Source: Myxococcota bacterium
GTDB lineage: Bacteria; Myxococcota_A; UBA796; JAJRTE01
Direction: 5' to 3'
Assembly (NCBI GenBank): GCA_024278455.1
Contig: JAJRTE010000306.1
Span: forward strand, 1-64,000
DNA: 64,000 bases
Part shown: one piece after another, positions 1 to 64,000 of the stretch
Numbering within the stretch: the stretch's first letter is position 1
Layout: each line of letters starts with the position of its first letter
Notes under the pieces: generated by a model
Told to the model about the DNA's origin: nothing
Seen by the model: only the letters and a program-made list of their open reading frames with translations
Database searches by the model: none
Position numbers and translations under genes: made by a program

Positions 1-2
1 GC

Positions 3-137
3 CCCACCCTTCGCGACCGGGGCGGCGATCGCGCGGTGCAACCGGAAGAGCGTACCCAGGCGTCCCACCATGCGATCCCGGCCAACCCGCTGGAAGCCTA
101 CCTGTCGAGGTTGCTGGAGGGGATTGTCGGGAAGTAG
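3..137 (+). CDS. C-terminal fragment of a CDS entering from the left edge, unknown product
   Basis: Open frame from window start ending ...ANPLEAYLSRLLEGIVGK* at 135-137; 5' end outside window. Confidence 0.35.
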   Translation, partial: PTLRDRGGDRAVQPEERTQASHHAIPANPLEAYLSRLLEGIVGK

Positions 138-289
138 TCGTGCCAGGCAAGGGTTGTCAGCAGCACCGCGTCACCGCCGATGACTCGGTAGAAACGAGAT
201 CTGCGATTGACGGTGTACCGGAATGGGTATCACCTCGTCCGATCAGGGTGGTTCCGACCAGGTCATGCGAATCCTGCATGGCCTCGAGT

Positions 290-490
290 CTACTGCCGCT
301 TGTCCGGGATCTCGAGCGAGACGTATCGGTAGTGCGCAAACACGTCCCGGACGATCGTGGTCTTGCCGGACTGCCTGGGCCCGGTCGCGGTTACCACGGG
401 GAACGATTCTGCTGCCTTCCTGAGCGTCGGGCTCAGCGTTCGTTGGATCACAGCATCCCCTTTCGAGACGATTGAATATTGAATATTCAT
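290..490 (-). pseudogene. Truncated N-terminus of AAA/DUF4143-type ATP-binding protein
   Basis: MNIQYSIVSKGDAVIQRTLSPTLRKAAESFPVVTATGPRQSGKTTIVRDVFAHYRYVSLEIPDKRQ*: Walker A GPRQSGKTT then stop after ~66 aa; remainder of the ~400 aa family absent. Confidence 0.7.
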
Positions 491-552
491 TTTGGAAGAC
501 GGGGGTGGCTGTCGAGGGCCTTTCTCGAGGGACCGTGGAGCAGGTACAAGAT

Positions 553-2655
553 CTACTCCAACAGCGCCAGGTCCGCCACGTGGCCCGCCGACTGCAAGGT
601 CGAGAAGAACGTTTCGGCGTCCGGCCCGAACCCGTCGAAATCGAAGAGTCCGGTCGCCGAGAGGGCGTCGTCGAAGGACTTCTGGCGCGCGTAGCCCGCC
701 TGGTCGGGCGCCATGAAGCGCGACTTCAGGTAGAGGAGCTGTCGCCGGTTGCCCTGCGCGTGATCGTAGAAGTGGATTCGCCGGGTTCTCATGTCGATCT
801 TGACACGCTCCCGCAGCCAGGGAAGGCGCGTCTCGAACGCTTCGTAGAACAAGAGCGTCAGCTTGCCGGACCGGAGATGGATCTTGACGAGGTCGGCCTC
901 GCGGACATCGCCGTACAGGACGCTTGCGCAGCCGGCGTAGCACCGCAGCACGGGTGGAAGGCGTTCCAGCAGCGCCAGGTGCAGTTGGAGGGAATGCCCG
1001 CGATCCAGCCACCCCAGCCCCTGCGCCGCCGCCCGTTCCGCGGCTTCCGTAACGACCTCGGGACGGCCGACAGAAAACAGCAGGGTCCGCGCCTCCTCTT
1101 GGGCCTGCCGAAGGGAGCCGAAGAACGCCCGGACATCCCGTTTCAGCTCCGGGGGAAGCGCCTGGTAGCGCGTTCGGCCTCCGAAGAGGTTGAGCGCGAA
1201 ATAGACCAGCAGGTCGTCGCGGCGCGCTCGGGCCGCCGCACGCAACGGGTCCATGTCGAACAGGCCGCGAACGAGCCGATCGGCACGGCGCAGCGACCCC
1301 ACCCGCTCGCGCAGCGCATGGCGGAGAGAATCGTCCAGCTCCTCCTCGGCCACGGGACGTCCTCTCGCAAGCCACGCCTCCCACAGCGTCTCGAGCAACG
1401 GCCGCACCGCCTCGAGGTCCCGGGCTGGAACCTCCACCCTGCCCCGCCCAGGTGGCCGGTGCGTCGTCGGTACGAGCTGGAACCGCCTCTGCTGGCGCTC
1501 GAGCAGGAAACGCTGTTCCAGGACTTTGTCCCGAAAAACCAGGAACACACCCGGCCCCACGGCGATGGCGTCCGCGGACAGCACGGTCTCGATGAAGTCT
1601 CGGAGTTCCTCCTGGCGGTAGTATTTCTGGAACGTTCCCCGCCGCGTCAAGAAGCCGTCCCCGTAGGGCTCGAGGCCGGACGTGTCCGCCTTTCCGACCG
1701 CCATGCAGGCGACCGCCAGGCAGCCGCGCGCGAGGTCGAACGCGCGCCGGAGTGCCTCCCGCCTCTCCTCCCGGGACTCGATGACGTTGAGAACGAAGCC
1801 CAGGTTCACGACATCCGCCGGCTCGAGGGGCGTATCGGGTGCAAAGTGCGGGTCCCACCCGATGGCCGGGATCCCCGCTTCCAGAAGGGCGCGCACGTCG
1901 TCACCCTGGCCGCAGCCATAGTCCAGGACGGACCGCTTCGGGTCGAGAAGCCCATACCGCGCGAGGGCCTGCATGGGCACGGACAGCCTGTCCCGCACGA
2001 TGGCCGTGCGATGGCGCGCCACCCCCCGCTCGCCCTCGATGCCCCCCGTCGCTCCCGGGGCTGACGGCTCTTGTGCGACTGCCGGCTCCTCCTCCGCCGG
2101 CTCTCCTTCGACTGTTTGCGGCTTCGGGGTCGACTGGACGGGTGACGAGGCTCGGGTAGTGCCCGAAAGCCCCTCGAGTTCTCTCAACGCGTGATCGTCC
2201 ACCACCACGCCCGCCGCTTCGAGACGGGCAGCCCAGCTTCGCCGGTGTCCGATGGCTCGAGGGTTCTCGAACAGCCCACGCGCCTCGAGGGCACGGGTCA
2301 GCGCCTCGAACCGGGGCCGGTCCGGGTGGTCGAGCGGGAGCAACAGCTCTTTCCGGTGCAGGATCGGGGGATTCCCGGACGTGCGGAATCGGCGACGGGT
2401 CACCCGACCCACGTCCAGGTCCACGGTGACGCTTTCCAGCAAGGCGGGGAAAGCCACCTCTTGGAAGGGTTCGTAGTCGAGCAAGGTGACGCGGTGCGTG
2501 CGAGCGGTGTCCAGCCGCACCACGTTCCACTGAATGTCCCCGGCGAGGGACACGGCCTGGTCGAGCCGTGCCCGATCCGGGGGCTCGAGCACCTCGAGGG
2601 CGTCCCGGTGGAGATACCAGGCGCCGTGAACCCGCTTTCCGACCTTCTGGATCAC
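553..2655 (-). CDS. DNA phosphorothioation-associated putative methyltransferase (TIGR04096-like)
   Basis: N-terminal KVGKRVHGAWYLHRDAL, central SAM-binding VLDYGCGQGDDVRALL; GTG start at 2655 inferred from MIQKVGKRV; the ORF track extends artefactually to 2838. Confidence 0.75.
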   Translation of the reverse strand: MIQKVGKRVHGAWYLHRDALEVLEPPDRARLDQAVSLAGDIQWNVVRLDTARTHRVTLLDYEPFQEVAFPALLESVTVDLDVGRVTRRRFRTSGNPPILHRKELLLPLDHPDRPRFEALTRALEARGLFENPRAIGHRRSWAARLEAAGVVVDDHALRELEGLSGTTRASSPVQSTPKPQTVEGEPAEEEPAVAQEPSAPGATGGIEGERGVARHRTAIVRDRLSVPMQALARYGLLDPKRSVLDYGCGQGDDVRALLEAGIPAIGWDPHFAPDTPLEPADVVNLGFVLNVIESREERREALRRAFDLARGCLAVACMAVGKADTSGLEPYGDGFLTRRGTFQKYYRQEELRDFIETVLSADAIAVGPGVFLVFRDKVLEQRFLLERQQRRFQLVPTTHRPPGRGRVEVPARDLEAVRPLLETLWEAWLARGRPVAEEELDDSLRHALRERVGSLRRADRLVRGLFDMDPLRAAARARRDDLLVYFALNLFGGRTRYQALPPELKRDVRAFFGSLRQAQEEARTLLFSVGRPEVVTEAAERAAAQGLGWLDRGHSLQLHLALLERLPPVLRCYAGCASVLYGDVREADLVKIHLRSGKLTLLFYEAFETRLPWLRERVKIDMRTRRIHFYDHAQGNRRQLLYLKSRFMAPDQAGYARQKSFDDALSATGLFDFDGFGPDAETFFSTLQSAGHVADLALLE

Positions 2656-2725
2656 CTGGATCGCCTCCCTGGAATCGCTGTGCCTGCCCGGGCAGGGTCT
2701 CATCTCTCCAGGATGCCACGATGGC
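2596..2725. repeat. Copy A of ~130-bp imperfect direct repeat flanking TA module
   Basis: Aligns by eye with 3495-3624, about 5 mismatches in 130 bp; offset 899 bp. Confidence 0.9.
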
Positions 2726-2794
2726 GCTGCCCTGTAGAAGATTTCCGCGGTACCCACCGACCGAACCCGTGCATTGCAGCGCAATGTCGGCCGA

Positions 2795-3127
2795 CTACTT
2801 CTTTCTGAAGAGTCTTTCCAGAAGAATATCCTCCACATTCCTTCTTGAATCGATAATGGCCAACACGTAGACAGTCTCTTCCGATACTCGGTACATGACT
2901 CGCCAGGGTGGGACGATCAGTTCGCGGTATGTCAGAATACCTTGCTGTTGCAACTCGGGAATGCGACGACCGCGCTGAGGAGAGTGGCTGAGGGTCTCTA
3001 TCTTGGTCTTGATCTGTTCAAAAAGCCTTTGGGCCGCAAGTGGGCTGTCTTGCGCGATGTAGTCAATGATGTCTTCAAGATCATCAACAGCGGACCTTGC
3101 CCATCTAACTTGATAGTCTTGATTCAT
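2795..3127 (-). CDS. RelE/ParE-family toxin
   Basis: MNQDYQVRWARSAVDDLEDIIDYIAQDSPLAAQRLFEQIKTKI...PWRVMYRVSEETVYVLAIIDSRRN; typical size, paired with antitoxin. Confidence 0.9.
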   Translation of the reverse strand: MNQDYQVRWARSAVDDLEDIIDYIAQDSPLAAQRLFEQIKTKIETLSHSPQRGRRIPELQQQGILTYRELIVPPWRVMYRVSEETVYVLAIIDSRRNVEDILLERLFRKK

Positions 3128-3130
3128 GTC

Positions 3131-3400
3131 TCATTCAAGTTTTTCTTGGATTGTCTTCAAGACATCCTCATGCGATACGGTTTCACCGTTCCTGGTTTCT
3201 TCTTCAGCCAGCGAAAGGATCTTCAACAATCCGATGGCATTTCTCATCCTTTCGTAGCTCTCTGGATCCTGCAAGACAGCCCGGGCTTCACCGTTTTGCG
3301 TGATGATGACAGGAGAATGGGTTTCGTTGATCTGCCTCAACAAGTCGGCAGTTCTCGACTTCAAGTAGCTCACGGACCTGATGTTCGTGGACAGGTTCAT
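3131..3400 (-). CDS. Phd/YefM-family antitoxin
   Basis: VSYLKSRTADLLRQINETHSPVIITQNGEARAVLQDPESYERM; immediately upstream of toxin. Confidence 0.9.
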   Translation of the reverse strand: MNLSTNIRSVSYLKSRTADLLRQINETHSPVIITQNGEARAVLQDPESYERMRNAIGLLKILSLAEEETRNGETVSHEDVLKTIQEKLE

Positions 3401-3494
3401 TGTTCACCTCCAGTCTTTTTATGGTACCAAATTCAGGCTGGAAGTCAACACCTATTCCAAGGCCAACTCGGTGTTGTGGCCAGGATTCCTCCTT

Positions 3495-3624
3495 GAGGGC
3501 GTCCCGGTGGAGATACCAGGCGCCATGAACCCGCTTCCCGACCTTCTGGATCACCTGGATCGCCTCCCTGGAATCGCTGTGCCTACCCGGGCAGGGTCTA
3601 ATCTTTCCAGGATGCCACGATGGC
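3495..3624. repeat. Copy B of ~130-bp imperfect direct repeat flanking TA module
   Basis: Contains the end of the FtsK-like gene and a duplicated start of the methyltransferase gene. Confidence 0.9.
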
Positions 3625-6600
3625 TTCGGCCAACTCCCGGGTCTCGTCGGGCCCCGCGAAGGGAACCTGTCCCAGGACGATTTCTCCCTCGCCCACGAGC
3701 TTGGCCGCCAGGTGGCCCTTGCCCAGGAGCCTCGAGGCCACGGGGTCGTCCAGCACCAGCTCGGAGTTGCGCCGGTCCGACACCCTCAGCACCAGGCGAT
3801 TGCCCAGGTTCGCCCGGATCAACGGCGGGACGGCGTCCTTGTCGGGGCGCTGGGTGACCAGCACCAGGCTGATGCCTGCGGCCCGCGCCTTGGATGCCAG
3901 CCGCGTCACGGTCTTCTCCACCGTGGCCCGATAGTCCCTGTCCACCATCCAGTCGGCCATCTCGTCGTGGAACAGCCAGAGCATTGGGAACCGGTTCTCC
4001 CGTGCTACGCGCTTGTTGTACTGGAAGATGTTGAGGGCTCCCACACTTGCGAGCAACCGGTAGCGCTCCTCCATCGCCTCGATCACGGCATCGAAGCTTT
4101 TCATCGCGCCGGCCTGTGTCGTGCAGATGTCCCCTTCGAGGTGCGGCAGGTCCTGCAACCAGGGGTAGTCCACACCGGCCTTGGGGTCGATCATCCAAAT
4201 CCGTGCCGCACCGGGCGCGTTCGTCGCGCAAATGTCGAGCAGGAGATTCTGCACCAGGACCCCCTTGCCGCTCCCGGTCTCGCCGGCGATGAGGACGTGG
4301 GGGCCGTGCTGGGGCTGGCCCCCGAACTCGCTTGCGATGTTGAGATAGAACAGCTCACCATCGTTCTCTCGAGCCCCGAGCAGGAAGGAGGTGTTGAACC
4401 ACGGCGCGGTCTCCGGCAAGGCCCGTTTGCGCCATTGGTCATGCAGCCAGAGCACGACCCGCTTCGGGCGCCGGACCATGACCACCACCTCGCCCGGGCG
4501 CCCGTGTACATCGATGACCTCGAGGGCATGGGAGGTAAGGAGTTGCTGCTGCCTCTTCTCCACCCTGGACACGGTTAGATCGTCGGTTCCCCTGAAGCTG
4601 ACGAGCGCGGCGTTGGGGGTCAGGCGCGCCCGGACGACCTCGGATGTCATGGCGTAGCTCCGGAAGGCCTTGCACAGGGCGACAAGCGTTTCTTGCAGCC
4701 ACGTTTCCCCTTCTTCCTCCCGTATCTTCTCCCGGCCGCTGCTCAGCCACTTCCGAATCGGGGCCGGATAGGGCGGAACGTGCTCGGGCTCCCGGGTCTC
4801 ACGACCCCGGTTCATGGGTCTTCGCCCTGTAGTCGCTTCGTGGGCACTCGTGGTTGTGTCGTCCCTCTGTCGAGATTGCCAGGACAGGGTGGATGGGCCT
4901 GCGTCGCCGGAGTCAGCGGTCACCGGGCTGTTTGGCTGAGCAGGTCGCCACGTCGTGCCCTGGATTCTGGGCTGCCCCAGCATGGCGTGGGCTTCACACC
5001 CGTCGGGCACGGGCTTCTGTGGTCTTCGTCGCTCCAGGTACGAGGGGGAGGACGGCAGGCGGATCTGCTCGGTCGGCACCGCGTCCGGATCGGCGCTGGA
5101 CCTCTTGCCAGCACCGGTCGCGGTTCTGCTCGGCTCTCGCTTTCCGGATTGCGAAGGGGGCTCTCCGTTCCAAACAACGGTACCCGAAGATCTGCTTTCC
5201 ACGCCGACCTCGATGCGCCGTCGATGGAGGGAAGTGCGAGCCGGTCGCCCCGTACTTGAGGGCTTCATGGCCTTGAACCCGGGTGCGCCTTCGCCCCCCT
5301 CTTGTCGTTTTGGCTGCGAAGGCGGTTCGTCGTGCCACGTCACGGGACTCGAGGCGGCTGGTTGTCCAGGCACCTCGTTGCGCTGCCGACGGACAGGGAC
5401 GTTGGCCGGTCGATCCAAGGCCGAGTCCGTCGTGAGCCTCGGTGCCGACTCCCCTTTCGGAACGACCGGGTCACGGTCTGGGCTGGCAGGAGCCGCGCGC
5501 GTCCGGTCCGTGGACCGAAGCGCAGACCGCGAGATCATCTCCCGGTCAGCGGCGGCCGGCGGTGGAAGCTTCCGGACTCGAGTCAACAGGCGGCGGAGCG
5601 TGTCGGCGTCGAAGACTTGCTGCAAGCAAGGGATCCCGCTGGTCTTGAGGGGGAGGGGCTCCTTGCTTACGCTGTGGGATCCATCATGAACGAAGACATG
5701 GGAGAGGCCAACAAGCTGAACGGGAACCTGGTCGTCCTTCACGGCCTTGACCCACCCGTACAGGGCCATGCCCCCCAGCGGGGCGTCCTCGAAGGGGTCC
5801 ATCCCCTCGGCCATGAGGTCGCCGAGACGATCTAGCCAGACCGTCCGGTCGAGCCGGGTGCTCGAGGGCTCCAGCGCCGTGGCCAGCCGGCCGATGGTCT
5901 CGACGAGCTGCCTGGCCGACTTGCGCGCCGCCTCGAGGTATCCACTCTCCGAGACGAACTTGCTTTCGGTCACCAGCACATTGAGGTAGGGCTGTCCATC
6001 CTCGTCCACGGCAGGATTGAGGACCAGGAGGTCGGCCAATCGGCCCTCCTTGGTCCCGAACCAGCTCGCGTAGTCGTCGAGAAAGTACCAGCCGATGTGC
6101 CGGTCGTTCTTCGCGGCGAGGTGACGCCGAACGAGAGCCATCGAGAGCACGACACCTACCAGTTCGTTGGCGAAATGCGCGTATTTGGCCGCCCGCATCA
6201 CGATCTGGCCCGACAGGTTGGTGGCCTGCTCGATGAGCCACTCGGCCAGCGCTGAGCGCTCCTCGCCGTCCTGGTGTGGGATCAGACGAGACAACAGTGC
6301 CTCGAGGAAGCTGAGGAGAAGCTTCGGGTCGCGGTTTGTCGAGACCACGAGATTCCGGGGCTCGTGCCGATGGCTCACGTACCGGATGACGCGCACGCCG
6401 TGGTTGCGATACAGCCGTCGGTCCACGAGAGGATCGGATGTCACCACCCAGTCACCAATCCGGTGCGCGGTCTCCAGCACCTTGCCGAGCCCAGTCTGCC
6501 CGAACGATGCACGCCGCACGGGTATCCACGTTTTCTCCTCGAGGGTGCGGCCGGTGTGCAACAGCATGAGCGTGTCCAGGTACACCTGCCCGGTGGGGTC

Positions 6601-6708
6601 CTGTACGGGTGAAGCCAGGTAGGCTTCCACGCGCTCGTCGCCGGGAGCTACAGGGGAACGGCGTCCTCTTTGCCAATAACCAGTGAGACACATTTCGAGC
6701 CTCCACAA
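3598..6708 (-). CDS. FtsK/HerA-type ATPase with N-terminal putative PD-(D/E)XK nuclease-like region; DNA modification/restriction associated (DptH-like)
   Basis: GETGSGKG Walker A, MLWLFHDEMADWM, ISLVLVTQRPDKDAVPPLIRANLGNRLVLRV (FtsK C-terminal core); N-terminal ADLLVLNP...LNVLVTESKFV compatible with PD-(D/E)XK; ends ...IVASWKD* 55 nt before the copy-B GTG. Confidence 0.75.
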   Translation of the reverse strand: MWRLEMCLTGYWQRGRRSPVAPGDERVEAYLASPVQDPTGQVYLDTLMLLHTGRTLEEKTWIPVRRASFGQTGLGKVLETAHRIGDWVVTSDPLVDRRLYRNHGVRVIRYVSHRHEPRNLVVSTNRDPKLLLSFLEALLSRLIPHQDGEERSALAEWLIEQATNLSGQIVMRAAKYAHFANELVGVVLSMALVRRHLAAKNDRHIGWYFLDDYASWFGTKEGRLADLLVLNPAVDEDGQPYLNVLVTESKFVSESGYLEAARKSARQLVETIGRLATALEPSSTRLDRTVWLDRLGDLMAEGMDPFEDAPLGGMALYGWVKAVKDDQVPVQLVGLSHVFVHDGSHSVSKEPLPLKTSGIPCLQQVFDADTLRRLLTRVRKLPPPAAADREMISRSALRSTDRTRAAPASPDRDPVVPKGESAPRLTTDSALDRPANVPVRRQRNEVPGQPAASSPVTWHDEPPSQPKRQEGGEGAPGFKAMKPSSTGRPARTSLHRRRIEVGVESRSSGTVVWNGEPPSQSGKREPSRTATGAGKRSSADPDAVPTEQIRLPSSPSYLERRRPQKPVPDGCEAHAMLGQPRIQGTTWRPAQPNSPVTADSGDAGPSTLSWQSRQRDDTTTSAHEATTGRRPMNRGRETREPEHVPPYPAPIRKWLSSGREKIREEEGETWLQETLVALCKAFRSYAMTSEVVRARLTPNAALVSFRGTDDLTVSRVEKRQQQLLTSHALEVIDVHGRPGEVVVMVRRPKRVVLWLHDQWRKRALPETAPWFNTSFLLGARENDGELFYLNIASEFGGQPQHGPHVLIAGETGSGKGVLVQNLLLDICATNAPGAARIWMIDPKAGVDYPWLQDLPHLEGDICTTQAGAMKSFDAVIEAMEERYRLLASVGALNIFQYNKRVARENRFPMLWLFHDEMADWMVDRDYRATVEKTVTRLASKARAAGISLVLVTQRPDKDAVPPLIRANLGNRLVLRVSDRRNSELVLDDPVASRLLGKGHLAAKLVGEGEIVLGQVPFAGPDETRELAEAIVASWKD

Positions 6709-7198
6709 GGCTAGCGGTTCCCCGCCGCAAGGTTCAGCAGAATCACCGAGGTCACTACCCGCGCCTCTGTCCGGCCCTACCCCCCCAACGCAACTTCACG
6801 TTCCGCTTCACTGAACCCGCTATGTCTGCCACACTCGCAAGCTCGAGGTAGGCCGGTAGACCTCCAACGTCAGTCAGCCCCTGGAGTTCGCCTCAACATC
6901 GTACTGGAAATGAAGGATACCCTGTGCCATCATAACGTCACCTCATTGGTGAAGGTTGTTTTTTCTAAGCGTACCTTGACCCCCTGACCACTCAGGGCCA
7001 ACGAGGTTCTTTACTTTTTTGGTGTCGGATCCGGGGAACCCGAAACTGATCCGCCCCCTACGGCAGATTTCTGTTTACATTCACGAAGGACGAATAGTTC
7101 TTAATGTCTCGATTCGCAGAACTGTCATACCGGTTCTTCTCTAGGAACACTTAGTGGTGTCCCCCGGGGCAGTGTCCAGATGAGGTCAGGGTGGGAAG

Positions 7199-8074
7199 AT
7201 GGAAGGGATCAAGCTCGAGCTACGGCGTCAGTACGACGAATGGAAGAAGAAACTCGGCGCGGATTTTCCAGACTATTTGCGCAATACGGTTTCGATGGAT
7301 ACGGTTCTTCGTGCACACTACTTGTTGTGTGACTACTTTCTGCATGAGGGGGAGGAAATCGCGATGGCGGGGCCTCGAAACGAGCACCTTCTTCCTTCTG
7401 CGGTGGGGCGCCAGTTTGTCGAATTCGGGGGGTGCCGAAAGTGGCAAACTGATCTTGAGGTGTGTGCAACCCTGTTCTTTGGAATCGTCAAGGATCATCC
7501 TTTTCACGATGCCAACAAACGGACAGCATTCCTGGTAGCGGTGTATCATCTCTTTGCCAACAACCGTATTGTCGATTCACGGCACAAGCTCTGGGATGAG
7601 CTTGCAATCCGCACTGCGGAGGGAAAGTTGAGCCAATACCCGCAGTTCAGGAAGTTCAGAAAGACTCCGGATTCAGAAGTTTGCTTCATTGCGGATTTCT
7701 TTCGACGAAACACGCGTAAGGCGGACAAACGGTACTACATCGTTACCTACAACCAGTTACGTGCAATCCTTCAACGTTTCTCATTCGACCTTGATGAACC
7801 TGCCGGAAACTTCATCCATGTGATACGAAAACGGACCATCAGAAAAGGTCTGTTGCGCTCACGTGTTGTGGAAGAACGACAAAAAGTTCTTAAGATTGGG
7901 TTTCCGGGGTGGGGGCGGGAGGTTTCGAGACGTGACCTCAAACAGGTGCGCAAAGTCACGTGTCTCACGCCGGAGCACGACGTGGACTCCCTGGTGTTCT
8001 TCAAGGGAGCAGATCCGTTGGAAGCGCTGATCCCGCGGTATCACGGGGTATTGACGAGGCTCAGAGACAAGTAG
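7199..8074 (+). CDS. Fic/Doc-family protein with additional C-terminal domain
   Basis: HPFHDANKRTAFLVAVYHLFANN is the Doc/Fic motif; ~125-aa extra C-terminus. Confidence 0.8.
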   Translation: MEGIKLELRRQYDEWKKKLGADFPDYLRNTVSMDTVLRAHYLLCDYFLHEGEEIAMAGPRNEHLLPSAVGRQFVEFGGCRKWQTDLEVCATLFFGIVKDHPFHDANKRTAFLVAVYHLFANNRIVDSRHKLWDELAIRTAEGKLSQYPQFRKFRKTPDSEVCFIADFFRRNTRKADKRYYIVTYNQLRAILQRFSFDLDEPAGNFIHVIRKRTIRKGLLRSRVVEERQKVLKIGFPGWGREVSRRDLKQVRKVTCLTPEHDVDSLVFFKGADPLEALIPRYHGVLTRLRDK

Positions 8075-8132
8075 CTTGGACGGTTGACCCAACTTTTGTT
8101 GTGCCGCCCCATGCTGGCCGACATTGTCTCCA

Positions 8133-8176
8133 GGGCCGACACTCCCCGTTAGGTGGGGTTGATGGAGCGCTTACCT
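8133..8176. repeat. CRISPR-repeat-like element copy 1 (possible array remnant)
   Basis: gtctccagggccgacactccccgttaggtggggttgatggagc; near-identical to element at 9478-9522; outer CTCCA/TGGAG and inner CCCC/GGGG inverted repeats. Confidence 0.45.
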
Positions 8177-8459
8177 TTCATCGCGCCGGCCTGCATAGAG
8201 CCTTGGACGGAGGCGTGAGCGTGGCGCCTCAAGACACCACAGGAGGAGAGCACGCCGCCCATGCTGGGACCGGGTCCTGGAATGTCCCCAGGGAAGCCTC
8301 ATATCGCAGGCCCGCGTCTTCGGTGACCACGAACCCTGTGGTGTCGGAGGTCGAAAGCAATTCTGAAGCGGGCAACAAACATTCCCTTTGGTTTTCCGCC
8401 GCACCTTGGACATCAGCGTCACTGATTGCTCAGAGAATCAGCAATTCCTCTTCAAGCAG

Positions 8460-8882
8460 TCATGGTGACCTCTTGGCGACCTGTGCGGCTTGCAAAACAG
8501 AGTGCATGAACTGGCGATAGGGTTCATCATCTCCAGTCATTCCCAGTATCTGGACATTGCTTTTGCTACGAACAATCAAGAACCTGTGCTTGACAACAAA
8601 ATACAGTATGAAGAATATTATCCCAAATCCATAGAGACCAATGGTAAGTATCCCCAAACCCAACCACAGTGCGCTGCCTCTTGCAGTGATTTCCACAGAG
8701 TCTATTTCGCTCACGAGCAACTGGGAGTCCCGACGGGCCACAACTCTTTTTGTCGTCTCGACAACCCTTTCAGAATACAGGCGAAGGGTCGTTTTTCCGA
8801 ACATTGAGGGAACCAGTCCGCCGAAGTGGGCAGTCCCGGGTTTGCCGGAAACCTCCATAGGTCCACGATTTTCTACATTCAT
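8460..8882 (-). CDS. Small membrane protein, PH-like domain pattern
   Basis: SALWLGLGILTIGLYGFGIIFFILYFVVKHRFLIVRSKSNVQILGMTGDDE; two hydrophobic segments followed by bPH-like strand. Confidence 0.6.
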   Translation of the reverse strand: MNVENRGPMEVSGKPGTAHFGGLVPSMFGKTTLRLYSERVVETTKRVVARRDSQLLVSEIDSVEITARGSALWLGLGILTIGLYGFGIIFFILYFVVKHRFLIVRSKSNVQILGMTGDDEPYRQFMHSVLQAAQVAKRSP

Positions 8883-9422
8883 TTCCTTGCCTCCAGATGT
8901 TTGACGTTTCCCCAGCCATACTCAGATAGGACAGTTGGTGGCAGTCTACCTCGTTCATGTTCGAGCCAAGCTCGAATGCATTCGTATTTCAACCTTGGTG
9001 TTCCAACAAGGACCTGCGTCCTCGAGGCCTCTCTCACCCCTCTCTCTCACACATTCACAAGCCAAATCCCGTGGTTCAAGACAAACCGTGGAGATAGGCT
9101 CGACCCACAACGCCTCCCATCCCAACATGACCGTTCCGGGGAGGAAGTCTGGCGATTGCGGATGGTCCAGAATCCCAATATGGTCGGTCGATGTGGGCAG
9201 AGACGGCCCGCCAGAACGACTTCCCGCGGAAACCCGGCCCCACGTATCCTTTCCTCCAAGGTCCACAACAAACTGAGTAGGCAGCCAACGCCAGCCTGGG
9301 GACCCCACGAGCTTCGTCCGGCGACCGAAGACGCGGACCGGTGCTACCGCGCCCACCGTGGTCGACAGGGATTGGCCGCGTTCGATCGCGATCCCCTGCC
9401 GCAGTGTCAACCGCCGGCCGCT

Positions 9423-9450
9423 CTCTCCTCTCTCCTCTCTCCTCTCTCCT
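9423..9450. repeat. Short tandem repeat (CTCTCCT)4
   Basis: Four tandem ctctcct units, strictly pyrimidine on + strand. Confidence 0.9.
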
Positions 9451-9477
9451 CCCATGCCATTCGTGGGGGGGTACCTT

Positions 9478-9522
9478 GTCTCCAGGGCCGACACTCCCCG
9501 GTACGTGGGGTTGGTGGCGCGC
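9478..9522. repeat. CRISPR-repeat-like element copy 2, abutting cas6 stop codon
   Basis: gtctccagggccgacactccccggtacgtggggttggtggcgc; matches copy 1 at 8133-8176 with few differences. Confidence 0.45.
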
Positions 9523-10518
9523 TCACGCATCCCCTTCCACGTGCAGCTCCATCCCGCCGAATCCCATGGTGCGTCCCTTGCCGATGTGCACCGCGGCGCC
9601 CAGGACCAGGAAAGGGAGGAACGGGTTCAGTTCGCCGTGGAAGTCCAGGGTGCCCCGTCGAGTGGCGACGCGGATGGGGCGGGGTCGTCCGTTCCGGTCG
9701 AACTGGCGGCGGCTGTAGTGCACGACCCGTTCGGCCCAGGTTCTGTCCGGTCCGCTCGCCACCGTGTCGGCGTGGGCTTTCCAGGATTCGAAGTCGAGGT
9801 CCAGCGGGCCGTCCCCGTGGTTGCGGGCGTGGGAGGCCAGGTTGCGGAGGATGGAGCGAAGCAGGTCCCGGAATGTGATTCGGGTTACCGCCCTGCCTCG
9901 AGCGCGCAGGTCCAAGGGGGTTGTCAGCTCAAGCCGGGTGGCGCGCACGTCTCGCGGCATCTGCTCCAGGGCGCGCGTGACGAACTGCTCGCCGTTCCAT
10001 GTCCAGTCAGGCGGGATCTTCCTCGCCACGGGGCCTCCAGTGCCTTGAAACAGGCAGACAGGCCCGCCCGGCGTCACCGCGTGGACATCCAGGACCAGAA
10101 AGCGGCTTCGTGCACGACCGATGCCGTCGAACAGGCCGAACCGGAACAGGAGCCAGCACAGGTCGATCGCCTTGGTCGCGGCGTCACCGAACAGGGTGAT
10201 GCCGAAAGTGAAAGAATCGCCCCGGTCGAGATGGAGGCCGCTCGAGCCCGGAGGGTGGATCACGAAGGGGGGCGGATGTATCGGGGTGCCGGGCCGGGGA
10301 GGAGGACCCGTGAAGACCGTGTGGAACAGGCTCTCCATATCGGGATCATTGCCGTCGCACCCGCGCCAGGAACCCTGGTGGAGGGTCTCCCCGAGCAGGC
10401 CACGGAGCGTCGGGCCGACAAATCCCTCGAGCGAAATGGGGTCGAATGCCTCGATGCGCATTTCGAGGCGCAGCCACCGGAGGTTCTTGAAGGTCGAGAG
10501 CGGTACCGGCGGGGGCAT
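9523..10518 (-). CDS. cas6: CRISPR-associated endoribonuclease Cas6 family
   Basis: C-terminal ...RRGTLDFHGELNPFLPFLVLGAAVHIGKGRTMGFGGMELH, the glycine-rich Cas6/RAMP signature; N-terminal RAMP-like SLEGFVGPTLRGLLGETL; start at MPPPVPLSTFKNLRW. Confidence 0.85.
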   Translation of the reverse strand: MPPPVPLSTFKNLRWLRLEMRIEAFDPISLEGFVGPTLRGLLGETLHQGSWRGCDGNDPDMESLFHTVFTGPPPRPGTPIHPPPFVIHPPGSSGLHLDRGDSFTFGITLFGDAATKAIDLCWLLFRFGLFDGIGRARSRFLVLDVHAVTPGGPVCLFQGTGGPVARKIPPDWTWNGEQFVTRALEQMPRDVRATRLELTTPLDLRARGRAVTRITFRDLLRSILRNLASHARNHGDGPLDLDFESWKAHADTVASGPDRTWAERVVHYSRRQFDRNGRPRPIRVATRRGTLDFHGELNPFLPFLVLGAAVHIGKGRTMGFGGMELHVEGDA

Positions 10519-10702
10519 GGCTGGCTCCTCGAGACGGGGAGAATGGATTGCTAGTGGGTTTGGTAACACAACGATGTGCCGCGACGCAAGCGCTTTGTGA
10601 AACCGTGTCGGATTCCCGGGCGAATGGCGCCCCCAGCGGTTCCGTGTACCGTCCCGGTGCGAATTCCGGTAGAATGGGGCGGTTCGATGGAATGGAGGAC
10701 AG

Positions 10703-11767
10703 ATGTGGTCCCGGCGGAAGAGCGGATGGTGTCTGGCGGCGGTGCTGTTGCTCATGGCCGGCGTCGTTCGCCCGTTGCGCGAGGTGCTGGTCTACCCGGT
10801 GGTCCGGCATGCCAGGGCGCTCGTGAGCGGCCGCCCGTTGCAGGGTTTCCCCCCCGAGCAGCTCACCGGGTACGCGGCGGCTCTGGCCAGGCAGGAGCTG
10901 GACACGTGGACCGCGCGGATGGCCGCGGGTGATCCCGGGGAGCGGAAGAGGCTGGACGATCGTCTCGAGGCGCTGCGGGTACAGATGGCCCAGGTGCAGC
11001 AGGAACGGGTGTGGTACCAGGTCGCCCACCATCCGCTCGAGTCTGCCGGGGTGCTGCTTTTCGTTCTCGGGCTGGTGTGCGGCCTGCGATGGTGGGCATT
11101 GAGCCCCGAAGCGGGTCGCGTGGCGCCGGCGGTTTTGCCATCTGGGCGGCCGCGGGTGGAGTCCGGGCGGATACGCCGGAACCGGGACGCGGTGGAGGAT
11201 GAGGGGGGAGACGCAGAGGGGGCCGGGGGCGAAGTCCTCGATGTGCCCCTGGAGCACGAGATCGAGCGGCTCCTGGCGACCGGGGAGGAGTCCGATTCGG
11301 ACCAGTTGGTCGAGCAGGCGCCGGATCCCGACTGGGACGGTTGGAGCCAGGCGGTACGGGAACGCATGCCACCTCTGGAGATGGCGCACCTCATCGCGCT
11401 GTTCGCGTCCGACCCGTCCCGGAACTACCTGGGGCTTCTGGGTTTCCTGTCCCACCAGCTCGCGCTGTCCGGTTCGGAGCACATCCGGCTGTTTCCCGGG
11501 CGAAAGGGTGTGCAGATCTTTCTCTCCACCCCGGACCGGGAGCAGGAGATCGGGGAGTTGCCTCCCCAGCAGTACGCCGGGCTGGTGGTGGCGCTGACGA
11601 ACGCGCTGAACCTCCAGCCGGATGGACCGTCGGGGCGGGCGAGCCGGTGGGCGAGGCTGGTCGCGCCTTCGGGCCAGGGCTACCAGGTTCAGGAGGTCAG
11701 GCTGTACGACAACGCCATCGAGATCCGCGCGGGCGAGCATGTCCGGTTCCTGCCCGCCGGCTGGTAG
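10703..11767 (+). CDS. Hypothetical membrane protein
   Basis: Two hydrophobic segments, long ORF in coding-strand context. Confidence 0.7.
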   Translation: MWSRRKSGWCLAAVLLLMAGVVRPLREVLVYPVVRHARALVSGRPLQGFPPEQLTGYAAALARQELDTWTARMAAGDPGERKRLDDRLEALRVQMAQVQQERVWYQVAHHPLESAGVLLFVLGLVCGLRWWALSPEAGRVAPAVLPSGRPRVESGRIRRNRDAVEDEGGDAEGAGGEVLDVPLEHEIERLLATGEESDSDQLVEQAPDPDWDGWSQAVRERMPPLEMAHLIALFASDPSRNYLGLLGFLSHQLALSGSEHIRLFPGRKGVQIFLSTPDREQEIGELPPQQYAGLVVALTNALNLQPDGPSGRASRWARLVAPSGQGYQVQEVRLYDNAIEIRAGEHVRFLPAGW

Positions 11768-11813
11768 ACAGGGTCTCGAGGCGCGTCGCGCGGCGCAGGG
11801 TCGTGGAGGTATC

Positions 11814-12065
11814 ATGGCACCAATCGCGCTGATTCTGCTTGGGATCGTGGTTCACGTCCTCAACGCGCGGCCGGGGGTGCACATTGGGTTCAAGGGGCTA
11901 CCGTGGCTCGATGTGCCGTCCACGCTGGTCGTCGCGGGGCTGGTGGCTGGTATTGCCGGCATCGAGACGCGGAGGCGCCGGAAGGCACGTTCCGGTCGCG
12001 CCGGGGAAGAGGTCGAAGCGGCCGCGTCCGGGCGCGTTCGGGGGGGCAGGGGTGCCGATTCATGA
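11814..12065 (+). CDS. Small hypothetical membrane protein
   Basis: MAPIALILLGIVVHVLNARPGVHIGF...; ATGA overlap with the downstream kinase. Confidence 0.6.
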   Translation: MAPIALILLGIVVHVLNARPGVHIGFKGLPWLDVPSTLVVAGLVAGIAGIETRRRRKARSGRAGEEVEAAASGRVRGGRGADS

Positions 12066-14017
12066 GGTCCAGGCTTCGATTTTCGGTTCGCACCAAGATT
12101 CTCTCCGGTTCGGTCCTCGTCTTCGTCCTGTTCCTCGTGGTCCTGGTCTACAACCTGGTTCAGATGCGACGGATTGCGTGGCAGTTGACGATCGTGCAGC
12201 AGGGGTACCTTCCACTCACCCAGGTCGTGGCGCGCATGGATAACGACCACCAGAGCATGGAGCGGTACCTCAACCCGGACCGGCTGCTTTCCCGCGAACG
12301 GGTGCCCACCAACCTCTACCTGTCCCTGGCCCTGTTCCACCTGTCCCGGGTCGGCGAGAGTATCCGCAGCGGCAAGGAACGGGTCGAGGCGACGCTTCGG
12401 CTCCCGGGCGTGGACAGCGAGGAACGCGCGTTGGGCATCGTTCGCGACCAGTTGCAGACGATCGAGAGCGAATACGGCGGCTACAGCCAGGTACTCCGGC
12501 AGGTCATGGAGCGACTCGAGGCCGGACAGGTGGAGGAAGCGCGAACCCTGGTGCCCTCCCTGCGCCGCCACACCGACCGGGTGTCTCGAGCCATTCGCGA
12601 CCTCAACGACCTGCTGGCGCAACGGGTCGAGAGCGCGGTGCAGACCACGCGGGAGCGGCAGACCCAGGCGGCCTACATGGCGGCTGGGCTGTCCGCCGCG
12701 GCCATCGTGTTCGGCATGCTCGCCATCATTGCGACCCACCTGGTCCTCCGCCCCATCTCCCGGCTCATCCAGGGTGTGAAGTCGATCGCGGGCGGCGACT
12801 ACCGCCAGCGGGTATCGATCGAGGCCGAGGACGAGATCGGCACGTTGGCGCGGGAGTTCAACGCCATGGCCGGGAGCCTCGAGGAGCGGGAGGCATCGTT
12901 GCGGCAGAGCCAGGCGGAACTCGAGGCCGCCCTCGAGAACCAGAAGCAGGTCCACCAGGAACTCAAGCGCATATCCCACTACAACGAGAGCATCATCCAG
13001 TCGATCGACGTGGGGCTGATCGTGTGCGACCGGAAGAGTCGTGTGACCACCTTGAACCAGGCCGCGTGCCGGATATGGGGAATGGTCCCGGACCGGGTTA
13101 CCGGCCGTTTGCTCGAGGACGTGCTCGCCGTGGACGGGGTGGCGACGTGGGCCTCGAGGGTGTTGCAGACAGGCGATGTGGTGCGCAAGGACGGCCTTCG
13201 CGTCGGCCCGGCGGGCGATGCCGGCAAGCTGATCGACACCACGTTCGTGCCGCTGATGGGGGACGGCGGGGCGGTGGAAGGGGTGATCATCGTCGCCGAG
13301 GATGTGACGGAGAAGACACGGACCAAGCAACGGTTGATCCAGACGGAGCGTCTCGCTCTGATCGGCCGCATGAGCGCCCAGGTCACGCACGAGATTCGCA
13401 ATCCGCTCAACGCACTGGGGCTCAATGCCGAGATGCTCGAGGACGAGATCCTGGCACTGGACGCCGAGGGGAAGACCGACGCCCGGAACCTCCTCCACTC
13501 CATTGCCAGCGAGATCGATCGTCTCACCGCGGTCACGGAGACCTACCTTCGTCTCGCCAGGCAGCCTGCTCCCCGGCTCGAGAGGCTGGACGTCGGCCCG
13601 GTCGTCGATAGCCTGTTGCGGTTCATGCGCGAGGAGTTCGCCGGCGACGGGGTCGAGGTATCGTTCCGGGTCGCGCAGCCGCTTCCCGAGGTGCTTCTGG
13701 ACGAGAACCAGTTGCGCCAGGCCCTGCTCAACATCCTTCGCAACTCGAGGGAGGCGACGCGCGGCGGCGGGCGGATAGATGTTTCGGTGGCCCCGGTGGA
13801 AGACGGTATCGACATCGTGATCCAGGACAGTGGGGAGGGGATGGAGCCCGAGGTGCTGCGCCTCATTTTCGACCCGTTCTACTCGACCAAGAGCACCGGG
13901 ACCGGGTTGGGGCTGCCCATCTCGCAGCAGATCATCGAGGAACACGGTGGGCGTATCACCGTGGACAGCGCTCCGGGGTCGGGTACCCGGTTCCGGATCT
14001 GGCTGCCCCTGGCATGA
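12062..14017 (+). CDS. Sensor histidine kinase (HAMP-PAS-HisKA-HATPase, NtrB-like)
   Basis: H-box AQVTHEIRNPLNALGLNAEML, N-box LLNILRNSREAT, G-boxes DSGEGM and GTGLGLPIS. Confidence 0.9.
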   Translation: MRSRLRFSVRTKILSGSVLVFVLFLVVLVYNLVQMRRIAWQLTIVQQGYLPLTQVVARMDNDHQSMERYLNPDRLLSRERVPTNLYLSLALFHLSRVGESIRSGKERVEATLRLPGVDSEERALGIVRDQLQTIESEYGGYSQVLRQVMERLEAGQVEEARTLVPSLRRHTDRVSRAIRDLNDLLAQRVESAVQTTRERQTQAAYMAAGLSAAAIVFGMLAIIATHLVLRPISRLIQGVKSIAGGDYRQRVSIEAEDEIGTLAREFNAMAGSLEEREASLRQSQAELEAALENQKQVHQELKRISHYNESIIQSIDVGLIVCDRKSRVTTLNQAACRIWGMVPDRVTGRLLEDVLAVDGVATWASRVLQTGDVVRKDGLRVGPAGDAGKLIDTTFVPLMGDGGAVEGVIIVAEDVTEKTRTKQRLIQTERLALIGRMSAQVTHEIRNPLNALGLNAEMLEDEILALDAEGKTDARNLLHSIASEIDRLTAVTETYLRLARQPAPRLERLDVGPVVDSLLRFMREEFAGDGVEVSFRVAQPLPEVLLDENQLRQALLNILRNSREATRGGGRIDVSVAPVEDGIDIVIQDSGEGMEPEVLRLIFDPFYSTKSTGTGLGLPISQQIIEEHGGRITVDSAPGSGTRFRIWLPLA

Positions 14018-14083
14018 CCACCTGGGTCCCGGTCTGCCGTTCCCTACCGCGTTCCGCGAGCAGGTTCCGCTCCCCCCGGGGGC

Positions 14084-16363
14084 TCACTCCTGGATGTCCA
14101 CCTCGAGCCGAATGTACCGCTCGCCCGGTTCGGCCTCGCTCCCGCCCACCTTGTCGTCCACCTTCCGCGGTCCTTGCAGGTACAGGCGGAACTCCGCCGC
14201 CCCCGGTTCCGCCCCGGCGGGCACCTTGAACGTGAATTCGTCCCGGATGAAAAGGTCGACCGGCCAGGAGTACATGGGGTGCTTGGCCTCGATGGACCGG
14301 AACCGCAGCGGAAAGACGTGGCCCGCGGAATCGGCCAGGGACAACCGGAACTTGCGGTGCCACCCCAGTGCTCCGAGTACTTTCAGGTAGACCACCATGG
14401 TGGCCTTGTCGCCCCGGCGCAACAGGGGCGGGTCGTATCCCAGCACCTCGAGCCGGTGCTTGAACCGTCCGTCGGTCTCCTGTTGGGGCTCGGGCCGCTT
14501 CCACAGGAAGACGTTGGCCCCGGTTTGCGCCTGGTGCGCGACGTACAGGGTCTGCCGGTCGTGCTTCCATGCCTTCATCTCGGCCACCATCCGGTCGACC
14601 TCTTCCGGCTCCAACGTGTAGGCGAGGTTGGTCGTCTCGCCCGGGTCCTTGCCCAGGTCGAATCGTTCGTTCGGAGAACGATTGTAGTAGTAGATGAACT
14701 TGTCGTCACCGTCGAGTCGGCCCAGGCACCTGTTGCGATACCAGCATGAGACGTGGATCACCCGGTCGTCGACGGGGTCGAGCAGGCTCGTTCCCTCCAT
14801 TTTGCCCGCGGTGACCCGAAGATGGAGCAGATCGACGATGGTGGGGAGGAAGTCCTGGTGCTGGCGGTTGCCGGTCACCGTGACGGGGTGGGGTATCACC
14901 GCGGGACCCCAAAGGATGGCCGGCACGTGGATCCCCTCCTCGTACACGATAGCGTCGTGGCCCTTTCGGCCGTGCTCCCCGTGACCCTCTCCGTGGTCTC
15001 CGACGATGATGAACAGGGTGTTCTCGAGGAGTCCGCGCCGATCGAACGCATCGAACAACTCCTCGATGAAGGCGTCGGTGTACCGAATCGTGTTCAGGTA
15101 GTTGCTCCAGCGTTCGGAGCCCGGATAGGTCTTCTTTTCGAACGTGCTCGGCACCTGGTAGTCGTGGTGGGTGATCAAGGTCAGGATGCTCAACAGGAAC
15201 GGCCCCTTCTGCTGGTCCACCCAGTCCATGGCCGGCCCGATGATGGCGCGGTCCTCCACCCCCAGGTAGTTGGGAGATTCCCAGCGGGCTCTGTCGATGT
15301 CCTCCCAGGAGAACAGGAGGTCGAACCCCATCGATTGGGCCAGCACCTTTCTTTGCTCGAATTTCCGGGAGGCCGGCTGGAAATGGGCGCTGGCGTATCC
15401 CCATGGTTTGAGCAGGTCGGGGAGACAGGGCCCGGGCAACGCCGAAGGCACACTCTCGGTCAGCGCCTGGCGCACGTCCGGACCGTACCCGCACAGGATG
15501 GGAACCAGGCTCTTGGTCGTGTGCGGGATTACCGTGTAGTGGCGCTGGACCAGCATGCCTTCTCGAGAGAGCTTCGCCAGGAACGGCGTCGTGTCGAGTG
15601 CTGGCGTGTAGGGCGTCGTGGCATCGGCCCGGACCGACTCGAGCACGATGAATACCAGGTTGACGAGCTTGCTTTCGGGCGTCGTCTCGAGCGCCAGGGG
15701 TTCCGGCAGGTCGTAGTCGAGGTACACGTCGCCGGTCCCGAACAGGTCCGTCTTCGCGGCCGCCAGGGCCTGTCTCGCCAGCGCCACCGGCAAGGTCGAT
15801 CGCAGGAGGACGAGGCGCGGGTCGGGACGCGGGGTCAGCAATGCCGCGGCGAGGAGCACCACGACACCGGCGGCGGCGACCCACCGTGGTCTGCCCCGGG
15901 GCAACCGCTGCCGGGCGCCCTCCCGCCAGCCCGCCAGCGCCATGGCTGTCGCGACCGGGAGTGGAAGGACCAGGAGACACCACCACATCAGCGGGATTTC
16001 CGCCGCCACTACCCCGGAGATTTCACCCAGCCGTGCCAGTCCGTGCCAGAAGAGTTGCCAGTCCAGCAGGGACCCGGTCGCCAGGAAGAAGCGGTGCTCC
16101 ACGACGACGAAGGTGCCGAGTGGCAGCAGGATGGCGCCCCAGGCCGCGGCCAGCCGCTGTCCCGCTCGAGGCCCCAGGTGGGTGACGGCGGCCAGGACGG
16201 CGATTTCCGCGACGATGACGAACAGGATGTCCGGGACCAGCACGCCAAGGAGATCGAAGGCGTCCCACTCCGGCGCCAGGGACGGCACCTTGAGCGCCTT
16301 GGGAAGCACGAGGGCGATGAGCAGGAGGGCCGAGTGTGCGGTCCAGAAGAGCCGTTGTTTCAT
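14084..16363 (-). CDS. Membrane sulfatase / LTA-synthase-like (alkaline phosphatase superfamily)
   Basis: Five N-terminal hydrophobic segments; LVFIVLESVRADATTPY, HTTKSLVPILCG, FIIVGDHGEGHGEHG. Confidence 0.85.
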   Translation of the reverse strand: MKQRLFWTAHSALLLIALVLPKALKVPSLAPEWDAFDLLGVLVPDILFVIVAEIAVLAAVTHLGPRAGQRLAAAWGAILLPLGTFVVVEHRFFLATGSLLDWQLFWHGLARLGEISGVVAAEIPLMWWCLLVLPLPVATAMALAGWREGARQRLPRGRPRWVAAAGVVVLLAAALLTPRPDPRLVLLRSTLPVALARQALAAAKTDLFGTGDVYLDYDLPEPLALETTPESKLVNLVFIVLESVRADATTPYTPALDTTPFLAKLSREGMLVQRHYTVIPHTTKSLVPILCGYGPDVRQALTESVPSALPGPCLPDLLKPWGYASAHFQPASRKFEQRKVLAQSMGFDLLFSWEDIDRARWESPNYLGVEDRAIIGPAMDWVDQQKGPFLLSILTLITHHDYQVPSTFEKKTYPGSERWSNYLNTIRYTDAFIEELFDAFDRRGLLENTLFIIVGDHGEGHGEHGRKGHDAIVYEEGIHVPAILWGPAVIPHPVTVTGNRQHQDFLPTIVDLLHLRVTAGKMEGTSLLDPVDDRVIHVSCWYRNRCLGRLDGDDKFIYYYNRSPNERFDLGKDPGETTNLAYTLEPEEVDRMVAEMKAWKHDRQTLYVAHQAQTGANVFLWKRPEPQQETDGRFKHRLEVLGYDPPLLRRGDKATMVVYLKVLGALGWHRKFRLSLADSAGHVFPLRFRSIEAKHPMYSWPVDLFIRDEFTFKVPAGAEPGAAEFRLYLQGPRKVDDKVGGSEAEPGERYIRLEVDIQE

Positions 16364-16512
16364 GGTCGGTGCTCGGTCGATGATCCACTGCGGGCCCCGG
16401 GCGCCCGCTCCGTTCGCCAGAGATGCATACCACCTGCCATGGGGAGCGCAACAACATTCTCCCGGCGCGACCTTCGTTGCCTCTGGTATCGGGCGGTGCT
16501 ATCGTGACAACC

Positions 16513-18564
16513 ATGGACGAAGGCCATTCATGTCTCGCTGCCAGGGAGGTGCCGGTCGCCGCGTTCTCTCGGGCTGCTCGCCGTGCTGCCCACATCGTCC
16601 CGCCCGTCTGTCCTGTGTGCTCCCCCTGGACAGGTCGCGGGACGCGGGCGGTAGTGCGCTTGCGACCGGGGTTCGTGGCGTTGGCGTTCGCTGCCGCCGC
16701 GTGCGCTCCAGATGTTTCCGTCGATCGGTCCGGGCCGCCCGGTCCTGGTATCGAGGCTGGTGAGACCGCGACGGACGACCCGGATGTGCTGGCCACGTCG
16801 CGTCCGGAGCTGGTCCTGAAGCCTGCGCGTGCTTCGATACCATCGGAGGAAGATGTTTCGGCTCTGATACGGCATATCGCCTCGCTGGAACCCGCCTCCC
16901 GGCACAGGGCCTACCAGGCGTTGCTCGAGCGGGGAGAGCGCGGCTACGACGAGGTGTTCCTGGTCGGTCTCAACGAGGATGACATCCGTTCGCTCGAGGT
17001 CGTGGTCGCCTATTTCCGCGATCATCACCCGGATCGAGCCATCGAGCCGTTGATCGATCTGTTGATGTACGTGCAGGGTGACCGCGACATGCGGGATCGT
17101 ATCGTCGAGGCTCTGCAAGGATTCGGTGCCGCGGTGATCGCCCCGGTGGTCTCGCGTCTCGAGAACGAGCCGGCGTCCCATCTTGCCGGGGGAGCCCGCC
17201 AGGGTCTCGAGGAGGTGCTGGCAGGGGCGGTGGACGGGTGCGGGAAGGAGGTGCTCGACCGCTTCCTGGATCGCGCCAGGCCGGAGTGGCTTCTGGCCTA
17301 CGCGAAGGTCGGTGCCGCCCGGAAAGCTGTGCCTCCTGTCGATGCCGAGACGTTTCGCGTGCTCGCCCGAAGGCTCGAGCGCGATAGCGACGCGCGGGCG
17401 GTGGAGGGTGCCTTGCGGATAGTCGCACGGCTGGCGCGGCGTCCGGATCTGCCACGAACGGTGTCTCGAGTCGTGCCAGCCGTGGCGCGCCACCTGGATG
17501 GCGCATCGAGGCGGTGGGCCCTGTACGCACTGGCGATGGTCGCCGATGCCCGTGTGTCGCGGAAGTGCGCGGACCTTGCCGCGCGAAGTCCTCGAGACCG
17601 CTTCTGGGCGCTCCAGGTCCTGGCCACGACCGGGGACTCGAGGCGTATGGGAGCCCTCGTTCGGGCACTGGACGATCCCGCCGCGGACATTCGCGCGGAG
17701 GCGGCTTTCCTGGTGAGTCTCGACCTCGTGCCCGGGGCGGCCCCGGCGCTCCGGCGGCTGCTGCGTGACGGGGATGGCGCCGCGGACCGGTCGGCCGTGG
17801 CGGCGCTGGGGCGGCTTCGCGACCCCGGAGCCCGTCCGATTCTCGAGGCGCTCCTGGAGCGTTCGAGCCTCGAGGTCCAGGCGGATATCCTGAGAGCACT
17901 CCTGGCCAGGGGCGACGCGGAACTCGCCGCTTCGCTACAGGGATGGATGGACATCACGCTGCTCGCACCGGCCCGGGTCGGCACGGTGTCGCTCGAGGCA
18001 CGACCAGGGCGGGACGCTTTCCTGTACGCGCTGTTGCATGTCGCGGTCGATGGAGGCGAGGGGGGGCGGGCCTACCTGTCGCGCCTTGCCGGCGAACTGG
18101 GCGGGGAGGCCGGCAGGATGGCCGCGGCGGTGCTCGAGCTGAGTCGCTGGCTCGGGCAGGGGCTTGGTACGACCTTGGAGCGCGTCGTGCTCGGTGAAAC
18201 GATCGGCCGGGAGGAGGCTGGTGTCCAGTGGCGGGGCCGTGAACTGCCGCTCGGCGCTCGTGAGTCGCTTTTTCTGCTTTGCCCAAGACGGGCCGACGCG
18301 CGGACTCGAGAGGTGCTCGAGGCGATCTTGTTGCGCGCACCCGGCTACCGTGACCGGCTGCTGGCCGCGGAGGCGCTGTACGCACTCGAGGACCCGGCGT
18401 CGATACCCGCGCTGCGCCGTGCGCTGGGCGACCCCTACTTCAGGGATGGTCCCTACCCGCTCTACCGGTTTCCCGTGAGACGGGCCGCGGCTCGAGGCCT
18501 GGAGAAGCTCGGTGTTCGGGTCTCCAGGCATGCTGACAGGACCTACAGCGCCTATTCTCCATGA
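16513..18564 (+). CDS. HEAT-repeat-containing lipoprotein-like protein
   Basis: Many alpha-helical HEAT units; possible lipobox FAAAACAPD if the start is GTG at 16654. Confidence 0.7.
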   Translation: MDEGHSCLAAREVPVAAFSRAARRAAHIVPPVCPVCSPWTGRGTRAVVRLRPGFVALAFAAAACAPDVSVDRSGPPGPGIEAGETATDDPDVLATSRPELVLKPARASIPSEEDVSALIRHIASLEPASRHRAYQALLERGERGYDEVFLVGLNEDDIRSLEVVVAYFRDHHPDRAIEPLIDLLMYVQGDRDMRDRIVEALQGFGAAVIAPVVSRLENEPASHLAGGARQGLEEVLAGAVDGCGKEVLDRFLDRARPEWLLAYAKVGAARKAVPPVDAETFRVLARRLERDSDARAVEGALRIVARLARRPDLPRTVSRVVPAVARHLDGASRRWALYALAMVADARVSRKCADLAARSPRDRFWALQVLATTGDSRRMGALVRALDDPAADIRAEAAFLVSLDLVPGAAPALRRLLRDGDGAADRSAVAALGRLRDPGARPILEALLERSSLEVQADILRALLARGDAELAASLQGWMDITLLAPARVGTVSLEARPGRDAFLYALLHVAVDGGEGGRAYLSRLAGELGGEAGRMAAAVLELSRWLGQGLGTTLERVVLGETIGREEAGVQWRGRELPLGARESLFLLCPRRADARTREVLEAILLRAPGYRDRLLAAEALYALEDPASIPALRRALGDPYFRDGPYPLYRFPVRRAAARGLEKLGVRVSRHADRTYSAYSP

Positions 18565-18654
18565 AAGTATCGACATAATCGCGGACACGGTGTTGACATT
18601 TGCGGCAACTCCAGCCATGCTGTCGTGAAACTGCGGCCTGGTGTTGGAGTTGAC

Positions 18655-20121
18655 ATGAAGCATACCAGCGCGATCCTGATATCGGCGGCGGGCGCGGTCC
18701 GGCGGGCCGTTCGGATGCTGTTGCCATGCCTGTTCGGACCCCTTCTGCTGTTGTGGCCCTTGCGAGCCACCGCACAGGGGGGGGTGGGCCTTCCCTCCAT
18801 GGACATCCCCCGGGTGGTGGTGCTCCCGTTCTCGGTCCCTGCGGACGCGGAGGACCTCGAGGGGCTTGCCAAGGCGTTGACTCGAGCGGTCGAGCGGGAT
18901 CTTCGGCCGATGGTGGAAGTGGCCACGGTCAGGGCGTCGGTGATTGGCATGCCGGCGTCCGGATGCCTGGTCGATCCGGCGTGCGTGTCTCGAGTGCTCT
19001 CTGCAGGAATAGCCGATGCGTTGATAGTGGGCCAGGTCGAGGTGCCGGGCGGTCCGGTCGCGGAGCCGCGAGTCCTGGTGTCGGTGTTCGCACCGGCATG
19101 GAAGCTTTCCTATGCCGAGAGGTGGACGGCGGCCGCGGAGGCGCCGGTAGCGCTGGCGGCCAAGGCCCTGCTGGGCATGATGCAGAGCCGGGGACGGTCG
19201 GCAACGCCGCCTCCAGCGGTGGTCACCAGCCGGAGCGCAGAAGTTGGAGGGTTCGGACGGGGCGAAGACGGCCTGCGTGACGACGAACTGGAACCGGAGC
19301 CCGACGGTTGGAAGGAGGTTCGGCGGGCGCGGCGCAAGGAGAAGAGAGCCGCGCAGGAGGCCAGGCGTGCCGAGCGGGTGGCGAAGCGGGCGCGACGCAA
19401 GGAAGCCCGGCAGGAGAAGCGGGCACTCGGTCCGGCCGTGGCGTGGCCGGATCCCGCGGAGGACCCGGGCTTCCGGGGTTGGTCCCTGGAGATCGGAGGG
19501 GGGTCCGCGTCCGGGGCGGTGGACGTGGCCGCCGCGAGCCAGGTGACGAGCGCAGAGAATCAATACCGTTGGGCGGTACGCGAGAACGGGCAAGGGTGGA
19601 GTGGGCGAATCGCCGTCTCCCGCATGTTGGGGACCAGGTTCCAGCTCGGGCTCGAGGTCGCCGGGATGACGGAGCGCGGAAGCCTCGAACTCTACTACCA
19701 GCCAGAGGAAGATCCCGCTTACGACGCCTCCCATGCCACCTGGGGCGTCCACCTGCTCGCCGGCGTGGCATGGCGATGGCTTCCGATGACCGCTGGGCGG
19801 TTTCAACCCTACCTCGGTGCCGGTGCCGGTCTGTGGTTCAGTCCTGGGTTCAAGGGGATCGACCAGGAGATCGCCGGCCCGCACGAGAGTTTCGGCCCCT
19901 ACTATCGTCTCCAGGCGAACGGTGGGTTCGGGCTCAGGGTCCTGGTATCGTCCCGGACCTGTGTCGGCCTGGATTTTCGAGGCATCGTGGACCCTGGAGC
20001 CGAGTTCCTGGAGCCGGTGACGAACGCTGACGTGGGGCTGAGCATAGACCAGCTCGCATCTCCCCCGCCACCGAGGCGCGCGGTCGGCCTGTTGAGTGCA
20101 GGCGTCGGGTTCCTGTTCTGA
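18655..20121 (+). CDS. Exported hypothetical protein with C-terminal outer-membrane beta-barrel-like region
   Basis: Signal-like N-terminus; alternating aromatic strands and terminal ...VGLLSAGVGFLF*. Confidence 0.65.
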   Translation: MKHTSAILISAAGAVRRAVRMLLPCLFGPLLLLWPLRATAQGGVGLPSMDIPRVVVLPFSVPADAEDLEGLAKALTRAVERDLRPMVEVATVRASVIGMPASGCLVDPACVSRVLSAGIADALIVGQVEVPGGPVAEPRVLVSVFAPAWKLSYAERWTAAAEAPVALAAKALLGMMQSRGRSATPPPAVVTSRSAEVGGFGRGEDGLRDDELEPEPDGWKEVRRARRKEKRAAQEARRAERVAKRARRKEARQEKRALGPAVAWPDPAEDPGFRGWSLEIGGGSASGAVDVAAASQVTSAENQYRWAVRENGQGWSGRIAVSRMLGTRFQLGLEVAGMTERGSLELYYQPEEDPAYDASHATWGVHLLAGVAWRWLPMTAGRFQPYLGAGAGLWFSPGFKGIDQEIAGPHESFGPYYRLQANGGFGLRVLVSSRTCVGLDFRGIVDPGAEFLEPVTNADVGLSIDQLASPPPPRRAVGLLSAGVGFLF

Positions 20122-20288
20122 CCCCGCTTCGTCGGCATGTGCCGCCTGTCACGGCGGTCGCGGAAACTTGCCGGGGTAGCCCATTGCCGTCCTGCCCGCC
20201 TCAGACTCTCTTTGCAACCCGGTCCGGATTTGGATAGACTGGAAGCGACAGTCGCGGATGCGTGCCACCTGGCCGGGGCCCCGAATCG

Positions 20289-22079
20289 ATGAACTTCTTG
20301 AAAGCCCAGCTCTCCTACTTCTTCAACGAGAGCCGGCTTCGCCGGAATATCCTCGCCATCGGGCGCTATATCGTCTTCCTCTCCACCATCGTCGCCGTGT
20401 GCGCCGTGATTTTCCAGGTCCTCATGGCTCGAGTCGAGGGCAAGTCGTATTCCTGGGCGGCAGGGGTGTACTGGGTCCTGTCGGTGATGAGCACCCTGGG
20501 CATGGGGGATATCGTGTTCGAGAGCGACATCGGGCGCCTGTACACCGCCCTGGTGTTGATCATCGGTATCGTCTTGCTGCTCGTCATGCTGCCGTTCGTT
20601 TTCGTGAACTTCTTCTATGCTCCGTGGCTGGGCGCGCACGTCCGGCTCGAAGCACCCCGGCGCGTGCGTCCTGGCCGGCGTGGCCACGTGGTGGTCACCC
20701 GGTATGACAGCCTTTGCGCCGCCCTGGTTCGCAAGTTGAAGCTGTACGACATCCCCTACTTCGTGCTGGAACCCGATCCCGAGCGGGCGGCGGAACTCGT
20801 GGACATCGGGCTGTCGGTGCTCAATGGACGTCCCGACCGCGCCAAGACCTGGATGGCTGCTCGAGGACGCGATGCCAGGCTGATCGTGGTGAACAGTACC
20901 GACGAAATCAGTACCAACATCGTGCTGACCGCCCGCCATGTCGCCCCGGCTGTTCCGGTGATGGCCGTGGCCGACCGGGTGCACTCGGTCGGCGTGCTGG
21001 AGCTGGCCGGCAGCGACCGGGTGCTGCCGCTCAAGCAGAGGCTCGGGGAGCAGTTGGCGAACCGTGTGAGTGCCCGCCATGCCGAAGCGCATACCATCGG
21101 GTCGATCCTGGACCTGGAGATCGCCGAGTTTCCGGTCCACAGCACCCCGCTGGTGGGCAAGCGTGTGCGAGAACTGGCGCTGCGCGGGATGTTGGGGGTC
21201 AACATTCTCGCCGTCTGGCAGGGTGCCAGGCTGCGGCCTGTCCGTCCGGACCTGGTCCTCGACGAGAGAAGCGTGGTCGTCGTGGCCGGCACGAAGGAGC
21301 AGCTCTCCGCACTCAACGCGTTCCTCGTCATCTATGACGCCAACGAGAGCCCGGTGGTCGTCGTCGGCGGGGGTGTCGTGGGTTGTGCCGTCGCCGCGGC
21401 GCTCCGCCGTGCCGACATTCCCGTCAACCTCGTCGAGGTGGACCCTGACGTGGCCTCGAGCATACAGGGCACGGCCGGGCGGGTGATCGTGGGGGACGCC
21501 GCCGATCCAGTGATCGTGGAGAAAGCCGGGTTGAAGGAGACTCCCAGCGTCGTCATCACGACGAACAACGACGATGTCAACATCTACCTTACCGTGTTCT
21601 ACCGGCGCCTGTGTCCGTCGCTTCGGATCGTTTCCCGGCTGACCAACGAGGAGAATACCGCCGCCATGTGTGGCGCAGGGGCCGATTTCGTGCTCAGCTC
21701 CGCAACCCTGGGCAGCGAAGCCGTCATCTCGTTCATGCAGCATCGAGAAATGGTCGTGCTCGGTGAGGGGACCGACCTGCTCTATGTCCCCCTGCCGCGA
21801 TCGCTCGAGAAGAAGACCCTGGCCGAGAGCGGGATCGCCGCCCGGACCGGACTCAACGTGGTGGGCATTCGCCGGGACGGGGTTGCCATCAGCAATCCGC
21901 CGCCCTCCACGCGGCTCGAGCCCGGCAGCACGCTCATCGCGTTGGGGACCAACGCACAGCTCGACGAATTCGCCCGCCTCTTTTCGTCCAGCCGCTGGTT
22001 CCGGCTGCCCGCGGACATCGCGAAGTTGTTGCGCCACGGGCCGGGGCACGGGGTGGTTTCAGGAGAACGTGGACCATGA
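20289..22079 (+). CDS. Potassium channel family protein with tandem RCK (TrkA-N/TrkA-C) domains
   Basis: Two hydrophobic helices flanking STLGMGDIVF pore loop; VVVVGGGVVGCAVAAALRRADIPVNLVEVDP. Confidence 0.85.
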   Translation: MNFLKAQLSYFFNESRLRRNILAIGRYIVFLSTIVAVCAVIFQVLMARVEGKSYSWAAGVYWVLSVMSTLGMGDIVFESDIGRLYTALVLIIGIVLLLVMLPFVFVNFFYAPWLGAHVRLEAPRRVRPGRRGHVVVTRYDSLCAALVRKLKLYDIPYFVLEPDPERAAELVDIGLSVLNGRPDRAKTWMAARGRDARLIVVNSTDEISTNIVLTARHVAPAVPVMAVADRVHSVGVLELAGSDRVLPLKQRLGEQLANRVSARHAEAHTIGSILDLEIAEFPVHSTPLVGKRVRELALRGMLGVNILAVWQGARLRPVRPDLVLDERSVVVVAGTKEQLSALNAFLVIYDANESPVVVVGGGVVGCAVAAALRRADIPVNLVEVDPDVASSIQGTAGRVIVGDAADPVIVEKAGLKETPSVVITTNNDDVNIYLTVFYRRLCPSLRIVSRLTNEENTAAMCGAGADFVLSSATLGSEAVISFMQHREMVVLGEGTDLLYVPLPRSLEKKTLAESGIAARTGLNVVGIRRDGVAISNPPPSTRLEPGSTLIALGTNAQLDEFARLFSSSRWFRLPADIAKLLRHGPGHGVVSGERGP

Positions 22080-23056
22080 GACCCAACTACCTACCCGCCG
22101 TTCTCGTCATCGTCGCCCTCGTCGGCGTTCTCGCCGGGACCTTCATCTATTTCTCGCGCACGTTGGGGGGGTCGGACAGGCCGGTCGAGAAGGCCGTCGC
22201 CGCCTTCGTGCGCGAACCGCCACCCCCCACCTGGCGGGACGACCAGGTTTCGGCCCCAAACGTGCAGATGGCCATCCAGCAGACCGCCACCGCGCTCAGG
22301 AAGAGGCTCGACGCGCTCGGAGTGGGCTATCCGCCCTCCATGGCTCTCCTGCGCGTGTTCAAGGACGAAAAGGTCCTCGAGCTGTGGGCCGGTCCCACCG
22401 AAGAGGGCTCCCTGGCATTGCTCCGGACCTATCCCCTGTGCCTCGAGCACCACGACCCCTTTCAGAAGGCGAACCAGGCCCCGGACGGCTCGAGCCCGCG
22501 TGGCAGATCCGCACAGGACGGATCGAGCCGGGCCGCGCCGCGGTCCAAGGGCACGGACCGCGGCGGTAAAGAGGATGTCAGGGAGAAGAGGATACCCCCG
22601 ATCCCGGAAGGCTTCTACACGGTCGAGCGGTACTTCACCAAGGATTTCACGTACTTCCTCGCTCTCAAGCTGGACTACCCGAACGCCGCGGACAGGGCGC
22701 GCGCACCGAGGAAGCGAAGGCATCGAGACCTGTTCGTGCGCGGCGGTTGCGCGTTCGACGCGAGCGTTCATGTCGGTATCGAAGGGATAATGGAGGTCTA
22801 CCTCGTCGCGATGGAGGCCCATGCCGCGGGCCAGAAAGAGGTCCCGGTCCACATCTTCCCCACGAGGATGACGCCCGAGGCGGCCGAACGGCTCAGGGCC
22901 GCTGCCGGCCGTGACAGGAAGAGAGCCGCCCTGTACGACCAGCTTCGCGCCGGCTACGCCCTGTTCGAGGCCTCCCACCGGCCCTTCTCCGTCGCCATCG
23001 ATGATCGAGGAGCGTACCACTTCGATGGCACACCCGCACCTGCTGCCACGCCCTGA
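22076..23056 (+). CDS. Hypothetical single-pass membrane protein
   Basis: MRPNYLPAVLVIVALVGVLAGTFIYFSRTLGG; ATGA overlap with the channel gene. Confidence 0.65.
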   Translation: MRPNYLPAVLVIVALVGVLAGTFIYFSRTLGGSDRPVEKAVAAFVREPPPPTWRDDQVSAPNVQMAIQQTATALRKRLDALGVGYPPSMALLRVFKDEKVLELWAGPTEEGSLALLRTYPLCLEHHDPFQKANQAPDGSSPRGRSAQDGSSRAAPRSKGTDRGGKEDVREKRIPPIPEGFYTVERYFTKDFTYFLALKLDYPNAADRARAPRKRRHRDLFVRGGCAFDASVHVGIEGIMEVYLVAMEAHAAGQKEVPVHIFPTRMTPEAAERLRAAAGRDRKRAALYDQLRAGYALFEASHRPFSVAIDDRGAYHFDGTPAPAATP

Positions 23057-23364
23057 CCGATGGCGGCCGGGTTTCGCGATCCGTCTCCGTGCGATGGTGC
23101 GCCGTCCAGTCATGTCCCCCAAAGATGATCCAACAGGTGGTGGTCGCGTGTGGTAGAATAGGCGCGGCTCGTGTCCGCGCCACTTTTCCCGTCAGGTTTG
23201 GATTCCCGCGGTGCAATAGAAGGACAGGAGCACCGAATGGATGGCTGTCCTGGGCTCCATGTCCCGGTGCGACGCCCCTGAAGCACCCAACGGAGGCGGG
23301 CCTGCTGGCCATGCCGGTCCGAACAGGGGAGCGCGGACGGCCACGTCAAGGCGAGGGAAGAGCG

Positions 23365-24429
23365 ATGAAAAAAGAACGAGAGCCCCTCGAGACAGCGGGA
23401 GACGCGCAAGTCCCCCAGGAAACTACTGACCATTCCCCGTCGCACGGACCGGGCGGAGCATCGCCTTGCGAGGATCCCGGGTCTGTCCGAGAGGATGGAC
23501 TGGATCGGTTGCTCGACGCCTACCGGCGGCACCGGGATCCATCGGCGCTCGAGCCGTCCCTCGTCGAACTGCGGGCCTACGCACTGGGACGGCTGGACGA
23601 AGCCCGGGCCAGGGAAGTGGCCGCCGCGGTCGAGGCGGACCCGGAGTTGCAAGACATCGTCGAGCGACACCGCAACCCGGACCCGAAACTCCGCGCGGCC
23701 GCACGGAGCGGTTTCGAACGCGGGGTGCGGAAACGGGGCGAGGCGTCAGCGCCTGCCGGGGCGGAGTCCGCGTTGCCGGTGAAGCCGCGATCCGTGCCCG
23801 GGGCCGGGCCGGTCCCCGGTGCGTTGTCGCGGTGGAGAACGTCGCGCTCCACCGTGTCACTGCTTCGTGCATCAGCCGTCCTGGCCGCAGGGGTCGCGGT
23901 GTTTCTCGTCGTGTTTCCCCGGTTCAGCGACCGGGGGGGCGTTGTGGTGGTGCATGAGACATTCGCAAGAGAAGGGGCTCTCAGAGGCAGCACCGAACCG
24001 GTGGAACGGCTGGTGGTCGGGCAGGAGGTACCGATCCGGCTGACCCCCCCGTCGGGCGCGCGTTATGCGCTAATCTTCGTAGTTACCGAGAACGACCTGG
24101 CCGTGGCAGGTGAACTCGCCGTGACAGCGCCGACTGGCCCCAAGGGTGAGCTGGAGGTGCAACAGGTGCACGAGGGAGGAGCGTTTCTCCTCCTGGTCTA
24201 TCTGGACGCGGAGGTGGAGAGCGCTGTCGTTTCGCGGCTTCTCGAGCCGGAACTGGCGCGGGAGCCTGGACTGATCGATGTCTCGAGGGCGGAGCGGAAC
24301 GAGAGGATCCGGACAGCTCTGGGAGGACTGGAGGGGCGCCAGGTATGGATGGAGACATCGGAGTTGTTCAAGGTGGAAAGGGCGAGGGAGAGCGAGGACC
24401 GATGGGGTGTGAGGCAAGGAGGCCGATGA
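23365..24429 (+). CDS. Anti-sigma-factor-like membrane protein (first gene of CHAT operon)
   Basis: N-terminal RAYALGRLDEARAREVAAAVEADPELQDIVE anti-sigma-like helix, single TM LLRASAVLAAGVAVFLVVFP, C-terminal beta-rich region. Confidence 0.6.
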   Translation: MKKEREPLETAGDAQVPQETTDHSPSHGPGGASPCEDPGSVREDGLDRLLDAYRRHRDPSALEPSLVELRAYALGRLDEARAREVAAAVEADPELQDIVERHRNPDPKLRAAARSGFERGVRKRGEASAPAGAESALPVKPRSVPGAGPVPGALSRWRTSRSTVSLLRASAVLAAGVAVFLVVFPRFSDRGGVVVVHETFAREGALRGSTEPVERLVVGQEVPIRLTPPSGARYALIFVVTENDLAVAGELAVTAPTGPKGELEVQQVHEGGAFLLLVYLDAEVESAVVSRLLEPELAREPGLIDVSRAERNERIRTALGGLEGRQVWMETSELFKVERARESEDRWGVRQGGR

Positions 24430-27329
24430 AGAGCGAGGTACGCCGAGAGGCAGCATGTTGGGGAAGGTGCGTCTTGGGTCCACCGGCGGCCGTGGGGCCG
24501 GCTGGTGGGTCTTCGTGCGTGCGGTGGCTGCACGTGGCCGCACTGGTAGTGGCCGCTTTCCTGGGTGGGTGCAATCCTTCGGTGCCGGGCACCGGGGTGC
24601 CGGGGGGGGTGCGAGCCGCCGGTCAGGACCGAGCGTCCGGGTCGAGAATCGGCGAACCGGTCGAGAATCCTGGAGATGGACCCGCCCCGCGCGTTGCCTT
24701 TTGCGCGTACGAGCCGGACGTGGGTGACGAGAAAGTCGGCTGTCCCGAGATGGAAGAGGTCTCCCGGCAATGGTCGGCGGGGGAACTGCTCCCCGAGGCC
24801 GTTTTCGAGGCCGCCTACAGCGTCCGTGGCGACGATTCGTGCCGGAGCATGGGCCTGGAACTCATGTATCGGCTGCGTCCCGAGCTGTTTGGCAGGGAGC
24901 ATGCCGAGCTTCTGGTCGCGATTGCGTTCGTTGAACTCAAGTACGAAGCACGTTACGAGCCCGATGTGCTCGACACGGCGCTCCAGGGGGTCGAGGAGTC
25001 CGAGGCCATCGGCGACCCGTGCCTGGCGTCGCGAGCGTGGCGCCGGGTTGCGTACTACTATTTCGAGACGCACCAACCGGAGCGGGCTGGAGAGGCGGTG
25101 GGAGCGGCGGCGGACTGGGTCGAAGGTTGCGACGACAGGAAGGAACAAGGGCGCGTGTTGCGAAACCTGGCCGAGTGGTACCGGCAGACGGAGGACCAAC
25201 TCGGGCAGTTTGAAGCGTTGAAGCAAGCACTGGAGACGGCGGAGCCCGGCTCGCGGGAGTACCTCTTGTACCTTGCCCAGATTGCCGAATTGCGCGTCGA
25301 TCTCGGGGATGTGGCCGACGAGGGCGACCGACTCGCCCGTCTGCTCGAGCAGGCCGAAGACGGTGGCGAGGTGGATCTCGCGTTCGAACTCACGATGCAC
25401 CTGGCTGGGGTGTACCGCGACCTGGGCCGCCACGGGGATGCCATGGAGCTTCTGACAAGCGCTTGCGCGCTCGCGCAAGGGACGCCGCATTCGGGGGAGA
25501 AGTCGTCGCTGGTGAACCTGGTCCGGGCCTGGGTGCTGCTGGGAATGGACCGGGTGGATGACGCGCACGTGATTCTTGCCCGCCTCCCGGTGGACTGCTT
25601 CGACCGCAGCGTACCCCGGTACAGCCACTTGCGTTGGTTGATAGAAGCCGAACTGAAGTTTCGTGAAGGGCGGTTCGACGAAGCGGTAGGCTGGTTCGAG
25701 CGTGTTCTGGACGACGGCCTGGCCGAGCCGGAGCCCAAATGGCGTGCCATGTACGGGTTGGCGCGGGTCGCCCGGGGCCGGGGCGACATGGGGGTTGCGC
25801 GGCACTGGCTGTGGGAGGCTGTGAAGGCGATCGAAGTGCAGCGCGAGAAGACGGCGAGCGCGTTCTGGTCGCTCGCCTACCTGTCTCAGCGTGAAGGTCT
25901 CTACAGGATGTGGCTCGAAACTCTGCTGGAGGCCTGGCAGGCCGGCACGGAAGCCGGGCAGGGGGAAGCCGGACGTGGTCCGTCCGTAGGAGCTGCCGGT
26001 GATGATCGAGAAGCTGCCTCTTCCGGCGACGTGGGCGACCTGGACGGCCGGCAGTTGCAGAAGGCGTTCGTGGATGGTGTGCCGAGTTCCGACGACCTGC
26101 TGGTCGCGGTCGAGCGGGTCATGTCCCAGGCGTTCGTGGCCGACCTGTTCCGTGACCGGGGGGGAGTACCCGGTATTGCCGGTGACCCCGACACTCGCGC
26201 GGCATGGATGAAAATCGCGGGCAGTTGGCCGACTGGAAAGGCGTTGCGCGAGACGCTTCCTGCCGATGTCCCCGTGCTGGTCTACCTCCCCCTGGAGGAT
26301 TCGTTGCTTCTCCTCGAGGTGACGAGAGCGCGGGTCGATGTGCACCGGATTGAGCAGCCTCGACAGGCGTGGTTGTGGCTGGTCGATAAGCTCGATTCCT
26401 CGATTCGAAATGACCGGATTCTCCCGCCCGACCAGCTCGAGGGGATCGGCGGTATCCTGCTTTCGTCGGTCATCGACGACCTGCCCGGTGACGGCAGCCC
26501 GGTGGGGTTCATCCTCGGCGGCGTTCTCGAGGTTCTGCCGGTGGCGGCGTTGCGTGTCGGCGGCCGGTACGTGGTGGAGATCTGTGCGCCGTTCGAGTTG
26601 CCCAACCTCAGGTCCGCCACCTGGCTCGACCGGCACGAGCCGCCCCGTGGAGGTGCCCGTGTTCTCGCAGTCGCCTACGGCAAGGACCTGGAATATCCCA
26701 GGAAGGAGGCCGACCTGCTGGTGCGTTCGGGGTTCCGTGTCACCCTGTTGGCCGGCTCGGGTGCCACCGTGGCCAACGTGCGATCGGGGCTCGGGACGCC
26801 TGAGCTGATTCATTTCGCGACACATTCGAAGGGGCCGAGGCGGATCACGCGGGGAGCCCCACCTGCGATTCGCACGGACGAAGCGGAAATGGAACTCTAC
26901 GACGGAGTCATCACGGTCTCGGACATCCAGAAGCAGAAGTTGAATGCGGGACTCGTGGTGCTGAGCGGGTGCGAGACTCGAGTCGGACGGGCGGGAATGC
27001 AGGAGCAAGGATATGGGGCGTTGTCCCGGGCGGTCCTGGTTGCCGGGGCGGACGCCGTCATGGCCTCCCGGTGGCGGGTGGGAGACGAGACGACCTACGC
27101 CCTGATGGCCGAGTTCTACGCGCGCTATCCCGACCTGGGCCGAGCGGTTGCGCTGGCGCAAGCCCAGCGGGCCATGATAGCCAGTTCCCGGGTCACGTCC
27201 ACGATGTTGCGTGGGGATGCCCGGCCGCTCGTGATCTTCAGGCAGTTTGCCGGCCGTGAGAAGCGACGAATACCTTACGCCGACCCCTGGAGTTGGGCGG
27301 CGTTCACCATGGTGGGAAGATGGGACTGA
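24426..27329 (+). CDS. TPR-CHAT domain lipoprotein (caspase-like protease)
   Basis: Lipobox VVAAFLGGCN; TPR helices; CHAT His ELIHFATHSKG and Cys LVVLSGCETRVG...GYGALSRAVLVAGADAVMASRWRV. Confidence 0.88.
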   Translation: MKSEVRREAACWGRCVLGPPAAVGPAGGSSCVRWLHVAALVVAAFLGGCNPSVPGTGVPGGVRAAGQDRASGSRIGEPVENPGDGPAPRVAFCAYEPDVGDEKVGCPEMEEVSRQWSAGELLPEAVFEAAYSVRGDDSCRSMGLELMYRLRPELFGREHAELLVAIAFVELKYEARYEPDVLDTALQGVEESEAIGDPCLASRAWRRVAYYYFETHQPERAGEAVGAAADWVEGCDDRKEQGRVLRNLAEWYRQTEDQLGQFEALKQALETAEPGSREYLLYLAQIAELRVDLGDVADEGDRLARLLEQAEDGGEVDLAFELTMHLAGVYRDLGRHGDAMELLTSACALAQGTPHSGEKSSLVNLVRAWVLLGMDRVDDAHVILARLPVDCFDRSVPRYSHLRWLIEAELKFREGRFDEAVGWFERVLDDGLAEPEPKWRAMYGLARVARGRGDMGVARHWLWEAVKAIEVQREKTASAFWSLAYLSQREGLYRMWLETLLEAWQAGTEAGQGEAGRGPSVGAAGDDREAASSGDVGDLDGRQLQKAFVDGVPSSDDLLVAVERVMSQAFVADLFRDRGGVPGIAGDPDTRAAWMKIAGSWPTGKALRETLPADVPVLVYLPLEDSLLLLEVTRARVDVHRIEQPRQAWLWLVDKLDSSIRNDRILPPDQLEGIGGILLSSVIDDLPGDGSPVGFILGGVLEVLPVAALRVGGRYVVEICAPFELPNLRSATWLDRHEPPRGGARVLAVAYGKDLEYPRKEADLLVRSGFRVTLLAGSGATVANVRSGLGTPELIHFATHSKGPRRITRGAPPAIRTDEAEMELYDGVITVSDIQKQKLNAGLVVLSGCETRVGRAGMQEQGYGALSRAVLVAGADAVMASRWRVGDETTYALMAEFYARYPDLGRAVALAQAQRAMIASSRVTSTMLRGDARPLVIFRQFAGREKRRIPYADPWSWAAFTMVGRWD

Positions 27330-28126
27330 TGGAAAGAACAACGGCGTTCAGGAGCGTCGTCCTCCTCCTGGCCACCTGTGCGTTTGTGCTGGTACCGGGA
27401 TGTGCTCGCGAGAATGGCGCGATCACCGGCAAGGTCGTCGATCTCTTTGGTCACCCGGTCCCCGCGCGGGCCGGTGTGGACGGACAGGCGGTCAGCGTCA
27501 CGGCCGGGGAGGACGGCACATACCGTCTGCCGTTCGTCCCGGGCAGATTCGTCGTGCGCATCGAAGCGCCCGGGTACTACTCCGAAACCACGTCGTGGGA
27601 CCTCTACGAGGCGGTCCGTGTCACCGCCGCCACGGTCGTGTTGATTACCCATCCTCCCGGTCCTGGGCTCTGGCTTCCCGGGGAGGATGGATACCGGCGG
27701 CTCGGCGTGAAGATGGTGCGAAACCGCGTCAACAGCGTCCTGGGGCTTTCCACCGGGTCTTCCAGGAGCCTCCTGGTCCCGGGCGCTCCTCAACGCTGGT
27801 GCAGGGGGCGACCGCTCGTCTATCAGCCACCGAATGGGCGCGCCGATCCCGGCATCACCGCCTGGAAGGTGGCGTCCGGGGGACTCCTGTGGCGAGAGGG
27901 AGATTCCGCGCGGGGGACGCCCGTATCCCTGGAAATCCGCCGGGAGCAGACAGGCGGCGTCATCGTGAGGACAGCGGCATCAGGCCGTATCGCCATCGCC
28001 ATCGACACGGGAGACAGCGACTGGTTGCCCGCCCAGGTCTACGACCTCGAGCATGTTCCATGTCCCAAGGAAGCGGACAGGGGCGCGCCCGGCGCACGAG
28101 AGCCGCGTGGCGCCGGTCCCGGATGA
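27329..28126 (+). CDS. Lipoprotein with carboxypeptidase-regulatory-like domain
   Basis: Lipobox CAFVLVPGCAR; GAITGKVVDLFGHPVPARAGVDGQAVSVTAGEDGTYRLPFVPGRFVVRIEAPGY. Confidence 0.8.
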   Translation: MERTTAFRSVVLLLATCAFVLVPGCARENGAITGKVVDLFGHPVPARAGVDGQAVSVTAGEDGTYRLPFVPGRFVVRIEAPGYYSETTSWDLYEAVRVTAATVVLITHPPGPGLWLPGEDGYRRLGVKMVRNRVNSVLGLSTGSSRSLLVPGAPQRWCRGRPLVYQPPNGRADPGITAWKVASGGLLWREGDSARGTPVSLEIRREQTGGVIVRTAASGRIAIAIDTGDSDWLPAQVYDLEHVPCPKEADRGAPGAREPRGAGPG

Positions 28127-29013
28127 AGAAGGACCGAACGCGGCGACCATGCGAGACAGGAAACAGCAAGAAACGGTCGGGCGGACAGGGAGGACGAGGG
28201 GGTCCAGTGACAACGAGAAGCCGGTGCAGGGGATTTGCGGACGACGCTGAACTCGCCAGGGCCGTGGCAAACGGGGAACCGGGAGCCATCGACGCATGGT
28301 TCGAGCACATCTACCCGCTCATCGAGCGCGGTGTCGCGAGGTACGGTGGGCTGAGCGAATGGGACAGGGAGGACATGGCCGGCCAGGTGTCGGAGTGGCT
28401 CACCGCCGGCGCACCGAAACAGTGCCGGGAGTTCCGGTGCGACGTGGCATCTCTCCGAACCTACTATTCCACGATCATCAAGCGGACCTGCGTCCGCTAC
28501 TACCGGATCCTGTGCCGGCAGCGGCGGACTGAACTGCTCCCGGACAAGGGAGACACCGCGAGCGAGGCCCATGGCGGGGTCGATCACGGGCCCGACACGC
28601 TGGTGGATGGCCGCCGCACAGTCGACTTGATCGCGTCCTGGAAAGAGACTCTGGACAGCATCGATCGAACCATCTTCGACGAGCGTGTCCTGGGACGACG
28701 ATCGTCCATCGAAGTGGGCAAGGTCGTAGGACGTTCCAAGGCAGCGGTCGATACCCGCGTCGCGCGACTCAAGCAAGCTCTCAAGGCCTACCTTCGGAGA
28801 AACGGAGTCATCCTCGGCATGCTGCTCGCGCTCTTGCTCGCCATGGTCGCCCCGTCCCGTCTCGAGGCGACCCCACGGGCCAACGCCGCGGATGGCCGGG
28901 AGCGCCTGGTCACCCGACAGAGCGCCCCTTCCCACACCCTGCGCGCGACGGGTGGAGATCGGGGAGCCTTTCCGTCCCGTCATGGTTCCACAACACAAAG
29001 GAGACTCTTATGA
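28123..29013 (+). CDS. ECF/sigma-70-family sigma factor with C-terminal hydrophobic segment
   Basis: Region 2 AVANGEPGAIDAWFEHIYPLIERGVARY...; region 4 LDSIDRTIFDERVLGRRSSIEVGKVVGRSKAAVDTRVARLKQALKAYL; then VILGMLLALLLAMVAP. Confidence 0.75.
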   Translation: MKKDRTRRPCETGNSKKRSGGQGGRGGPVTTRSRCRGFADDAELARAVANGEPGAIDAWFEHIYPLIERGVARYGGLSEWDREDMAGQVSEWLTAGAPKQCREFRCDVASLRTYYSTIIKRTCVRYYRILCRQRRTELLPDKGDTASEAHGGVDHGPDTLVDGRRTVDLIASWKETLDSIDRTIFDERVLGRRSSIEVGKVVGRSKAAVDTRVARLKQALKAYLRRNGVILGMLLALLLAMVAPSRLEATPRANAADGRERLVTRQSAPSHTLRATGGDRGAFPSRHGSTTQRRLL

Positions 29014-31115
29014 ACACGAGAAAACACGACCATCCACCGCACGGCCGCGAGGATGAGACGCCGGCCGCCAGGTTGCGCAGGTACATCGGGCCGGACGACT
29101 GGGCGCTGGTCATCGGTCTCAAAGGGACCCCATCTCCACCGAAAGACTTCGGGAGTTGGGCAGACTTCGGTTTCGGCAAGAGGACGGTCTTCGGAAGTAT
29201 TGACCTGAGCGACGAACAGAAGGACGCTTTGGGGGCCTACCCCATCGCTGGAAAAACTGAGAGCGCCTGGCGGTTGGCCACCAGGCTCATCGAGAGCAGC
29301 ACCGCGGAGGTGGCACGGAGTTGCGGGAGCGGGCGTATCCACGTGTTCTTTGTCGGACCCCACGCCGCCGCCGCCTACCTCGGACGACAACTGGATACGC
29401 GGGCCCGGTCGAAGGAGATCTTCGTCCACCATTTCGACAGGAGCAAGACAGACTGGTTTCCTTTCGTCCTCCCGGAATCGCTCGTTGCACGGGATGGGCG
29501 GGAGCCCTACTTCCAGAATCTGGAGCAACCCCCGGTCGTCAAGGGGCAGGAAGGAGGATGGGGATATGGTATGAGCCTGGAAGGGCGGCGCGAAGCGGGG
29601 GACCGCGCCCTCGAGGATGTCGCCATGCGTGAGAGACTCGGTCGCATCTACCGGGCCATCCCAGCGAACGACTGGGCGTTGACCTCTCCAGGGCAGGTGA
29701 TGGGCGCCCTGGAACAGGTAGTAGGACTCCTCGACAGGCTCCGGGACAAGCTGCCAAGCCAGCCGTTGCACCTTTTCACGTCGCTTCCCGTGAGCTTGGT
29801 GGTGGGGTTGGCCATGCGGCTCCCCGACACCGTCTGGACTCGTGTCGTCGTGCACCAGTATCGGCCCGGGGCCGACTCTTCCGTTCCACAGTATACCAGG
29901 CCGGGTGCGCCGTTCTACTACCCGGTTCTGGATGTGATCCGTGGAGAACTCATGGCCACCAGGCGCCGCCGCCTCGAGGTGTTCACCGGCGATGGCGGGT
30001 TCCTCATGTACCGTCTCGACGGAAACGTGCTCCCGGCTGCCAGGGCGTTGAAACACCCCGCGCCGCTGGATCGAAGAAGCGCGGACCGGCCCACCTTGAT
30101 GGTGCAGGCGAAGACCTTTTCCGAGAGCGTGCTGCCTCCGCCGGTCGACAAGGCCTGCGGCGACTGGAACGACATCGATGTGGAAATCAACGTCCAGGGT
30201 GCCGCGGCCGAACTGCCCTGGGAGTTTCTGATGACTGCCAAGCAGGATGATTTCATCGCCTGGCGTCTGGGGTGCACCGTGACTCGAGTCCTTGGCACCG
30301 ACGCGCGTATCCCCTCCCGGCAGCCTGTCGAGCCGCTTCGGGTGCTCATCGTCCCGGTCATTCCGCAGAAGCAGCGGGAGGCCTACCGGAATGTTCTCGG
30401 GCTCGGCAGGATCGTGGATCTCCTCACCTCTCGAGGCGTGCAGTGTCGTGTTCTCGAAACAGGGTTGAGCGACCAGGAGGTGGCGGACCAGATCGACGCC
30501 TTCAGGCCTCACATCCTCCAGTGGATCGGGCATGGTGGGCAGGATGACCAGGAGACCTATCCCCCCGTGGCGCAGGTCGACAGCGACGGCGGACCTACCT
30601 ACCTGGACCGTCTCCTGATCCGGCGGATCCTGGGGGGGAGCTACCGGCCTCTAATCGTCTTTTTCGCGTCCTGCGAGCTTGGCGCGGAGGTGTCTGACTA
30701 CGGGGTGCCTCGAGACTTCGTGCGGGAGGGTGTGGGTGCGGTGATCTCGTACCGTGACAAGGTGACGTTCAGAGAAGTCGGTACCTTCTCCCGCGTGTTC
30801 TATGACCAGGTGACGCAAGGGGAGAGCTTGGGCGAGGCTGTCCGGGCGGCTCGACAAGACCTCTACCGAGAGGGCCTGAACGAAAAACTCCTTCCCGGCG
30901 CCTTCGGTGCGCCGGTCCTGACCTGTAGCGACCCCTCTGTGCTGAAACCGCTCATGGAAGCCCCGGCCGGATCTTCTTCGCAGGAAGAGGTCGCGCCGGA
31001 TGGAACGACCTCGTCGCAGGAAGGTGCCACGGCGTCGGGAGGGGAGGAAGGAGAGGGAGGTGGCGACATTGGCATGACCGGCGATCCGGGTGATGGTGAG
31101 CTGGAGCTGCATTGA
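29010..31115 (+). CDS. CHAT-domain protease with two N-terminal SAVED/CARF-like modules
   Basis: Modules RIHVFFVGPHAAAAYLGRQLDTRARSKEIFVHHF and PLHLFTSLPVSLVVGLAMRLPDTVWTRVVVHQYRPG; CHAT His ILQWIGHGGQ, Cys LIVFFASCELGAEVSDYG. Confidence 0.8.
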   Translation: MNTRKHDHPPHGREDETPAARLRRYIGPDDWALVIGLKGTPSPPKDFGSWADFGFGKRTVFGSIDLSDEQKDALGAYPIAGKTESAWRLATRLIESSTAEVARSCGSGRIHVFFVGPHAAAAYLGRQLDTRARSKEIFVHHFDRSKTDWFPFVLPESLVARDGREPYFQNLEQPPVVKGQEGGWGYGMSLEGRREAGDRALEDVAMRERLGRIYRAIPANDWALTSPGQVMGALEQVVGLLDRLRDKLPSQPLHLFTSLPVSLVVGLAMRLPDTVWTRVVVHQYRPGADSSVPQYTRPGAPFYYPVLDVIRGELMATRRRRLEVFTGDGGFLMYRLDGNVLPAARALKHPAPLDRRSADRPTLMVQAKTFSESVLPPPVDKACGDWNDIDVEINVQGAAAELPWEFLMTAKQDDFIAWRLGCTVTRVLGTDARIPSRQPVEPLRVLIVPVIPQKQREAYRNVLGLGRIVDLLTSRGVQCRVLETGLSDQEVADQIDAFRPHILQWIGHGGQDDQETYPPVAQVDSDGGPTYLDRLLIRRILGGSYRPLIVFFASCELGAEVSDYGVPRDFVREGVGAVISYRDKVTFREVGTFSRVFYDQVTQGESLGEAVRAARQDLYREGLNEKLLPGAFGAPVLTCSDPSVLKPLMEAPAGSSSQEEVAPDGTTSSQEGATASGGEEGEGGGDIGMTGDPGDGELELH

Positions 31116-31157
31116 GACGGCTGTCCTGGGGAAACGGCGGGGCGGGCGAGGTCGGGA

Positions 31158-33956
31158 CTACTCCGTGATCAGCGCATTGGGGTCCACGTTCTGTATGTTC
31201 AGCGCGCCGGAGCCCGGCTGCTGGTCCTCTCCGGCGCCGAGGGAACTGGAGATGAACCCGACACCGAGCGAACTGGAGATGAACCCGGTGCCGAGGGAAC
31301 TCGAGATGAACCCGGTGCCGAGAGAACTGGAGATGAACCCGGTGCCGAGAGAACTGGAGATGAACCCGGTGCCGAGAGAACTCGAGATGAACCCGGTGCC
31401 GAGGGAACTCGAGATGAACCCGTCACCGAGGGATACCGAGGCGAAGTAACCTTTCCAACTGGAGTTGGGGAACTCGTCCACGAAGCCCGCGTCTTCGATG
31501 CTGTCGCCGAGGATACGGTTGGCGTCCTGGAACCGGAATCTGGGCGCGTTGACGACCGGGTAGGTGTGGTCGAGGTCCAGTTGACCCATGGCCGGGTCGA
31601 CGGGCAGGACCAGGTACTGGACCAGGTTGCCGTCGTCGTCACTGGTGGCCACCAGCAACGCGGTGACCTTCTTGACGTAGCCCCACCCGGAGTAGAGGGG
31701 CTGGTCGAAGGTCTCCTTGATCTTGGTCACGGTCCGACCGTTGGGTTTGGTCAGGGCGTCGGCGAACCGTTCGTCGATGGCCAGCACGATGGGACCAGCC
31801 ATCGTCCCCGGTCCGACGAGCTTGAGCATGTAGGAGTGGACCAGGGCCTTGGGGTTGTCGACGAATGTGTCCACCACCTTGTAATCCGGGCTGATCTCGA
31901 AGAAAAGGACCGACTCCCCGATCTTGGGTTCCTCCATGAACCGGCTGAACACCTCAGCCGCCGCGGGGGAGAGAGAGAACATGCCATAGGGACGCACGCC
32001 GAGCTGGGGATTCTCCGGGGGTATCACCGCATCCACCTGGAACCCGATGACGACCCCGTTCTCGCTCGCCTCCTCCGAGGCGAACTCCGGAGTCCCTGAC
32101 CGAATGTAGGCGAACCCGTTCGCGTCGGTCACGGCGATATGCTGGAATTCGGTCACCGACCCATAGAACGAGCCGGCCACGGTGATGCCCGGAACCGGTC
32201 TGAGTTCGCGGTCGATGACCTGGACTCGAGCAACCGCCCGGAGTTTTTCCCCTTTCTCGTCATGTTCCATGTCGTCGCTTGACTTTTCGTCGTTTGCCTT
32301 TTCGTCGTTTGCCTTTTCGTCGTTTGCCTTTTCGTCCGCCGCCTCGAGCCAGACCATGGTATTGACGAACCAGTCGCTTGCGTCCCCGAACAGTTCCGGT
32401 TCAGCGCTGAGCACGAGGGTTTCGGCCGCGCCAGCCATGTCGAGCATGCCGGCGCCGAAGTCGGCGTCGAACCCGGGCTGGCCGAGGTCTCGTGCACTGC
32501 TCATCATCACCTTGTGGGCTTCGTAGGGCGTGGCGCCGAGGGCGACCAGCCATGCAGCGGCGCTCGAGACCTGCGCTGCGGCCTGCGAGGTCCCGGCCAT
32601 GAACCAGTAGCCGAGTTCGGTGGGTTTTCCTTCCTCGAATCCGACGCCGAGCGGTGCGTCGGGGTAGCCGTCCCGGTTGAAGTCGGTGTCGATGCGGCCG
32701 CCGGGGGCGACCAGGCTCAGGGCGTGGCCACCGTTGGAGTAGCTTGTGCGCTCGTCGCGCATGTCGCCCTGGGGGGCGGCGTTGTCATCGTGGTCGCCTG
32801 CAACGGATTCCTCGAGTTCCGCCGTGCCCGTGGGACCGAGGCCCGTGGCACCGACGCCGATGACGTCGGGGAAGGCGGCGGGGAAGGTGACCCCGTCGGC
32901 CCCGTCGTTCCCGGAGGAGGAGACCATGACCACGTTGGCTTCGGCGGCGTAGGCCACCGCGTCCTGGAGGGCCGGGCTCGGGTAGTAGCCCAGGCCGAAC
33001 GACAGGCTCATGTTGATGACATCCGCACCCTTGTCCACGGCATAGTAGATGGCCTCGATCAGGTCGAACTCGGTCCCGGTGCGTTCTTCGTCGAGCACCT
33101 TGAGTGGCATGAGCTGGACGTATGGCGCGCCGCCGACCACATTCCCCAGCGCGCCGATCAAGCTCGCCACGTGTGTGCCGTGCATGTTGTCGTCGTTGGG
33201 ATGGGTGTCGTCGTTGACGAAATCGTACCCCGGGACGAACGTCACCGCCTCGAAATCCTTGGCGAGCAGGTAGTCATACTCGTCGTCCGACCAGGTCTCG
33301 TAGGCCATGCCCGTGTCGAGCACCGCCACCACGACGTCCTCGAGGATGGTGCAGTCGACCGAACGGCACAGGTCCCGTTGCCGCGTGCGGTCCAGGTACC
33401 ATGCCAGGTCGTCGTATCCGCCGGTCGGACAGGAAGCGCCGCGCGTGACCGCGTTGGGAAACACGTCCCGAACCTCTGGCGCCGCGCGAAGGTCCCGCAT
33501 GAACCCGGCCAGGGAGGCCCCATCCGGCACTGCCACCCTGAGAATGCCACTCCGGGGAGCCTCGCCCAGGATTTGGAGGGGCATCCGCTCCTTGAGTGAC
33601 GTGGCGTTTGCAGCGTCGAAACGGTTCAAACGAACCAGGACCTCTCCGTCAACGATGTCGAAACTGTAGCGTCCGGAGGAGATTCGCCTGACGGGAAACC
33701 CATCCGAGCGGTTGGCCTGGCTGCCGGGAGCCAGGCCCGTGTCGTCTGCCGGTGCAGCGGCTTCGAGTGTCGGCCTGGACCCCATGGTGCCGGGTGCTGT
33801 CCGGGTCGATGTGCCGATGTGCCCTTCCGAAGCAATTCCTGTTGCCGGTGGATCGACGGCATGCCCGCCTGCTGCCGGGAGCGCGGCGAGCCCCAGCATC
33901 CCCATGACGAGCGGAAGTGTCCACCGCGTTGATCGTTGACCGATATGGCTTCTCAC
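31158..33956 (-). CDS. S8 family (subtilisin-like) serine peptidase, secreted, with C-terminal tandem repeats
   Basis: Catalytic triad contexts VVVAVLDTGMAY, NMHGTHVASLIGAL, GYWFMAGTSQAAAQVSSAAAWL; GTG start with gggagga upstream and signal peptide. Confidence 0.92.
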   Translation of the reverse strand: MRSHIGQRSTRWTLPLVMGMLGLAALPAAGGHAVDPPATGIASEGHIGTSTRTAPGTMGSRPTLEAAAPADDTGLAPGSQANRSDGFPVRRISSGRYSFDIVDGEVLVRLNRFDAANATSLKERMPLQILGEAPRSGILRVAVPDGASLAGFMRDLRAAPEVRDVFPNAVTRGASCPTGGYDDLAWYLDRTRQRDLCRSVDCTILEDVVVAVLDTGMAYETWSDDEYDYLLAKDFEAVTFVPGYDFVNDDTHPNDDNMHGTHVASLIGALGNVVGGAPYVQLMPLKVLDEERTGTEFDLIEAIYYAVDKGADVINMSLSFGLGYYPSPALQDAVAYAAEANVVMVSSSGNDGADGVTFPAAFPDVIGVGATGLGPTGTAELEESVAGDHDDNAAPQGDMRDERTSYSNGGHALSLVAPGGRIDTDFNRDGYPDAPLGVGFEEGKPTELGYWFMAGTSQAAAQVSSAAAWLVALGATPYEAHKVMMSSARDLGQPGFDADFGAGMLDMAGAAETLVLSAEPELFGDASDWFVNTMVWLEAADEKANDEKANDEKANDEKSSDDMEHDEKGEKLRAVARVQVIDRELRPVPGITVAGSFYGSVTEFQHIAVTDANGFAYIRSGTPEFASEEASENGVVIGFQVDAVIPPENPQLGVRPYGMFSLSPAAAEVFSRFMEEPKIGESVLFFEISPDYKVVDTFVDNPKALVHSYMLKLVGPGTMAGPIVLAIDERFADALTKPNGRTVTKIKETFDQPLYSGWGYVKKVTALLVATSDDDGNLVQYLVLPVDPAMGQLDLDHTYPVVNAPRFRFQDANRILGDSIEDAGFVDEFPNSSWKGYFASVSLGDGFISSSLGTGFISSSLGTGFISSSLGTGFISSSLGTGFISSSLGTGFISSSLGVGFISSSLGAGEDQQPGSGALNIQNVDPNALITE
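31243..31440 (-). repeat. 27-bp (9-aa) tandem repeat, GFISSSLGT, seven units
   Basis: gagatgaacccg core spaced every 27 nt from 31249 to 31411. Confidence 0.95.
32284..32336 (-). repeat. 15-bp (5-aa) tandem repeat encoding DEKAN
   Basis: ttttcgtcgtttgcc repeated, DEKANDEKANDEKANDEKSSDD in the S8 peptidase. Confidence 0.95.
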
Positions 33957-34544
33957 CGTTTCCTCCCTGCTGCTGCATGCCCGTGGAAAGGGGTGGGCAC
34001 GCCATGAATGATTCCCCGATCGCCTTCTGCCTGGGTGCCTGGCTCCCATGCGCTCGGGCCGGAAGGTAGGCGCCATTCTGCCGGGCGGTCCACGCCATTC
34101 CACGCGACGTGGCTCTGTCCGGGTTCTGGCAGGCTCTCGAGGTACTACGGACCGGACCGGATCCCCTGGGATCCGGCCTCTCCCCTGCGGGAGGCAGGCC
34201 AGTCCCCGAGGGCACTGACCCCTCAATCAGTAGAAACGGCAGGGTGGGAGGAAAACTGTAGATCCGTGCAGAAGAAATGTTGGCATTGGCGTGCCGGCTC
34301 CACCGCTTTCCGGATTCCCATCACCGAGACCGCTACACGGTGCCGGTCTTGAAGCTCCGCACTGGATCGCCCCGCAAGGCAGCCGGGCGCTCGCTCCTGT
34401 CGCGCTTTTTCCCTAATGAAGTCGTCTCGAGCGGCCGATGCGAAGCAGGGCAGAGTGGCTGCCCCTGCTCGCTATCGTTTCCGACTCCCGGATCGGCCTC
34501 GAGCGCCGGTGGCCGGCGCCCGACCAGCACAGGCGGACCACCGA

Positions 34545-37500
34545 ATGGACTTCGACCCCGAACTCCGGCCCCTGATCCCCCCCATTCTGTTGGCGGTGCC
34601 CGACTTTGCCACCCGGGGCCACCGGGAAGCCGCCATCCTGTTCGTCGATGTCGCCGGGTTCACAGGTCTCAGCGAGGCGCTCGCCCAGCTTGGCCCCGAG
34701 GGTGCGGAGATACTCGAGCGCACCATCGCGGAGTACTTCAACGCCCTCCTGGACGTGGTGGACAGGTTCGGCGGAATTCCCGTCAAAATCGGGGGCGACG
34801 CCCTGACCGTCGCGTTCGTCGGGGACGAAGGGAACCTCGAGGCGCTGGTGCGAACCGCGGTCTCCTGCGCGGCGGAGCTTCCCAGGTCCCTGTGCGACGA
34901 TGCCCTGGTGAGCACGCCGGAGGGGGAGGTGCGGATAGCGCACAAGGTGGGCGTCGGTTGCGGGACCCTGCTGAACAGTATCGTCGGAGACCCTGGCATC
35001 CGTCTCGAACTCGCCCTGGTCGGCGAGGCGCTCGACCAGGCGGCGCAGGCGGAGCACAAGGCGGTTGCCGGGGAAGTGTGGGCATCGCCTCGAGTCGTTC
35101 GCGTGCTGGCCACCCCCTCCCTGTGGGACAGGGAAGACGGCGGGTTCGCACGCCTTCGTGTGCCGGTGTCGCCGTCCTGGGAGGTGACAGCCGGGCCGCC
35201 TTCCTCGAACCCGAGGCCCATCGAATCGTGGCACCTGTCGCTGGTCCCCGCAACGGTCCGGGAGAGCGCAGCGAAAGGAACGCTCGAGTTCCTGCGACGT
35301 CATCAGAGCATCACCGTGCTGTTCGTCTCGTTCGGCGGACTCGATTTCTCGGGACTCGACTGCTTCGACGCGCTCGACAGCCACTATCGGGCCATGCAGT
35401 CCCTGGTTGAAGCACACGGGGGATTCCTGAGCGAGTTCGAGGCCGGGGACAAGGGGGCCAAGCTCATCGTACTGTTCGGTGCACCTGTTCCCATCGAAGA
35501 TCCCGTGGGCCAGGCCGTGCGTTGTGCACAGGCGATGCAACGGCACACGCGCGAGGCCGGCGTGGTGTCCGGCCAGCGCATCGGCATGACGACCGGAAGG
35601 CTCTACGTCGGGCGCATCGGCTGCCGCGCGCTCGCCAAGATCAGCGCGCTCGGCGACCAGATGAACCTGGCGGCACGCCTCATGACCGCCTCCAGGCCCT
35701 GGTCCGTCCTGGCGGAGACGACCGTCGCCCGGCGAACCAGCGACCGGGCCTCATGGAGTCGGCCGCAACTGCTTCGGGTCAAAGGCAAGCACGCGCTCGT
35801 TTCCGCTTCCTACCTGCTCGCGCTCAAGGACCGCGTGGGCGTGGAGCGACGTGGCATCGGCCTTGCCGGAAGGAAGGAGGAAAAGCTCAAGCTCCGGCAG
35901 GTCCACGACCGGTTGAGACATGGTTCCGGCGCGCTGGTTCGCATCTCCGGGGAAGCAGGGACCGGCAAGACCAGGCTCCTGGACCACATTCGGAGGTTGG
36001 TGCGCGACGCCGGCGAGGTCCGCCTCGTCGACTCCCACGACTACGCCCTCGTACCACATTCCGAGCCATTCCGCGCCTGGAGAGGCCTTCTCCTCGACAT
36101 CATCGGCGCCGACGACCAGCTCGATGACGACGCCAGGCGCGAAGTGTTTACCACGTGGCTCGAAACCCTGCCGGAGGACCTGCAAAAGACCTGCGTCCAC
36201 CTGGCACCGATCGCCGGTATTCCCGCACCGCCGGACCCGGTCATGGCCCAGTTGACGCCGGACCAGCGGTTGCGCGTGCTCCACGACGCGATCGTCGACT
36301 GCCTCGACCATGGTTGCCGGGACATCGCGCGCTGCGTCATCATCGACAACGCCCATCATCTCGATGAACCGTCCCGGTCGGTTCTCCTGGCCCTGGCTCC
36401 CGTGCTTTCGCACCTTCGACTCGCCGTGGTCACCGCGCACAGGTCGCACTCCAGTGACGGAGAAGACCCGTTCGCCGGGCTCGACGACGCCCCGGCATCG
36501 ATCCACATCCGGCTCGGCCCCCTCGCGCCAGCCGAATCCGCCGAACTCATTCGAAATCTCCTCGACGCCACCTACCTCGACTCCGAACTCGAGGCGTTCC
36601 TCTCCCGAAAGGCACAAGGAAATCCGCTCCGCATCGAAGCCTGGCTCAACATTCTCAAGGATCGCGGGCACATCGTCGTGGACGGTGGCGTGGCCTCCCT
36701 GACAGGATACCATCACGGACTGACCATCCCGGACCGGCTCGAATCCCTGGCACTGGTCAACGTGGAGAGTCTCCCCCAGGACGCCCAGCTCACGTTGAAG
36801 GTCGCGAGCGTGGTCGGCCTGTCGTTCACCGCCCGGGATGTCGCCGGCCTCCACCCTCAGAGGCTGGACATCGCTACCGTGGAGGAGCACCTCCGGCTCG
36901 GCCAACAGGCCAAACTCCTGTACTACCAGCGCGGCGCGTCGGACAGGATGTTCTTCAATCGTCCCGAGGTCCGCGAGGCGCTCCACGAAACCCTCCCGTT
37001 CGAACTCCGACGCCTGCTTCACCGGCGATGCGTCCAGCAGATCAAGGCCCAGCGCGGGGGCATCGTCGATGACGAATCGTGGCTCGCCCTGGCCGCGCAC
37101 CACGAGTACATCGGCGAGCCGCTGGCCCAGACCCGCCATTTCCGCAAGGCCGCAGACATCTGCATCGCGCGGCACGATCATCGAGAAGCGGTCAGGTGGC
37201 TCTACAAGCTGCTCGAGGTCTGCCGCGGCCGGGGCGATGTGGGAGGGATGCTGAACGCCTACCGTCACCTCCACAACGAACTCAGCAAACTGGGCGAGCA
37301 CGAAGAAGACCGCAGGCTTCTCGACGCCTGGGTCGAATCGGCACAGACGCACGAACGACACCACAGCCTGGTGGAGGCCCTCGAGGTCCGGGCGCGATGG
37401 CACCAGCGGCACGGCGAGTCGGAAGTCGCCAAGCAGGAACTCGATCGTGCGTTGGCAATTGCCACGGCGAACTGTCCGGAGCGGTTGCCGGTCGTCTACG

Positions 37501-38570
37501 GTTCGATTTCGATCATCTGTGCGGACATGGGCCGGCCTCGAGATGCCCTGGACGCGGTCGAAAAGGCCTTGGCCGGTGCCGAGTCGCTCGGCATGGAGAA
37601 AGACATCAACCTGATGGTGGCTCGCGGCAATGCCTTGAGCGCGCTCGGGCGGGCCGTCGAGGCCCACGATGCCTTCAAGGAGGTTCTCGCCCTGTTGGAT
37701 GACTCCGACCTGTGGACCAAGTCCATCGTCGAAGGCAACATCGCGGTCGAGCTGTTCAACTTGGGCCGGCTCGAGGAGGGGCACGAAAGTCTCGTGCGGG
37801 CACTCGCGCTCAAGCGGGAGGTCGGCGATCGGCGAGAGGAGGCGGTCGCCCTGGGAAACGTGGGCTACTCATCCTACCGCATTGGAAACCTGGAGGACGC
37901 GCGCAGGTACACCGACGAGTGCATTCGGCTCAGCCGGCGGCTGCGCCACGTCAGGGTCGAGATGAACGCGGCGGGGAACCTGGGTGAAATCCTCTGGATC
38001 ATGGGTGAGTTGCGCGAAGCCGCGCGGCAGTACGACCGTGTCGACGCCCTTCTCGAGGACACGCCGAACCGCCACTTGCAGATCGAACAGCAGGTCCGCC
38101 GGGGCGAACTGGAACTCAGCCGCGGCAACCCGGAACGGGCGTTGGTCATCTTCGCCTCGGCCCTCGACGCCTCGCGCGCGTCCGGGTTGAAGGGCTTCGA
38201 GCCGGCGCTTCTCGAGGGGCTTGGAGAATCTCACCGGGTGCTGGGCCATCACGGCGAGTCGTGGGCCCTGTTCCGACAGGTGCTGGCGCGCGCGGAGACC
38301 GCTCCGCACCTGCTCCCCTTTCCCCAGCGCGCATTCCTCCGGGCCGCCGAGGCTGCCTCGAGCGCGGGGATGTTCGAGCAGGCGCACCAGCTTCTGGCAC
38401 GGGCCCGGACGGCACTGGACGAAGCCCTGAAGCAGCTCTCACGGGAATCCACGCGGATTCGCTTCATCGCAGCCTTTCCATGGAACGGCCGGATTGTCGA
38501 GGGGCTCTCCATCCCGCCTGTCTCCGGTGCCTCGCCCACCACCGATATGACCCATTCGGCTCCAGCCTGA
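34545..38570 (+). CDS. Adenylate/guanylate cyclase (two domains)-AAA ATPase-TPR protein
   Basis: AAILFVDVAGFTGLSEAL, KIGGDALTVAF; second domain ISALGDQMNLAARLM; Walker A ISGEAGTGKTRLL; C-terminal TPRs. Confidence 0.88.
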   Translation: MDFDPELRPLIPPILLAVPDFATRGHREAAILFVDVAGFTGLSEALAQLGPEGAEILERTIAEYFNALLDVVDRFGGIPVKIGGDALTVAFVGDEGNLEALVRTAVSCAAELPRSLCDDALVSTPEGEVRIAHKVGVGCGTLLNSIVGDPGIRLELALVGEALDQAAQAEHKAVAGEVWASPRVVRVLATPSLWDREDGGFARLRVPVSPSWEVTAGPPSSNPRPIESWHLSLVPATVRESAAKGTLEFLRRHQSITVLFVSFGGLDFSGLDCFDALDSHYRAMQSLVEAHGGFLSEFEAGDKGAKLIVLFGAPVPIEDPVGQAVRCAQAMQRHTREAGVVSGQRIGMTTGRLYVGRIGCRALAKISALGDQMNLAARLMTASRPWSVLAETTVARRTSDRASWSRPQLLRVKGKHALVSASYLLALKDRVGVERRGIGLAGRKEEKLKLRQVHDRLRHGSGALVRISGEAGTGKTRLLDHIRRLVRDAGEVRLVDSHDYALVPHSEPFRAWRGLLLDIIGADDQLDDDARREVFTTWLETLPEDLQKTCVHLAPIAGIPAPPDPVMAQLTPDQRLRVLHDAIVDCLDHGCRDIARCVIIDNAHHLDEPSRSVLLALAPVLSHLRLAVVTAHRSHSSDGEDPFAGLDDAPASIHIRLGPLAPAESAELIRNLLDATYLDSELEAFLSRKAQGNPLRIEAWLNILKDRGHIVVDGGVASLTGYHHGLTIPDRLESLALVNVESLPQDAQLTLKVASVVGLSFTARDVAGLHPQRLDIATVEEHLRLGQQAKLLYYQRGASDRMFFNRPEVREALHETLPFELRRLLHRRCVQQIKAQRGGIVDDESWLALAAHHEYIGEPLAQTRHFRKAADICIARHDHREAVRWLYKLLEVCRGRGDVGGMLNAYRHLHNELSKLGEHEEDRRLLDAWVESAQTHERHHSLVEALEVRARWHQRHGESEVAKQELDRALAIATANCPERLPVVYGSISIICADMGRPRDALDAVEKALAGAESLGMEKDINLMVARGNALSALGRAVEAHDAFKEVLALLDDSDLWTKSIVEGNIAVELFNLGRLEEGHESLVRALALKREVGDRREEAVALGNVGYSSYRIGNLEDARRYTDECIRLSRRLRHVRVEMNAAGNLGEILWIMGELREAARQYDRVDALLEDTPNRHLQIEQQVRRGELELSRGNPERALVIFASALDASRASGLKGFEPALLEGLGESHRVLGHHGESWALFRQVLARAETAPHLLPFPQRAFLRAAEAASSAGMFEQAHQLLARARTALDEALKQLSRESTRIRFIAAFPWNGRIVEGLSIPPVSGASPTTDMTHSAPA

Positions 38571-38751
38571 CGCGGCCCCCCCCTCGAGGGTTCCGCAGCC
38601 TTTGGCCGCGCGCGTGCGCGTGTCGCTTGCCACTGTCGGGGCGCCCGCGCATAATCGAAGGTCGAACCGTTGGCAGCGTGACAGGCCGGGCGCCGGACCA
38701 CCGCGCCGGGGTGGGGCGAGTGCCACTTCTCAGGAAAAGCGCGGGGAGTTC

Positions 38752-40419
38752 ATGATGACACCTTTGTCGTGGGCGGAACGTTCCAGGCTGTTCGTATCTC
38801 GAGGTGGCGTTCTCGGGACGCTCCTCGACCGGCTCGCCGGGGCATACGGGGACCGGCGCATGGTGGAACAGCCAGGCGGTATCGGGCTGGCCGGAGGCGC
38901 CGGCACGCTGACGTTCCGGCAGGCAGCCGGGGTCGTGGAACGGGTCGCCGATCTCCTCGAGCCGCGTCTTGCCGGCCGCCGGGTGGTCGTCAGCGGGGCC
39001 AACGGCTATGACTTCTTTCTCACCTGCCTGGCAGTGTCTCGAGCCGGTGGCGTGTTCGTTCCCGTCAATCCCCAGATGTCGGAAGACGAGGTGGCCTACG
39101 TGGTCGAGGACGCTGGGGGAGTGGTCCTCGAAGTCGACCAGGTCGTCTCGGACATGGAGGCCGCCGGGCACGCATCGCGTCGAGGTAGTGGCGCGGGTCG
39201 CGGTTGGTTTTCGGGCCGTTGGCGTCGAGCATGCCCCCGTCCTTCCGATGTGGCGGCCATCCTGTACACGTCCGGCACGACGGGGCACCCCAAGGGGGCC
39301 GTCCTGAGCCACCGGGGCCTGCTCGATCAACCGTCCCGCATGCTGTTGTTGTCCGGAATAGCAGGGCGGTACGAACTGGTCGTGGGGCTGCCCGTGGCCC
39401 ATATCATGGGCTTGGTCGGGTTGCTGGGAGCGGCGATCGGCGGCGTGCCGACGTTTTTCATGCCACGTTTCCATCCCGTGGCAGCCCTGGACGCCCTGGA
39501 GTCACGCAAGGCCAACGCCTTTCTCGGCGTCCCCGCCATGTACCGCATGATGCTCGACGCGGGTGCGCAGAGGCGGGACCTTCGATCGGTAAGATTGTGG
39601 ATGAGTGCTGCCGACGTCATGCCGGAGGATCTCGCCCTTCGGTTCAAGAAGATGGGAGCCACGGTGGCGATCCCGGGGATCGACCTGCCGCTCGGCGAGG
39701 CCATCTTCGCCGAAGGCTACGGGATGGTCGAGCTGTCCGGCGTGGTGACGATCAAGATCTCACCGCCCTACACCGGGTTCGGTCTCGGCGACTTCATGGG
39801 CATACCTCTGCCTCCCTACCGCTACCGCGTGGTCGGCGGCGACGGCAGACCCGTCCGCCGCGGCACGGTGGGTGAACTGGTAGTGACCGGCCCGGGCGTG
39901 CTGAGAGAGTACCATGCCAACACATCGGCCACCGCGGACGCCCAGTGGGAACGCCGCTGGATTCGGACCGGCGACCTGGTCCGTCGCGGGCCGCTCGGCA
40001 TCATCCACTTCGCCGGGAGAAAGAAAGAGGTCATCAAGCACGGGGGATACTCGGTGTTTCCCGCGGAGATCGAGGCAGTGCTGAGACGGTACCCCGGCGT
40101 CGCCGACGCAGCCGTCATCGGCAGGCCCGACCCGGTCAAGGGGGAGGTTCCTGTCGCGTTCCTGGAGGCGGTTCCGGGAAATGAACTCGACGCGGGGGCC
40201 CTGGAGGCCTACGCGAGGCAACACCTCTCAGACTACAAGATACCCGTCACGCTGTCGGTCGTGGACAGGCTCCCCCGGACCGGAACGAACAAGGTGGCGA
40301 GGCAGGTTCTGAAAGCGTGGCTGCGCCCCCCGGCCGCGGGCCGTGCGGGCACGGTTCAGGGATCGGCTCGAGGAGGCACCGGCGTGTCCGCCGTATCGGA
40401 AGCACCGCCGCCTGCTTGA
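38752..40419 (+). CDS. Class I adenylate-forming enzyme (AMP-binding acyl-CoA synthetase family)
   Basis: AAILYTSGTTGHPKGAVLSHRGL; WIRTGDLVRRGPLGIIHFAGRKKEVIKHGGYSVFPAEIE. Confidence 0.92.
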   Translation: MMTPLSWAERSRLFVSRGGVLGTLLDRLAGAYGDRRMVEQPGGIGLAGGAGTLTFRQAAGVVERVADLLEPRLAGRRVVVSGANGYDFFLTCLAVSRAGGVFVPVNPQMSEDEVAYVVEDAGGVVLEVDQVVSDMEAAGHASRRGSGAGRGWFSGRWRRACPRPSDVAAILYTSGTTGHPKGAVLSHRGLLDQPSRMLLLSGIAGRYELVVGLPVAHIMGLVGLLGAAIGGVPTFFMPRFHPVAALDALESRKANAFLGVPAMYRMMLDAGAQRRDLRSVRLWMSAADVMPEDLALRFKKMGATVAIPGIDLPLGEAIFAEGYGMVELSGVVTIKISPPYTGFGLGDFMGIPLPPYRYRVVGGDGRPVRRGTVGELVVTGPGVLREYHANTSATADAQWERRWIRTGDLVRRGPLGIIHFAGRKKEVIKHGGYSVFPAEIEAVLRRYPGVADAAVIGRPDPVKGEVPVAFLEAVPGNELDAGALEAYARQHLSDYKIPVTLSVVDRLPRTGTNKVARQVLKAWLRPPAAGRAGTVQGSARGGTGVSAVSEAPPPA

Positions 40420-41597
40420 TAGGCGTCCTGTCCTGTTTCGGATGTGCCTGTGGCCGGCTCGAGCAGTGGCATGAAATCGTCCTCGACAGGTGGGGGAGGG
40501 GGGTCGGGGTTCTCGACGGGCGGCTGTGCCTCGCCGTCCGTGGCGGGGCCGGTGCTTTCACCGGGTTCGGTGGGCCCGGGCTCGAGGGCCGGCATGAAGT
40601 CATCGTCTTCACGCCGTGATGGCGGGGGGGGCTCCTCGTTGTCCACCCTGTTTCGAGGCGGAGCAGGGGTCGTCTCGAGCGTGCCCCACGGTTCCGGGCG
40701 ATTGGCGTCGCTCCCACCGGCCCCTGGGCCTCCAGGCTCCAATTCGTCCCGCCGCTGGCGCGCCTCCCCGCGCTCGGTACGCTCGAGCGCGCGTGCGACC
40801 TTCTCCCCGAGCGCGTCGATGGCCGAATCGGCGTCCGGGTAGCGGGATTTGAGCCGATCGAGCGTCTCGGCAGCCTTGTCCATCTCCCCGAGCGAGAGGT
40901 GGATCAAGCCGATGTGATACATGGCGTCAACGGCCACGTCGGTCACGTCGGGGTATTCGTCGAGCACCTGTTCGAACCGGCCGAGCGCTGCTCCGAACGC
41001 CGCTTCGCGTTCGTGGCCGCGGGTGTTGTATCGTCCCCGGCGATAGTAGAACTGCCCAATGGCGAAGACGCCTCGCGCCAGCCTCGAACGGCCTTCAGCA
41101 CGCATCTCGAGGACCTCGTCGAGATATTCGCTGTCCGGGAAACGTTCATCGAACCGGGCGATGGTGGCAAGCATCTGCCGTGTCGATGTCTGGTCGCGTT
41201 GTACCCATTTCGGAGCGTCCTTGAACTGGCTCAGACCGATACGGTAGACGACGTAGTCCAGTTCCGGGTGCCTGGGGTGAAGCTTGATGAAGTTGCGGTA
41301 GGCGTCGACGGCCTCGAGGTACTCCCCCTTCTTGAAATGGGCGTCTCCAATCCTGAGTTCCGATAGCACGGCATACTTGCTGAACGGGTATCGCGTCTTG
41401 ATCCGCTCGAACATCATGACCGCCTTCTCGTAGTAGCCGCGGTCCAACTGCCGGACAGCGTACTCGTACATCTGCTCGGGGGTCTGTGGTTCCTTGGCGG
41501 TTGCGGAAGAGAGCGCGGACACTAGGAACAACTGGAACAACAGGACGCAACAAGGTCGCATCCACCGTCTGGCCATCTGGCGTTTCGCGGGAGCCAT
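40356..41597 (-). CDS. bamD: Outer membrane assembly lipoprotein BamD-like TPR protein with Pro/acidic C-terminal extension
   Basis: MYEYAVRQLDRGYYEKAVMMFERIKTRYPFSKYAVLSELRIGDAHFKKGEYLEAVDAYRNFIKLHPRHPELDYVVYRIGLS. Confidence 0.85.
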   Translation of the reverse strand: MAPAKRQMARRWMRPCCVLLFQLFLVSALSSATAKEPQTPEQMYEYAVRQLDRGYYEKAVMMFERIKTRYPFSKYAVLSELRIGDAHFKKGEYLEAVDAYRNFIKLHPRHPELDYVVYRIGLSQFKDAPKWVQRDQTSTRQMLATIARFDERFPDSEYLDEVLEMRAEGRSRLARGVFAIGQFYYRRGRYNTRGHEREAAFGAALGRFEQVLDEYPDVTDVAVDAMYHIGLIHLSLGEMDKAAETLDRLKSRYPDADSAIDALGEKVARALERTERGEARQRRDELEPGGPGAGGSDANRPEPWGTLETTPAPPRNRVDNEEPPPPSRREDDDFMPALEPGPTEPGESTGPATDGEAQPPVENPDPPPPPVEDDFMPLLEPATGTSETGQDAYQAGGGASDTADTPVPPRADP

Positions 41598-41826
41598 CGA
41601 TCCTCCTCGAGGCGAGCGTGACCCCCTATTTATGGCGCGAGCCTGCCAGAATGCAACACAATAACGTGTCGAGGACGCGGCGGCAGGGAAGGGGGGCAGC
41701 GGGCGCCGACCTTGACGTGGCGTCCGCAAGGGCTTAGTTTGAAGACGTGAACGCGCGGGAATCGCTGCCGGGCAAGGTCGCGGATACCTGCGATGCCAGG
41801 CCGGACCACGATTCGAGGAGAATCCA

Positions 41827-43224
41827 ATGGCGCGCATGCGGACAGGGGCTGTGCTCGCTCCACACTCCCGCATTCTGCTCACGTTGTCGTTCGTCGTGGC
41901 GCTTTGCACCGGCGTTGGCGGCGCGCGCGCCTCGGCGCCGGTCCAGGACGCAGCGCGCCGGAACGCCGTCGTGGCCGTCGTGGAGGCGACGGCTCCCGCA
42001 GTGGTGAGTATCACCGCCCAGCAGATGGTTCAGAGTGCACCGTTCACTTCCCCCTACACCATGCTGCAGGATTTCTTCCAGGGCATGGTGCCGCGGAAGC
42101 GGCTGGAGAGGGCCAGCATCGGGTCCGGGGTCATCATCGACAGGGAAGGTCACATCCTGACCAACGACCACGTCGTCAGCGGCGCGAGCCGGATCGTCGT
42201 GTCCCTGGCAGATGACCGGGAGGTCGAGTGTGAAGTCATTGGGAGCGACCCCGACAACGACCTGGCCGTTCTGAGAGCCCTCGAACCGCTCGACGTTCGC
42301 CCCGCTCCCCTGGGGACTTCCGCAGACCTCATGATCGGCGAAACCGTGATTGCCATCGGCAACCCGTTCGGCCTTTCGCACACCGTCACGACCGGTGTCG
42401 TGAGTGCCGTCCACCGTTCGTTCAAGGTCGAAGATCGGACCTACAGGAACTTCATCCAGATAGACGCCGCCATCAATCCCGGAAACTCCGGCGGACCGCT
42501 ACTGAACATCCTCGGGCAGGTGGTCGGTATCAATACCGCCATCTACGGGGGCGCCGAGGGGCTCGGTTTCGCCATCCCCATAGACAAGGCGAAGAGGGTG
42601 GTCGCAGACCTGATCGCATTCGGTACCCGCCTGCCCGGTTGGATCGGCATGGAAGTGGACGAAGGCTACTCCCATTTCGGAGATCGTCACCGTCCCGAGG
42701 TCGTCGTCACGTGGCTCCAGGCAGACGGACCGGCCGCCGGGGCGGGCATCGAGGTGGGTGACCGCTTGCTCTTTCTCGATCGGGCCAGGGTGGACTCCAT
42801 CGAGGTCTACGAAAGCGCCCTGCGGCAATTGGGCGTCGGCGACGAACTCCAGTTGACGGTCGCAAGGCGCGGCGCCGATGAGCCGTTGTCGTTCCAGGTA
42901 AAAAGCGTCGAGTTTCCGATCGAACTTGTCAGACAGATCATCTCGGAAAGGCTGGGCATCAAGGTCGTCGCCCTGAACTCGGCGATCGCCGCCCGGTACC
43001 AGCTCTCCGCAACGGAAGGCCTGCTCATCACCGAGGTCAGACAGGGGGGACGCATCGCCAAGATCGGGGGCAAGCCCGGAGATGTGATTCGCAAGGTCAA
43101 CGGCGTCGTGACCCGGTCTCCCGGGGACCTCGAGACCGCCGTGGTTCGCGCCTGGGCAAGAAGAAGTATTGTCTGCCTTATCCAGCGCGGAAACGTGATA
43201 TATACTGTACCCGTATCCCTGTGA
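41827..43224 (+). CDS. Trypsin-like HtrA/Deg serine protease with PDZ domains
   Basis: VIIDREGHILTNDHVVSGAS, NDLAVLR, INPGNSGGPLLNILGQVVGINTAIY. Confidence 0.92.
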   Translation: MARMRTGAVLAPHSRILLTLSFVVALCTGVGGARASAPVQDAARRNAVVAVVEATAPAVVSITAQQMVQSAPFTSPYTMLQDFFQGMVPRKRLERASIGSGVIIDREGHILTNDHVVSGASRIVVSLADDREVECEVIGSDPDNDLAVLRALEPLDVRPAPLGTSADLMIGETVIAIGNPFGLSHTVTTGVVSAVHRSFKVEDRTYRNFIQIDAAINPGNSGGPLLNILGQVVGINTAIYGGAEGLGFAIPIDKAKRVVADLIAFGTRLPGWIGMEVDEGYSHFGDRHRPEVVVTWLQADGPAAGAGIEVGDRLLFLDRARVDSIEVYESALRQLGVGDELQLTVARRGADEPLSFQVKSVEFPIELVRQIISERLGIKVVALNSAIAARYQLSATEGLLITEVRQGGRIAKIGGKPGDVIRKVNGVVTRSPGDLETAVVRAWARRSIVCLIQRGNVIYTVPVSL

Positions 43225-43436
43225 ACCAGGGGTGAGCAGGCGCTCGAGAGGGGAGGGGGCCGGGCAGGGTTCCCGCAACCGTCTCGAGGTGATGGGGGCG
43301 ACCGGCACTTCCGGCGCCTCGCGGGTGGGACTGCACCGGGCTCGACGGGAAGCCGCAAGGCAGACCCCGGGCCACGGCTGGACTGCCGCGCGTCAGCATC
43401 CCGGCCGGGGCAGTGCATCACGATGAGGAAACAACC

Positions 43437-43823
43437 ATGACTGACAGGACAGACAGCCCCTGCGACTGTGGCAAGGGAGAAGACACCGCCGAACAGGAGG
43501 CCCGTACCAGGTCGTTCGTGCGCGAAGTCCGTGAAGCAGGGGGCAAGGCGCCGGAAAGAATCGATTTCAACACGTTCGTCATATCCTTGGGCAGTTCTGC
43601 CATGCACCACCTCGGGCACAGCGCCCTGCCCGACGGCACTGCCGCACAACGCAACCTCGAGATGGCTCATCAGACCATAGACATCCTCGCCATGCTCCAG
43701 GAGAAGACTCGAGGCAACCTCACATCCGAAGAGAGCGAGTTGCTTTGCCACCTCCTCTACGACCTGCGTATTCGCTACGTCAAGGCATTGGAGAAGGAGA
43801 GACAGGAAGCTTCCGCGGTCTGA
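43437..43823 (+). CDS. DUF1844 family protein
   Basis: IDFNTFVISLGSSAMHHLGHSALPDGTAAQRNLEMAHQTIDILAMLQEKTRGNLTSEESELLCHLLYDLRIRYV. Confidence 0.85.
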   Translation: MTDRTDSPCDCGKGEDTAEQEARTRSFVREVREAGGKAPERIDFNTFVISLGSSAMHHLGHSALPDGTAAQRNLEMAHQTIDILAMLQEKTRGNLTSEESELLCHLLYDLRIRYVKALEKERQEASAV

Positions 43824-43961
43824 AGGTGGCGGCGGAGCGGCGTCTTGTCGCGCGTCGAACGCTGTTTTGAAGAAAAAGCAACGTTCGGGGCGAAAAAGCT
43901 GGACAGTTTGGGCCAAAAAAGGTATTTAGGGTCCTGTTATCCTGAATTGTGGGTTGCCGGA

Positions 43962-44381
43962 ATGTCTGAAGTAGTCCGATTCTCGGAAGCAGCGGCGCTG
44001 GCCATGCACGCCATGGCCCTGCTCGCCGAGCATGGCGAGGGGTGGATGACGCTCAAGGATGTCGCCAAGGCGCTTGCTGTTTCGGAGAGTCACCTTGCGA
44101 AGGTGCTTCAGCGTCTGGCCCGCCGTGGGCTCGTGAACTCTGTTCGCGGGCCTCGAGGCGGATTTCGGGTCGCCGTGGATGTCGAGGAAGTGACGCTCCT
44201 GGATGTCTACGAAGCGGTCGAGGGGCCGTTTCGCATACGGGGGTGCATGTTCGCCAGCCCGAAGTGCGAGGGAGCCTGCATTGTTGGGGGGCTGCTCGGT
44301 ACAGTGAACCGGCAGGTGCGCGAGCATCTTGCCCGGGCGAGGTTGTCGGATTTGCCGGCATTGTTGAGGAGCGACCGATGA
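43962..44381 (+). CDS. Rrf2 family transcriptional regulator (Cys-containing)
   Basis: MTLKDVAKALAVSESHLAKVLQRLARRGLVNSVRGPRGGFRVAVD; RIRGCMFASPKCEGACIVGG. Confidence 0.9.
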   Translation: MSEVVRFSEAAALAMHAMALLAEHGEGWMTLKDVAKALAVSESHLAKVLQRLARRGLVNSVRGPRGGFRVAVDVEEVTLLDVYEAVEGPFRIRGCMFASPKCEGACIVGGLLGTVNRQVREHLARARLSDLPALLRSDR

Positions 44382-45241
44382 AGCGTAGGATTGTTCGGAT
44401 AGACGAAGAAAAGTGTGATGGGTGCGGCGAGTGCGTGACGGCCTGTGCCGAGGGGGCGATAGAACTCGTGGATGGGAAGGCCCGGCTCGTCAGTGAAGTC
44501 TACTGCGACGGGCTGGGCGCCTGCCTGGGGGACTGTCCCCAGGGGGCCATCACGATCGAGGAACGGGAGGCTGCCGATTTCGACGAGGTGGCGGTGGCGG
44601 CCAGTTTGCAGGAGATTGGGCGGCCGGGTGCCGCTGCCGTGTCTTCGGGCACCGATGTTCCTGGCGCCGGCGGGGCGGTCTTTCCCTGGGAAAGTGCTCG
44701 AGCGGCGCTCCACGCGGCGGGGCATGGAGTGGGACACGGGGGGGGCGGGTGTCCGGGGTCGGCCATGCGAACCTTCGACGGGCCTCGACCATTCGAGGTG
44801 TCAGCCGGCGGGGCCGCAGGCGCCGCGCCTGCGGGGGAGAGGCATTCGGAACTCCGGCATTGGCCCGTGCAGATCATGTTGGTTCCTCCGCACGCACCGT
44901 TCTTGAAGGGGGCGGACCTCCTGGTCTGCGCCGATTGCGTGCCGTTCGCCTTGCCGGGATTCCACGGCCGGTACCTTGCCGGCCGTGCCGTGCTGGTAGG
45001 GTGTCCGAAGCTGGACGATCTGGACTACTACCGGGAGAAACTGAGGCAGATCGTGGCGCTGGCGAGGCCATCTCGAGTCACGGTGCTGCGCATGGAGGTT
45101 CCGTGTTGTGGTGGCATCGCCGACGCGGCGGTGGAGGCGGTACGGTCGGAAGCGCCCTCGACGCCGGTAGAGGTGCACACCATTGGTGTTCGAGGTGACA
45201 TACAGGTGGCGAAGTTGGTGAACGAGCGCCGGGCAGTGTGA
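44378..45241 (+). CDS. 4Fe-4S ferredoxin-domain protein
   Basis: EEKCDGCGECVTACAEGAIE and CDGLGACLGDCPQGAITIEEREA; ATGA overlap with the Rrf2 gene. Confidence 0.9.
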   Translation: MKRRIVRIDEEKCDGCGECVTACAEGAIELVDGKARLVSEVYCDGLGACLGDCPQGAITIEEREAADFDEVAVAASLQEIGRPGAAAVSSGTDVPGAGGAVFPWESARAALHAAGHGVGHGGGGCPGSAMRTFDGPRPFEVSAGGAAGAAPAGERHSELRHWPVQIMLVPPHAPFLKGADLLVCADCVPFALPGFHGRYLAGRAVLVGCPKLDDLDYYREKLRQIVALARPSRVTVLRMEVPCCGGIADAAVEAVRSEAPSTPVEVHTIGVRGDIQVAKLVNERRAV

Positions 45242-45323
45242 GCGGCCCGTGTTGGTTCGTAGCCCTGGTTCAATGATGCCCGGCACGAGGGCCGGAGCGG
45301 AAACGGAAGGAAAGGAGAAGTCA

Positions 45324-46982
45324 ATGGACATGTTTTGCTATCAGTGCGAACAGACGACCGGCGGTACCGGGTGTACCGTCATGGGCAACTGCGGCAAGGA
45401 CGCGCGGACGGCGGCGCTCCAGGACCTGTTGATGTGGGCGACGCAGGGAATGGCGATGTATGCGCACCGGGCGCGGGAACTCGGCCGGCCGGACAGCCAG
45501 CTCGACACCGCGATGGTCGAAGCGCTGTTCACCACGGTGACCAACGTGAATTTCGACCCGGAACGGCTCCGGACCCTGATCCTCGACATGGTGGCCCAGC
45601 GCGACCGGGCGCGCGAACTGTATGTCGAAGCCGCCCGGGCCAGGGGAATCGAGCCAGAGCGGCTCGAGGGCCCGGCTGGGTTCGAGCCGGCGGACGATAT
45701 CGATGCGCTCGTGCTCCAGGGTCTCGAGGTGTCCATCCGAACGCGCATGGATCGTTTGGGGGCGGACCTCACCGGGCTGGAGGAGCTGCTGGTCTACGGC
45801 CTGAAGGGCACGGCAGCTTATGCCGAGCACGCGCGGATACTCGGCGAGACCGACGATGGCGTGCACGCCTTCTTCTATCGCGCGCTGGACTACGTCACGC
45901 GTGATAATCCCACCGTCGATGAGCTGTTCGGTCTCTGCATGGAGTGCGGTCAGGTCAATCTGAAGGTGATGGAGATGCTCGACAGGGTCCACACGACGAC
46001 CTACGGGCATCCTGTCCCGACGCAGGTGCGTATCGAGCCGGTAAAAGGCAAGGCCATCCTGATATCCGGGCATGACCTGAAGGACCTCGAGGCCTTGTTG
46101 AAGCAGACAGAAGGCAAGGGTATCAATGTGTACACCCACGGCGAGATGCTCCCTGCCCACGGCTACCCGGAACTGAAGAAGTATCCGCACCTGGTCGGCA
46201 ACTACGGTGGCGCGTGGCAGGACCAGCGGAAGGAGTTCGAGGCGTTTCCTGGCGCCATTCTCATGACCACCAACTGTATCCAGCGGCCCAAGGACAGCTA
46301 CAAGGCCCGGATCTTCACCAGCGGCCTCGTCGCCTGGCCGGGAGTCACGCACATTTCCAACATGGATTTCTCGCCGGTGACCGAAGCGGCCCTCGAGGCC
46401 CCGGGGTTCGCGGAGGATGGCCCGGACAAGACCATCACGGTGGGCTTCGGCCACAACGCCGTGCTCGGTGTCGCGGACAAGGTGATCGACGCTGTCAAGA
46501 AGGGAGACATCAAGCACTTCTTCCTCGTCCGCGGCTGCGACGGCGCCAAGGGCGGGCGGAACTACTACACCGAGTTCGCCACCTCTGCCCCTGACGACTC
46601 GGTCATCCTCACCTTGGCGTGCGGAAAGTACCGGTTCAACAAGCTCGACTTCGGTGATATCGGCGGCATTCCGAGGTTGCTCGACGTGGGGCAGTGCAAC
46701 GATGCCTACTCCGCGGTCAAGATCGCGCTGGCTCTCGCGGACGCCTTCGGCACGGATGTCAACAGTCTGCCGCTTTCGATGATCCTGTCCTGGTACGAGC
46801 AGAAGGCGGTGTCCATCTTGCTGACACTGCTTTCCCTGGGTATCAAGAACATTCGCCTCGGGCCGGCCTTGCCCGCGTTCGTGACACCGGATGTGCTCGA
46901 TGTGCTGGTCGACAAGTTCAACCTCATGCCCATCACGACCGCCGAAAAGGACCTCGAGAACATCCTTTCCCCCGCCCAGTAG
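45324..46982 (+). CDS. hcp: Hydroxylamine reductase (hybrid cluster protein)
   Basis: MDMFCYQCEQTTGGTGCTVMGNCGKD; characteristic Hcp sequence throughout. Confidence 0.96.
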   Translation: MDMFCYQCEQTTGGTGCTVMGNCGKDARTAALQDLLMWATQGMAMYAHRARELGRPDSQLDTAMVEALFTTVTNVNFDPERLRTLILDMVAQRDRARELYVEAARARGIEPERLEGPAGFEPADDIDALVLQGLEVSIRTRMDRLGADLTGLEELLVYGLKGTAAYAEHARILGETDDGVHAFFYRALDYVTRDNPTVDELFGLCMECGQVNLKVMEMLDRVHTTTYGHPVPTQVRIEPVKGKAILISGHDLKDLEALLKQTEGKGINVYTHGEMLPAHGYPELKKYPHLVGNYGGAWQDQRKEFEAFPGAILMTTNCIQRPKDSYKARIFTSGLVAWPGVTHISNMDFSPVTEAALEAPGFAEDGPDKTITVGFGHNAVLGVADKVIDAVKKGDIKHFFLVRGCDGAKGGRNYYTEFATSAPDDSVILTLACGKYRFNKLDFGDIGGIPRLLDVGQCNDAYSAVKIALALADAFGTDVNSLPLSMILSWYEQKAVSILLTLLSLGIKNIRLGPALPAFVTPDVLDVLVDKFNLMPITTAEKDLENILSPAQ

Positions 46983-47277
46983 CTGTCCGCACCTTCTTGC
47001 CGTTATACTTTCTGCACCGCTTGCTACCAACGATGCGCATGGATCCGCCATCTGCCGGTCGTCTCGCGCCACCGCGCTCGAGGCGTCCAGCGACGCCTGT
47101 CAAACTTGTTGAACGCTGTCGAGCGGCAGGATAGGCTGGTAGTACCATCCGCGCGTCGAACCCATTCGCGCGTGAGCCCCCGGGCCACTCCCGCTCGCTG
47201 GCGTGGAGACATGGGCAGCCTCCGCGAGCGTGTCGAAGGGCGGGGTGTGCCGGGCGAACGAAACCAGGAGGGCGGGC

Positions 47278-47949
47278 ATGGCGAAGAGCTGTCACGATCT
47301 GCCGGAAGGCCCGAGACTGAATCTTGGGTGCGGGCCGGTTCAACCCGCGGGATGGGTGAACATCGACGGCAGCCTGCGTGCTTTTCTGGCCAGCAGATTG
47401 GGCGGGTTGGACAACCTGCTCGTCGCGTCGGGAATCCTCTCCGGGACCGAATTCAACAAAAAGACAAGATATCACAACCTGGGCAAGGGGCTGCCCTTCC
47501 CCGACGATTCGGTCGCCTGTATCTACGCGGGCGAACTGTGGGAGCACTTCGACTACCCGGATGCTTTCCGGCTTACGAAGACGTGCTACAGGGTCCTCGA
47601 GCCGAAAGGGGTCTTGCGCGTCTGCGTTCCGGATGGGCCGAGGTTTCTGGGCAAGTACCTGCGGATCTACCAGGAAGAAATGGCGAAACCTCGTCCTGAT
47701 CGAGATGCCCGGAGACCGCGGGAGCATATCCAGCTCCTGTTCCAGGAAATCTGCACGAGGCGAGCCCAGGTGCTCTCGATGGGCCACACCCACAAGTGGA
47801 TCTACGATGAGATACAGTTGATCGACATGTTCGAGGCCAACGGCTTCGCGCACGTCGACCGGATGTGTTTTCACGACAGCAGGATTCCTGGCATAGAAGA
47901 TGTAGAGCGGTCGGACTATCTGATCGTTGAGGGCGTGAAACCGTCCTGA
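47278..47949 (+). CDS. Class I SAM-dependent methyltransferase-like protein
   Basis: RLNLGCGPVQPAGWVNIDGS...LPFPDDSVACIYAGELWEHFDYPDAFRLTKTCYRVLEPKGVLRVCVPD. Confidence 0.85.
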   Translation: MAKSCHDLPEGPRLNLGCGPVQPAGWVNIDGSLRAFLASRLGGLDNLLVASGILSGTEFNKKTRYHNLGKGLPFPDDSVACIYAGELWEHFDYPDAFRLTKTCYRVLEPKGVLRVCVPDGPRFLGKYLRIYQEEMAKPRPDRDARRPREHIQLLFQEICTRRAQVLSMGHTHKWIYDEIQLIDMFEANGFAHVDRMCFHDSRIPGIEDVERSDYLIVEGVKPS

Positions 47950-48157
47950 TAGCCTGCCGGAAATCGCGACGGCTCGAGCGCTGCCTCCCGCCCGGCCGGG
48001 GTGGTCGGAACGAAACCTTCCGGTCTCCAGCAAAATCCCCGGCCTTGGACAGACGTCGGCGGCGGTTGACACGCTCGCGGACGGCATGATACGCTGGAAA
48101 AAATCCTGTGGCGAAGGAGCAGGTTTGTTGTCGACGCGCCCGACATCCGGCTGCCTG

Positions 48158-50434
48158 ATGACGTGCCGGGTCGGGGTCCTGCTGGTCTTGGGCACCGTTG
48201 TTGCCGGTGCCGGGGCGCCGGGCACCGACCCGGGTGCCGCGGGATCGCCTCGTCGTCCAGCCGTGCGGGTCCCTGGCAGTGCCGAGTTTTCGCCCCTCGA
48301 GAAGCTGGCCGAGTTGAAGAACAATGGCCGCTACGTCTGGCACGGGCTCGAGGCGACCGTGCGGGGCACACGGGTGGTCGTTCACTACCTGCCTGGCGAC
48401 GAAGCGTGGGCCCAGGATGTCCTGCAGACCGCTCTCACCGCGATTCCGATTCTCGAGCGTCTCTCCGGCAGGCCGCTGCAAATCGGCCACGACATCGATT
48501 TCTGGGAGGTGCGCCAGGACGACCTGGGGCTTGCCGGCATCAACGCCCAGGAAGTCGGCATCTTGATCGCTCCCGGGGCTGACGTGGTGGTGCACGAGTT
48601 GGCCCACTTCTGGGTAGGTGCGCACAACCTCTCCGAACACTGGATGGCGGAGGGCCTTGCCGACCTCTATGATCACCTGGTCAAGCTCCAGCTCGCTCAC
48701 CGCGTCTGGCAGCCGCCCAATCTATGGAACCTCGACAGCATGTGTATGTTCGACGGCCCCCTCGCCCTCTGGCAACGCCTCGACACGCTGGACGCAACGG
48801 TGCGGGAGAGGGAGGCCAACCGTTTCTTCTATGGCAAGTCCTTCCTGTTCTGGTATGCATTGCAGCGCGTGTACGGGCCCCACTTCGTCCCTTCCCTGCA
48901 GGCCTGGATCGACGCCGCCGATTCGCCGCGTGATTCGAGCGAACTGCTCGCCTTCCTGGCACGCGTCTCGAGGCCGGGCGCTCCCACCATCTGGGACCTC
49001 TACCCGGGATGGCTCGTCGAGGGTGACTACGCCTACAACGGCCGAACGTACACCCTCGACTGGTACCTGGAAGATGATGACGACGATGGCGTCTGGAACT
49101 TCGAAGAGCTGTTGACGCAGCTTGACCCGGAACGGGCGGATACGGACCGGGACGGCCTCGGCGACGGATGGGAACTCTACACCGGCGGGCGGCCTCGAGT
49201 GCCGGACAAAGCATGGGTACGCGCCGGTGGGACCTGGGTCATGCCGCAGTGGAGCCCGGTATCCACTGGCCGATTCGTGCGAGCCGGCGAATCGATCAGG
49301 GTGACCGCCAGGGGTTTCTGGCGCATGGCGGAACCGTCGCGGGCCTGGTTCGGTCCGGAGGGTCTCGAGTCCGACTCCGGCGGGCAGGAACGGTGGGGCG
49401 AACTCCTCGGCCAGATCGGGTGGGGACCCCGTTCGGGCCGTCTGTACCGGATCGGCAAGAGCAAGACGTTCACCGCCGATCGGGATGGCATCCTGTACCT
49501 GTTCGCTCGAGGCTTTCACAAGCAAGCGGGGGCGGGGGCGGTGCTGGCGCGCGTGGAGGGCGGGACCGCTCTCCCCGTGTATCGGGCCGGCACACGCGAA
49601 CTGCGCAACGGACCGCCGCCCATGGCCGCTGTTCGCGCGGAAGGCATCACCGAAGTAGCATTGAAGGGCAAGCACGTCACGGTCGTGATCCACCCGGAAG
49701 ACCTGGAGCAAATGCCCGCGCCGGACATGACTCTCGCCTACCTCGACAGGGTCTACGAAGCCTACGCCGACATGGTGGGCGACCTTCCGTTCAACGGCCG
49801 GTCCATACTGGTCACCTTCGACGTCACGTTGCCCGACCAGATCCTCGTAACCGGAAATGCCACGGTGCTCACCTTCGGCCTGAGCCACCTGAAAGCTCTG
49901 CTGGGGGCGACCCGGCCGTCCCATGTCACCTGGGGACTCACCTACGGCCTGGCAATCCCGTTCCTGGAATGGCACCGCATGGACACGATACTCGAGGGCA
50001 AGGGACTCTGGGCCATGGCCGAACTGATGGCGACCGAGTTCTACGAGCAGCAAGGCGCGCCGGTGCCGGCCCTGGAACAGGCCAAGGCAAGGCTGCGTTC
50101 GTACAGGTTCGCGGTCCCAGGGTCCGAAGTGTTCGAATCCGACAAGCGCCTGGCCTGGACCTTCTTGAATGCCTTGCGCTGCGACTTCGGATGGGCACCG
50201 TTCCAGGAAATGCTCCAGGGAATGGGCACCTTGGAACAGGGACTACCCCAGGCGCCCATCCTGAGCGACATACCCCTCGAGGATTTCCTGCTGGAATTCG
50301 GACGGTACGCCAGGCTGAACCTCAACGACCGGTTCCACGCCTGGGGCTTCCCCATCACCGGGAGACTTCGCCAGGCGCTCGAGCCGTTCCCTCAGCCAGG
50401 AGACCCGTTCCGTGTGGCCGAAAGACCGCGCTGA
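48158..50434 (+). CDS. Exported gluzincin-like metallopeptidase with calcium-binding-like linker and degenerate second peptidase-like half
   Basis: VVVHELAHFWVGAHNLSEHWMAEGLADLYDHL (HExxH plus downstream Glu); DDDDDGVWNFEELLTQLDPERADTDRDGLGDGWEL. Confidence 0.65.
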   Translation: MTCRVGVLLVLGTVVAGAGAPGTDPGAAGSPRRPAVRVPGSAEFSPLEKLAELKNNGRYVWHGLEATVRGTRVVVHYLPGDEAWAQDVLQTALTAIPILERLSGRPLQIGHDIDFWEVRQDDLGLAGINAQEVGILIAPGADVVVHELAHFWVGAHNLSEHWMAEGLADLYDHLVKLQLAHRVWQPPNLWNLDSMCMFDGPLALWQRLDTLDATVREREANRFFYGKSFLFWYALQRVYGPHFVPSLQAWIDAADSPRDSSELLAFLARVSRPGAPTIWDLYPGWLVEGDYAYNGRTYTLDWYLEDDDDDGVWNFEELLTQLDPERADTDRDGLGDGWELYTGGRPRVPDKAWVRAGGTWVMPQWSPVSTGRFVRAGESIRVTARGFWRMAEPSRAWFGPEGLESDSGGQERWGELLGQIGWGPRSGRLYRIGKSKTFTADRDGILYLFARGFHKQAGAGAVLARVEGGTALPVYRAGTRELRNGPPPMAAVRAEGITEVALKGKHVTVVIHPEDLEQMPAPDMTLAYLDRVYEAYADMVGDLPFNGRSILVTFDVTLPDQILVTGNATVLTFGLSHLKALLGATRPSHVTWGLTYGLAIPFLEWHRMDTILEGKGLWAMAELMATEFYEQQGAPVPALEQAKARLRSYRFAVPGSEVFESDKRLAWTFLNALRCDFGWAPFQEMLQGMGTLEQGLPQAPILSDIPLEDFLLEFGRYARLNLNDRFHAWGFPITGRLRQALEPFPQPGDPFRVAERPR

Positions 50435-50481
50435 CTGGCCCCGGTGCCCGACCCGACACAACGAGCGGTCGAACAGGGGAG

Positions 50482-50523
50482 AAAAAAAGAGCGGGCTCCA
50501 TCCCGAAGGAAAGAAGCCCGCTC
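50482..50523 (-). terminator. Intrinsic terminator downstream of the tRNA
   Basis: Minus strand GAGCGGGCT-n17-AGCCCGCTC perfect 9-bp stem followed by TTTTTTT. Confidence 0.9.
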
Positions 50524-50525
50524 GC

Positions 50526-50602
50526 TGGTAGCGGGGGCAGGATTTGAACCTACAACCTGCGGGTTATGAGCCCGCCGAGCTACCGGATTGCTCCACCCCG
50601 CG
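50526..50602 (-). tRNA. tRNA-Met(CAT), initiator type
   Basis: CGCGGGGTGGAGCAATCCGGTAGCTCGGCGGGCTCATAACCCGCAGGTTGTAGGTTCAAATCCTGCCCCCGCTACCA; CAT anticodon, three G-C pairs in anticodon stem, 1-72 mismatch, CCA encoded. Confidence 0.96.
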
Positions 50603-50617
50603 ATCGAAAACACACCC

Positions 50618-50646
50618 TATATAGCCGCGGATTTTGCCGCTGTCTA
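50618..50646 (-). promoter_or_regulatory. Sigma70-like promoter for initiator tRNA
   Basis: Minus strand TAGACA-17 nt-TATATA immediately upstream of tRNA. Confidence 0.75.
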
Positions 50647-50908
50647 CAGAAAACTCGCACCCTGTGCGTTTTTCCCGTAGCTGAACGTGCCTGCTGCCAG
50701 GAAGCCGGGCCGGTTGGACCGAATGCGCCCATGCGTTGCCCGTGCATGCCCGCGCCACGCCGAGAGAAACAAGGCGGTGCTATAACGAATGGACAGTTAC
50801 TTGCCCCGGAGGCCAAAACATGCTATAGTGACTTGGAAGGCGAACAATGACAACAGGTTACATCTGGATCCACGTCAACCGTGGTCCTGTTGGCAAGATG
50901 AGGAAGCG

Positions 50909-53101
50909 ATGGACTACCAACACCATCTCGACAAGGTCGCGATTAGCGCGCAGAGCCACCGCCTCGTGCAGCGTTTGCTCGAGGAGAATCCACAGTTGCA
51001 GGAACTCTTGGAGCGTTCTGCGACGCTCCAGCAGTTTCTGGAAGGCATCCACGGCATGGCGATGGCGCACCTGGCGAGCCATCCCCCGGCGTTGGCCTGG
51101 TACAGGGGAGGAGGAAGCGATGTAGAGTTGTTTCGGGCGCTCCGGTGGACCGACTACGCGGCGATCCGTATCCTGGACTACCTCGAACACGGAGGCAAGG
51201 AGTACGTTGACCTGAACCTGCGCGGCGAAAATGCCGTCACCCATCCGTTCAAGGTGTTGTGGCTCGCCTGCGAGCGGCGCCGGGGTGGAGGTACACCGCC
51301 GTTCTTCGTGGACATGCTCAACCTGTTTCGGCAATTCAACGGAAAAATGGAGCGGCCGGCAATCGACAGGGCGACCGTTGAGAGCTGGATGGACAGGCAC
51401 CCGTCCGGGCTGGATCCGGAGGTGGTGAAGCTCCGGGAGAGGAACCGGCGCCGCATCATCGACATCATCACCGATCGCCTGGACAGAGGGTTGGCCAGCG
51501 ACAGCCGGTACAAGTTCGACGCCGGCCTGAGTCGCGCGGAGAAGAGGGAGCATGTATCCCACTGGTGGAACCAGAGTCTTTTCCACCTGCGGTTCGCGGT
51601 TCGGTCCCCGGAACTCCTCAACGAAATGCTCGACGACTCGCTCGCGCCGGAGACGATGGCCGTCCTGTTCGCCGCCCGGGACGCCGGGATTCCGTTCTTC
51701 GTGAACCCCTACTACCTCTCCCTGCTCAACGTCGAGGAACCGGAGTTCGCGGCCGGGGCGGACCTCGCGATCCGGGACTACGTGCTCTACAGCGAGAAGC
51801 TGGTCGAGGAATTCGGAAACATCGTGGCGTGGGAAAAGGAGGACGCGGTCCGTCCCGGAAAGCCCAATGCGGCAGGATGGCTCCTCCCGCCCTATCACAA
51901 CGTCCACCGCCGCTATCCCGAAGTCGCCATTCTCATCCCGGACTCGACAGGCCGGGCGTGCGGCGGCCTGTGCGCCTCTTGCCAGCGCATGTACGATTTC
52001 CAGAATGGCTACCTCAACTTCGACCTGGACAAACTCAAGGTCAAGCGCACATGGAAAGAGAAGCTGCGGGACTTGATGGCCTACTTCGAGAACGACTCCC
52101 AGCTTCGTGACATCCTCATCACCGGCGGAGACGCCCTGATGAGTTCAGACAGGACCCTCGAGAAACTGCTCGACGCCATCTACCAGATGGCGATCCGCAA
52201 GCAGGAGGCCAACAAAGCGCGCCCGGACGGGGCGAAGTACGCGGAAATGGTGCGCGTCCGGCTCGGCACTCGGCTGCCGATCTACCTTCCCATGCGTATC
52301 ACCCCGTCGCTACAGAGGATTCTCGCCGAGTTCCGGGAGAAGGCGGTCAAGGTGGGTATCCAGCAGTTCGTCATCCAGACCCATTTCGAGTCCGCGATGG
52401 AGGTCACGCCGGAAGCGAAGTTGGCCATCCGCCGCCTGAATTCCGCAGGCTGGATCGTGACCAACCAGTTGGTCTTCACAGCGTCTGCCTCCCGGCGCGG
52501 CCACGCGGCCAAGCTGAGAAAGGTGCTCAACGACGTGGGCGTGCTCCCCTACTACACGTTCACCGTCAAGGGGTACATGGAGAACCACCACAGTTTCGCG
52601 CCCAACGCGCGCTCGGTACAGGAAGCGATGGAAGAAAAGGTCGTCGGCAAGGTCCCGGCCGAACTCCACGACGCCCTTCGGGCCCTGCCTATCCACGCCG
52701 AGCAACTGGTCGGCAACATCCAGTCGATCCGCGAGCGCATCGGGGCGCCGTTTCTGGCAACGGACAGGAACGTCCTCAACCTGCCGGGCGTCGGCAAGAG
52801 TCTGACCTTCCGCGTGATCGGCGTCACCCGGTACGGGCGCCGCATTCTCCTGTTCGACCACGATGCGACGCGCAGGCACAGCCCCATCATTCACAAGATG
52901 GGCAAGGTGGTCATCATCGAGCCCAAGTCGATCGGGGAGTACCTGGATCAACTGGCGACGATGGGCGAAGATCCTGCCGAGTATGAGGGGTTGTGGGGGT
53001 TCTCGTTGGGGCAGACGGAGCCTCGAGCGCCGATCTACGAGTACCCGCCCTATGCGTTCGAGACCACGGAGGAATTCACCAACCTCCAGCTCTCCGACTG
53101 A
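50909..53101 (+). CDS. KamA-family radical SAM protein (lysine 2,3-aminomutase-like)
   Basis: GRACGGLCASCQRMYDFQNGY (CxxxCxxC), ILITGGDALMSSDRTLEKLLDAIY, MRITPSLQRIL, VGIQQFVIQTHF. Confidence 0.9.
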   Translation: MDYQHHLDKVAISAQSHRLVQRLLEENPQLQELLERSATLQQFLEGIHGMAMAHLASHPPALAWYRGGGSDVELFRALRWTDYAAIRILDYLEHGGKEYVDLNLRGENAVTHPFKVLWLACERRRGGGTPPFFVDMLNLFRQFNGKMERPAIDRATVESWMDRHPSGLDPEVVKLRERNRRRIIDIITDRLDRGLASDSRYKFDAGLSRAEKREHVSHWWNQSLFHLRFAVRSPELLNEMLDDSLAPETMAVLFAARDAGIPFFVNPYYLSLLNVEEPEFAAGADLAIRDYVLYSEKLVEEFGNIVAWEKEDAVRPGKPNAAGWLLPPYHNVHRRYPEVAILIPDSTGRACGGLCASCQRMYDFQNGYLNFDLDKLKVKRTWKEKLRDLMAYFENDSQLRDILITGGDALMSSDRTLEKLLDAIYQMAIRKQEANKARPDGAKYAEMVRVRLGTRLPIYLPMRITPSLQRILAEFREKAVKVGIQQFVIQTHFESAMEVTPEAKLAIRRLNSAGWIVTNQLVFTASASRRGHAAKLRKVLNDVGVLPYYTFTVKGYMENHHSFAPNARSVQEAMEEKVVGKVPAELHDALRALPIHAEQLVGNIQSIRERIGAPFLATDRNVLNLPGVGKSLTFRVIGVTRYGRRILLFDHDATRRHSPIIHKMGKVVIIEPKSIGEYLDQLATMGEDPAEYEGLWGFSLGQTEPRAPIYEYPPYAFETTEEFTNLQLSD

Positions 53102-53196
53102 CACCTCTTCCTCACGGGCTGGCCGGTGATGTGCGCTTCCGGGCTCGACCCTCGGCAGTCTGGTCCAGGTCTGGAAAGCGAGCGGAAAGGGGATCC

Positions 53197-54000
53197 ATGA
53201 GAGTCGCAGGTGTTCAGTTCCACGTGGCGTGGGAAGATCCGGAGGAGAACTTCGCGCGCGTGACCCCGTTCCTGGAAGAGGCCGCCCGCACCGGTGCCGA
53301 ACTCATCGCGCTGCCCGAAATGTTCGCCACCGGGTTCTCGATGAACGTCGAGCGGATCGCCGGGGAGGCGCCGCGCATACACGCCTTTCTCTCGAGAACG
53401 TCCAGACGCCTCGGCGTGACGTTGGTCGGCGGCGTGGTCGAAAAGGAGGAGAGACCCGAGGGCGTCCGCGGCAAGAATCTCGCCGTTGTCTACGGTCCGA
53501 CCGGAGTGCGCGAGGCCACCTACCAGAAGATCCACCCGTTCTCCTACGGACTCGAGCACCGACACTACCTTGGCGGCGACAGGCTGGCGCACCTGGAGGT
53601 CCGTGGTGTCCGCGTGGTTCCTCTCATCTGCTACGATCTGCGGTTCCCGGAGGTGTTCCGGGTTCGCGCTTCTCGGACCGACTTGATAGTGGTCATCGCC
53701 AACTGGCCTGCTGCTCGCCGATTCGCCTGGAGCGCGCTGCTGGTGGCTCGAGCCATCGAGAACCAGGCCTACGTGCTGGGCGTCAACGGGGTGGGGCACA
53801 TCGGGGAGTACGACTGTGCCGGGGATTCCGTACTGCTCGATCCCCTGGGTCAACAGCTCGATGGCGCCCGTAACCGTGAGGGAATCGTGGCCGGCGAGGT
53901 CGATCCTGGCCAGGTGCGGGTGGTGCGGGACCGCTACCCTTTCCTCAAGGACAGGAGGCGAGGCGTGTACCGCAGGCTCGAAGCCGACCTCGAGCCTTGA
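53197..54000 (+). CDS. Carbon-nitrogen hydrolase (omega-amidase-like)
   Basis: LIALPEMFATGF (Glu), YQKIHPF (Lys), VPLICYDLRFPEVFR (Cys). Confidence 0.92.
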   Translation: MRVAGVQFHVAWEDPEENFARVTPFLEEAARTGAELIALPEMFATGFSMNVERIAGEAPRIHAFLSRTSRRLGVTLVGGVVEKEERPEGVRGKNLAVVYGPTGVREATYQKIHPFSYGLEHRHYLGGDRLAHLEVRGVRVVPLICYDLRFPEVFRVRASRTDLIVVIANWPAARRFAWSALLVARAIENQAYVLGVNGVGHIGEYDCAGDSVLLDPLGQQLDGARNREGIVAGEVDPGQVRVVRDRYPFLKDRRRGVYRRLEADLEP

Positions 54001-54075
54001 CGGGCCCGGACGATTCCGGTCGCGCGGCACCGGGCCAGGCAGATGCCTCATGGTGGGACGGGGGGGGCCGGGGGG

Positions 54076-54471
54076 CTAGGGAACGAGCGGACAACCTCCG
54101 GAACACCAGTCGTCGTAGCAGGAAGGCGTGCAGACGAAATCGCACCCCTCGATCCCGCACGGGTAGCAGCAACTCAGGCCCGGCCCGCAGGTGCCCAGGT
54201 CCCCGCCGCAAAGGTCTCCCTCCTCGAGCGTGCCGCAAACCGGGGAGTCGCAAGGAAAGTCATCGACGACCCCGTTGCAGTCCTGGTCGATACCGTCGCA
54301 TTCGCACGGTTCGTCCTGGTCCGGATGGATGGATGCGTCCGTGTCGTCGCAATCGACGCCGGCAGCGTAGCCATCTCCGTCCGCGTCTTCAGCCGGACAA
54401 CCTCCCGTCATCAACGTTGGGAACGCCACCAAGAGGGCCATCAGTGTGCTCGCGCCGAACAGTTTCATCAT
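54076..54471 (-). CDS. MopE-like putative metal-binding lipoprotein, Cys-rich
   Basis: Lipobox-like FPTLMTGGC; DADGDGYAAGVDCDDTDASIHPDQDEPCECDGIDQDCNGVVDD. Confidence 0.85.
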   Translation of the reverse strand: MMKLFGASTLMALLVAFPTLMTGGCPAEDADGDGYAAGVDCDDTDASIHPDQDEPCECDGIDQDCNGVVDDFPCDSPVCGTLEEGDLCGGDLGTCGPGLSCCYPCGIEGCDFVCTPSCYDDWCSGGCPLVP

Positions 54472-54573
54472 GTCAGAAAACCCCGGTATGCTGCTTGCAG
54501 CGTTGCTCGACAGACCGATCGGGTATCCGACCGGCACCATTCTCCCTGTGAAATGCCGTGAGAGCCTGCCATG

Positions 54574-56109
54574 CTAGGGTTCCTGCGCTTCTGTCGGCCG
54601 GGGCTTCACGGCATAGAATATGAACCCGTACTCCTCTTCATGAAACAACGGCTCGAGCCGGTACCTGCCAATCGTGTGCGGGACCGGCTCGGCGAGGTAG
54701 GGCGCAATGACAGGAGCCTCGGTCCAATCCTCCTTGAACCAGAGGACATACCGCACATCCTCGCGCGCGATCAACCTGGCCAACGCGCCCCGGTCGCCCG
54801 GCGGGATGTCCAGGTCGAACCAGGAGAGGAAGTGCCACTCGTGCGGCCGCCGGTCGATGTAGCAGGCAGGAATGTTGTCGAAAATCAGCGACGTGCCCGG
54901 GGGAACGTGGGCCTCGACCCATTCGGCGAGTTCGACCTGGGGGCGGTACAGCCGTGCACTCATGTTCAACTGGCGAGCGGTCTCCGCGGCGAAAGACCAC
55001 CCGACCGCGGCTGCCATGGCCACGGCGGTCGCCACCGCCCACAGGCGGTGATTCCGGAGCCTGTCCACCACCGCTACCGCCGCGCCGGCAGCGAAGATGA
55101 GCCAGAACGGAATCACGACATAGAGCCACTTCCAATAGAGGTTGTGCCCGGGTTCGTGCTGCCCTACAAACCCGATCGCCAGCCAGAACGCGGTATTGAA
55201 GACCAGGTACAGGAACAACGTGCCACGCGCGGACACCCGGCCCAGGTCCCGGCGATACCGGACCATGGCGCCGAACGCCAGTAGCCAAACGACCACCGAA
55301 AGGTGACGGGGCAGCGTCACGAAGAACAACGCGGCGGCGACCTTGAGCCCGTGCAGGATGAACGGGAGTCGCTCGGTGATCTCCTGTGCCCCTCCCGTCT
55401 CGATATTGACTTCGACGGTTGGCAGGAAGAAGAGGAACGTCCCGTGCACGACCTTGCAGTAGGCGCTCCACCCGGCGACGAAGAGGGTGAAAACCGCCAG
55501 TGGGCCCAGGATGGCGACCCGCGGGGATGTCCGCCCCCCCTTGCGCCGAAGCAGTACGGCGAACGTCACAACCATATTGGTGGCGAGACTGTCGAACCGG
55601 GTGAGAAAGGAAAGGCCCGTGGCTGTCGCGGAGAGGAGATCACGGCGCCGGATCAGGGCCAGGCCTCCGGCGAGCACCAGCGCGGTGAACAAGGGTTCTC
55701 TCAACGACGAGGCGGAGTAGAGCGCCAGTTCGGGCTGGATACACAGGAGCACGCCGGCGAGGACCCCGGCGCGTTGGCCGAACGCTTCTCGAGCCAGGAG
55801 ATACCCGAAGATGACCGCGGCGGTGCCGGAGACCAGGGACACGATGTGCGTGGCAAGAATGGTGTCATCTACGACCGAGAGGACGGCCGCCGACAGGAAA
55901 TAGTACAGTGGGAGGTGCCGCATGTCATAGTCGCGGAAACCCGACTCGAGAACGCCCCGGGCCATCGCGAGGTTGCCGTAGTCGCTTTCTTCCCAGCCGT
56001 AGTAGTAGGGCATGAGGCACAGGCGGAAGGCCAGCGCGATGATGGCCAGCAGGAACGCCGTCCACCAGGTGGTGCGGCCGGTGTTCGAGACCAGTTGCGG
56101 TTGCGGCAT
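54574..56109 (-). CDS. Glycosyltransferase family 39 / ArnT-like membrane protein
   Basis: Multiple TM helices; AFRLCLMPYYYGWEESDYGNLAMARGVLESGFRDYDMRHLPLYYFLSA. Confidence 0.85.
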   Translation of the reverse strand: MPQPQLVSNTGRTTWWTAFLLAIIALAFRLCLMPYYYGWEESDYGNLAMARGVLESGFRDYDMRHLPLYYFLSAAVLSVVDDTILATHIVSLVSGTAAVIFGYLLAREAFGQRAGVLAGVLLCIQPELALYSASSLREPLFTALVLAGGLALIRRRDLLSATATGLSFLTRFDSLATNMVVTFAVLLRRKGGRTSPRVAILGPLAVFTLFVAGWSAYCKVVHGTFLFFLPTVEVNIETGGAQEITERLPFILHGLKVAAALFFVTLPRHLSVVVWLLAFGAMVRYRRDLGRVSARGTLFLYLVFNTAFWLAIGFVGQHEPGHNLYWKWLYVVIPFWLIFAAGAAVAVVDRLRNHRLWAVATAVAMAAAVGWSFAAETARQLNMSARLYRPQVELAEWVEAHVPPGTSLIFDNIPACYIDRRPHEWHFLSWFDLDIPPGDRGALARLIAREDVRYVLWFKEDWTEAPVIAPYLAEPVPHTIGRYRLEPLFHEEEYGFIFYAVKPRPTEAQEP

Positions 56110-56545
56110 GACAGGGGCCCTTGATCAACTTCCTCGCCACGGCGACGACACCGGCGCCCGGGCGATGACTCTCGTCCCTCGAGCGACGCGGCTGCGCTCA
56201 TTATAGCGGCTTTCGTGGAGTCGGCGAGGATCGATCGGCGGCGGGTCGGGCTTGATCGGCCATCGTCCGCTCCTCCGACCGCCCGCGAGGGAGGGGCTTT
56301 TCCGGTTGCAAAATCTCCTGCCGAGGTTCAGAGTATTCTCGAAACGGGGGATGTGCACGAGACGGATTCCCGCGGACGGCCGTGAGGCGCTATCGAACCG
56401 GTGCCTCGAGGGTGCAGCGTTCGGCGGATGCGGGAGCCGATGTCCTCGCGGGCGGCGGCCGGGAGCCCGCGCTGGGGGAGGAGTCCAGCGGCGGGACCGG
56501 CGGCGAAACGAGATGGCTTCCGGGAGACGGGTAGGGGGAGAATCC

Positions 56546-57460
56546 ATGCGAGTGGACGAGGGGTTTTTCGACGGGTGCGATGGAACGCGATTGTTCTACC
56601 GGGCAGCGGGAGAAGGTCCCGACATGGTGGCATGCAACGGCATCGGTGTATCCACATTCTTCTGGAAGAGGTGGGAGGCCCACTTCCGCGGGCGGTTTCG
56701 CTTCGTGACATGGGACTACCGGGGTCACGGGCGTTCCGATCCTCCCAAGGACCCCGCTCGCGTGGACATGGAGACCCTGGCCGATGATCTGCACCGGCTT
56801 GCCGCGCACATCGAGATGTCCCGGCCGATCGTGTTCGGCCACAGCATGGGCGTCCAGGTCGCTCTGGAATACTACCGCAGGTACCGGGAACAGGTCGGAG
56901 CGCTGGTGCCGGTACTGGGTTCCTACGGGAAACCGGCCGACACGTTCCTCGATTTCCGGTACAGCCGGCCCGTCTTCGACCTGATGATCAAGGCAGCGAA
57001 GCGCAACCCCAAGGTGGCCTCACACATCCACCGGATGGTGTTCGACCCCCGCTACGCCATCACAGGCTCCGGCATCATCGGCCTGATCGACCGGCTCTAC
57101 TGCCCGGCCGAAGCGATGAGGGACTATTTCACGCACATCAGTTCGCTCGATACGATGATGCTCCTGGCCATGGGCCAACACATGGCAGACCATTCTGCTC
57201 GAGATGTCCTGGGTTCGGTGACTGTGCCGGTGTTGATCGTGGCGGGAGAGAAGGACCTGTTGACCCCCATCCACCTGTCCCTGGAGATGCAACGGTTGAT
57301 TCCCGGGGCAGAGCTTCTCTTCGTGCGCGACGGCACCCACACATCCTTGATCGAACAGCCGTCGGTCATCTTGGCCGGTCTCGATGGGTTCCTGGCTCGA
57401 CACGACCTCGAGCCCGGGACCGCTCAGGCCGAAGACATCGCTGCGAGCGCGCCGGCCTGA
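56546..57460 (+). CDS. Alpha/beta hydrolase
   Basis: FVTWDYRGHGRSDPP, IVFGHSMGVQVALEYY, VPVLIVAGEKDLLTP, DGTHTSLIEQP. Confidence 0.92.
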   Translation: MRVDEGFFDGCDGTRLFYRAAGEGPDMVACNGIGVSTFFWKRWEAHFRGRFRFVTWDYRGHGRSDPPKDPARVDMETLADDLHRLAAHIEMSRPIVFGHSMGVQVALEYYRRYREQVGALVPVLGSYGKPADTFLDFRYSRPVFDLMIKAAKRNPKVASHIHRMVFDPRYAITGSGIIGLIDRLYCPAEAMRDYFTHISSLDTMMLLAMGQHMADHSARDVLGSVTVPVLIVAGEKDLLTPIHLSLEMQRLIPGAELLFVRDGTHTSLIEQPSVILAGLDGFLARHDLEPGTAQAEDIAASAPA

Positions 57461-57462
57461 AG

Positions 57463-60400
57463 TCAGGAACCGGACGGAGAGGTTTCGGGCGGCAGGGGGA
57501 CGCTTTCGGCGAGAGAACCCCACCGTGCTCGAGCCAGCCTGGCGAGGGCATGACCCGCCTCCACATCCCGGGACTCGGGACTCCCATCCACCCACCGAAA
57601 GGCCTCCCGGCGGGCGCGCTCCAACTCGTCACGGTGCACGAGGAGGTCTGCAACGGCGAGGTCGGTGAGCGGTTGATTCCGCATGCCGGGATAGTTGCGC
57701 CATCCCTCCTCTTCGCAGTCGCGTTTCGCAAGCAAGAACCCGTCATCGTTCTCGGCGACAACCGATAGCCGCTCCATCGCACCCGTGCCGGCATCCGGGC
57801 TGGGAACGAGAAACACCGCCGGCTCCTCGATGCTCTGGCTGGTCATCGCCCTCAATGCGTTGATCCGGCTCAAGGACAACTGGTCCGCCCGATCGACTAT
57901 CATCAGCGACGTGCGGTGGGTGGCAAGACGGGGATCCGGTTCCGCGGGAGTCACCATGATCTGGATCTCGCGGTTGGCGAACTTCTCGACCATGGTCCGC
58001 TGCTCTGCCGGGTGCAGGCGATGGTGCAGGTAGCCCACCGGTATCCCCGGAAACACCTCATCCCGCAACCTTCCGGCGTTGGTCATGATCGTCTGAACGG
58101 CGCGCTGGTGGTTCTCCCCCTGTCGCGGCACGCAGTACACCATCTGTTGGCCTTCCTTCAGCGAAGACCTGATGTGCTCCTCGATGTGAACCCGGTTCTC
58201 CTCGCCGACCACTTCGGTACGGATGTGCGACCTACCCGTCGCAGGTTGCCTCAACTCCGACCAGGTGCTGTCGCCACGAAGGGTCTGCAACAAGACGGGG
58301 TGAACAGGAACCGCGGAGAGGACCAACACATCCGGCGTGTTCGCCTGCCGCTTGAACAGCTTCCGATCGTGACGCCCAATGGTCTCTCCTTCGTGAATGA
58401 CCACCAGTCCGAGACGCTTGAACATCTGCCGGCCGTTGTGGAACAACTCCGCCGTTCCCACCACCAGGGGACATTCGCCTCGCCGAATGGCCTGAGAGAG
58501 CTTCTCACGAGCACGGCCACGAGCAGCCGACGACAAGATCTCTACCTCCACCCCCACCGGTCCCAGGAGGTTGCGCAGGACCCATGCCACCTTCTCCGCC
58601 CAAAATTCGTCCGACACCACCACCGCTACTTGCCAGTCCGTGTCCACCACGTGCAGTATCGCCGACGCTGCCAGGAGGAAGGCGCCGGCTCGAGGATCCG
58701 CATGCAGGTACCTGAACATGGGATGAGTGGCTGCCAGGTCCCGCTTGATCTCCTCCATCGCCGCTGCCTGGTCCTCGGTCAGCGGCGACACCTTCTGCAG
58801 AAGCCGGGCCACTCGCCCGTGCACCAATCGGCGAGGCTGGCCCGGCTCGTTCGCCAGCACCTTCCGGCCGTGTGCCAGGGCGAACTGAAGCAAAAACAGT
58901 TCGTGGAACGCAAGGGTCCGCCAGAACGGCGTGGTGCGGGCACGGCAGGAAGCCGCGTCGGCATCCGGCGGTGGGAAGTGGGCCAGACGCAGGGCCTCCT
59001 CGTAGTCCAGAAGACCTTGGCGCCGTCTCGTGGCTTCAGGAAGAGGATCGCGGACGCTGCCCCGTACCCTCTCCAGCGCTTCGTGCACGATACGCCGAAA
59101 CACTTTCTGGCCAACACCCTCCATCGGCTCGTACACCGGCACTATCCTGCCCAGATTCAAGGCTTCCTCGTCCGCTCCGCCGCCGACCGGCTCCGTGTCA
59201 GGCTCCTCGATCACCTGGCGACCTCCGGCTTTCGTAACCTTCCCCCACGCAAGCAACCGCGAGCCCACTCGAAAACGGTTGCGGAGGTAGTTCGACCGGA
59301 CGTTGCGCCACACACACGCGATGGCCCCCTCATCGTCCCGAATGACCACCACGAGGTCACGTCGTCCTCCCTCGGAGTGGAGTTCGCTCGAGTCGATGAC
59401 ACCGAGCACGACATGGGATTCTCCTTCGCACACCGCGCTGATTGCCGTGACCTGGCGGCGATCGTGGTAGTCGACTGGAAGTCGAAGCAGCAGATCCCCG
59501 ATAGTCTTGATTCCCTTCTTGCCAAGGGCCGCGCCAAGCCGGGCACCGACACCCTTCACCTCCGTCAGAGGTAAGGCCAGCCGATCTTCCGCCGTTCCCG
59601 GTTCGCTGTCGGCGACCATCGGGCCGGATCCATCCCCGTCGCCTCCACGGCCCCCGGTCCCCCGCACCCCTTTCTTCCGCCTCCGCCTGCGGCTCCTTCC
59701 GCTTCGACCGGCTTCCTTCACCTGTTCAGTCTTCCCTTCGCCTCGATCCGCCCCGTCCGCGACCATTTCCACCTCTTTCGTCACCGGACCGGCAAGCAAA
59801 CGCCCTGCTGGCACACCCCCTCCCCGGCGGACAAGCTCTTCGAAAAACTCCTCGATCGTCGATTCGCCATCGTCCTCGAGGGGATCGTGCAACGATACGA
59901 CACCTTCGGCAATCTGCCCAATCTCGTCCTCGTGGTCCTCCCCGTCCCCAACATCCTCCCCGTCATCCACAACGGGCGCCTCTTCCTCGTCTCCGTCCTG
60001 CGGCGAGGCGGGGACAATCACCTCCTCTTCGTCGTCTTCCTCCTCCCCGCCATCATCGTCCTCCTCGTTCGGCTCCTCCTCGACCTCTTCGTGTACCTCT
60101 TCCTCACACTCCAGTTCCTCCTCGTCGTCTTCCTCTCCCTCTCCCTCTTCCTCGTCCTCCTCCTCGACCTCTTCGTCTACTTCTTCCTCTTCCTCTCCCT
60201 CTTCCTCGTCCTCGGGCTCCTCCTCGACCTCTTCGTCTACCTCTTCCTCAAACTCCAGTTCCTCCTCGATGTCTCCCTCTTCGCCATCCACCTCTGTCCC
60301 TTCGTCCTCTTCAACGTGCCTCTCTTCCGGTGCTTCGATGCCAGAGCCGGGAGGCGTGGCGCCGTCTTCGCCATCGTCGCGGGGACACGAATCCAACTTG

Positions 60401-61884
60401 CCAGCGGTTGCTTTGTCCTCCAGGTGGCGTGATTCCCCGGCCGTCGCTCCGGCGGCGAGGATTTCGGGGCCCTCTCGTCCTGCGTCCTCGATGCCAGTGG
60501 CCGTGGCGATGTCTCCTTCTCGAGCAACCGTGCTTTCAGGAGGCGCCAAGTCGCCGTCGGATGTGGGCGGGGGTTCCACTTTTTCAATGAAATCCGCAAC
60601 ATCGCCCAGGGTGAGGTCGTGGTAAAGCCCGTCGGGAGTCAGCGCATCGGGAAGGCCGTCCAGGGGAGGGAGGTCGATGGGCAGGGCCGGGGGAGGCTCC
60701 TCACGCGTCGCCGGGCCCGGCGTTACGTCAGGAGAACCGTTCGTTTGGGCGGGCGGCGGCGTGTCCTGGTCACGGGCACCGGGCGCGGTGGCCCGGTTGC
60801 CAACGGGACCGCCGTCCTTCTGTTTGGCAGTCTTCTTGCGCCTGCCACGACGGCCGGCTTTTCGGCGCGTCGCGGTTGGCGCTGTTGGACCTGCGGAAGA
60901 GGGGGCGGATGGAACCTCGTCGCCGGCACCTGGAGGGGGGGGCAGGTCGGCCACGTAAGCTCCCGAAGGGCTGCGCAGCAGCGCGGTTCGGCGCGGTCTT
61001 CCCCATGACAGGTCCTGGTCGGACCTTTCACGGTATGCCACTGCCACGTCACGGTACACCGGCATGACGCGCTTCTTGGGCCGCCTGGCGCTCTTCTTCC
61101 GTTTCTTCCTGGGGTCCTCCCCTTTCTTTCGGGGGGGCTGGGCGGGGTCATTGCGCCGCTTCCCCTTCCCCTGCCGGTCTGTCCCACGATTGCGCTGGGC
61201 GGGAGTAGGCGGTTTTTCTGCGTTTCGTGCGCCTTTCCCACGCTTCTCGGGCGAACGGCCATCCGCGGCGCCGGGCTGGCCGTTGGTTCGTTTCGACGCT
61301 GCTTCGGGACGATCTCCCTGGCCGGATGGGCGAGGTGGCTCCTGAGTGTCGCCGCCGGTGGGCCGGGCCCCCGATCCGGTTGCAGGTGGCGACCTGTCCG
61401 GAGCGACGGGCGCTCCATCGCGCGTTGGGCCGGGGTCGCGTCTTTTCGTGGCGCTGGACGAGGTGCCCTCGGCGGGGGCCGGCGCACCGGCCCTCTCCTC
61501 GTGACCGGGGCCCATGTCAGGATCCGGGGCCCGGTCGTGCACCAAGGAACGAACCTGGGTTTCGATGGTCTTCAACGCGGCAAGCGCGTTCGCCACGACG
61601 TCACGGCGGCGGTCCAGGGCCAGGCGGGAGAAGGACTCGAAGTCGTGCTGAATGCGCTGAAGCGTGGCCAGGTGGTCGGGGAGCCGGGCGGCGGTCAACG
61701 CCTGGCGAACGACAGCCAGCACGGCCTCGTCGAGGCCCTTGACAGTCTCGAGGTTGGCAAACTTGTTGTCGGCGACATACGCCAGCGGCTTGCACAACGC
61801 CCCGACATAGCGAAGCAGCACATCCGAACTCGCCCGGTCTTTTTCCCTGTCGTACTGTTCCATCGACTCGCCCTGGGTCCCCAT
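57463..61884 (-). CDS. RecG-like protein with degenerate helicase motifs and long disordered acidic N-terminal extension
   Basis: RecG wedge LPLTEVKGVGARLGAALGKKGIKTIGDLLLRLPVDYHDRRQVTAI; helicase-like folds but no GSGKT, no DEQH, no QLRGRVGRG. Confidence 0.8.
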   Translation of the reverse strand: MGTQGESMEQYDREKDRASSDVLLRYVGALCKPLAYVADNKFANLETVKGLDEAVLAVVRQALTAARLPDHLATLQRIQHDFESFSRLALDRRRDVVANALAALKTIETQVRSLVHDRAPDPDMGPGHEERAGAPAPAEGTSSSATKRRDPGPTRDGAPVAPDRSPPATGSGARPTGGDTQEPPRPSGQGDRPEAASKRTNGQPGAADGRSPEKRGKGARNAEKPPTPAQRNRGTDRQGKGKRRNDPAQPPRKKGEDPRKKRKKSARRPKKRVMPVYRDVAVAYRERSDQDLSWGRPRRTALLRSPSGAYVADLPPPPGAGDEVPSAPSSAGPTAPTATRRKAGRRGRRKKTAKQKDGGPVGNRATAPGARDQDTPPPAQTNGSPDVTPGPATREEPPPALPIDLPPLDGLPDALTPDGLYHDLTLGDVADFIEKVEPPPTSDGDLAPPESTVAREGDIATATGIEDAGREGPEILAAGATAGESRHLEDKATAGKLDSCPRDDGEDGATPPGSGIEAPEERHVEEDEGTEVDGEEGDIEEELEFEEEVDEEVEEEPEDEEEGEEEEEVDEEVEEEDEEEGEGEEDDEEELECEEEVHEEVEEEPNEEDDDGGEEEDDEEEVIVPASPQDGDEEEAPVVDDGEDVGDGEDHEDEIGQIAEGVVSLHDPLEDDGESTIEEFFEELVRRGGGVPAGRLLAGPVTKEVEMVADGADRGEGKTEQVKEAGRSGRSRRRRRKKGVRGTGGRGGDGDGSGPMVADSEPGTAEDRLALPLTEVKGVGARLGAALGKKGIKTIGDLLLRLPVDYHDRRQVTAISAVCEGESHVVLGVIDSSELHSEGGRRDLVVVIRDDEGAIACVWRNVRSNYLRNRFRVGSRLLAWGKVTKAGGRQVIEEPDTEPVGGGADEEALNLGRIVPVYEPMEGVGQKVFRRIVHEALERVRGSVRDPLPEATRRRQGLLDYEEALRLAHFPPPDADAASCRARTTPFWRTLAFHELFLLQFALAHGRKVLANEPGQPRRLVHGRVARLLQKVSPLTEDQAAAMEEIKRDLAATHPMFRYLHADPRAGAFLLAASAILHVVDTDWQVAVVVSDEFWAEKVAWVLRNLLGPVGVEVEILSSAARGRAREKLSQAIRRGECPLVVGTAELFHNGRQMFKRLGLVVIHEGETIGRHDRKLFKRQANTPDVLVLSAVPVHPVLLQTLRGDSTWSELRQPATGRSHIRTEVVGEENRVHIEEHIRSSLKEGQQMVYCVPRQGENHQRAVQTIMTNAGRLRDEVFPGIPVGYLHHRLHPAEQRTMVEKFANREIQIMVTPAEPDPRLATHRTSLMIVDRADQLSLSRINALRAMTSQSIEEPAVFLVPSPDAGTGAMERLSVVAENDDGFLLAKRDCEEEGWRNYPGMRNQPLTDLAVADLLVHRDELERARREAFRWVDGSPESRDVEAGHALARLARARWGSLAESVPLPPETSPSGS

Positions 61885-61891
61885 CTGGAGC

Positions 61892-62365
61892 CTACCTGAA
61901 TTCGATGCCGACGATCTCGAACTCCCGAGTGCCTTTCGGGACGGCCACGCGAACCGAATCGCCTTCTTCCTTTCCGACCAGCGCCCTGCCGATCGGGGAT
62001 GCGATCGAGATGCGCCCCGCCTTGACGTCGACCTCGTCCACCCCCACGATCTGGTAGCTGATTTCTTCGTCGGTCTCAACATCGACGAGATGAACCGTTG
62101 CCCCGAAGCACACCTTGTCGGACGCCAACTTCGTCGGGTCGATCACCTCGGCCTGGGAGAGCTTCTTCTCGATTTCGCCGATTCTCCTGTTCAGGATCGC
62201 AAGGCGCTCCTTGGCGTCGTCGTACTCTGAATTCTCGGAGAGATCGCCCCGGGCCGCGGCTTCGCCGATATCTTTGACCACCTTCGGCCGTTCCACGGTT
62301 TTCAAGGTGTCCAATTCGTCCTTCATCCGCTGATAGCCCGTCGGCGTCATGGGTACTCTACTCAT
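61892..62365 (-). CDS. greA: Transcription elongation factor GreA
   Basis: MTPTGYQRMKDELDTLKTVERPKVVKDIGEAAARGDLSENSEYDDAKERLAILNRRIGEIEKKLSQAEVID. Confidence 0.96.
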   Translation of the reverse strand: MSRVPMTPTGYQRMKDELDTLKTVERPKVVKDIGEAAARGDLSENSEYDDAKERLAILNRRIGEIEKKLSQAEVIDPTKLASDKVCFGATVHLVDVETDEEISYQIVGVDEVDVKAGRISIASPIGRALVGKEEGDSVRVAVPKGTREFEIVGIEFR

Positions 62366-62539
62366 TCACGTCCTCATCGTTTCCAGGGTTCTTTGTCCAT
62401 GCGAGCAGACCTGGCAGTGCGCGCCAGGCCTGGTTCCGGAGGGCATCGCGAGCCCGCGCCCGGTCGCTTCGGCGGGCACGCGGGCTTCCAGGGCAGGTCC
62501 GGCCCAGCGGCCGTGACACGACTCCCACCGGCGCCGGGG

Positions 62540-62935
62540 TCAGGGCGACCCCCCAAAAACACTCTGCTCGGCCGTGTGGGTGATGGAGAAAGAGAGCACG
62601 GTCGGCTCCAGGATGTCAAACGGGTAGGTGATCTCCACTTCGTAGTCCACCCACGCCTGGACTTCATCGTCCCGGGTCCTGGCGAAGTTGACATCCTGGG
62701 CGGCAATGCTGGTGACCTGGGCGACCTCGAGGTTGTACTTCAGTTGTTTCTTGACCTCGTCGAGACTGGGTGTCACATTTGCCCACTGATTGGCGGCTTG
62801 CTTCACCAGCCGGCTGATACGGCTCTTCTCGATGTAGACGGGAATGTAAAGCTTGCCGGCGACCCCCGCGACGACGAGAAGTGCCAGGATGAACAGGGTG
62901 AACAGGTTGAACTTGCCCCGCTGGTTTGTCCTCAT
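62540..62935 (-). CDS. Small single-pass membrane protein (DUF4845-like)
   Basis: MRTNQRGKFNLFTLFILALLVVAGVAGKLYIPVYIEKSRISRLVKQAANQ. Confidence 0.6.
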   Translation of the reverse strand: MRTNQRGKFNLFTLFILALLVVAGVAGKLYIPVYIEKSRISRLVKQAANQWANVTPSLDEVKKQLKYNLEVAQVTSIAAQDVNFARTRDDEVQAWVDYEVEITYPFDILEPTVLSFSITHTAEQSVFGGSP

Positions 62936-62954
62936 GTGTCGCTCCAGAACGTGT

Positions 62955-64000
62955 TCATAACCCATCTTTCGCGCGGGCCGGGGGGCGCTCGTGAGCGCCG
63001 TTCCAGGGCGTGCGCCTGCCGATACAGTAGTGGACGAATCCCATTTCTTGCAGGATCTCCGTGTCGTAGATGTTGCGGCCATCGAAGATGACACGTTCCC
63101 TCATGAGTTGCGCAATGCGCTTGAAGTCGGGGCGGCGAAACTCGTTCCATTCGGTGACCAGGGCGAGCGCATCGGCTCCCTCGAGCGCGCGATAGGCGCT
63201 CGGGGCGTAGGAAACGGCGTCGCCGAAAACAGACCGGGCCTCTTCCATGGCAACGGGGTCGAAGACGTTGACACGAGCGCCAGCCTCGAGCAACTGTGCA
63301 ATGAGGACTCGAGACGGAGCCTCGCGCATGTCGTCGGTGCGAGGCTTGAACGAGAGTCCCCAGACGGCGATCAGGCGGTCGGCGAGATCGCCGTCGAAGT
63401 GCGCCACGATCTTCTTGCCGAGGAGATGTTTCTGGGCATCGTTGACGGCATCGACTGCCGCGATCAGGCGTGCGTCATACCCGGCTTCTCTGGCCGTGTG
63501 CCGGAGCGCCTTGACATCTTTCGGGAAGCAGGAACCGCCGTACCCGACCCCGGGGAAAAGGAATTGGAACCCAATCCGCTGGTCGGAACCCAACCCGCGC
63601 CGCACCTCCCGGATGTCGGCCCCGACCTTCTCGCAAATGTTCGCGATCTCGTTGATGAACGAGATCTTGGTGGCGAGAAAGGCGTTCGAGGCATACTTGC
63701 ACATCTCCGCGCTGCGATTGTCCATGAACAGGATGGGGCGCTCGGTACGGACCAACGGGGCATAGAGGTACGCCATGACCTTGCGCGCCCTCTCGCTGCC
63801 GGTCCCGACCACGATCCTGTCAGGGCGCATGAAATCGTCGATTGCACACCCCTCCTTCAGGAATTCCGGGTTGGAGACGACGTCGAAATCCGCACCCCGT
63901 GGCGCGTTTTGCGCGATGACCTCCTGGACCTGCACGGCGGTTCCAACCGGCACCGTGCTCTTGATCACGACCACCGTGTGATGTGGGCCCAGGCTGGCGC
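62955..64000 (-). CDS. UDP-glucose 6-dehydrogenase (5' end beyond window)
   Basis: VVIKSTVPVGTAVQVQEVI, NPEFLKEGCAIDDFMRPDRIVVG, YASNAFLATKISFINEIANICEKVGAD, GVGYGGSCFPKDVKAL. Confidence 0.95.
   Translation of the reverse strand, partial: ASLGPHHTVVVIKSTVPVGTAVQVQEVIAQNAPRGADFDVVSNPEFLKEGCAIDDFMRPDRIVVGTGSERARKVMAYLYAPLVRTERPILFMDNRSAEMCKYASNAFLATKISFINEIANICEKVGADIREVRRGLGSDQRIGFQFLFPGVGYGGSCFPKDVKALRHTAREAGYDARLIAAVDAVNDAQKHLLGKKIVAHFDGDLADRLIAVWGLSFKPRTDDMREAPSRVLIAQLLEAGARVNVFDPVAMEEARSVFGDAVSYAPSAYRALEGADALALVTEWNEFRRPDFKRIAQLMRERVIFDGRNIYDTEILQEMGFVHYCIGRRTPWNGAHERPPARAKDGL

Follow-up and report, generated by a model that had tools for sequence, protein, structure and literature searches.

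A small toxin–antitoxin (TA) module of the Phd/YefM-ParE type has probably inserted at the junction between an sspH-like gene and a methyltransferase gene in the Myxococcota genome considered here, with approximately 130 bp of the target duplicated in the process, that is, by insertion with long target duplication (LTD). As far as the sequence of the window (the whole stretch of 64,000 nucleotides analysed) can tell, the LTD footprint is apparent in the unique flanking repeats, the position of the module at the gene junction, the foreign G+C content of the insert and its predicted own promoter, and it appears further supported by an orthologous operon whose gene order lacks the TA, as well as by a parallel case with an empty site elsewhere; the same lines of evidence support the first-pass annotation in its proposal of a TA insertion at a gene junction.

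The two repeat copies, A (2596-2725) and B (3495-3624), had been estimated to match at some 125 of 130 positions, and the exact count in an ungapped comparison, at an offset of 899, is indeed 125/130; at this offset the matches span 2592 to 2725 (128/134), and the identity of the 130-bp repeats breaks off abruptly at both edges. The 130-bp sequence is present in two copies only in the whole 7.03-Mb assembly (BLAST), and a sequence search returned a single occurrence of the insert between them (2726-3494). When 834,982 bases of the genome (60 contigs plus the window, 12%) were scanned for direct-repeat pairs of 60–400 bp with at least 85% identity, a gap of at least 300 bp and a spacing of up to 5 kb, this pair was the sole one recovered, and it is therefore far above chance and not part of the background. 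A dispersed repeat family was rejected as an explanation, since the 130-bp sequence forms a single pair, unlike the ~300-bp repeats of locus L065 or the palindromic elements of L031. In L065 (2015-7546, genome G041), the repeats recur every ~1 kb between TA and other small genes, and a related element is found in G026 (L084); in L016, two different RelE-type toxin genes are each followed by a 64-bp repeat (1548-1611 and 3455-3518, 94%) that has an inverted-repeat core and may be a mobile element resembling a terminator.

Read along the minus strand, the FtsK-like gene is followed in turn by copy B, the antitoxin, the toxin, copy A and the methyltransferase. Each repeat comprises the final 27 nt of the FtsK-like gene, 43 nt of spacer and the methyltransferase start up to codon 20, so that the reading frames agree with the earlier statement that each copy spans the end of the FtsK-like gene and the GTG start of the methyltransferase. 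Copy B holds the functional FtsK-like/SspH end, with its stop codon kept (...SWKD and stop, 3598), the spacer and a redundant methyltransferase start, which diverges after 20 codons from the GTG; copy A holds a redundant FtsK-like/SspH end, reading ...SWRDE with the stop codon lost, the spacer and the intact, functional methyltransferase start (GTG at 2655). These assignments are those already given for both copies in the first-pass annotation, which had also described the repeats as self-repairing. Since the duplicated segment spans both gene ends, each gene keeps one good end, and no repair function is needed; the geometry of the duplication suffices. The related claim that the module had entered without breaking either gene is accurate for the two ends, which survive, but the FtsK-like gene was probably already shortened.

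Of the five differences between A and B, the FtsK tail accounts for two, the spacer for one and the methyltransferase start for the remaining two. Both differences in the tail of copy A, a K-to-R change and the loss of the stop, fall in the redundant part and would fit the decay of a superfluous end after duplication, while those in the methyltransferase start, both synonymous, do not help to decide. Alternatively, homologous recombination may have delivered TA-bearing DNA, circular or linear, together with a diverged copy of the junction from a related strain, through a single crossover in the junction, and the repeat differences would then reflect donor–recipient divergence. This origin, already favoured in the first-pass annotation, is possible and not required, and we regard it as unlikely: the synonymous differences in the methyltransferase start are such as occur between two selected homologues, but the donor would have to have acquired an insertion at this junction beforehand, which leaves the first event unexplained, and the stop loss of copy A would not show in a functional donor junction at the time of arrival. 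The five differences are too few to separate decay from recombination between diverged loci.

The insert (2726-3494, 769 bp), whose bounds are set where the repeat identity ends, has a G+C content of ~50% versus 65% for the window, and its gene content is limited to the two TA genes, both on the minus strand. The antitoxin (3131-3400, 89 aa) is of the Phd/YefM family (Pfam PhdYeFM_antitox, 2e-15; NCBIfam phd_fam over cut-off), and the toxin (2795-3127, 110 aa) has a ParE/RelE fold (Pfam ParE_toxin, 4e-20; NCBIfam RelE_StbE over cut-off), with the PDB ParE chains 5cw7/5czf as its nearest solved structures (1e-6); the two proteins exceed the curated cut-offs of PF02604, PF05016, TIGR01552 and TIGR02385. 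The pair had been named Phd/RelE, of which the Phd half holds, whereas the best match of the toxin is to Pfam ParE_toxin, the NCBIfam RelE/StbE model also being above cut-off. Adjoining the antitoxin gene, a promoter/operator is predicted at 3401-3450 on the minus strand, with the arrangement TTGACT-16-TACCAT (hexamers 3448-3421); it sits within an imperfect palindrome of 50 bp with GGTACC at its centre, which is likely the operator. Conservation of this stretch extends over ~45 bp in the TA homologue L016 and over most of the inner part in L019. The insert thus reads as little more than a self-sufficient TA with a predicted promoter of its own.

No transposase, integrase or recombinase was found among the reading frames of the insert, nor any inverted repeat joining its two ends, and a composite transposon or insertion sequence was rejected for want of a transposase or suitable inverted repeats there. 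Site-specific integration, in which the TA would be a cassette of the integron-like or integrase-driven kind with the repeats as its attachment sites, is a very improbable source of the structure. TA genes are frequent integron cargo, a related toxin lies in the array of L241 (genome G181) among attC-like repeats, and in several cases the repeat is taken from the 3′ end of a gene, a feature shared with tyrosine integrases; the window repeat, however, spans two genes, is unique in the genome and lacks the attC-like motifs of L241, and the insert has no recombinase. An integron cassette in particular was discarded because the window repeat is host coding and spacer sequence without the attC cores RYYYAAC and GTTRRRY, unlike L241, and an integrase-driven island at a gene 3′ end because the repeat continues 103 nt beyond the stop, as far as the following gene, and the insert encodes no recombinase. 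The L241 locus (253-2116) is itself an integron-like array with four attC-like repeats (GCCTAAC...GTTAGGC), in which a RelE-type TA forms one cassette. Tandem duplication of the TA was likewise rejected for the window; it holds for L076 (4936-6264), where the toxin end occurs as a tandem duplication (277 bp, 91%) with a second antitoxin gene of the Phd type in between.

Of the two host genes, the putative methyltransferase (553-2655, minus strand) is intact, belongs to TIGR04096 (dnd_rel_methyl; NCBIfam 6e-173, over cut-off) and shares 47% identity with a protein of Azospirillum TSA2s p3. The FtsK/HerA-like ATPase (3598-6708, minus strand; Pfam FtsK_SpoIIIE) matches PADLOC SspH (3e-292), a component of the phosphorothioate-linked SspFGH system, and its C-terminal ~830 residues align only to ~943-1768 of the 1771-aa Azospirillum SspH; the earlier label of FtsK-like is therefore right as a family match, with the correction that the gene is a 5′-truncated sspH without its first ~940 residues. 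For the gene that adjoins Azospirillum sspH upstream, no relative was found in the window, and since SspH is also truncated, the phosphorothioate-linked defence operon of the host looks like a remnant. The FtsK-like gene was probably damaged before the TA inserted.

In plasmid p3 of Azospirillum sp. TSA2s, the orthologues of sspH and of the methyltransferase gene are direct neighbours, separated by 14 nt and without a TA, and for this reason the TA-free junction is likely the ancestral state. The window genome is the one genome of its own family, and in 57 relatives from its class no close match to the insert or to the methyltransferase was found. The only class relative with a comparable methyltransferase, G033, was rejected as an empty site: as assigned by eye, a DndD-like ATPase gene lies two genes upstream, and an FtsK-like neighbour could not be recognised. 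One may also suppose that the 130-bp junction had been tandemly duplicated long before, and that the TA inserted between the copies later, as an unrelated event. The end product would look identical, and short tandem duplications are common; we nevertheless consider this sequence of events improbable, and distinctly so, given that two independent events are needed, the second exactly at the duplication boundary, that no TA-free tandem junction was seen, and that the same geometry recurs at other TA loci.

In L051 (genome G066), a Phd-ParE TA is bracketed by two 103-bp repeats of an OmpA-like gene's 3′ end (90% identical), and a third copy stems from a later tandem duplication that also took in a remnant of the TA leader. 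The sister species G067, at 89% nucleotide identity, has the OmpA-like end in a single copy, which abuts the neighbour gene directly, and no TA. This pair is the clearest empty-site case for a TA with an LTD footprint. The TA-adjacent copy of L051 differs from the resident gene end at 10 of 103 positions and the sister species differ at 7-9 of 103, a similarity of values that speaks for the recombination alternative. In L228 (genome G334), the start of a gene is repeated over 144 bp on either side of a TA and a lipoprotein-like gene, and this repeat has no further copy in G334; in its congener G140, the two flanks lie within 359 bp of each other and the insert is clearly absent, the duplicated segment being too diverged for a copy count. 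The flanks of 24 retrieved homologues of the window toxin were also searched for repeats. A 76-bp flanking repeat of 98.7% identity in L043, and a TA following the end of a sigma-54 regulator gene in the homologue L019 (Nitrospirales), with a degenerate 89-bp copy (75%) of that end after the toxin, probably show the same duplication pattern, and L091 and L244 are further LTD candidates.

The occurrence of similar structures with TA-free sister sites in independent genomes also bears on an assembly artefact, in which two metagenome strain variants of the junction would have been joined around a foreign TA fragment. The genome is incomplete and fragmented (315 contigs, contamination 3.9%) and assemblers err at repeats, but the copies differ at 5 positions and the frames on both sides are kept, and together with the independent genomes these observations make an artefact highly improbable.

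Arrays with the pattern are also seen in Lokiarchaeota, where copies of the 3′ end of trpG (TIGR00566), 59-170 bp long, are interspersed with TA pairs and other cassettes downstream of that gene (L035, 3237-6368; L036, 171-2507; L037, 1056-6357). This reuse of trpG ends with shared cassettes is a further point in favour of recombination as an alternative. The arrays differ between genomes. LTD-like repeats also surround cargo other than TA modules, namely in parts of these arrays and in L115; in the latter (5155-5993), 84 bp from the 3′ end of a radical-SAM-like gene are repeated behind a short unknown ORF, the copy lying immediately upstream of a Phd TA.

When the Phd/YefM loci of the window's class were surveyed and compared with random placements, flanking repeats were modestly enriched at TA loci. 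Tight repeat flanks were recorded for 7 of 86 testable TAs, versus 2.3% of random placements (p about 0.0035); under stricter criteria the figures were 4 of 106 and 0.54% (p about 0.003), or 3 of 106 when L076 is left out (p about 0.02, by hand). The enrichment can be called only modest because some of the loci counted are weak or of another kind: L042, L065 and L100 seem to carry other repeats, and L076 is the tandem TA duplication described above.

Under the preferred reading of insertion with target duplication, a TA fragment would have been captured, with no recombinase involved, at a widely staggered or replication-associated break that was filled in on both sides, and the redundant half of each repeat would have started to decay after insertion. 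Recombination between the 130-bp direct repeats should delete the insert; its loss would, however, remove the source of antitoxin and poison the cell, so that addiction would select against the losers, and deletable inserts flanked by repeats would therefore last mainly when their cargo is an addiction module. Such selection against loss implies that repeat-flanked inserts are noticed mainly around addiction modules. The repeats are predicted to drift with age, and the observed range of 75-99% allows for such drift. From the same scheme it is predicted that non-addictive cargo is lost by repeat recombination and that addictive cargo stays.

For small chromosomal TA modules, which move without a transposase of their own, recurrent target duplications of ~100 bp would offer a concrete route of entry, linking TA modules to the behaviour of restriction-modification systems. 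The data are suggestive of TA modules often entering chromosomes by LTD. The broader proposition that these modules, like restriction-modification systems, spread and persist as LTD inserts kept by addiction, with LTD as a general signature in bacteria and archaea, is a tentative one that we hold to be rather doubtful; if true, the trpG-end arrays of Lokiarchaeota would fall under the same addiction-module signature. A literature search, with many subscription papers outside its reach, turned up no description of LTD with a TA module as cargo, and since its coverage is incomplete, this absence is weak evidence of novelty.

Compared with known Phd/YefM-ParE/RelE type II modules, the TA of the window seems in itself nothing unusual, as it has the antitoxin gene first, the toxin gene 3 nt downstream, and its own predicted promoter with a palindromic operator. 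The chromosomal ccdAB of Escherichia coli, which served as a negative control, is likewise a TA insertion in a short spacer, present in some strains and absent in others; it differs from the window in that the spacer between folA and apaH has been replaced and no flanking repeat is found. TA insertions do not all take the LTD form, and many are without flanking repeats. In integron cassettes and CALIN arrays, TA units are also bounded by direct repeats, but these are attC-like sites, as seen in L241, whereas the repeats of the window are ordinary host coding sequence. The closest resemblance in form is to restriction-modification systems, for which insertion with long target duplication was reportedly described by Nobusato et al. 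in 2000. Some of these systems insert with long target duplications of variable length, ~100 bp (PMC3874152, PMC3031569, PMC1643837). Shared by both are a two-gene unit of the addiction type, direct repeats of variable length around 100 bp, and the lack of a transposase and of terminal inverted repeats; the cargo of the window, however, is a type II TA of ~0.7 kb and not a restriction-modification pair. If LTD is defined by its cargo, as the insertion of a restriction-modification gene complex, the Phd/YefM-ParE module falls outside it, and the insertion in the window is for this reason grouped with LTD by its footprint, and not as a member of the restriction-modification series.
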